From NCBI RefSeq assembly GCF_023716945.1, contig NZ_JAMQQF010000023.1:1-32030 (forward strand): a DNA stretch of 32,030 bases. Reading direction: 5' to 3'. This document shows, piece by piece, positions 1 to 32,030 of the stretch; position 1 is the first letter of the stretch, and each line of letters opens with the position of its first letter. The position numbers were made by a program, and so were the translations under genes. Origin of the DNA: Frankia sp. AiPs1. Lineage in GTDB: Bacteria > Actinomycetota > Actinomycetes > Frankiales > Frankiaceae. The notes under the pieces are model-generated. The model saw only the letters and a list, made by a program, of their open reading frames with translations, was not told the DNA's origin and did no database searches.

Positions 1-123
1 GCCCTGGCCGCCGTGCTCACCGGCGCCGCCCCGCCGCGCGGCAGCCTCCCGGTCGCCGCGACCGCCCCCTCAGGCCGTCCCCTCCCCCGTGGCTTCGGCC
101 TGACCGCACTGCGTCCCTGCTGA
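1..123 (+). CDS. C-terminal fragment of a probable glycoside hydrolase family 3 protein (5' end outside window)
   Basis: The frame is open from base 1 to a TGA at 121-123 and gives about 40 residues. The segment reading VLTGAAPPRGSLPV followed by a PRGFGL tail resembles the C-terminal end of bacterial family 3 glycosidases and beta-N-acetylhexosaminidases, where a 'vLtG...P.GrLPv' stretch precedes the final beta strand. That resemblance is the only evidence; no catalytic residue is visible. It converges on the methyltransferase gene, leaving 13 bases between the two stop codons. It could be another secreted hydrolase with a similar tail. Confidence 0.4.
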   Translation, partial: ALAAVLTGAAPPRGSLPVAATAPSGRPLPRGFGLTALRPC

Positions 124-136
124 CCGCTGGCCCGGT

Positions 137-1015
137 CTACCGCTTGCGGCCGATGGCCCCGTAGGCACTGACCTGCGCGTCGGTCAGGTCGATCGGCACG
201 GCGACGTCGGGCCGCCAGCGGTGCACGGAGACCAGCCCCGGGTCGAGCAGCTCCAGGCCGCCGAACAGCGCCTCGACCTCGGCACGCGTCCGGGGCCGCA
301 GCGGGATCCCACGCGCACGGTAGGCCCTGGCGCCGGCCTCGATCGATGGGTCGTGGTCGGGCGTCAGATGGGACAGGACGAGGTAGCTGCCGGCCGGCAG
401 GGCCTCGACGTACCGGCGAACAATGCCGCCCGGGTCGTCGGAGTCGGGCAGGAAGTGGCCCACCGCGAGCAGCGACAGCGCCACCGGGCGGGACAGGTCG
501 AGGGTGTCCGTGACCTCCGGGGCGGTCAGGATCCGCTTGACGTCCCGCACGTCGGCGTCGAGGTAGGCGGTCCGCCCCGCCGGGGTGCCGGTGAGCAGCG
601 CGCGGGCATGGCTGAGCACGATCGGATCGTTGTCCACGTAGACGACCCGCGCGCCCTCGACGGCCTGCTGAGCGATCTCGTGCAGGTTCGGGCTGGTCGG
701 GATCCCCGTGCCGATGTCGAGGAACTGGTCGATGCCGGCCGCACCGGCCAGGTGGCGCACCGCCCGGGCCATGAACGCCCGGTTGGCGCGGGCGGCGATG
801 CTCGCGTTCGGCGCGACGGCCCGGGCCTGCTCGGCGGCCTCCCGATCGGCGGGGAAGTTGTCCTTCCCGCCCAGGTAGTAGTCGTACATCCGAGCCGGAT
901 GCGGCAGGTCCACCCGCAGGTCCACCGGCTTCGGGGCGTCGGCCATGGACCGCCACCACGGCGTTTCGCCCGAGCCCTCGGACGGTTGCGGATCCGTGCC
1001 GATCTCCGCGCTCAC
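137..1015 (-). CDS. S-adenosylmethionine-dependent methyltransferase, DUF574 (PF04672) family
   Basis: A protein of about 292 residues of the actinobacterial SAM-methyltransferase family often annotated DUF574. Diagnostic pieces are the N-terminal 'ARMYDYYLGGKDNF' block, the SAM-binding loop 'FLDIGTGIPTSPNLHE', and 'VVYVDNDPIVLSHARALL', where the acidic residue after the second beta strand should contact the SAM ribose. The substrate is unknown; members are abundant in Streptomyces and Frankia and often sit near regulators. I place the start at the GTG at 1015 because GGAGG lies five bases upstream. An internal ATG at 946 begins a product that matches the usual family N-terminus (MADAPKPVDLR) but has only a weak ribosome-binding site. 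The protein is complete and no catalytic oddity is seen. Confidence 0.85.
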   Translation of the reverse strand: MSAEIGTDPQPSEGSGETPWWRSMADAPKPVDLRVDLPHPARMYDYYLGGKDNFPADREAAEQARAVAPNASIAARANRAFMARAVRHLAGAAGIDQFLDIGTGIPTSPNLHEIAQQAVEGARVVYVDNDPIVLSHARALLTGTPAGRTAYLDADVRDVKRILTAPEVTDTLDLSRPVALSLLAVGHFLPDSDDPGGIVRRYVEALPAGSYLVLSHLTPDHDPSIEAGARAYRARGIPLRPRTRAEVEALFGGLELLDPGLVSVHRWRPDVAVPIDLTDAQVSAYGAIGRKR

Positions 1016-1419
1016 CGCTGCCTCCACTACGTTCGTCCGCCCCGATCGGCAACAACAGCCCGGGGTACCTGATGAGAGGATATGAGAGGTTTGCCCCCTG
1101 GTTCTCGGAGCCCCCGCCCCTCGATCCGGCCGGCACCCCGGGAAATCGACAGCGGCGGCGAAGCCGTTCGGATTCCCCCAGCGTGTGACGGTGGCCCGCG
1201 CCGAGATTCGTACACGTCGGGGATGGCGTCCCGTGAATCGGAGACCACCGGACCGGCGAACGCCGTCCCGCAGTTTCCCGCTTTCCCGGCCAGCGCCTGC
1301 ACGCGGCCGCCGGCGACTGGGCAAACGTTCGCCAACGCTCGAAAAACGAAGCCGCTGCTAGTTACGATGGAGATCGTGGAGGCCGCCGCCACGGCCGGCC
1401 GAGCTTCAGGGGGGCCACG
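1016..1419. other. Intergenic region between methyltransferase and decayed LLM gene
   Basis: About 400 bases between divergent genes. It should contain the promoters of both the minus-strand methyltransferase and the plus-strand pseudogene. Open frames cross it on both strands, but they show low-complexity Arg/Pro-rich translations without family similarity, and I read them as GC-bias artefacts. A less GC-rich patch near 1328-1372 is the likeliest promoter zone for the plus strand. No clear -35/-10 pair or palindrome stands out. Confidence 0.4.
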
Positions 1420-1690
1420 GTGCAGATCGGCGTGGTGCTGCCAGTATCGAATATCCCTGGAAACCGCCGTCCTACCTCGACGTGCGAGATCTCGCGCGGC
1501 GGGCGGAGTCCGCGAGATTCGACTCCGTCCGGGTCTTCGACCATCTCCTGTTCCACCCGCCCGGCGAACCGCCGAAGGCACCTGGGAATCCTGGACGGTG
1601 CGCACCGTTGCGCCGGTCGCCGAGGGCCTGCCCACACTCCCCTCGGCCAGCTCCCGCGCCCTCGTCGGAACCCCGCCCCGCCCGTCGTTG
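1420..1690 (+). pseudogene. Decayed N-terminal fragment of an LLM-class (luciferase-like) flavin/F420 oxidoreductase
   Basis: Starting at GTG 1420, after a G-rich Shine-Dalgarno stretch, the reading 'VQIGVVLP' matches the first beta strand of LLM-family proteins. The match then jumps frame. A second frame gives 'EYPWKPPSYLDVRDLARRAE' and 'FDSVRVFDHLLF', the conserved first third of this family. A third frame gives 'GTWESWTVRTVA' around 1576-1612. Three consecutive family blocks in three frames mean at least two frameshifts. The rest of the TIM barrel is missing and is replaced by low-complexity sequence leading into the tandem repeat at 1741. Only about 80 of an expected 280-330 residues remain. 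The end point is approximate. Confidence 0.6.
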
Positions 1691-1740
1691 CCGACGGTTT
1701 CCGCCGGTACGCCGCCCCTCGGCATCGACCATCTCGCACC

Positions 1741-1794
1741 AGCTCACGGCACAGCAGCACCTCACGACACAGCGCCAGCTCATGACACAGCAGC
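1741..1794 (+). repeat. 18-bp tandem repeat, three copies, just upstream of the Lys-Asp protein gene
   Basis: Three adjacent 18-base units, 1741-1758, 1759-1776 and 1777-1794, follow the pattern A(G/C)CTCA(C/T)G(G/A)CACAGC(A/G)(G/C)C. The array ends ten bases before the AAGGAGG ribosome-binding site of the next gene, so it would lie in the 5' untranslated region or promoter region of the cluster. It could be a simple minisatellite or a repeated operator. Confidence 0.8.
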
Positions 1795-1819
1795 AGCAAC
1801 GACAAGGAGGTTGGCGCCG

Positions 1820-2485
1820 ATGCCCTGGTCCATCGACGAAGGTCGCGTGATGCCGTTCCTGACGGCTGACGACCGTCGCAACGTGATGGCAGTGCTGTGG
1901 TCACGGCTGCAGAAGGACTCGACCGAGTCGCCGGAGGAGACCTCGGCCGAACTGCTGACCGCCGGGCTGCCCGGCACCTTCGCCAGGAGCCCGTCCGGCA
2001 AGTTCAAGGACTTCAAAGAAGGCAAGGACGGCAAGGACGGGAAGGACGGCAAAGACAGCAAGGACAGTAAGGACGGCAAGGAGGGGAAGGACAGCAAGGA
2101 ATGGAAGGATCTCAAGGACGGCAAGGACCTGAAGGACCTGAAGGACGGGAAGGAATTCAAGGACACCAAGGATTACGGAAAAGACACAAAAGATACCAAA
2201 GACGGTAAAGACCGGTGGGATCGGGCGGATCCGGGCGTTGGCGTGCCCACCACGCGCTTCCCGAACGACACGCCCAGCGGCTCACCCGTCGGCCCGCCCG
2301 GCGCCGAGTACCCGCCTGACCGGCGCACGAAGGACGGGAACCCGGCGGACGGTCACCCCGATGACGCCGAGTGGGCACGGGCGGCGGCGACCGGCCGCAC
2401 CGGCCACGATCCCGAGGACGTCGCCGCCACGCTCCGCGCCTCCCGGATCAACCGCTACCTGCGGCTGTCCGGCGTGGTGATCTGA
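1820..2485 (+). CDS. Lys-Asp/Glu triplet-repeat protein, candidate precursor of a modified peptide (RiPP-like)
   Basis: A 221-residue protein; the start at ATG 1820 is fixed by AAGGAGG at 1804-1810. Residues 1-60 form a leader-like region (MPWSIDEGRVMPFLTADDRR, then an amphipathic helix-like stretch and acidic S/E/T sequence). Residues 62-131 are 23 consecutive x-Lys-(Asp/Glu) triplets in which x is Gly, Ser, Thr, Leu, Phe or Trp, with one extra Tyr. Residues 132-221 are a Pro/Gly/Asp-rich tail ending in a basic segment (RASRINRYLRLSGVVI). There is no signal peptide or membrane segment. I recognise no named family. It heads a run of four genes encoding two ATP-grasp-related proteins and two 2-oxoglutarate-oxygenase-like enzymes, so the inferred role is substrate: a leader plus a repetitive core whose Lys amines and Asp/Glu carboxylates could be ligated or hydroxylated. 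A structural or metal/DNA-binding low-complexity protein is the alternative. The repeat segment is visibly less GC-rich than its flanks. Confidence 0.8.
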   Translation: MPWSIDEGRVMPFLTADDRRNVMAVLWSRLQKDSTESPEETSAELLTAGLPGTFARSPSGKFKDFKEGKDGKDGKDGKDSKDSKDGKEGKDSKEWKDLKDGKDLKDLKDGKEFKDTKDYGKDTKDTKDGKDRWDRADPGVGVPTTRFPNDTPSGSPVGPPGAEYPPDRRTKDGNPADGHPDDAEWARAAATGRTGHDPEDVAATLRASRINRYLRLSGVVI

Positions 2486-2497
2486 GCGAACGCCACG

Positions 2498-3430
2498 ATG
2501 ACCACCGAGACCGACGCCGCGGCGACCGCCTCCCACCCGCCGACAGCCCGGACCACACCCACGCCATCGACCACGCCCACGCCCACGCCATCGACCACGA
2601 CTGGCCTCACGTCCGCGCTGACCGAGGACGACCTGCTGATCGTCGCCGAGCCCGACGACGCGGTCGCCTCTTTCGTGGCCGAGTACCTGGACGAGGTCGG
2701 CCGGCGTGCCGTCGTCCTCGACCCCTTCCACGCGGCGCAACTGTTCACCGTCGCGGTGTCGGGCGGGTCCGCCCTCGTGACGCCCCGAGTGCCGATGTTG
2801 TTGCGGATTCCCCCGCCCCCGGTCGTCAGCGCCGGTGCGCGCCACGACGCGCAGTTCCAGTACCAGGAGTGCGTCGCCCAGCTGTGGGCTGCGGCCGCCC
2901 TTACCGACCTGCCCGTCGTGAACCGGCCGTCCGTCGTCGCATTCGGCACCGCCGTCTCCGGCTCGGCGGCCCGCACCGACCTGGCGGCCGGGCAACCGGT
3001 GAGTTCGGTCGAGGTCTTCTCCTCGACCTACCCCGACCCCGCGCGCCAGACCGACGAGGCGTGGTGGGTGCAGGACACCGTCACCCGGCAGACGACGCGC
3101 TGGCCGCAGCCGCCCGCGGCCGGCGGTCCGTTCCGGGCACGGTGGTCGGCGGCCGACCCGGTCTTTGAGGTCGTGGTGGTCCTCGCCGGGGCCGCCTGGC
3201 GATGCACGACCGCCGAGATCGACGACCTCGACCTGCCCGGCCGCAGCCTGGCGGTGGTCGAACGCCTCGGGCTCACCCTCGCCGCCCTGATCTGGCGGGT
3301 CGGCGACGACGGGGCCAGCGCCCACCTCGTCGACGTCGACCCGTTCCCGGGGCTCGACATGGTTCGCATGACCTGGCTCGGCCTCGGTCCGCATCTGCTC
3401 GCGGTCCTGTTCCCCGGATCGGCGGCCTGA
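2498..3430 (+). CDS. Degenerate ATP-grasp-like protein, paralogue-like partner of the downstream ligase
   Basis: 310 residues from ATG 2498, twelve bases after the repeat-protein stop; the ribosome-binding site is weak, suggesting coupling. Residues 18-36 are a Thr/Pro/Ser low-complexity stretch. The rest resembles the next protein in outline: an N-terminal domain with a 'LLRIPPPP' strand, a 'PVVNRPS' motif (residues 139-145, compare 'ANRPS' in the partner) and a C-terminal 'HLVDVDPFPGLD' that lines up with the partner's 'WVLEANPMPGYD'. The central ATP-grasp lysine motif (KPLSG in the partner) is not apparent, and the metal-binding Glu/Asn positions read Asp/Asp. I infer a diverged, possibly inactive ATP-grasp homologue that may form a complex with the ligase or bind the precursor. 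No direct family assignment is secure. Confidence 0.65.
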   Translation: MTTETDAAATASHPPTARTTPTPSTTPTPTPSTTTGLTSALTEDDLLIVAEPDDAVASFVAEYLDEVGRRAVVLDPFHAAQLFTVAVSGGSALVTPRVPMLLRIPPPPVVSAGARHDAQFQYQECVAQLWAAAALTDLPVVNRPSVVAFGTAVSGSAARTDLAAGQPVSSVEVFSSTYPDPARQTDEAWWVQDTVTRQTTRWPQPPAAGGPFRARWSAADPVFEVVVVLAGAAWRCTTAEIDDLDLPGRSLAVVERLGLTLAALIWRVGDDGASAHLVDVDPFPGLDMVRMTWLGLGPHLLAVLFPGSAA

Positions 3431-3431
3431 G

Positions 3432-4571
3432 GTGGAGAGTTCAGACAGCCGGGCCGAGCCGCCGCGCGGCGCAGGTGACGGCCCACCCGTCCACGGCACC
3501 GCGCCGATCTACGCGATCGGGCTGGGCTCGGACGGCACCTGGCGGCACTTCCTCGACGCGACGGGCCGGCACGGGGCCGGCGTCGTCGCGATCGACCTCG
3601 CCGACGTCGTGCGCACCGGCGACTGGCGGCTGGCGATTCCGGACGACGGAGCCAGTCGGCTCGTCACCGGCCAGCAGGCGGTCGACCTGGACCCGGCGGG
3701 CGGGTACTTCGTTCGGCTCGCCGACCTGTCCAGCCTGGAAGCCGTCCCGCGGCTGGCGGCCCGGTGGCGCGCGCTCGTCGGCGCTCTGGCAGCGTGGCTC
3801 GACCACGTGCCGGGGCCCGTCGCCAACCGGCCGAGCGCCTGGGCGGACAACGGCACGAAGCCGCTGCACGAGGCTCGACTCGCCCGGGCGGGCTTCTCGG
3901 TACCGGAGAGTCTGACCAGCTCCGACGGCGAGCGGCTGCGGACGTTCGCCGCGGCCGGACCGACGATCGTCAAGCCGCTGTCGGGAGTGCGCGCCCGAAC
4001 CCGACGCGTCGACCCGGCGGAGTTCACCGTGGCCGCCGGCTTCACCACCGGGCGGGGCCCGGTGCACCTCCAGCGGTACGTGGCGGGAGTGGACGTCCGC
4101 GTCCACATCTGCGGTGGTGCCGTCCACGCCCAGCAGATCGTTCGACGACGCCCCGACGGGGACGGCCAGGGCGCCGCGGCGGTCGACTACCGCGAACTCG
4201 ACGCCGCCGACCTCGAGTTCCGCGACGTCGACCTGCCCGGCGCCCTGGTGAGGCTGCTCGTCGCCGCGACCGCCGAGTCCGGCCTGCTGCTCGCCGGCTG
4301 GGACCTGCGTGTCGACGGGGACCGGTACTGGGTGCTGGAGGCGAACCCGATGCCCGGCTACGACTGGTACGACCGCCGGGCCGGCGGCGCCGTCACCGCC
4401 TCCTTGGTCGACCTGCTCACCCGCCGCCCAGCCGTCTCCGAACCCGCCATCACCCGGCCCACCGTCGACCGGCCCACCGTCGACCAGCCCACCGTCGACC
4501 AGCCGGCCGTCGACCACGCCGCACCTGCCACGACGACAGCCACCGGACCCGTTGCGAGGAGGATGGGATGA
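3432..4571 (+). CDS. ATP-grasp ligase (RimK/glutathione-synthetase-like), candidate peptide-modifying enzyme
   Basis: 379 residues from GTG 3432, one base after the upstream stop, so translation is probably coupled. The ATP-grasp fold is indicated by 'ANRPSAWADNGTKPLHEARL' (131-150), the nucleotide-binding lysine in 'IVKPLSGVR' (Lys181), 'YVAGVDVRVHICGG' (217-229), 'LAGWDLRVDGDRYW' with Asp291, and the metal-binding 'LEANPMPGYD' (Glu303, Asn305). Such enzymes activate a carboxylate as an acyl phosphate and join it to an amine, hydroxyl or thiol. With a Lys-Asp repeat protein in the same cluster, side-chain amide formation or addition of an amino acid to the repeats is an attractive inference. 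Residues 341-363 are a PTVDxP repeat encoded by a 15-bp minisatellite, followed by a basic tail, probably disordered. The stop overlaps the next start by four bases (ATGA). Confidence 0.85.
   Translation: MESSDSRAEPPRGAGDGPPVHGTAPIYAIGLGSDGTWRHFLDATGRHGAGVVAIDLADVVRTGDWRLAIPDDGASRLVTGQQAVDLDPAGGYFVRLADLSSLEAVPRLAARWRALVGALAAWLDHVPGPVANRPSAWADNGTKPLHEARLARAGFSVPESLTSSDGERLRTFAAAGPTIVKPLSGVRARTRRVDPAEFTVAAGFTTGRGPVHLQRYVAGVDVRVHICGGAVHAQQIVRRRPDGDGQGAAAVDYRELDAADLEFRDVDLPGALVRLLVAATAESGLLLAGWDLRVDGDRYWVLEANPMPGYDWYDRRAGGAVTASLVDLLTRRPAVSEPAITRPTVDRPTVDQPTVDQPAVDHAAPATTTATGPVARRMG
4456..4515 (+). repeat. 15-bp in-frame tandem repeat, four copies, near the ATP-grasp C-terminus
   Basis: Units 4456-4470, 4471-4485, 4486-4500 and 4501-4515 follow (G/A)GCC(C/G)(A/G)CCGTCGACC; the first two are identical. 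The unit encodes the repeated Pro-Thr-Val-Asp-(Arg/Gln) tail of the ligase. Being a multiple of three, copy-number change would not break the frame. Confidence 0.9.
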
Positions 4572-5347
4572 CCACGATCACGACGACGGCCACGACCACG
4601 ACCACAGCCGCGGGGACGACCGCGGCCAGGTCCACGGCTCGACCGGACATCTCGACCGTGCGGCTGCTGTCGGTGCAGGAGGCCGAGGAGGTCCGGGACG
4701 CGGTGTACCGGGAGCGGCCGAGCTGGATCGAGCGAGGTGCCGGCTTCCACACCCTCGGCACGCCCAGTTACCTCGATCTCACGCCGAACTCGCAGGCGGG
4801 CGACTACCACGATCGCGCCGCGCGGCACCGGCCGCTGCTCTGGGATCGGTTCGGCTGGCTCTACAACCGGCTCGGGGCCGCACTCGTCGACATCCTCGAC
4901 GCCCCGGTCCGCTACACCGAGCGGTATGCGCTGCCCGGGTTTCACGTGTGGTTCACCGAGGCCGTGTTCACCCGCCCACGCGCATCCGTGCACTTCGACC
5001 TCCAGTACCGGCTCTTCGACTGGCCCGGTGAGGTCGACGCCAGTCGGGTGTTCTCGTTCACCCTGCCGCTGCGGGTGCCCGCAGCCGGCGGCGGGCTCAA
5101 CACCTGGCCGGTCAGCCACGCCACGTTCCTGTCGGCGATGCGGCGGGATCTGATCGACAGTGTCGGCGACCTGCGCCGCTTCCACCCGCTTCAGTACGTG
5201 CCGTACAGCCCCGGTGAGCTCGTCGTGCACTCCGGGCTGCTGCTGCACCAGATCGCCCCGTCGGTGTCGGTGCGTCCGGGGGACGAGCGGCTGACCCTCC
5301 AGGGGCACGGCATCTGGAGCGGCGACTCCTGGCTGCTCTACTGGTGA
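4568..5347 (+). CDS. Fe(II)/2-oxoglutarate-dependent oxygenase-like protein
   Basis: 259 residues from ATG 4568; the start overlaps the ligase stop by four bases and is preceded by AGGAGG. Residues 1-19 are nearly pure Thr/Ala, an odd low-complexity leader. The body has the pieces of a double-stranded beta-helix oxygenase: a His-x-Asp motif in 'SVHFDLQYRLF' (His142, Asp144), a distal 'GELVVHSGLLLHQIAPS' where His227 (less likely His221) would complete the iron triad, and Arg241 in 'DERLTLQGHG' placed to bind 2-oxoglutarate. The spacing fits prolyl-hydroxylase or phytanoyl-type enzymes, but I do not recognise the exact family. Operon position suggests it hydroxylates or otherwise oxidises the Lys-Asp repeat protein. 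The substrate is inferred only. Confidence 0.75.
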   Translation: MTTITTTATTTTTAAGTTAARSTARPDISTVRLLSVQEAEEVRDAVYRERPSWIERGAGFHTLGTPSYLDLTPNSQAGDYHDRAARHRPLLWDRFGWLYNRLGAALVDILDAPVRYTERYALPGFHVWFTEAVFTRPRASVHFDLQYRLFDWPGEVDASRVFSFTLPLRVPAAGGGLNTWPVSHATFLSAMRRDLIDSVGDLRRFHPLQYVPYSPGELVVHSGLLLHQIAPSVSVRPGDERLTLQGHGIWSGDSWLLYW

Positions 5348-5391
5348 AACTGCTCCACTGGCGAAGCTGATCCGCTGGTGAAGCTGCCCGG
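5341..5391 (+). repeat. 17-bp tandem repeat, three copies, between the two oxygenase genes
   Basis: Units 5341-5357, 5358-5374 and 5375-5391 follow CTGG(T/C)GAA(G/A)CTG followed by five variable bases. The first unit contains the TGA stop of the upstream oxygenase gene. The repeat fills nearly all of the spacer, so the distance to the next ribosome-binding site (5401-5406) depends on copy number. Confidence 0.85.
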
Positions 5392-5413
5392 ACCGGGGAA
5401 GGGGAGCAGTCGG

Positions 5414-6223
5414 ATGGCGGTGCTGACGGCGGCGGATCGCGACGCGTTCGTCGAACGCGGCTTCTGCGTGCTGCGGGCGGCGTTCACCGCCACCCAGGCG
5501 GCCGCGGCCCGTGGGGCGGTCTGGCGGCGGATGACGCAGAAGGCCGGCATCCGCGAGGACGACCCGAGCACCTGGCCGCCGGGCTACGACATCGAGGAGC
5601 GGCTTGCGGTGCCGGAGGTGCTCGCCTGCTTCACCGACCCGCTCGCCCACGCGATCGAGGAACTCGTCGGTCCCGGCCGGTGGCGCGGCGAGCGCGGCTG
5701 GGGGTTCTGGCCGGTGAACTTCAGTCACGGCGCCGGCGACCCGCGTGCGGTGCCGACCGCCGGCTGGCACGTCGACGGCAACTGGTTCCGGCACACCCTC
5801 GACGCGTCCCGGCAGGGTCTGCTGGTCATCGGCCTGTTCTCGGACGTCGAGCCGGGCGGCGGCGCGACGCTGGTGGCGGAGGGATCCCACCGCCGCACCG
5901 CGCGAGTGCTCGCCGAGCATCCCGGCGGCCTGACTCACCTGGAGCTGTTCGACGCCGTCCTCGCCGAGCCCATCGGTACCTTCACCGAGTTGACCGGAGC
6001 GGCCGGGGACGTGGTCCTCGCCCACCCGTTCCTGTTCCACACCCGCGGGTTCAAACGAACCGGATCACCCAGGTTCATCAGCAACACCGAGGCAGGGCTG
6101 CGCGCTCCCCTGCGCCTCGACCGTGCGGACGACGCCGATTACTCGGTGCTCGAACGCTCGATCCGCGCCGCCCTCGCCGCCCCGCCCCCGACCTTCACCG
6201 CCCCCCTGCGCTGCCGCTTCTGA
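5414..6223 (+). CDS. Phytanoyl-CoA dioxygenase (PhyH)-family Fe(II)/2-oxoglutarate oxygenase
   Basis: 269 residues. The start at ATG 5414 is chosen because GGGGAG lies seven bases upstream; the in-frame GTG at 5378 lies inside the spacer repeat. It is a typical PhyH-like protein: N-terminal 'FVERGFCVLRAAF', the iron-binding 'GWHVDGNWF' (His119, Asp121), 'LFSDVEPGGGATLVAEGSHR' (141-160), and 'GDVVLAHPFLFHTRG' with distal His209, followed by Arg220 for 2-oxoglutarate. Members hydroxylate small molecules, lipids or peptide side chains. It is the last gene of the cluster and differs clearly from the oxygenase before it, so two separate oxidations are likely. A strong hairpin follows twelve bases after the stop. 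Confidence 0.88.
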   Translation: MAVLTAADRDAFVERGFCVLRAAFTATQAAAARGAVWRRMTQKAGIREDDPSTWPPGYDIEERLAVPEVLACFTDPLAHAIEELVGPGRWRGERGWGFWPVNFSHGAGDPRAVPTAGWHVDGNWFRHTLDASRQGLLVIGLFSDVEPGGGATLVAEGSHRRTARVLAEHPGGLTHLELFDAVLAEPIGTFTELTGAAGDVVLAHPFLFHTRGFKRTGSPRFISNTEAGLRAPLRLDRADDADYSVLERSIRAALAAPPPTFTAPLRCRF

Positions 6224-6234
6224 TCGGCACCGCC

Positions 6235-6259
6235 CCGTGAGCCGGTGGCCGGCTCACGG
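6235..6259. terminator. Hairpin terminator between convergent genes
   Basis: A perfect 11-bp stem, CCGTGAGCCGG (6235-6245) and CCGGCTCACGG (6249-6259), with a TGG loop. It sits twelve bases after the PhyH gene and before the 3' end of the convergent MarR gene. There is no T tract, as is common in actinobacteria, and it can work in both directions. Confidence 0.75.
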
Positions 6260-6300
6260 CACGCGGAGACGACCCGCGCGGGTCGGAGGACCTGCTCCGC

Positions 6301-6747
6301 TCAGGAAACGAGGGCACCGAACACGTCGGGAACACCCTCGTCGACCACGATCTCGGTGGCGATGCGGGCCAGCTGATCCCGATCGGCGGCCGGGACGGGG
6401 GCGACGAGGTCGGCCAGCCGCTGGCTGACCTCGTCGTAGAAGGCGTCGGTGAGCCGCTTGCCGTCCGGGGTGAGGGCGACGGTGATGGCGCGCCGGTCGG
6501 TCGCCGACATGGCGCGCCGCAGGTAGCCGCGGCGCTCCACCCGCTCGACCAGGCCGGTGACGCTGGACTTGTCCAGCCGCAGCATCACGCTGATCTCACT
6601 CATGCCGCGGGACTGGTCCTTGAGGACGCACATCAGCTGGGCCTGCGGCACGGACAGCCCGCGACCGGCACAGACGTCGGCATAGATCGAGTTGACCAGG
6701 TAGGACAGCCGCACCAGGGCCACCGGAGTCGTGAACGTCGCGCCCAC
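6301..6747 (-). CDS. MarR-family transcriptional regulator
   Basis: 148 residues from GTG 6747, with GGGGAG seven bases upstream. The winged helix-turn-helix is clear: 'LSVPQAQLMCVLKDQ' (31-45), recognition region 'MSEISVMLRLDKSSVTGLVE' (49-68), then the wing 'RRGYLRRAMSATDRRAITVA' (72-91) with the conserved DxR of MarR proteins. Helices at both ends would dimerise. It is divergent from an LLM oxidoreductase and likely controls it and itself in response to a phenolic or other small ligand. The intergenic region holds two inverted AGTTTG half-sites. Confidence 0.92.
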   Translation of the reverse strand: MGATFTTPVALVRLSYLVNSIYADVCAGRGLSVPQAQLMCVLKDQSRGMSEISVMLRLDKSSVTGLVERVERRGYLRRAMSATDRRAITVALTPDGKRLTDAFYDEVSQRLADLVAPVPAADRDQLARIATEIVVDEGVPDVFGALVS

Positions 6748-6792
6748 CGCGGATCTCCCCTCGCGCCGCCGTGCGAACACTGTACCGCCGAC

Positions 6793-6849
6793 AGTTTGTA
6801 TTGCCGACCTTTTTAATTCGTGATACGTACTATAGGTGATCCAAACTAA
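6793..6849. promoter_or_regulatory. A/T-rich divergent promoter region with inverted AGTTTG half-sites
   Basis: Between the MarR and LLM genes the sequence turns unusually A/T-rich. AGTTTGTAT (6793-6801) and, inverted, ATCCAAACT (6839-6847) are near-identical half-sites about 37 bases apart, with TACTATA (6828-6834) and a TTAATTCGTGATACG stretch between them. The arrangement suits binding of the MarR dimer over divergent promoters. Exact -35/-10 boxes cannot be assigned with confidence. Confidence 0.4.
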
Positions 6850-6960
6850 GCTGCCTTGCGGTTCCTGCTGCGCCTGCGGGCCGACCACATCCATCGAAGG
6901 ACTGGCGTTGACCCCACCAACCACAGCGATCATCCCGGCCGCCGCCCGCGGCGGTACCAG

Positions 6961-7884
6961 GTGAGCGGCCTGGACGGGTCCCGGCTGGTGTTCGGCGCCG
7001 GCGGTGCGGTGAGCGGGCTGTCCGCGTCGCAGACCCTGGACCTCGCCCAGAGCGCCGACGAGCTCGGTTACGACCTGTTCAGCCTGAGCGACCACCTGCA
7101 CAGCCGGCGCCAGACCGTCGAGCCGCTGGTCGCCCTGAGCTGGCTGGCCGGCCAGACCCGCCGCATCGAGCTGGCCACGAACGTCCTGGGGCTGCCCTAC
7201 CGGGCGCCGGCGGTGGTCGCGAAGACGGCCGAGACGCTGGACCGGCTCTCCGGCGGCCGGTTCGTCCTCGGCCTGGGCGGGGGCGGCTACGACGAGGAGT
7301 TCCGCGCCTTCGGCCTGCCCGACCGGACCCCCGGGCAGAAGATCACCGGCCAGCGCGAGGCCATCGGGATCATCCGCGGACTCTGGGCGAACGAGTCGAC
7401 CACCGTGCGCGGCCGCGAGTTCTCCGTCGACGACGCCCGCATCGAGCCTCGCCCCGACCATCCGATCCCGATCTGGCTCGGCTCGTACGGACCGCGGGCG
7501 CTCGCGCTGACCGGTGAGCTCGCCGACGGCTGGCTGCCATCCGTGGGCCGGATCGGCCTCGAGGGCGCCCGCCGGATGCGCCAGTCGGTGCTGACGGCCG
7601 CCCGCGACGCAGGCCGCGATCCCGCCGCGATCACCTGCGCCTGCAACGTGATCGTGCGTGTCGGGGCGCCGGCGCAGCCGGACTCGGGCGCGGTGACCGG
7701 CGGCGTCCAGGAGGTGATCGACCAGCTCCTGCAGATCGTGGGGGTCGGCTTCACCGCGCTGCTGCTGGCCATCCCGACCGTCGCCGAACAGGAGGTCGTG
7801 GCCCGCGACATCATCCCGGCCGTCCGCGCCGAGGTGGCCGCCCGCGGCCTGCCACCCGCCCACCTCGGCGACGACCGCCGGTAA
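6961..7884 (+). CDS. LLM-class (F420-dependent type) oxidoreductase
   Basis: 307 residues from GTG 6961. The frame stays open back to a TTG at 6856, but the extra 35 residues are Arg/His-rich and unlike the family, so I prefer the GTG even though its ribosome-binding site is weak. The luciferase-like TIM barrel is evident: 'LAQSADELGYDLFSLSDHL' (24-42), 'RIELATNVLGLPYRAPAVVA' (60-79), 'LDRLSGGRFVLGLGGGGYDEEF' region (about 84-105), 'IPIWLGSYGPRALALTGELA' (about 170-190) and 'DGWLPS'. Such enzymes use F420 or FMN to oxidise or reduce diverse substrates. The substrate is unknown; probable control by the divergent MarR protein suggests a xenobiotic or catabolic role. Confidence 0.88.
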   Translation: MSGLDGSRLVFGAGGAVSGLSASQTLDLAQSADELGYDLFSLSDHLHSRRQTVEPLVALSWLAGQTRRIELATNVLGLPYRAPAVVAKTAETLDRLSGGRFVLGLGGGGYDEEFRAFGLPDRTPGQKITGQREAIGIIRGLWANESTTVRGREFSVDDARIEPRPDHPIPIWLGSYGPRALALTGELADGWLPSVGRIGLEGARRMRQSVLTAARDAGRDPAAITCACNVIVRVGAPAQPDSGAVTGGVQEVIDQLLQIVGVGFTALLLAIPTVAEQEVVARDIIPAVRAEVAARGLPPAHLGDDRR

Positions 7885-7982
7885 CGCGCATCGTCGTGGC
7901 TTTGATGCCTCGCTCGTCGCGGCCGCCCGTGCGAGGGTGAGGGGAGCCGAGCCGAGGACTGCTGGACGCCGGAGGAATGATC

Positions 7983-9350
7983 ATGGCTGCATCGGATGCC
8001 CGCGACACGGAGTTAAAGGACGACGACCGCGTCATCGCCTGGCTGGAGTCCCTGCTCGGCGGCCGGGTCGTCTCGTGGGAGCGGCAGCCGAGGTGGCGGC
8101 CCATGTGGTTCGTCGACATCGACCGCGGCGGCGCCACCGAACGCGTCGTCGTGCGCGGCGAACGGTCCGACACGGCTCTGATCCTCCCGCTCGAACACGA
8201 GATGCTGTTCCAGCGACTTCTCGACGAGCACGGTATCCCGGTCCCGCACGTGCACGGCTGGTGCGACGAACCGAGGGCGTACGCGATGGCCGCCGTCCCC
8301 GGCCGCCCCGACTTCGCCGGCACCACCGACGAGCAGCGCCGCACGGTGGTCGACGAGTATCTGCAGGCACTGGCGCGGATGCACCAGCTCCCGGTCGGGC
8401 CGTTCAAGGCTGCCGGGGTCATCTCCGGGACGTCGGCGGCCGACTCCGCGATGATCGGAGTACGCCGGTTCGAGCAGCACTACCGGACGAGCAAGGTGCG
8501 CCCCGACCCGCTGATGGAATTCGTCCTCGGCTGGCTGCGCCGCCACCCGCTGCCCGCGTCCGACCGCGAGGCGCCCATCGTCTGGGACTCCGGCCAGTTC
8601 CACCACGCCGACGGCCACCTCGTGGCCCTCGTCGACGTCGAAATCGGCCACATCGGCGACCCGATGATGGACCTCGCCGCCTGGCGGATGCGCGACACCG
8701 TCATCCCCTACGGCGAGTTCACCACGCTGTACGACCGGTACGCCGAGCTGACCGGCCGGCCCGTCGACCTCGCGGCCATCCAGTGGCACCACCTGTTCTT
8801 CACCCTCACCAACCAGCTGTCCTTCCACGGCCCGCTGGCCCGTCCGATCCTCGACACCGACTACATGACCTACGCGCAGTGGGTCAGCGAGACGAACCTG
8901 CACGCCGTCGAGACCCTGGCCGAGTACCTCGGGATCGACCTCGAACCCGTGGAGATCCCCGAGCCGGTCGCCTCCCCCGTCTCCATCCCGCACCAGCACC
9001 TGTCCCGCTCGCTGCGGTCGATCTCGGTCGAGGATCCGTACGTCGCCTACCAGGTTCGCATCGCCTTCCGCCTGGCCCGCCACCTCGAACGCGCCGACCA
9101 GATCGGCGCGGCCGTCACCGAGGCCGACCGGGAGGACCTCGCCCGCCTCGTCGGCCACGCGCCGAAGAGTTGGGACGAGTGCGAGGCGGCGCTGGAGAAC
9201 TTCGTTCTGGCCGACGAGGGACGCCACGACGCCGAACTCGTCGTCCTGTTCCACCGCCGGTGGGCGCGCTACAAGGCCCTGATGGGCCCCGCCGGCTCCG
9301 CCATGGCCGCCCACCACACGATGCAGCCCTTCGGCCGCTGGCTGGGCTAG
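7983..9350 (+). CDS. Aminoglycoside phosphotransferase (APH)-like kinase-fold protein with altered catalytic loop
   Basis: 455 residues. Start ATG 7983 lies seven bases after GGAGG (7971-7975); the nearer ATG at 7977 is too close to it. The N-terminal half follows the APH/phosphotransferase layout (VVRGE as the ATP-lysine strand region, LEHEMLFQRLLDEHGIPVPHV helix region, YAMAAVPGRPDFAG hinge). In the catalytic loop the usual HGDxxxxN reads 'VWDSGQFHH': the Asp is kept, the His is replaced and Asn appears as Gln. The metal-binding segment is 'ALVDVEIGHIGDPMMDLAAW', and Asp-x-Glu variants occur in this family. A C-terminal helical extension of about 140 residues resembles that of acyl-CoA-dehydrogenase-linked phosphotransferases. 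The true substrate is unknown and antibiotic resistance should not be assumed. Confidence 0.8.
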   Translation: MAASDARDTELKDDDRVIAWLESLLGGRVVSWERQPRWRPMWFVDIDRGGATERVVVRGERSDTALILPLEHEMLFQRLLDEHGIPVPHVHGWCDEPRAYAMAAVPGRPDFAGTTDEQRRTVVDEYLQALARMHQLPVGPFKAAGVISGTSAADSAMIGVRRFEQHYRTSKVRPDPLMEFVLGWLRRHPLPASDREAPIVWDSGQFHHADGHLVALVDVEIGHIGDPMMDLAAWRMRDTVIPYGEFTTLYDRYAELTGRPVDLAAIQWHHLFFTLTNQLSFHGPLARPILDTDYMTYAQWVSETNLHAVETLAEYLGIDLEPVEIPEPVASPVSIPHQHLSRSLRSISVEDPYVAYQVRIAFRLARHLERADQIGAAVTEADREDLARLVGHAPKSWDECEAALENFVLADEGRHDAELVVLFHRRWARYKALMGPAGSAMAAHHTMQPFGRWLG

Positions 9351-9361
9351 CGGGGAGGCGG

Positions 9362-9421
9362 GTCAATCGCCTCGACGTCAATCGCCTCGGTGCCAATCGC
9401 CTCGGCGTCACTCGCCTCAGG
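9362..9421 (+). repeat. 15-bp tandem repeat, four copies, between convergent genes
   Basis: Units 9362-9376, 9377-9391, 9392-9406 and 9407-9421 follow G(T/C)CA(A/C)TCGCCTC(G/A)(A/G)(C/T/G). The array begins twelve bases after the kinase-like gene stop and runs into the TGA of the convergent SDR gene (9417-9419). It fills the whole intergenic gap. Confidence 0.9.
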
Positions 9422-10298
9422 TCGGATAGTTTCCCGCTTCGAGGTCTTCGAGCAGGCTCGGATGAGTGGGCTGCCAGCTGAACCGCTCTCGGGTCCACGC
9501 GCTCGACGCTGGCTGGTCGACGCCGAAGATGCCGCCGAGGAATCCGAAGTTCTCTGCCGGAACGGCCTTCGTGGGCAGGCCCAGGTGGCGGCCGATGGTC
9601 TCGGCGATGGCGCGCATGGTGTCGCCCTGATCGGCGACGGCGTGAGCCACCGTGCCGGGCGTGGCCTGTTCCAGAGTCAGCCGGAAGAGCTGGGCGGCGT
9701 CGAGGCGATGGACGGCTGGCCAGCGCTGGCTGCCATCGCCGACATAGGCGGACGCCCCGGTGCGTCGCGCTGCCTCGATGAGCACCGAGGCGAATCCGAA
9801 ACGCTCGCCTCGGGCGTGGACCGACCGGGGAAGGCGGACGACGACGGAGCGGACGCCCTTGTCGGCGAGGTCCAGCACGGTCAGGGCGTTGCGGCCGCGA
9901 CCGCCCACGGGACCGTCCGTAGGCGAAGGATCCTGTTCAGTCGAGGCCCGTCCGGGCACGGCGGGTGTGCCGGAAGCAATGACCAATGGCTTGCCGCTCC
10001 CGGCGAGCGCGGCGCCGAAGGTCTCGAGGGCGCGGGTCTCCTCGGCGACCGACTTCCCGAAATTGGTGAAGTCGTTGCCGAAGGCAAGGTGGATCACCCC
10101 GTCGGACTGTGCGGCGCCGGCGCGCAGGCTCTCAGGGGCGTCGAGATCACCGCGTAGCGCAGTGGCGCCGGCGGCGGTGACAGCCCGCGCCGAGGCCTCG
10201 GAGCGAGCCAGGCCGAGCACCTCGTGGCCCGCGGCGATGAGTTCGGGGACGACTGCGGAGCCGATCCCGCCGCTGGCACCGGTGACGAAGACGCGCAT
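9417..10298 (-). CDS. Atypical short-chain dehydrogenase/reductase (NAD(P)-dependent epimerase/NmrA-like)
   Basis: 293 residues from ATG 10298. The N-terminal Rossmann motif TGASGGIG (6-13) and 'AGHEVLGLARSEASARAV' mark an extended/atypical SDR that binds NAD(P). 'RGDLDAPESLRAGAAQSDGV' is the typical acidic loop after the third strand. The YxxxK of classical SDRs is not evident, and 'VIASGTPAVPG' occupies the active-site strand, as in the SDR_a5 type of sugar-epimerase-like proteins. The gene is divergent from a TetR regulator with a large palindrome between them, a common pairing in which the regulator represses the reductase. Substrate unknown. Confidence 0.87.
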   Translation of the reverse strand: MRVFVTGASGGIGSAVVPELIAAGHEVLGLARSEASARAVTAAGATALRGDLDAPESLRAGAAQSDGVIHLAFGNDFTNFGKSVAEETRALETFGAALAGSGKPLVIASGTPAVPGRASTEQDPSPTDGPVGGRGRNALTVLDLADKGVRSVVVRLPRSVHARGERFGFASVLIEAARRTGASAYVGDGSQRWPAVHRLDAAQLFRLTLEQATPGTVAHAVADQGDTMRAIAETIGRHLGLPTKAVPAENFGFLGGIFGVDQPASSAWTRERFSWQPTHPSLLEDLEAGNYPT

Positions 10299-10318
10299 GC
10301 GAACTCCCCAGATGATGC

Positions 10319-10361
10319 GACTGTTGTCCCGTCACCGTAGCAGGGTGACGGGACAACAGTC
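10319..10361. promoter_or_regulatory. Large perfect palindrome, probable TetR operator
   Basis: Arms of 18 bp, GACTGTTGTCCCGTCACC (10319-10336) and its exact complement at 10344-10361, are separated by seven bases. The palindrome lies 21 bases before the SDR start and 20 bases before the TetR start. It is the obvious binding site for the TetR protein controlling both genes. At the RNA level it would also form a strong hairpin in either 5' leader. Confidence 0.88.
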
Positions 10362-10380
10362 CCATCGCTACGATGGGCTG

Positions 10381-10953
10381 GTGCCCCGATGGGAACCCGA
10401 TGCGCGCGAGCGGCTGGTGGCCGCCGCGCTGCACCTGTTCTCGGAGCGGGGCTACGACAACACCACCGTCGCCGAGATCGCCGATCGCGCGGGTCTGACC
10501 AAGAGCACCTTCTTCCGGCACTTCCCCGACAAGCGGGAGCTGCTGGCGGCCGGCCAGGAGACATTGGCGCGGCTGTTCGCCGAAGGCATCGCCGCGGCAC
10601 CCGTTCATGCCAGTCCCCTGACTGCGGTGGCCGCCGGGCTGGAGCGCGCTGCCGGGGTGATGACGCCGTTCAATCGCGAGCTTGGGCCTCGGCTGCGTGC
10701 CGTCATCGCGACCAGCGCCGAGCTCCAGGAACGCGACGCGCTCAAGCAGGTTGGTCTCACCGCGGCCATGGCAGGCGCTCTGCGCGCCCGTGGCGTGCCA
10801 CACCTGGTGGCCACCCTGGCGGCCGAGTTGGGCATGCTCGCGTTCAAGGAGGCCTACGCCACCTGGGTAGCGAGCGACAATGACCAGGAGCTGGGCGAAC
10901 TGGCCTGTACAGCCCTGGATCAGCTGCGCACCGCGGTCGCCGAACTCGACTGA
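10381..10953 (+). CDS. TetR-family transcriptional regulator (divergent from SDR)
   Basis: 190 residues from GTG 10381. The N-terminal helix-turn-helix 'LFSERGYDNTTVAEIADRAG' (20-39) followed by 'LTKSTFFRHFPDKRELLAAG' (40-59) is textbook TetR. The C-terminal domain is an all-helical ligand-binding region of unknown specificity ending 'ALDQLRTAVAELD'. The palindrome at 10319-10361 is its likely operator, giving autoregulation and repression of the SDR gene. No ribosome-binding site is obvious, so a leaderless or short-leader transcript is possible. Confidence 0.93.
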   Translation: MPRWEPDARERLVAAALHLFSERGYDNTTVAEIADRAGLTKSTFFRHFPDKRELLAAGQETLARLFAEGIAAAPVHASPLTAVAAGLERAAGVMTPFNRELGPRLRAVIATSAELQERDALKQVGLTAAMAGALRARGVPHLVATLAAELGMLAFKEAYATWVASDNDQELGELACTALDQLRTAVAELD

Positions 10954-11071
10954 CCACCTCGCCGAAGCGGATCACACCGTAGCGCTCCGATTCCGTCCGG
11001 ACAGGGCCGTTGGACGGCGTCGAGGCTGGATTCCCCCGTCGGAGCTGACCGCACCTGCCGGGTGATGGGCG

Positions 11072-11408
11072 CCCGGCGTGCTTGAGGGTGTTGGTGAGTG
11101 CCTCCTGGACCAGTCGGAAGACGGGTGAGCTGGACTCCGGCCGGCAGGTCGAGCGGCTTTCCACTGATGGTGAGGCGCACCGGCAGGCCGGCCTGCCGGA
11201 CCTGGTCGATCAGGGCTTCGAGGTCGGTCAGCCCGGGCTGGGGCGCGGTGCCGTCCGCGGCGCCGTCCTCGCGGAGCACTCCCAGCAGACGGCGCATTTC
11301 CGCCAGGGCCTCCCGCCCGGTCCGCGACACCTGCGCGATCGCCTGCTCGGCCCGCGGCGCCGAGCTGGTCAGCGCGAACTGCGCGCCGTCGGCCAGGGCG
11401 ATCGTCAC
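11072..11408 (-). pseudogene. Remnant of a sensor histidine kinase (HisKA_3/NarL-linked type)
   Basis: The minus-strand reading 'VTIALADGAQFALTSS', 'QVSRTGREALAEMRRLLGVL' and 'GLPVRLTISG' matches the dimerisation/phosphoacceptor half of actinobacterial NarL-type kinases, but begins just after where the phosphoacceptor His should be. Near 11122 the match shifts frame to 'FRLVQEALTNTLKHAG', the N-box that opens the ATPase domain, and stops at about 11072. The N-terminal sensor part, the His and most of the ATPase domain are absent. It is a double-ended truncation with one frameshift and should be non-functional. Confidence 0.8.
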
Positions 11409-11409
11409 G

Positions 11410-11685
11410 GACGGCGATCGCGGCCGGGGTGCGCAGCAGGGTGCCCAGCGCGAGCCCGAGGACACCGATTGCGGTCACGAACAACGCCGTCCCCAGCACC
11501 GCTCGCAGCGCCCCCGGGTCGGACAGCGCCACGTCGATGTGCCGCGAGGACAGCATCTTCTGGCCGACGGTGAACGCGATCAGGTTGGCCACCACCATCA
11601 GCCCGAAGCTCGCGACCGCGAAGACCACCACCTTCGCCCACAGCACCGGCAGCCGGCGGGGGACCACACCCCAGGTTGTACGCCT
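11410..11685 (-). pseudogene. Remnant of an ABC-2 type transporter permease
   Basis: About 92 residues on the minus strand, including 'VPRRLPVLWAKVVVFAVASF', 'MVVANLIAFTVGQKMLSSRH' and 'LFVTAIGVLGLALGTLLR', match the middle of actinobacterial ABC-2 permeases (two hydrophobic segments with the PRRxPVLWAK loop). No start codon or N-terminal part fits, and the C-terminal part is replaced at about 11410 by the kinase remnant in a different frame. Kinase, response regulator, ABC ATPase and permease genes often sit together in actinobacteria, so an internal deletion that joined permease to kinase is the simplest origin. Confidence 0.78.
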
Positions 11686-11788
11686 CGGGTCGTACTGGCG
11701 GGCGGGTCGTTCGCCTGGGATCAGGTCCCGGTGATGTCGCGGGCGTGCCGCCCGCCGCCATGTGAGGCGGCGTCGTACGATCCGTCCC

Positions 11789-12022
11789 ATGCCCAGTATG
11801 AGCGTGTCGGTGCGAGCGGAGACGCTGGAGGCCGCGCGGGCCGAGGCCGCCGCGGCCGGGCTCACCCTGTCGGCCTGGGTCGACAGGACGCTGGCCGAGG
11901 CCGTCTGGACGCGGCGCTTCGCCCACCAGCAGGAACGCAACGCCGCCCTGGGGATCACCACCGAGTACCTGAACGGCGAGTTCGCCCGGCTCGAGGAACT
12001 GCGACGCCGTGCGGCAGGGTGA
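11789..12022 (+). CDS. Antitoxin of a MazEF-like toxin-antitoxin pair
   Basis: 77 residues from ATG 11789 (an alternative ATG lies at 11798). The N-terminal 'MSVSVRAETLEAARAEAAAA' followed by 'GLTLSAWVDRTLAEAV' reads as a ribbon-helix-helix DNA-binding domain. The C-terminal half is charged and probably wraps the toxin. It overlaps the toxin gene by 14 bases, the usual arrangement for coupled expression and for autorepression by the antitoxin-toxin complex. Confidence 0.8.
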   Translation: MPSMSVSVRAETLEAARAEAAAAGLTLSAWVDRTLAEAVWTRRFAHQQERNAALGITTEYLNGEFARLEELRRRAAG

Positions 12023-12311
12023 GGTGTGGGCGCGGGCCGACGCTCCCGCGCACGCGCTGATCGTGTCCGCGGACATGTACAACAACGCCAACACCGGCCG
12101 GGTCGTGGTCTGCCCCGTCGTGCCGGGCGAGCCGCTGCCGTTCGACGACTACGCCGTCGACGTCGGGATCACGGTTCCCGTTTCGGGCACGGTGCTGCCC
12201 GAGCTCGTGGCGTGGATGCCGACATCTGGCCTGTCACACAGACTCGGTGCCGTCCCGCCCGAAGCCTGGAAACGCGCCGACCAGGTCCTGCGCCGCGTCC
12301 TCGGTCACTGA
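12009..12311 (+). CDS. MazF/PemK-like endoribonuclease toxin
   Basis: 100 residues from GTG 12009, inside the antitoxin's 3' end. 'VRQGEVWARADAPAHALIVS', 'VVVCPVVPGEPLPFD' and 'ITVPVSGTVLPELVAWMP' follow the strands of the MazF/PemK (PF02452) barrel, with a C-terminal helix 'EAWKRADQVLRRVLG'. Family members cleave single-stranded mRNA at short motifs and are held inactive by the antitoxin. The typical Arg and Thr/Ser catalytic positions cannot be placed with certainty because this copy is divergent, so activity is inferred. Confidence 0.75.
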   Translation: MRQGEVWARADAPAHALIVSADMYNNANTGRVVVCPVVPGEPLPFDDYAVDVGITVPVSGTVLPELVAWMPTSGLSHRLGAVPPEAWKRADQVLRRVLGH

Positions 12312-12336
12312 TACCTCGCGCCGGGTGATGGCTCGG

Positions 12337-12723
12337 TCATTGCGGCGCGAGGGAGAGGTGGGCCGCGATGACCTGCCAGCGACCGTCGTCGTGTACCCAG
12401 GTGCGGGTGTAGTCCATGACGACGGAGACGTTTTCGCCGCTGCTGCGGGCGGTGATCGCGGCACGTACGAAGGTGACTCCCGTCCCACCGTGGAGCAGGG
12501 ACTGCCGGCGCAGCTCGAGGTACGAGAGCACGGCGAAGTCGCCCGACGCATAGCCGGCGACGTCCTCGGCCTTTCCGTGGAGCAGACCGTCGTACCCGTG
12601 GGCGACGAGATCGTCGTGCAGCACTTCGGCGAGCCCCACGGCGTCGTTGGCGGTGACCACGGACTGCAGCAGGTCCTCGGCCCGCCCAAGACCGGCGAGA
12701 TCCGCGGGCTGTGTCGGCGTCAT
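12337..12723 (-). CDS. NTF2-like (SnoaL/DUF4440-type) small protein
   Basis: 128 residues from ATG 12723. The pattern of an N-terminal helix ('LQSVVTANDAVGLAEVLHDD'), 'LVAHGYDGLLHGKAEDVAGY', then a long strand pair ending 'VVMDYTRTWVHDDGRWQVIA' is typical of DUF4440/NTF2-fold proteins, whose conserved end reads 'T.vw.r.dgrWrvvaaH'. Members are ketosteroid-isomerase-like enzymes or binding proteins with varied roles. No specific function can be assigned. It converges on the toxin gene. Confidence 0.82.
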   Translation of the reverse strand: MTPTQPADLAGLGRAEDLLQSVVTANDAVGLAEVLHDDLVAHGYDGLLHGKAEDVAGYASGDFAVLSYLELRRQSLLHGGTGVTFVRAAITARSSGENVSVVMDYTRTWVHDDGRWQVIAAHLSLAPQ

Positions 12724-12783
12724 GAGCCGAGCCTTACGCACCGGCAGGCACCACGCCCGCGGGTCCGCCGTCGGCGCAATCGA

Positions 12784-12839
12784 GCGGCGCTGCTCAGTAG
12801 CTGGCGGCGCTGCTCGCTGGCGGCGCTGCTCAGTAGCTG
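12784..12839. repeat. Direct repeats of GCGGCGCTGCTC(AGTA)GCTG, three copies
   Basis: Three head-to-tail units, 12784-12803, 12804-12819 and 12820-12839. The first and third are identical 20-mers; the middle one lacks the AGTA. The last unit overlaps the end of the DsrE-like gene and supplies its stop codon region. Confidence 0.85.
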
Positions 12840-13195
12840 AAGGTCGTCGCGCCGTCGTCGCCGATCCAGTTCCACATCGGGATCGTGCCGTTCAGCTCCG
12901 CGCCCTCGATCAGCAGGCTGGCGTCGATCTTGCGGGCGTCGACGCAGATCGGACAGACGAAGTAGCGGCCGCCGGCGACCCGGTATCGCTCGATGAGCGA
13001 CTCCAGCGGTGGGCAGCCGACGCAGCCCTCGCCCTTCGCGTCGCCGGGCAGCGCGAGCCGGACCGCCTCCTGGGTCAGGAACATGAGCGTCTCCTTCCCG
13101 GTCTCCGCGGCCCCGACCGCAACCAGAAACGCGACGGTGACCTTCTCGAGGTCCTCGAGACCCGTGGTCAGGCTGATGACTGCCTTGCTCGCCAT
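12830..13195 (-). CDS. DsrE/DsrF-like small protein with two CxxC pairs
   Basis: 121 residues from ATG 13195, with AAGG eight bases upstream. The N-terminal 'KAVISLTTGLEDLEKVTVAF' and 'GKETLMFLTQEAVRLALPG' match the DsrE-like fold (sulfur-relay or peroxiredoxin-like small proteins). Cys58-x-x-Cys61 and Cys81-x-x-Cys84 form two CxxC pairs that could bind a metal or carry persulfide, beyond the single conserved Cys of classical DsrE. The gene is divergent from a TetR regulator, with twin palindromic operators between them, so it is likely induced by a small molecule or redox cue. Confidence 0.85.
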   Translation of the reverse strand: MASKAVISLTTGLEDLEKVTVAFLVAVGAAETGKETLMFLTQEAVRLALPGDAKGEGCVGCPPLESLIERYRVAGGRYFVCPICVDARKIDASLLIEGAELNGTIPMWNWIGDDGATTFSY

Positions 13196-13221
13196 CGGCG
13201 AACCTTCTTTCCGAGAGTTTG

Positions 13222-13268
13222 AGAACGATCGTTCGTTCTTAGTAGCCGATAGTACGAACGATCGTTCT
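13222..13268. promoter_or_regulatory. Twin palindromic operators GAACGATCGTTC in an inverted repeat
   Basis: The perfect 12-bp palindrome GAACGATCGTTC occurs at 13223-13234 and again at 13256-13267. The two sites are also mirror images over 15 bases: AGAACGATCGTTCGT (13222-13236) and its exact complement at 13254-13268. They lie between the divergent DsrE-like and TetR genes. Two TetR dimers, one per site, about three helical turns apart (33 bp), are the natural reading. Confidence 0.9.
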
Positions 13269-13291
13269 GCCCGTCAACTAGGATGTGGGTC

Positions 13292-13954
13292 ATGGCGGAG
13301 AGGGCAGTGCACGCGCGCCAGCGACGGGCCGACGGGGAACGCACCCGCACCGCGATCCTCGACGCGGCGGTGCGGCTGTCGACCGTCGACGGCCTCGAGG
13401 GCCTGAGCATCGGCAACCTCGCCAAGGACCTCGGCATGAGCAAGGGCGGCGTCTACGCCCACTTCGACTCCAAGCAGGACCTGCAGCTCGCCACCGTGGA
13501 GGCGGCCGGCGCCATCTTCCGGTCAGAGGTCATCGAGCCCGCGCTGACGGCCGACCCGGGTGTGCCCCAGCTCCTCGCGTTCTGCGACGCCTACTTCGAT
13601 CATCTCGAACGGCGAGTCTTCCCCGGCGGGTGCTTCTTCGCGGGCGCCGCCCTGGAGATGGGAACGCACCGCGGACCCGTGCAGGAGAAGGTCGCCGAGT
13701 TCCACTCCGGATTTATTCAGCTCATCCGCGAGTTCGTGCGAACAGCGGTCGGACTCCAGCAACTGCCACCCGACGAGGACCCGGCAGCGCTCGCCCTGGA
13801 ACTCAACGGCACGCTCCTGGCGGCCGACACGAGTTTCGTGATGTACGACGATCCCTCAGTGCTGGACCTGGGCCGCCGAGTGGTGCGCCGCCGCCTGGGT
13901 CGCACCGAAGCGCGCGGAAACGAAACACCAGCGAAAATCAGTAATCCGCGGTAA
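13292..13954 (+). CDS. TetR-family transcriptional regulator (divergent from DsrE-like gene)
   Basis: 220 residues from ATG 13292, with AGGA eight bases upstream (ATG 13283 lacks a site). The helix-turn-helix is 'LSIGNLAKDLGMSKGGVYAH' plus 'FDSKQDLQLATVEAAG'. The C-terminal domain 'FPGGCFFAGAALEMGTHRGP' is typical of the TetR_C group also seen near thiol- or aldehyde-responsive genes. Its likely target is the adjacent pair of GAACGATCGTTC palindromes, giving control of itself and of the DsrE-like protein. Confidence 0.93.
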   Translation: MAERAVHARQRRADGERTRTAILDAAVRLSTVDGLEGLSIGNLAKDLGMSKGGVYAHFDSKQDLQLATVEAAGAIFRSEVIEPALTADPGVPQLLAFCDAYFDHLERRVFPGGCFFAGAALEMGTHRGPVQEKVAEFHSGFIQLIREFVRTAVGLQQLPPDEDPAALALELNGTLLAADTSFVMYDDPSVLDLGRRVVRRRLGRTEARGNETPAKISNPR

Positions 13955-14134
13955 GTATTCGTTGGCTGCGTCCAGGCCCGGCGGCGCCGTCGAGGTTCGT
14001 GGTGCAGCTTGGGTGACAGACAGGTGCCGTTCGAGCTGATCCCATCCTGGTCTGGTATTTGCCGACAGAGAAGGCGGTAGCTTTCTATAGCCGTTGACGG
14101 TGTAGGCGTGACTGATGCGGCGGCGGTTGCGGAC

Positions 14135-14170
14135 CTGGGCCTGGGTCTGGGTCTGGTCTGGTCTGGTCTG
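14135..14170 (+). repeat. CTGGG(C/T) / CTGGT microsatellite
   Basis: Three CTGGG(C/T) hexamers (14135-14152) are followed by three CTGGT pentamers (14153-14167) and a partial copy. The tract lies 30 bases upstream of the small membrane protein gene, within the 245-base gap after the TetR gene. A TCTATA box near 14084-14089 in the same gap could be a -10 element, but the evidence is weak. Confidence 0.75.
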
Positions 14171-14199
14171 AGGGACGGTCGGGTGCACGTGAGGTGGGG

Positions 14200-14748
14200 A
14201 TGCGCGTGGGCGAGCCGGTGACGGGAATCGACATCGACCTGGTCGAGTACGAGCGGCTGAAGGAGGAACAACTCGGACGGATCGGGGTCCGGGACAATCT
14301 GGTGTACGCCACCCTCGCGGTCTACGGGGGCGTGGCCGCGATCGTGCTGGGCGGGGGTGCGGGTCGGCTACCGGCACTGCTGTTGCTGCCACCGGCGTGT
14401 CTGGTGCTCGGCTGGACGTATCTGGTCAACGACCAGAAGGTGTCAGCGATCAGCCGTTATCTGCGCCGCGGGCTGGGACCACAGCTCGCGGCCGCGACGG
14501 GGCGCGAGATGCTGGGCTGGGAGACGGAGCATCGCAGCGACGGTGCGCGACGGCGCCGCAAGATTGCCCAGGTCACCATTGATGTCCTGCTGTTCTGTTG
14601 GTCGGGAGTCGGGGCCGTCGTGATCTTCTGGGCATCGGCCACGCGGGTCTCCTGGCCACTGCGCGGGGTGTCCATCGTCGAGGTCACCGCGCTCGTTCTG
14701 CTCGCCGTGGAGATCCTCCGCAATGCGGAGATCTCCGGGTCTGCGTGA
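14200..14748 (+). CDS. Small integral membrane protein of unknown function
   Basis: 182 residues from ATG 14200, with GAGG five bases upstream. Residues 1-35 are charged ('DLVEYERLKEEQLGRIGVRD'). Two closely spaced hydrophobic segments follow ('NLVYATLAVYGGVAAIVLGG' and 'LPALLLLPPACLVLGWTYLV'), then a cytoplasmic-looking basic loop with 'GARRRRKIAQ', then two more ('VTIDVLLFCWSGVGAVVIFW' and 'VSIVEVTALVLLAVEIL'). I do not recognise a named family, though similar four-helix proteins with a KEEQ..RI..RDNL N-terminus are common in actinomycetes. It converges on the cyclase-like gene, 33 bases away, so an effector role in the conflict island is possible but unproven. Confidence 0.78.
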   Translation: MRVGEPVTGIDIDLVEYERLKEEQLGRIGVRDNLVYATLAVYGGVAAIVLGGGAGRLPALLLLPPACLVLGWTYLVNDQKVSAISRYLRRGLGPQLAAATGREMLGWETEHRSDGARRRRKIAQVTIDVLLFCWSGVGAVVIFWASATRVSWPLRGVSIVEVTALVLLAVEILRNAEISGSA

Positions 14749-14781
14749 GCACCGTCGACGGCGGGGCGTGGGGAGAACTCC

Positions 14782-16044
14782 TCACAGCACCCGACGCAGG
14801 ACTGCGGGCGCCGCGCATTCCCGCACGACCCGGTAGACCGAGGCGTAGATCGAGCCGGATCCGACGGTGACCAGGTAGTGCGGCATATCACCGCGTTGCA
14901 GGCGGGCGGGGGCGGGTAGCGCGTCACCGACGTACGGCGAGTACATGATCAGGCCGTCGGGTGTGTCGGGGTCGAGGGCAAGCGCGTGCATCCCGGCATG
15001 GACCCCGGTGAAGTGGACCCGCAGGCTGTCGGCGGCGGCTGGGTGGAGTTCCCGGAATGCGGCGAGGCGGTCGACGGACCGCTTGATCTTCGCAGGGACG
15101 TCCTCACCGCGCTGAGCGCTCAAATCGTTGGCCATGCGGGACTCCGGATCGAGCAGGACACAGTCGTACCGGCCGCCTCGGCGCAGGAATTCCAGCAGGG
15201 CGTCCCGGTACCAGGCAGGCCGTTCGGTGGTGGTGAGATATCTCGAGAACGTGTTGAGCGCGGTTCCGACGTCCAACACATACCTGCTCGCGGCGAGGAC
15301 AAGCTCCGCTTTCGTCTGCTGACTCGGACGTTCGTGGAAGACATGCGCCGCGGACCAGCCGAGCGGTCCGTGCCGCGTCAGCCAGGATCGGCGCGCGTCC
15401 GCTGGATTGCCCGAGGTGGATAGCAGGAACACGTTGCGGCCCTCGTGCCGGCCCACCGGAACAAAGCGGTCCGCATGCTGACCGGCTACCCGGTGCACCT
15501 CCTCGGAGATGACCAGGCAGTCTCGGGGCGCGGCCTTCTCTAAATGCGCGGCGAAGTTGACGTCGGCCGAGTGGATCGACCGCTGGTGATGGTCGCCAAG
15601 ATAATGAAAGACGCCGCGGTGGATCGCCATCCGGACGTGTAGTTCGCCGGCGACGCCGATCTGCGCGAACTCGTCCCGCAGATGGGAGAGGTCGAGATCG
15701 AGAAAGGTGTCGGCGCTGGTGAGGGCGACGTCGCGGGCGATGCTCTCGTCGTCGTCATGGATGATGAAGAAGCCACCGTCGCCGTGCCACTGCCACAACT
15801 CGGCCCGTTCGCAGCGGTGGGAGCGCGCGGTCCGGGTCACCCGGTCGACCGCACGCTGATGGAACAGGTTGAACGCTTCGCCGGCCCGGTCCAGCGGATT
15901 CGCTGCGACGACGGTCGAGTAGCCCGAGGCGTCGAGGAACATGAAGTAGGCGTGTTTGTACGCCGTCCCCACCTCGAAAGCGCTCGGCCGGTCGCCACCA
16001 CGGGGCGGATCTGCCTCGTCACGCCCGCGGGAACCTCCCGTCAC
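14782..16044 (-). CDS. Class III nucleotidyl cyclase-like protein with C-terminal DUF5919-like domain
   Basis: 420 residues from GTG 16044 (GAGG four bases upstream); starts at 16095 and 15972 are possible but have poorer ribosome-binding sites. The N-terminal half follows class III cyclases: 'AYFMFLDASGYSTVV' (metal Asp38), 'WQWHGDGGFFIIHDDDE' (second metal Asp89), 'RMAIHRGVFHYLG' and 'HSADVNFAAHLEKAAPRDCL' (Asn163). The last motif normally reads NxxxR; here the Arg is His167. The C-terminal half from about residue 200 ('DVGTALNTFSRYLT', 'GGRYDCVLLDPES', a Ser/Arg-rich helix, 'MHALALDPDTPDGLIMYSPY') resembles DUF5919-type domains found beside regulators. It may make or sense a cyclic nucleotide. 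The neighbouring TPR-CHAT genes suggest a conflict role. Confidence 0.7.
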   Translation of the reverse strand: MTGGSRGRDEADPPRGGDRPSAFEVGTAYKHAYFMFLDASGYSTVVAANPLDRAGEAFNLFHQRAVDRVTRTARSHRCERAELWQWHGDGGFFIIHDDDESIARDVALTSADTFLDLDLSHLRDEFAQIGVAGELHVRMAIHRGVFHYLGDHHQRSIHSADVNFAAHLEKAAPRDCLVISEEVHRVAGQHADRFVPVGRHEGRNVFLLSTSGNPADARRSWLTRHGPLGWSAAHVFHERPSQQTKAELVLAASRYVLDVGTALNTFSRYLTTTERPAWYRDALLEFLRRGGRYDCVLLDPESRMANDLSAQRGEDVPAKIKRSVDRLAAFRELHPAAADSLRVHFTGVHAGMHALALDPDTPDGLIMYSPYVGDALPAPARLQRGDMPHYLVTVGSGSIYASVYRVVRECAAPAVLRRVL

Positions 16045-16346
16045 GATGCCTCGTAGGCGGACACCATCCGCACCGATGTGAGCACCCGCCGCCATCCCGC
16101 GACTGTCAGGGCTGCCTGGACCCCTGCCGGCGCGGCGGGCGCCCGAAACGCTGCCCACACGGCTGCTTCCCTCCCCGGGGCGCGAACGCCTACCCCGATG
16201 GTCGTGAAAAGTACCGCAGAACCGACGGCATTCGGGGCCGGTCCGCCAATGTTGCCGGTCAAGGTTTCTGCTCCCGGCCAAGGTTCCTGCACCCGGTCTT
16301 TCCGGCCGGCGGGGTGACTCGAGGCCGGTGGGCGCACAATGACGAG
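16045..16346. other. Divergent promoter region between cyclase-like and TPR genes
   Basis: About 300 bases separating the two divergently transcribed conflict genes. In-frame extensions of both genes reach into it, so the true spacer may be shorter (the TPR frame has a possible GTG at 16314). No clear palindrome or promoter consensus is visible, and the region is GC-rich throughout. Confidence 0.4.
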
Positions 16347-18608
16347 GTGACCGGATCCCTGGCGAACGGCCCGGATGCGGCTTCGCCGGGGGAACCGGAC
16401 GGGGTTCTGACAGCGGAGCTGGCGGCGTTGTGGGATCGGGTGCGCGCCGCGGCCGGCGGGGAGACCTCCGCGGTGCTCGGCGACGACGCGCTGGAGTTCG
16501 CCGAGCAGGTGGTGCGGCGCAGCACGACGGCCGATGCGGGGACGCCGGTGGAGGTCGTCCACGCCGTGGCGGCCCTGCGAGCCGTCCGATTCCTGGTCGG
16601 CCAGGACGAGGCTGACCGGCTCATGGCCATCCGCCTGCTGACCGAACTCGTGCCGGTCAGCCCGGAACTGGCGCCCGAACGCTGGCTGGCGAGCGTGGGC
16701 GCGACGGTGCTCGACGGCCGGGCGCTTCTCGCGGCGGACGCCCTCGAGCGGGCGCTCGTCTCGTCCGGTCCGGACGTGCTGCAGGACGCCGTCGAGCAGC
16801 TTGAGGCGGTGGTGGCGCAGACACCGGAGGATGCCGCCGACCTCGCCGGCCGCCTGTCCAACCTGGGCATCGCCCTGCGGCTGCGGGCGGAGCGGTTCGG
16901 CTCGGACGCGGACCTTGACCGGGCGGTGACGGTGGCCGCGACGTCCGTCGCGGCGGTGGTCGCCGAGGCTGGGGCGGAGCTGGCCGGCTGCCTGGCGAAC
17001 CTCGCGGACGCGCTGGTCACCCGGTACGAACGGCGAGGCGTGGGGCGGGACCTCGACGAGGCGACGGCGGTCCTGGTGCGGGCGCGGGCCATGGTCCACG
17101 GGCCGGCCGCGCTGGTCGCGACCTGCGAAAGCAAGCTCTGCGCCGTCGCGTGGCTCCGATTCGCGCTCAGCGGGCTCGCTGCGGATCTTGACACCGCCGT
17201 CGAACACGGTCGGCGGGCCTGCGGCTGCGCGCAGCTCATGCCGGGCGAGCTGGCGAGCGCCCGGTCGAACCTGGGCAGCGCGCTGGCGACCCGGTTCACC
17301 ATGACGGGCTCGGCGCGGGACATCGACGAGGCGGTCGGCGTGCTGCGCGCGGCGGTGGCGTCAACGGCCCCGGACGATCCCGCCGGCGCGCTGCGGCGCT
17401 CGAACCTGTCCGCGGCGCTGCAGGATCGCTACCGAGCGTACGGCGCGGCACGGGACCTCGACGCGGCGGCGTTCTCGGCACAGTCGGCGCTGGCAGGTGC
17501 GCTGCGCGCTGCCCACCCCGCCAGCGAAACCGCCACCTACTTCACGAACCTGAGCAACATCCTGCGGATGCGGGGCGACCTGCGAGCCCGGCTGGCTGAC
17601 TCCGCCGACGACGCGCGGGCCGATCTGGACGGCGCGGTCGTGGCGGCCCGGCGGGCACTGGACGCAACGCCAGTTGGTCATCCGGACCGGGCTGGCCGGC
17701 TCTGCAACACGGCGCTCGCGCTGCAGAGCCGAGTATCGCAGGGCCTCGCCGGGGACGATCCCGGCGACGGCCGGCCGCCTGATGTCCCCACGGCAGGCGA
17801 GGACGGAGCTGTCTCCACGGTGACCCGCGGTAGCGACGGCTACCTCGGTGCGGCGGTCGACCTGATGCGCCAGGCGGTGGCCGCCGCGACCGACCCGACC
17901 CGCCGGTCCGGGTATCTGGCGAACCTGAGCCAACTGCTGCGGGACCGCCACGACCGGGACGGCGATCCAGCCGATCTGGCGGAGGCGATCGACGCCGCTG
18001 CCGCTGCAGCGCGCCCAGGCGGCGACGGTGAACGGGTGCTCGCGGCGGGCGTCCTGCTGAACCTGGGCATGGCCCACGCCGTGCGCTGGGCTGCGACACG
18101 GCAGGAGGCAGACCTCACCGCCGCGCTGGCGGCGCTGCGCCGGGGAGCCGCCGCCGACCTCGCTCACGTCGATGACCGGCTCGGCTGCGCGCGGCAGTGG
18201 GGTGAACTGGCTGCCGTGGCAGGAGACTGGCCGCTCGCCCTGGCGGGCTACCAGGCAGCGACGGCGCTGCTCGCGCCAGCCGCCTGGCCGGGCCTGGCCC
18301 GCACCGACCGTGAACTCGCGTTGTTCCGCCAGTCACCGGTGGCGAGCGAGGCGGCCGCGGCCGCGGTGCACGCGGGCGACCCGGCGACCGCGGTCGAGCT
18401 GCTCGAGCAGGGACGTGCGGTGCTGTGGGGGCAGCTCGCCGCCGGCCTGGACGAGGTCGGCCGGCTACGCAGACAGGCGCCGGACCTCGCCGACCGGCTC
18501 GACGAGGTACGCGCCGCACTGAGCCTCAATGAGTTCGGCGCACTGTCCCTGTCCCCCGCCGGCTCCGGCGACGGCGAGAGGCGCGGGCCGGGATCGGAGG
18601 GGTCGTGA
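16347..18608 (+). CDS. Large tetratricopeptide-repeat protein, partner of CHAT protease
   Basis: About 753 residues from GTG 16347 (GTG 16314 is an alternative). After a 150-residue N-terminal domain come repeated units of the type 'NLGIALRLRAERFGSDADLD', 'NLADALVTRYERRG', 'NLGSALATRFTMTGSARDID', 'NLSAALQDRYRAYGAARDLD', 'NLSNILRMRGD' and 'NLSQLLRDRHDRDG', each a helical hairpin of the TPR_10 kind. The C-terminal part ('AVELLEQGRAVLWGQLAAGL', 'RLRRQAPDLADRLDEVRAAL') is what normally leads directly into a CHAT domain in fused proteins. Here it stops and the CHAT domain is a separate gene with a four-base GTGA overlap. The repeats probably sense a trigger and restrain the protease. Confidence 0.88.
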   Translation: MTGSLANGPDAASPGEPDGVLTAELAALWDRVRAAAGGETSAVLGDDALEFAEQVVRRSTTADAGTPVEVVHAVAALRAVRFLVGQDEADRLMAIRLLTELVPVSPELAPERWLASVGATVLDGRALLAADALERALVSSGPDVLQDAVEQLEAVVAQTPEDAADLAGRLSNLGIALRLRAERFGSDADLDRAVTVAATSVAAVVAEAGAELAGCLANLADALVTRYERRGVGRDLDEATAVLVRARAMVHGPAALVATCESKLCAVAWLRFALSGLAADLDTAVEHGRRACGCAQLMPGELASARSNLGSALATRFTMTGSARDIDEAVGVLRAAVASTAPDDPAGALRRSNLSAALQDRYRAYGAARDLDAAAFSAQSALAGALRAAHPASETATYFTNLSNILRMRGDLRARLADSADDARADLDGAVVAARRALDATPVGHPDRAGRLCNTALALQSRVSQGLAGDDPGDGRPPDVPTAGEDGAVSTVTRGSDGYLGAAVDLMRQAVAAATDPTRRSGYLANLSQLLRDRHDRDGDPADLAEAIDAAAAAARPGGDGERVLAAGVLLNLGMAHAVRWAATRQEADLTAALAALRRGAAADLAHVDDRLGCARQWGELAAVAGDWPLALAGYQAATALLAPAAWPGLARTDRELALFRQSPVASEAAAAAVHAGDPATAVELLEQGRAVLWGQLAAGLDEVGRLRRQAPDLADRLDEVRAALSLNEFGALSLSPAGSGDGERRGPGSEGS

Positions 18609-20008
18609 CGTGGCCCGGTGAGCCGACGTCGGCTGTCGATCGGGCGGTGGACCGCCGGATGGCGCTTGCCCGGGAGTGGGACGACCTGGTCGAGCAGGCC
18701 CGTCGCCTGCCCGGATTCGCGGATTTTCTGCGCACGCCACGGACGTCGACGCTGCTGCCGGCCGCGGCCGGCGGGCCGGTCGTGTACGTCAACGTGAGCC
18801 GATGGCGATGCGATGCGCTGATCGTCACCACCGACGGGGTGGAGCGGGTGCAGTTGGTCAGGCTGAACGCAGCGGACGTGGTGGAACGGGTTCGCCGGCA
18901 TCTGTTCCTTCGGCGGGAGTTCGAGGTCACGGCGGCAGCCGCGCAGCGCGGCGGAACCGTCGCGGACGTCGTCGGGCTGGGCCCGCCGGTCCCGCCCGAC
19001 GCGGTCGGTTCCGCGGTGCCGTCGGTCGGTTCCGCCGCTCGGCGGGCACGGCGGGCGTTGGACGCCGACCTGCACGGGCTCACCGGCTGGCTCTGGGACG
19101 TGCTGGCGCAGCCCGTGCTGCATCGGCTCGGCCTGCTCGACGGACCACCTGACCGCGACAACCGTCCGCGCCTGTGGTGGTGTCCCACCGGGCTGCTGAC
19201 GTTGCTTCCGCTGCACGCCGCCGGCCATTACGACGACCCGGTGGGCACCGGTCCGGGCACCTCCGCCTCCGCCGGCGACAGGGCGGGTGCGGGCCTGACG
19301 GTTGCGGACCGGGTCGTCTCGTCGTACACGCCCACGCTGCGGGCGCTGCTGCGGGCGACCGCGGCCGAGACCGACGCCGGCCCGCCGTCCGCGTCGGCCA
19401 GCCAGCCGCCCGCCGACCCGCGGATGCTGATCGTCTCGCTACCGTCGGCCCAGGGGCGGCCGTCGCTGCCGTACGCCGAGTCCGAACGGGACGTCCTGCA
19501 ACGCCATTTCCCGGGTGAGCAGCACACCCTGCTCGAGGGCGACGCCGCGACCCGCGCCGCCGTCGAGACGGCGTTGCCGCGGCACCGCTGGGCGCACTTC
19601 AGCTGCCACGGCGACCAGCAGCTTGGTGACCCGTCGAGCGGAGGGCTGGTGCTGCACGACCGGATGCTGCGCATCGCGGACATCGGCGCCTCCCACACGA
19701 CCCGCGAGTTCGCCTTCCTGGCGGCTTGCCGGACCGCGACCGGCGGCGTCAACCTGCCCGACGAGACGATCAGCCTGGCTGCCGCACTGCAGCACACCGG
19801 GTACCGGCATGTCCTCGCCTCGCTGTGGTCGGTGTACGACCTGGTCGCCGCGAGGGTGTCGACGCTGGTGTACGACGAGCTGATGGCGAGCGGAGTCTTC
19901 GAGCCACACCGGTCCGCCGCCGCCCTCGACGCTGCCATCGCTGAGCTTCGTCGCGCCTACCCCTACAACCTGAGCGTGTGGACGCCGTTCACGCACACCG
20001 GAACGTGA
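18605..20008 (+). CDS. CHAT-domain (caspase-like) cysteine protease
   Basis: 467 residues from GTG 18605, overlapping the TPR gene stop by four bases. Residues 1-125 continue the region normally linking TPR repeats to CHAT ('REWDDLVEQARRLPGFADFL', 'VVYVNVSRWRCDALIVT'). The CHAT fold follows: 'LWWCPTGLLTLLPLHAAGHY' (190-209), 'SSYTPTLRALLRA', 'ESERDVLQRHFPG', catalytic His335 in 'WAHFSCHGDQQLG' and catalytic Cys375 in 'FAFLAACRTATGG', then 'LPDETISLAAALQHTGYRHV' and 'SLWSVYDLVAARV'. Both catalytic residues are present, so it should be an active peptidase. In known systems CHAT enzymes are effectors or activators in bacterial conflict and cell-death pathways. The natural substrate here may be one of the neighbours. 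Confidence 0.93.
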   Translation: MTWPGEPTSAVDRAVDRRMALAREWDDLVEQARRLPGFADFLRTPRTSTLLPAAAGGPVVYVNVSRWRCDALIVTTDGVERVQLVRLNAADVVERVRRHLFLRREFEVTAAAAQRGGTVADVVGLGPPVPPDAVGSAVPSVGSAARRARRALDADLHGLTGWLWDVLAQPVLHRLGLLDGPPDRDNRPRLWWCPTGLLTLLPLHAAGHYDDPVGTGPGTSASAGDRAGAGLTVADRVVSSYTPTLRALLRATAAETDAGPPSASASQPPADPRMLIVSLPSAQGRPSLPYAESERDVLQRHFPGEQHTLLEGDAATRAAVETALPRHRWAHFSCHGDQQLGDPSSGGLVLHDRMLRIADIGASHTTREFAFLAACRTATGGVNLPDETISLAAALQHTGYRHVLASLWSVYDLVAARVSTLVYDELMASGVFEPHRSAAALDAAIAELRRAYPYNLSVWTPFTHTGT

Positions 20009-20036
20009 CGGCGCGGCCGTCGTCCTGCCCGGGGCG

Positions 20037-22622
20037 TCAGCCGTCCTCGTCGACAAGCACGTCCGCGGGAGTCTCCTCGTCGGCGGGAGTCTCCTCGTCA
20101 ACGAGGAGGTCCTCATCCTCGAGCAGGACCGGTGGCACGGGTAGGTCCTGCGGCGCGGTTGCGTCCAGCAGCAACCGGACCTCCCGCATCCGGCGGACCA
20201 GCGCCGGATCCACCGCGGCCAGGTCGAGCAGGCTGTGCTGGCTGTCGATCAGACGTCCCCAGATCACCCCCCGGCCCGCCTCCAACAGTTCCACGGCGCG
20301 GGCCGGTTCCTCATCCGCCGACAGCCAGACGGCCGCCGCGTCGCTGGGCAGCCCCGAGTAGTCGGCGAGGACCCGCTCGACGTCGACCCGGTCGAGGCCG
20401 TGCCAGGCGGCCAGGGGGAGCAGATCGACAGCGGCCGCGTAGCCCTCGGTGCCGGCGTCCGGGGCGCGGGAGGTGACCGAAACGGCCCAGGTCCAGGCCG
20501 CGGTGATCCGCGTCGACGACGGCGCGGTCGACGTGTCCGCAGCCGCCCGCCAGGCCGTCACCGCCTGCTCGGCGTCCTGAGGATCACCGCCGATCTCGTG
20601 GCGCCGCCAGTAGGCGACGGCCAGATTGGTGAGGTACCCCGCCCGAGCCGGATGGTCGACTGCGCTCGCCTCGAGCGCCTCATGCCCGACCCGAACCGCC
20701 TCGTCAAGGATGGGCAGGCCCCCCTCCCGATCAGCATCCACCTGATCGGCATCGTCACGGGCGGCATCGTCACGGGCGGCGTCATCCCGATCGGCGTCGA
20801 ACTGGCCGCGCAGGTACGCGGCCAGATTGGCCCGGTAGCCGGGACCGTGCGCCGAGTGCAGCGGGGTGCGGCGGACGGCCTCCCGGGCGGCGAGGACCGC
20901 GGTGCGGAGGTCCCTCGGGTCCCCGGCGGCCTCGAACCGGGTGTGCAGGGCACCGGCGAGGTTCGACCAGTACATCGCGCGGTCGGGGTCGCCCGCCGGG
21001 GTGATGTGCACCGCCTCGGCCGCGAACTCGATCGCCGCGTCCGCGTCGGCGCGCTCGTCGTGCAGCTCGAACCGGTGGCCGTGGGCGAGGCTGAGGTTGG
21101 TCAGGTATCCGGCCCGCGCCGGATGCCCGGGCGGCAGCAGCTCCAGGGCGCGTCGTCCCGCCGTGACCGCGTCGGTGGCGTCGTCGGAGCGGCCGGCATG
21201 CGCGTGCCGCGTCATCAGCGTGGTGCACAGGTTCATCAGCCGACCCGCGAGCAGCGGATGGTTCGACGCGCTGCCGGCCACGGCGTCGCGACAGGCATCG
21301 ACGGCCTGCTCCAGGTCGGCCAGCCGGCCGGTCGCCTCGAACCGGCTCCGCAGCAGGAATCCGAGGTTCGACAGCCGGCCGGCATGCTCCGGCGCACCCG
21401 GACGGGTGCCGTCGACAGCCTCCTGGGCCGCGGTGACCGCGGCGTCGTGATCGGCGATGCTGCCGGTTGCCTCACACCTCGAGTGGTACAGCACCGCGAG
21501 GTTGCCGAGGAACCTGGCGCGTTCCGGCGTTCGCCGGTCGACCGCGTCGACCGCCCCGGCGGCGGCGTCGATCGCCTCCGCCAGGTCCGCCAGGTCGCCC
21601 GTTCGCTCGAACCGGGTGAGCAGGACGATCGACAGGTTGCACCGGCGACCGGCGAGTTCGCGGTGGTCCGCGGGCGTCGCGGCCACGGCGGCCCGGGCAG
21701 CGCTGACGGCCTCCGCCAGATCGGCTGGTGCCCCCTGGTGCTCGAACCGGGTCATCAGCACCAGCGCCAGGTTCGCTTGGCGACCGGCGGTCACCGGATG
21801 GTCGGCGGGCAGCGCGGCCAGCGCTTCGCGGTCCAGGGAGATCGCCTCGTCCAGATCGGACAGCTCGCCGTGACGGTCGAAGCGCAGCAGCAACGCATGG
21901 CCCACGTTCGACCGGTAGCCGGCGAGGTCGGCCGGTTCCGCCAGTTCGCCGCGGTGGGCTGCCCGGGCCGCCGCGTCGGCGACCGCCGCCCGACCCAGGT
22001 TGACGGCTGCGGCAAGATCCTCATCGGCGCCGGCGTGCTCGAATCGGGCCAGGAACGCTGTCGCCGCGTTCGACAGCCGGCCAGCGCGGTCCGGGTCGTC
22101 CACCGCGGTTGCCCGCGCCGCCCGCAGCGCCAGCGTGACGGCCCGGCCGAGGTCCGCCTCGTCACCGACGAGTTCAAACCGCAGTCGCCAGGCCATCGCG
22201 AGATTCGCCAGCGCGGCGAGGTTGCCGTCATCGCCATCAGCGGCATGACCGGCGTCACCGCTTTCGGGATCACCGCTCTCGGGATCACCGCCTTCGGGAT
22301 CGCCGCCGTCGGGATCGCCGCCGTCGGGATCGGCCGTGAGGGCGGCCACCGCGCCGTCCAGGTCCCCCACGGCACCGGACCGGACGAATCGATTCAGCCG
22401 GGCGGCGCCCAGGTTCCGCCGGACCCGCACACCCAGCGGGTGATCGGGCCGGATCAATGCCTCGGCCTGTTCCAGCAGGTCGACGACCTGGCTCAGACCG
22501 TCCAGCGATTCGATGGATTGCGCCTCGTCGGACAGCCGCTCGGCCTGCGCGGCAAGCCGCCGAGCCCGCTCCAGGTCCCTCGGCTCGGGCTCGGATGTAC
22601 GGGGTTCCGTTGGTGAGGCCAC
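20037..22622 (-). CDS. Second large tetratricopeptide-repeat protein, lacking a protease domain
   Basis: 861 residues from GTG 22622. It carries many repeats of the same class as its neighbour ('NLALVLMTRFEHQGAPADLA', 'NLSIVLLTRFERTGDLADLA', 'NLAVLYHSRCEATGSIADHD', 'NLGFLLRSRFEATGRLADLE', 'NLAGALHTRFEAAGDPRDLR'). The end ('RAVELLEAGRGVIWGRLIDS', then 'LVRRMREVRLLLDATA') again matches the stretch that precedes CHAT in fused proteins, but the gene then ends with an acidic tail containing ETPADEETPADVLVDEDG. No CHAT follows on this strand. It converges on the CHAT gene (28 bases apart) and is followed upstream by a CATRA-associated small protein gene. It may be a decoy, scaffold or regulator. 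Two in-frame Asp-rich minisatellites interrupt it. Confidence 0.85.
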   Translation of the reverse strand: MASPTEPRTSEPEPRDLERARRLAAQAERLSDEAQSIESLDGLSQVVDLLEQAEALIRPDHPLGVRVRRNLGAARLNRFVRSGAVGDLDGAVAALTADPDGGDPDGGDPEGGDPESGDPESGDAGHAADGDDGNLAALANLAMAWRLRFELVGDEADLGRAVTLALRAARATAVDDPDRAGRLSNAATAFLARFEHAGADEDLAAAVNLGRAAVADAAARAAHRGELAEPADLAGYRSNVGHALLLRFDRHGELSDLDEAISLDREALAALPADHPVTAGRQANLALVLMTRFEHQGAPADLAEAVSAARAAVAATPADHRELAGRRCNLSIVLLTRFERTGDLADLAEAIDAAAGAVDAVDRRTPERARFLGNLAVLYHSRCEATGSIADHDAAVTAAQEAVDGTRPGAPEHAGRLSNLGFLLRSRFEATGRLADLEQAVDACRDAVAGSASNHPLLAGRLMNLCTTLMTRHAHAGRSDDATDAVTAGRRALELLPPGHPARAGYLTNLSLAHGHRFELHDERADADAAIEFAAEAVHITPAGDPDRAMYWSNLAGALHTRFEAAGDPRDLRTAVLAAREAVRRTPLHSAHGPGYRANLAAYLRGQFDADRDDAARDDAARDDADQVDADREGGLPILDEAVRVGHEALEASAVDHPARAGYLTNLAVAYWRRHEIGGDPQDAEQAVTAWRAAADTSTAPSSTRITAAWTWAVSVTSRAPDAGTEGYAAAVDLLPLAAWHGLDRVDVERVLADYSGLPSDAAAVWLSADEEPARAVELLEAGRGVIWGRLIDSQHSLLDLAAVDPALVRRMREVRLLLDATAPQDLPVPPVLLEDEDLLVDEETPADEETPADVLVDEDG
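22255..22329 (-). repeat. 15-bp in-frame tandem repeat, five copies, inside the second TPR gene
   Basis: Five consecutive 15-base units, (T)C(A/G)CCGC(T/C)(T/C/G)TCGGGA on the plus strand, at 22255-22329. They encode the minus-strand run GDP(D/E)(G/S)GDP, an acidic linker after the first TPR unit. The last two units are identical. Confidence 0.9.
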
Positions 22623-22663
22623 CCGATCACTGTGCGGCCAGGCCGGGCCGTTACGGAAGGTTG

Positions 22664-23017
22664 CTAGGTCCCGCTTCCTGCTCGGGGCTCGTCCGCTTTG
22701 CCCGCCTTGCTAGCTCTGTTCGCTTTGTCTGGTGGCACCAGTCGGTGGACGAGCTTCATCGACTCGGTGCGGGTGTCGGGCGGCGGGGTCGACGTCGCGC
22801 CGCCCTCCTGCTGGCTGGGCCCGCGCAGCCCGTCGAGATCGAGAATCGCCTCGGCCATGACGTGGACGTCCCGTGCGTCGAACGCCACGGCGAGTTCCTT
22901 GACCAGGGCATCGACCTCGGACCAGCCGGCCGCGGACAGTTCCAGGCCCAGAGCCCGGTGCACCGCTGCCGCGCCGTCCTTCCGCAGTGCTTCGAACGTG
23001 CCTGAGGGCTCCGTCAC
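22664..23017 (-). CDS. CATRA-associated small protein
   Basis: 117 residues from GTG 23017, with a strong AAGGGGGG site six bases upstream. 'AAAVHRALGLELSAAGWSEV', 'VDALVKELAVAFDARDVHVM' and 'AEAILDLDGLRG' match the small helical protein that accompanies CATRA (caspase/TPR repeat-associated) conflict systems, as I recall that family. A conserved Pro-rich stretch and a basic tail follow ('VHRLVPPDKANRASKAGKAD'). Its biochemical role is unknown. It sits divergently, 131 bases from the large CATRA-type gene and next to the second TPR gene, exactly the company this family keeps. Confidence 0.75.
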   Translation of the reverse strand: MTEPSGTFEALRKDGAAAVHRALGLELSAAGWSEVDALVKELAVAFDARDVHVMAEAILDLDGLRGPSQQEGGATSTPPPDTRTESMKLVHRLVPPDKANRASKAGKADEPRAGSGT

Positions 23018-23148
23018 GGCTGGCCCCCCTTCCTGATCGTCCCGACAGGGATTCCAACGCTCGACCTCGACGAACCGTGCCAACACCGCTACCGGCGGAA
23101 GCATCATGGGGTCGTGCCGTGGCGCGACGCCGTCGGGGAGGACGTCAC

Positions 23149-25644
23149 ATGGGTGGAGACCAGCCGCCGGTCGACGAGCCGGCCGAGCCACCCGCCGTCG
23201 CGTGCCCTCAGGGCCGGCCGACCAGGTTCGCCGCGGAGGACGAGGACGCGGTACGAGATCTGGCCCCGCTGCTCGCGCAGGGTGGTACGGTCGACCACGC
23301 CCGGTCGCGCTCCGCCCGTCGTCGGGACGAGGCGAGGCTGGCCGACCCGTTCCTGCCGGCGCTGCTGACCGGGCTGGTCGTGGCGGTCGACCACCCGTCG
23401 CCGGCCGCAGCCTGGGAACGGCTGCGGAGCCTGTGGACCATCATCCGTACCGGCCTGGACCTCCCGGAACCGATCGCGCCGATCGCCGGTCTACCGCAGT
23501 CCCTCGACCCGCCGGTGGACCCGCCCGACGGCAACGGCGCGATGCGCCTTGCGGCCGCCGCCCGCCGCCCCGGGCCGGGGCTGTGGCAGGCGGTACTGCA
23601 CACCGACGGCGAGCTGGCCTGTGTACGGGTGATGCGGTGCCCGCCGGACACCGACCATCCGAGCCCTGGGCCCGCGGCCGGGGTCGGGGTCGGAGGCGCC
23701 GCAGCCACAGTCGGGGTCGGGGTCGGGGTCGCCAGGAATCGATGGGCGGCGGTCGGCGCCGCCTGGTCCAAGCTCGAGCGTGACTGGGACGCCGTGCGGT
23801 CCGCGGGAGTCGCCGTGTCGCCGGCCATCATCGGGGAGACCCGGATTCGCGTGGCGCTCGACCGCGACGGTGGCCGGGACCTCGCGTCGCTGCCCCTCCC
23901 GGGTGCCGAGGCCGGCTGGTCGCGGCGCTGGGGCACCGTCGCGCCGGGGGCGCGCCTGTGGGAGACGTCCTGCTCGGACGACGTCCGGGCCTGTCGCAAC
24001 CTGGTGCTGGTCGTCCCGCCCGAGCAGGAGCTTGCGGTCGATCACGCCCTCTGGGCCCGCGGCGACGGCACGCTGCCGCCGCTGGCCCGCTACTTCGCCC
24101 GCGCGGCCATGCTGCGCTACCAGCTTCACGTTTTCGACGGCGGCCGCCCGACCGGCGCCCTGCGCCGACGACTGGACGAGATCGTGGACGACCTTCTCGC
24201 CGCGCAGCCCGTCCTGACCGGCCGCGGCACCCCTTTCGGCAGCGACATCCCTCTCGGCAGCGACATCCCACCCGGCCATGACGTCCCTCCCGGCCGGGAG
24301 GGTCCGTCCGTCCAGGTCGGCGCGTCCGTTCGGGACGCCACGCTGCCGCGCCGGTTCGGCCGGGACCGTGCGCTGGCCGCGACTGCGGCATCGCGGCTGG
24401 CGGACATGCAGCGCACGGTGCGGCGTCTCGGCACGGCGATGACACACGACCTGACCGCCTCGGCGGTTCCACTCCCCGCGGTAGGACCGTTCGCCGCCGA
24501 CGTCGAACTGTGCCGCTGGTTCGCCGGACGGGTCGAGGACGAACGCGCCGACCTGCGTGCGGTGCTCGACCGGGCGGCGGCCGTCGCGCCGCTCGTGGCG
24601 AGTCCCTCTGTGGACGTCACGCCATCTCGCCCGGCAATCATCACCGAACGCTACGGTGATCGCATGCGTGCGGACGGCGAGCCGGGACGGAGCGCGCCGG
24701 TCGTCGGGCTGATCACCGCGCTGCCCGAGGAGTTCGCGGCGGTGCGGCTGTTCCTGGACACCGGGACGGACCTCGTGCTGCCCGACGACCCCAATCTGTA
24801 CCTGCGCTCGGACCTGCGCACCCCGCGGGGACTACTCCCGGTGGTCGTCTCGCAGCTCACCCGGCCGGGCAACAACGTGGCCGCGGCGATGTGCTCGGCC
24901 CTGCTCGCGGGTTTCCCGACCGTCCGCGACGTGATCATGTTGGGTATCGCGGCAGCGATCCCGTCGCCGGACCGGCCGGACCACCACGTACGCCTCGGTG
25001 ACGTCGTCGTCGCTACCGAGGGCGTCGTCCAGTACGACAACGTGAAACTGGTCGGCGATGCCGAGCCGGTCCTCAGGGAACCACCGCACACGCCGGCTGC
25101 GTACCTGCTGTCGCGCGTGCGACGGCTCGCGGCCGACGAATTTCGTGACTACCGTCCGTGGGAGGACTATCTCGCCACGTCCGCTGGATACAAGCAGTTC
25201 CGCCGTCCGCCAGCCGGGTCGGACATCCTGCTCGACCCGGTCACCGGTGCCCGGCGGTCGCATCCGAGCCAGCGGTCACGGCGACGCGGCCTACCGATGA
25301 TCCACCACGGTCGCATCGGCAGTGCGAACATTCTCCTTCGCGACCCGGCGATCCGGGATCGGCTGCGCGACGCGCACCGGATCCTGGCGGTGGAGATGGA
25401 GGGTTCCGGCGTTGCCGACGGCGCCTGGCTGCGTCAGGTCGGCCATCTCGTCGTACGGGGCACATGCGACTACGCCGACCAGGCGAAGAACGACGTCTGG
25501 CACAACTACGCCAGCCTCGCTGCCGCCGCCTACACCCGCGCCCTGCTCGACCTGTACGAACCCCCACATCCGCCATCGCCCTCGCCAGGGCCATCGCCAT
25601 CGGCAGGGCCACCGCCACCGCCCGATCGAGGAGCTTCACGCTGA
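23149..25644 (+). CDS. CATRA-type conflict protein with C-terminal nucleoside phosphorylase-like effector domain
   Basis: 831 residues from ATG 23149 (GGGGAGG seven bases upstream). Residues about 60-350 look like the CATRA N-terminal region ('DPFLPALLTGLVVAVDHPSP', 'LWQAVLHTDGELACVRVMRC', 'RNLVLVVPPEQELAVDHALW'), and 395-485 like a helical C-terminal CATRA region. Residues 515-803 are a purine nucleoside phosphorylase-fold domain: 'VVGLITALPEEFAAVRLF', 'VIMLGIAAAIPSPD', 'VRLGDVVVATEGVVQYDNVK', 'ILAVEMEGSGVADGAW' with Glu749, and 'VRGTCDYADQAKNDVWHNYA' with Asp774. These are the nucleoside-binding and acid positions of the fold. Such domains act as nucleotide-cleaving effectors in several bacterial immune systems. 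The tail from 804 is Pro-rich and encoded by a degenerate repeat. Confidence 0.82.
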   Translation: MGGDQPPVDEPAEPPAVACPQGRPTRFAAEDEDAVRDLAPLLAQGGTVDHARSRSARRRDEARLADPFLPALLTGLVVAVDHPSPAAAWERLRSLWTIIRTGLDLPEPIAPIAGLPQSLDPPVDPPDGNGAMRLAAAARRPGPGLWQAVLHTDGELACVRVMRCPPDTDHPSPGPAAGVGVGGAAATVGVGVGVARNRWAAVGAAWSKLERDWDAVRSAGVAVSPAIIGETRIRVALDRDGGRDLASLPLPGAEAGWSRRWGTVAPGARLWETSCSDDVRACRNLVLVVPPEQELAVDHALWARGDGTLPPLARYFARAAMLRYQLHVFDGGRPTGALRRRLDEIVDDLLAAQPVLTGRGTPFGSDIPLGSDIPPGHDVPPGREGPSVQVGASVRDATLPRRFGRDRALAATAASRLADMQRTVRRLGTAMTHDLTASAVPLPAVGPFAADVELCRWFAGRVEDERADLRAVLDRAAAVAPLVASPSVDVTPSRPAIITERYGDRMRADGEPGRSAPVVGLITALPEEFAAVRLFLDTGTDLVLPDDPNLYLRSDLRTPRGLLPVVVSQLTRPGNNVAAAMCSALLAGFPTVRDVIMLGIAAAIPSPDRPDHHVRLGDVVVATEGVVQYDNVKLVGDAEPVLREPPHTPAAYLLSRVRRLAADEFRDYRPWEDYLATSAGYKQFRRPPAGSDILLDPVTGARRSHPSQRSRRRGLPMIHHGRIGSANILLRDPAIRDRLRDAHRILAVEMEGSGVADGAWLRQVGHLVVRGTCDYADQAKNDVWHNYASLAAAAYTRALLDLYEPPHPPSPSPGPSPSAGPPPPPDRGASR

Positions 25645-25714
25645 GCCCCGCCGACACGCCGGACGCGGCCTTGCCTTCCGCAGGTACCGCCCAAGCCCCC
25701 GATAAGGAGTCGTG

Positions 25715-28199
<2,485 letters not shown>

Positions 28200-28255
28200 T
28201 CCAGCTCCCCCCGCACCACCCAGCGCACGCGCTGGGCAGCACCACCGTCACGACG

Positions 28256-28284
28256 AAGGCGGCTCCGGCTCACGGGGCCGCCTT
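28256..28284 (+). terminator. groEL terminator hairpin
   Basis: AAGGCGGC (28256-28263) pairs with GCCGCCTT (28277-28284) over a 13-base loop and is followed by TTCG. It lies 57 bases after the groEL stop. A second perfect hairpin, CCCAGCGC / GCGCTGGG, sits before it at 28219-28236. Confidence 0.75.
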
Positions 28285-29001
28285 TCGCCGTCTCACCCGC
28301 CGCCCGGTTCGCGTTCGCGCGCCGACCGTCCGCGGCCCGGCCACCCTGGCCCACGACGCCAAACCCTGCGCTACCTTCCGCCCGGACCGGGGCCAGCGCA
28401 CCACGCGACCGCTCCAGGCTGCAGCCGGTCCGCTGCCGCGTCAATGCCGCGATACCCCTTTATCGGGGTGATTAATATCAGAGTCGTAGGTCACGCCGAA
28501 AGCGTGCATCACAGACGGCTGCATCCACATCGCCCCGGCAAAGCCGACATATCCGGCCCTTCATCGGGTTTTGACCGCTCAGGAAGATCGCTGAAGGCCC
28601 TCGCCAGCTTCCCCAGGAAGATCGCCGAAGGCGATCTGACGGAAACCCCGAACGGCGCCCTGGGCCCAGGGGTCCCCGTGAATCGCCGAAGGCGATTCAC
28701 GGGGGAAGGCCCGCCTCCGCGGACGGGAGGTTCCGCGGAGGCGGGCTCGTCGGCCTGGGAGCGACGCCACTCGGGACGGAGCGAGCGCCGGGAGGTGCTC
28801 CCAAAGACGACCTTGCGCCAAGAAAGGTCCTCGACCACCGGCAACGGCGATCAAGTTACCATCGGGATATTGGAGCAGACAAGAGCTTTATGTCACTTCT
28901 TTTCAACAATTCGCGGCGGGGGCGGTTAGGACTCGACTATTTGCACGACACGGACAATTAACGCAGCCGAGCTTTCGACAGGACCGCCCCAGCGGGGCAC
29001 C
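28285..29001. other. Non-coding interval between groEL and Uma2-like gene
   Basis: About 700 bases with no convincing gene; long frames here show no family signature. The middle (28581-28803) is packed with perfect hairpins listed separately. The last 150 bases are clearly less GC-rich (for example TTTATGTCACTTCTTTTCAA near 28888-28907) and probably hold the promoter of the Uma2-like gene, though no exact boxes can be given. A small CCCC/GGGG hairpin with a TTTAT-type loop occurs near 28456-28470. Confidence 0.5.
28581..28803. repeat. Array of stable hairpins with GAA triloops; candidate structured RNA or mobile palindromic element
   Basis: Seen directly: a 17-bp direct repeat AGGAAGATCGC(T/C)GAAGG at 28581-28597 and 28615-28631; hairpin AGATCGCC-GAA-GGCGATCT (28619-28637); self-complementary CCCTGGGCCCAGGG (28658-28671); a perfect 14-bp stem CCCCGTGAATCGCC-GAA-GGCGATTCACGGGG (arms 28674-28687 and 28691-28704); another perfect 14-bp stem, GCCCGCCTCCGCGG with its complement (28709-28722 and 28733-28746, ten-base loop); and an outer TGGGAGC / GCTCCCA pair (28757-28763, 28797-28803). 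Two hairpins share the ATCGCC-GAA-GGCGAT core. No open frame uses the region. Confidence 0.85.
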
Positions 29002-29601
29002 ATGGGCACTGTGGTCCAGGCACCCGCGCAGCCCCGCTCCCACCGTCCGTCCGTAACCGTGCCCGCGCCTCCGGTCACGGTCGAGGATCTGGATGCCGGC
29101 GGGTACGGTGATGCCCGGCTGGAGCTGCTCGACGGGCTGTGCCTCGTGCGCCCGTGGCCGACGCCGCTGCGCGCCCGGGTGACCAGCCGGCTGACCCGCT
29201 TGCTGACGCAGGCTGCGACCTCCGGCGCCCACGTGCTCCCCGCCGGCGTCGGGGTGGAGCTGTCGGCGCGATCCCTGCTCGTGCCGGACATCGTCGTCGC
29301 CGCGAGCGCCGAGGTGGTGGGCCGCCGGCTGCGGGAGACGCCTTACCTGGTCGTCGAGGTCGCGGATGCGAGCACCCGCCGCTACGACCGCACGCTGAAG
29401 CTCGACCTCTACCGGGAGCGCGGGGTCCCGGCATGCTGGCTGATCGATCCGGATACGGCGACGCTGGAGGCGTTCGAGCTGGTCGGCGGCGTGTACCTGA
29501 CCGCCAACGCGGCTGGCCCGGACGGTGAGTTCAACGCGACACGACCGTTCCCGGTCACCGTCCGGCCCGCCGAACTGATCGACCCGCCCGACGCCGAGTA
29601 A
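29002..29601 (+). CDS. Uma2-family (DUF820) PD-(D/E)xK nuclease-fold protein
   Basis: 199 residues from ATG 29002. The Uma2 pattern is clear: 'GYGDARLELLDGLCLVRPWP' (N-terminal Glu/Leu/Asp strand), 'LLVPDIVVAA' (catalytic-type Asp), 'PYLVVEVADASTRRYDRTLK' (Glu-x-Val plus Lys), then 'LYRERGVPACWLIDPDTATL'. The fold is that of restriction endonucleases; physiological roles are mostly unknown and these proteins are abundant in cyanobacteria and actinobacteria. All active-site-like acidic and Lys positions are present. It converges on the helicase gene and shows no partner. Confidence 0.92.
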   Translation: MGTVVQAPAQPRSHRPSVTVPAPPVTVEDLDAGGYGDARLELLDGLCLVRPWPTPLRARVTSRLTRLLTQAATSGAHVLPAGVGVELSARSLLVPDIVVAASAEVVGRRLRETPYLVVEVADASTRRYDRTLKLDLYRERGVPACWLIDPDTATLEAFELVGGVYLTANAAGPDGEFNATRPFPVTVRPAELIDPPDAE

Positions 29602-29679
29602 GCGGCGACCCGACGAGTTCGGCGCCCCGCAGCACCGCCGCAGGCAGGGCGCAGGCCGGCGCACGGCGGGCCAGACTGG

Positions 29680-31500
29680 TTAGTCCCGCCCGCCGGCGCC
29701 GTCGGCGATGTCATCCGGATCCGCCAGATCGTCCGGATCCGCGCCACCGTCCGGATCCGCGGCACTGCGCGGATCCACGGCACCGTGTGGATCCACGGCA
29801 CCGTGCTGACCGGCGGCGCCGTGCTGGCCCGCGAGGTCGCCGCGATCGCCTCTGTCACGTGAGTCGGGGATGTCGTCGGCGTCGACGATCGTGTAGGCGT
29901 AGCCCTGCTCGGCGAGGAAGCGCTGGCGGTGAGCCGCGTACTCCTGGTCGAGGGTGTCGCGGGCGACCACGGTGTAGAAGTGGGCCGCTCGGCCGTCCGC
30001 CTTGGGCCGCAGCACCCGCCCGAGGCGCTGCGCCTCCTCCTGCCGAGAGCCGAAGGTGCCCGAGACCTGCACCGCCACCCCGGCCTCCGGCAGGTCGATG
30101 GAGACGTTCGCGACCTTGGAGACGACCAGCGTGGTGATCTCGCCGGTGCGGAACGCCTCGAACAGCCGCTCGCGTTCCCGGTTGCGGGTCGAACCCTGGA
30201 TGACCGGGGCGTCCAACAGCTCGCCGAGCTCGTCCAGCTGATCGAGGTAAGCGCCGATCACCAACACCCGGTCGTCGGAGTGCCGGCGGACGAGCCGCTC
30301 CACCACCGCCCGCTTGCTGTGGGCCGTGGCGCACATCCGGTAGCGCTCCTCCGGCTCGGCGACGGCGTAGGTCATCCGCTCCTCGTCGGTCAGGGTGACC
30401 CGCACCTCGGTGCACTGCGCGGGAGCGATCCAGCCCTGCGCCTCGATCTCGCGCCACGGCGCGTCGTACCGCTTCGGCCCGATGAGCGAGAAGACGTCCC
30501 CCTCCCGACCGTCCTCGCGGACCAGGGTCGCCGTCAGGCCGAGCCGGCGGCGGGACTGGATGTCGGCGGTCATCCGGAAGACCGGCGCGGGTAGCAGGTG
30601 CACCTCGTCGTACACGATCAGCCCCCAGTCGCGGGCGCCGAACAGGTCCAGGTGCAGGTACTCGCCCTTGCGCCGCGCCGTCATCACCTGGTAGGTCGCG
30701 ATGGTGACCGGGCGGATCTCCTTGCGCTCGCCGGAATACTCGCCGATCTCGTCCTCGGTCAGCGAGGTGCGACGCAGCAGCTCGTGCCGCCACTGCCGCC
30801 CGGCGACCGTGTTCGTGACCAAGATCAGCGTGGTCGCGCCGGCCTGGGCCATCGCCGCGGCCCCCACGATGGTCTTGCCCGCGCCCGAGGGCAGCACGAC
30901 GACCCCCGAGCCGCCCTCCCAGAAGCCCGCGACCGCGCCCTTCTGGTACTCGCGCAGCTCCCAGCCGTCCTGCCGAAGCTCGATCTGGTGCTTCTCGCCG
31001 TCGACATAGCCGGCCAGGTCCTCCGCGGGCCAGCCGAGCTTGAGCAGCGCCTGCTTGAGCCGGCCGCGCTCGGACGGGTGCACGGCGATCGTGTCGTCGT
31101 CGAGGCGCGTGCCCAGCATCGGCGCGATCTTCTTCGCCCGCGCGACCTCGACGAGCACCGCCCGGTCGAGCGCCCGCAGCACCAGGCCCTGAGCCGGATC
31201 GTTCTCCAGCCGCAACCGGCCGTAGCGATCCATGGTGTCGGCGACGTCGACGAGCAGCGCGTGCGGGACCGCGTAGCGGGAGTGGCGGACGAGCGCGTCC
31301 ACCACCTGCTCGGCATCGTGCCCGGCAGCGCGGGCGTTCCACAGGGCCAGCGGAGTGACCCGGTAGGTGTGCACGTGCTCCGGAGACCGCTCCAGCTCGG
31401 CGAACGGGGCGATGGCCGCCCTGGCCTCCGCCGCGCCGGGATGATCGACTTCCAGGAGCAGGGTCTTGTCCGACTGAACGATCAACGGGCCGTCCGCCAC
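29680..31500 (-). CDS. XPB/ERCC3-like superfamily 2 DNA helicase
   Basis: 606 residues. The start GTG 31500 is chosen because the product then begins 'VADGPLIVQSDKTLLLEVDH', matching the usual bacterial XPB N-terminus, and GGGAGG lies nine bases upstream. Motifs: Walker A 'LPSGAGKT' (ending Lys209-Thr210), DEVH (298-301), 'GLTATLVRED' containing the XPB RED motif (328-330), and 'AQRLGRVLRPK' (motif VI). It should be an ATP-dependent 3'-5' helicase/translocase for nucleotide excision repair. The last 55 or so residues are a low-complexity 'GQHGAVDPHGAVDP...ADPD' tail encoded by GGATCC-containing 15-bp-like repeats (about 29700-29830), absent from ordinary homologues and probably disordered. 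Confidence 0.95.
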   Translation of the reverse strand: MADGPLIVQSDKTLLLEVDHPGAAEARAAIAPFAELERSPEHVHTYRVTPLALWNARAAGHDAEQVVDALVRHSRYAVPHALLVDVADTMDRYGRLRLENDPAQGLVLRALDRAVLVEVARAKKIAPMLGTRLDDDTIAVHPSERGRLKQALLKLGWPAEDLAGYVDGEKHQIELRQDGWELREYQKGAVAGFWEGGSGVVVLPSGAGKTIVGAAAMAQAGATTLILVTNTVAGRQWRHELLRRTSLTEDEIGEYSGERKEIRPVTIATYQVMTARRKGEYLHLDLFGARDWGLIVYDEVHLLPAPVFRMTADIQSRRRLGLTATLVREDGREGDVFSLIGPKRYDAPWREIEAQGWIAPAQCTEVRVTLTDEERMTYAVAEPEERYRMCATAHSKRAVVERLVRRHSDDRVLVIGAYLDQLDELGELLDAPVIQGSTRNRERERLFEAFRTGEITTLVVSKVANVSIDLPEAGVAVQVSGTFGSRQEEAQRLGRVLRPKADGRAAHFYTVVARDTLDQEYAAHRQRFLAEQGYAYTIVDADDIPDSRDRGDRGDLAGQHGAAGQHGAVDPHGAVDPRSAADPDGGADPDDLADPDDIADGAGGRD

Positions 31501-31642
31501 CCTCACCGTCCTCCCGGTCCGCCGTACGGCATCGGCCCGCCCGGGCAGGTCCCGGTGGGCACGCCGCCGTGCTGGCGACGCACTTCGACGGTACAGGCGC
31601 CCACCGACAGGTTCGCGACCCCGTCCCGTCGCAGCCCACGGC

Positions 31643-32030
31643 TCAGGGCGGGTCGGCCGCATCCGGCGTGGCCACCGTCCAGTCGGCCCGCGCCGCGGCG
31701 CCACCGCCACCGAACACCTCGTCGATGTCGGCGACCCCGGTCACCCGGTGCAGGGCGAAGCGGCGCGGGCCGGCGCTGAGTTCGTCCCAGGCGGTCAGCC
31801 AGCCGCCGTCCACCGCGGTCGGCCGCACGATCCGGTCACTGGGCGTGCCCTGCTGGTCGACGTACCCGAGCAGGACCCGGCGCCGATCCCGGACGGCACC
31901 CTGCAACATCACCAGAATCAGCGGGGCGGACCGGGTGCGTCCGATCTCGGCGCCGGCGACGCCACCGGCCGCCCGCACGGCCTGCGCGCTGTCGTCGCCG
32001 CGGCGGACCAGCCGCAGCACGTCGCGCGCC
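31643..32030 (-). CDS. C-terminal part of a helicase-associated (XPB/Ssl2 N-terminal-like) protein, 5' end outside window
   Basis: The minus-strand frame is open from the window edge to a TGA at 31643 and gives about 128 residues. 'MLQGAVRDRRRVLLGYVDQQ' and 'IVRPTAVDGGWLTAWDELSA', then 'RRFALHRVTGV', resemble the WYL-like C-terminal module of the actinobacterial 'helicase-associated' proteins encoded directly upstream of XPB-type helicases. The 142-base gap and shared strand suggest an operon with the helicase. The N-terminal part cannot be judged. Confidence 0.75.
   Translation of the reverse strand, partial: ARDVLRLVRRGDDSAQAVRAAGGVAGAEIGRTRSAPLILVMLQGAVRDRRRVLLGYVDQQGTPSDRIVRPTAVDGGWLTAWDELSAGPRRFALHRVTGVADIDEVFGGGGAAARADWTVATPDAADPP

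Follow-up and report, generated by a model that had tools for sequence, protein, structure and literature searches.

What might be made from a protein bearing a long array of x-K-(D/E) triplets when its gene lies among those of ATP-grasp-related proteins and oxygenases? This question is raised by a stretch of 32,030 nucleotides from Frankia sp. AiPs1, referred to here as the window, for which a modified-peptide system of graspetide type had been proposed (the original prediction). In the reading that we favour, with a probability of roughly 0.6 for the whole, the repeat protein A would be the substrate of the ligase C, which would join Lys to Asp/Glu side chains by isopeptide bonds within the array, D and E would hydroxylate it, B would act as a partner, and the product would be a rod.

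The five genes, A to E, are co-directional on the + strand of the window, as had been claimed, and the start of D overlaps the end of C by 4 bases. The features are as follows.

1419..1672, + strand: broken remnant of an LLM luciferase-like monooxygenase gene (residues 4-55 at 65% identity, residues 57-81 in a second frame)
1804..1810, + strand: AAGGAGG, ribosome-binding-site-like, 5' of A (read in the sequence)
1820..2485, + strand: A, presumed substrate with K-(D/E) triplet repeats, 221 aa
2003..2212, + strand: array of 23 x-K-(D/E) triplets within A, codons 62-131
2498..3430, + strand: B, degenerate graspetide-synthetase-like fold, presumably a partner, 310 aa (predicted model; Mg-Glu position not conserved)
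3432..4571, + strand: C, putative ATP-grasp ligase of graspetide-synthetase type, GTG start, 379 aa (PsnB profile match, TIGR04187, motif residues)
4568..5347, + strand: D, WelO5-like Fe(II)/2-oxoglutarate oxygenase with intact HxD, 259 aa (profile, relatives, predicted fold)
5414..6223, + strand: E, PhyH-type Fe(II)/2-oxoglutarate oxygenase, optional member, 269 aa (PhyH 3.7e-6; leucine hydroxylase 2.6e-4 by profile)

A longer copy of the LLM monooxygenase gene lies directly upstream of A in nine relatives. No promoters were found at the cluster, and the terminator signal there was not above that of shuffled sequences.

The count agreed with the predicted 23 x-Lys-(Asp/Glu) triplets, which follow some 60 N-terminal residues. 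A contains 25 K-(D/E) dipeptides, 23 of which make up the array, as 19 consecutive triplets (K63 to K117), a one-residue slip and 4 further triplets (K121 to K130). A six-frame search of the window for runs of K-(D/E)-x gave 19 and 4 units as the longest, both in this array, and all others had a length of 1. At the DNA level the array is a 9-base tandem repeat (18.7 copies, 74% matches), so that its length can change by slippage. Window A matched no Pfam family at E values up to 1, including Frankia_peptide (PF14407). In A proteins of the Frankia/Streptomyces type the N-terminal segment and a C-terminal tail, LRASRxNRYLRxxGVVI, are conserved. The precursors of L060, L061 and L114 have an N-terminal region unlike the Frankia type, and the tail is absent from L060, L061, L062 and the cyanobacterial candidates; what these have in common is K with D/E.

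The cluster recurs in other genomes. Among 35 Frankiaceae genomes, A, B, D and a strong C match all occurred in the same 5, with both A and D at full length. Neither of the two gene distributions that would have counted against the original prediction, a repeat protein widespread without the enzymes or enzymes conserved without a repeat protein, was observed. The 150 relatives of genome G051 gave only two full-length A matches, both in cluster-bearing genomes. Two short peptide patterns of D, which miss loci with a diverged D, were used to scan 84,980 species genomes and yielded 14 further loci; the Myxococcaceae gave one more. The co-occurrence expected from the original prediction was largely observed. 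An adjacent precursor with donor (Lys, Ser or Thr) and acceptor (Asp or Glu) residues is one mark of a graspetide system. In 17 of 20 loci, drawn from Actinomycetota, Myxococcota and one deltaproteobacterial assembly, a protein rich in K-(D/E), whose array holds 12 to 36 K-(D/E) units, is encoded near a close D relative. Two of the three cyanobacterial loci encode, in its place, a short protein carrying KxxxD motifs, and at one of the 20 loci (L059) B, C and D were present and the precursor was not found. C occurred in 19 of the 20 loci, B or a B-like gene also in 19, and E in only 11.

Profile and motif comparisons identify C as a relative of graspetide synthetases with intact motif residues, in line with the ligase type that had been proposed. 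Its nearest solved structure in a profile search was PsnB (4.6e-40), and RimK structures ranked below the graspetide synthetases. TIGR04187 matched 16 of 16 C proteins at E values up to 0.01 (best 2.2e-43), window C giving 8.3e-21 and 74.5 bits, far below the curated cut-off of 350. The DYR motif of C aligns with DFR of PsnB, and K143, K181, D221, R223, DYR, D291, E303 and N305 are invariant (16/16), which provides the DFR-type motif and the ATP- and Mg-binding residues typical of graspetide ligases. C thereby resembles PsnB, PruB and MdnC in fold and motif residues. The precursors of these three enzymes are short multi-core peptides.

Two ATP-grasp-related proteins had been predicted. By its sequence C appears to be the only convincing intact ATP-grasp enzyme of the set, and B looks degenerate. 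No Pfam or NCBIfam family matched window B, and its comparison with solved structures gave no credible sequence match. Its predicted model (pLDDT 73, pTM 0.60) was closest to PruB, PsnB and MdnC (Foldseek E 4.4e-9, TM about 0.5), but the position facing the Mg-binding Glu is not conserved and varies among D, E, L, H, M, N, V and R in B proteins. A second active ligase is therefore disfavoured, and the model suggests that B is a degenerate one. When profiles of five B and five C proteins were compared, no real similarity emerged (hhalign probability 1.2%). The case for kinship of B and C comes from the predicted model together with the B-like gene of L060, which was matched by window C at 3.7e-8 within that locus and by the C profile at 2.1e-5 within that genome. 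The B-like genes of L060 and L061 were grouped with Frankia B by position, an NRP motif and 18% identity.

The prediction of two oxygenases held in that D and E both belong to the Fe/2OG oxygenases with intact motifs; as a pair, they are limited to the 11 loci with E. Window D alone matched no relevant Pfam or NCBIfam family, and its assignment draws on a profile, its relatives and its predicted fold. This fold matches WelO5, the Pfam WelO5 family was matched by 7 of 18 D proteins, and HxD, H227 and R241 are invariant in all 18. The fold would be shared with the WelO5 halogenases, but the Asp of HxD, kept in every D, corresponds there to Gly166 (title of entry 5iqu), which would make hydroxylation likelier than halogenation for D. 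E passes the PhyH cut-off (27.8 versus 22 bits). A close relationship between D and E was not supported.

Which side chains might be joined? In the window core, K is followed by D/E at +4 in 23 cases, which gives KxxxD spacing throughout, as the triplet register dictates. Where the triplets are exact, every period-3 offset shows the same enrichment, and such arrays therefore do not single out i+4. The arrays of L062 and L063, which are similar to each other, depart from the triplet register. Among 5000 shuffles of each, with the K-(D/E) pairs kept together and twelve offsets examined, the observed number of K to D/E at +4 was reached in only 36 (L062) and 3 (L063). The +3 offset is avoided in both, and L063 shows a further excess at -2 (73 of 5000 shuffles). 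These two out-of-register arrays favour a preference for K to D/E at i+4. The short cyanobacterial arrays showed no significant +4 excess (1968 and 502 of 5000 shuffles).

We propose that A is a dedicated multi-site substrate of C, which would activate the Asp/Glu side chains of the array and link them to Lys side chains, most likely pairing K at i with D/E at i+4; adjacent staples would then overlap along the chain. B, ligase-like but lacking some catalytic residues, may serve as partner or scaffold, and hydroxylation of Lys or Asp in the array would fall to D, with E where present. The result would remain a large protein, with no small peptide excised, and would probably be a stiff, protease-resistant rod.

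The closest known system that we found is corallotide (graspetide group 15, CorA to CorD; PMC13097080), in which KxxxD isopeptide formation is followed by Lys hydroxylation. Both have a large precursor (about 22 kDa in corallotide), a TIGR04187 ligase, a 2OG-Fe oxygenase and motifs with K at i and D at i+4, and the corallotide ligase needs a partner protein, as C may. Corallotide has five separate KxxxD motifs, in contrast to the continuous arrays of 12 or more K-(D/E) units in our 17 loci; a single PF13640 oxygenase, whereas here a WelO5-like D is often joined by a PhyH-type E and neither window D, window E nor the 18 D relatives matched PF13640; and a beta-lactamase-like CorD, of which the window has no counterpart from A to E; our set includes the pseudo-ligase-like B. 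The same paper describes two oxygenases, SmaO/SmaX, in a cluster of group 18, which by that account convert Asp close to the N-terminal end of a linear peptide into aminomalonate, and long repeat precursors in groups 34 and 35. If our reading is true, graspetide chemistry would extend from small peptides to whole repeat proteins of 12 to 36 K-(D/E) units, with a new substrate code, x-K-D, an active ligase paired with a pseudo-ligase, and a link to contractile-tail gene clusters, and long peptides could be stapled in a genetically encoded manner.

Other explanations have to be weighed against this. C could be a RimK-like ligase that extends Asp/Glu side chains, or the conserved C-terminus of A, by amino acids without closing rings, the oxygenases then decorating the added or neighbouring residues. 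TIGR00768 (RimK family) does match C in 16 of 16 cases (best 2e-17), RimK structures are among the matches, and the conserved tail ends the Frankia/Streptomyces-type A. The matches to graspetide synthetases are nevertheless stronger and the tail is missing elsewhere, as described above, and we regard this alternative as unlikely. Somewhat less probable still is an unmodified array, a charged disordered or rod-like domain recruiting enzymes whose targets would be another peptide or the termini of A. The conserved terminal segments would suit it, as would the binding of all corallotide enzymes to the precursor's N-terminal region, stated in PMC13097080. Against it, the terminal segments differ by lineage while K-(D/E) persists, and an unsystematic look at the clusters revealed no other small conserved ORF.

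The tandem repeat in the DNA and a weak resemblance of the array to the collagen-like adhesin model NF038329 (5.2e-8; 32.2 bits, where the cut-off is 325) would also fit a low-complexity expansion, collagen-like or simple, lying beside unrelated enzymes by chance. A collagen-like Gly-x-y repeat was rejected because position x is mixed and not Gly throughout, for example FGFHNFWLTRSFTSFF in L017. The linkage recurs over several classes, and the K and D/E codons of the array are under constraint: three close pairs differ by 29 changes, 13 synonymous and 1 nonsynonymous at K-(D/E) sites versus 8 and 7 at other sites (Fisher P 0.035). Chance association is thus very improbable.

The product had also been suggested to be intracellular. 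This is plausible in the Actinomycetota, whose cluster contains no gene recognised as a transporter or protease. No tail genes were recognised, with gene starts read by eye, around the window or at other loci of Actinomycetota. Sheath and neighbourhood searches did not support a contractile tail as the partner in every case: a PF04984 sheath match was absent from two of six cluster-bearing genomes (L053 and L056), and each match in the remaining four lay on a contig other than that of the cluster. Three homologous clusters, in Myxococcota and a deltaproteobacterium, do however adjoin contractile-tail genes, a hint that the product is a stapled rod with a structural role, and the cyanobacterial candidates begin, as judged by eye, with a signal-peptide-like stretch. 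We tentatively consider, as a rather doubtful extension, that K-(D/E) arrays become hydroxylated rods stapled by an i to i+4 isopeptide ladder, serving phage-tail-like contractile particles as a covalently modified fibre or stalk in the Myxococcota and the deltaproteobacterium, and as other intracellular or exported rods in Actinomycetota and cyanobacteria.

The K-(D/E) triplet-repeat protein A and its neighbours B to E form a real system, conserved in several phyla, which is best read as a predicted graspetide-type modification of the entire repeat protein. When the coordinates were read in the window, the five genes of the original prediction proved to be real, close-set and in one direction:

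1820-2485, A, repeat protein, presumed substrate
2498-3430, B, presumed partner with a degenerate graspetide-synthetase-like fold
3432-4571, C, ATP-grasp ligase of the graspetide-synthetase type
4568-5347, D, WelO5-like Fe(II)/2-oxoglutarate oxygenase
5414-6223, E, PhyH-type Fe(II)/2-oxoglutarate oxygenase, optional

The array of A, which is bordered by two conserved regions, an N-terminal segment and a C-terminal tail, contains the 23 x-K-(D/E) triplets initially counted, 19 in register and, after a one-residue slip, 4 more. No run of more than one K-(D/E)-x was found in any other frame of the window.

The tie between A and the enzymes is strong. We scanned 84,980 species genomes using a D alignment and two short peptide patterns, which resulted in 16 loci, two from Frankiaceae found before and 14 additional. 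Eleven of the latter, in five Streptomyces, Microtetraspora, Streptosporangium, a deltaproteobacterial assembly, Myxococcus, Geodermatophilaceae and an Ilumatobacteraceae assembly, carry three or more K-(D/E)-x-K-(D/E) motifs that overlap in one frame. The three lacking such a frame are cyanobacterial, and in these C and D form a single fused frame (L058:7086-8714, L059:7026-8720 and L064:6558-8186). Two of them have a short ORF before B that begins with a signal-peptide-like stretch and bears KEASD, KDASD and KEACD motifs; none was found at this place in L059. Among 96 genomes of the Myxococcus family the D profile matched nine, two of them strongly, namely that of the Myxococcus locus L061 and G661 (locus L114), which also has A, B, C and E. 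The seven weak matches (1.5e-21 to 4.0e-11; L115 to L121, around base 8000) lie in a different context, where the surrounding 16 kb gave no match at 1e-4 to A, B, C or E. In total, 20 loci have a close D; a K-(D/E)-rich protein is present in 17, C in 19 (the exception, L063, lies on a short contig), B or a B-like gene in 19 and E in 11.

The system is rare. Among 35 Frankiaceae genomes, B and D occur in the same five; C matches 14 at E ≤0.001, reaching 1.1e-119 or better only in these five. Four of these five have E close to D, with a transposase-like gene (identified by eye) between the two in L017; for L018, E was unmatched in the stretch examined. A search for A in 97 genomes gave matches in 13 at E ≤0.001, full length in five (8.6e-20 or better), partial and weak in the other eight; among 150 relatives of genome G051, the A profile matched 22, full length in two (G006 and G513, the latter with locus L054). 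Across 396 genomes sampled evenly from the phylum, with seven candidates scored per genome, D was found in the window's genome, with one weak partial match elsewhere (7.4e-4).

The nearest solved structure to C is PsnB (4.6e-40), whose DFR aligns with DYR of C, and all 16 C sequences are identical at K143, K181, D221, R223, D252, Y253, R254, D291, E303 and N305. The predicted fold of B is closest to PruB, PsnB and MdnC; its position opposite E303, placed by a putative correspondence of VDVDPFPG with LEANPMPG, varies freely. The D model (pLDDT 88.5, pTM 0.84) best matches WelO5 (3.6e-11); H142, D144, H227 and R241 are invariant in 18 of 18 sequences and H221 in 17. Near the L054 cluster a second, diverged D (40% identity) lies on the opposite strand (L054:3881-4603), with Q in place of H221. 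E matches PhyH, its nearest solved relative being a leucine hydroxylase (2.6e-4), with a weak match to the ectoine hydroxylase structure (0.064).

Within the array, a staple from Lys to Asp/Glu is predicted and likely. Codons were compared in three close pairs (L055/L017, L051/L057 and window/L015): K-(D/E) sites had 94 identical, 13 synonymous and one nonsynonymous (D/E), against 53, 8 and 7 at other sites (Fisher two-sided P 0.035, from a small number of changes). In exact triplets all period-3 offsets are equally enriched. For L062 and L063, whose arrays are out of triplet register, 5000 shuffles holding K-(D/E) pairs together attained the +4 count in 36 and 3 cases, respectively; both avoid +3, and at -2 L063 shows an excess as well (73/5000). 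These two arrays are mutually similar and not independent. For L058 and L064, whose arrays are short, the +4 excess was not significant (1968/5000 and 502/5000).

Corallotide is the closest characterised case. There, a precursor of ~22 kDa first receives KxxxD isopeptides and then 5-hydroxylation of Lys, the ligase being activated by the oxygenase; long repeat precursors are also mentioned for groups 34 and 35 (PMC13097080), which may include the present proteins. Another paper notes loci whose ATP-grasp protein is truncated; its starting set of candidate precursors was capped at 150 aa (PMC8939145), a limit that A exceeds. No title or abstract opening describing the A-E gene set was found, nor any title or abstract joining contractile injection systems with ATP-grasp, in searches of a paper library that covers few subscription journals.

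In three genomes the counterpart of A (K-D gene), B and C end a contractile-tail-like run (baseplate wedge, gp25-like, sheath-like):

L060:10478-16695 and L104:7182-8348, deltaproteobacterial assembly
L061:7432-12484, Myxococcus
L114:1915-6522, Myxococcus-family genome

In L061 a gp25-like gene (phrog_975, 1.1e-5) and a baseplate-wedge gene (phrog_6, 1.9e-31) are followed by a 771-aa ORF, directly after which comes the K-D gene. The order is the same in L060 (phrog_6, 2.2e-36), whose contig bears a tail-sheath-like gene farther upstream (phrog_23, 1.1e-10), and L114 repeats it as baseplate, 772-aa ORF, K-D, B and C. Solved baseplate proteins give weak support to the L060 and L061 assignments, Pfam gave a Baseplate_J match alone, below cut-off, and a PF04984 search left these contigs unmarked. 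The K-D gene occupies a place often taken by tail-fibre genes, and for this reason the arrays may be stapled rods. Our boldest reading is that the K-D protein would be a fibre of a putative contractile particle.

Directly upstream of A, nine of the 20 loci have a luciferase-like monooxygenase (LLM) gene; for the window and L015, a remnant of it stands there instead. A second such frame lies downstream of the cluster at 6961-7881 of the window (35% identity to the LLM query), and a similar one near L015:2761-3669. At L063:130-1113 and 1095-1907, a SagD-type YcaO gene (8.6e-75) and a SagB-like gene (by eye) adjoin D and the K-(D/E)-rich ORF, which suggests a mixed azole and K-D pathway. Convergent with E in two Frankiaceae loci is a large gene resembling, by eye, TIR, NB-ARC and TPR (L016:2347-5982 and L017:530-4198).
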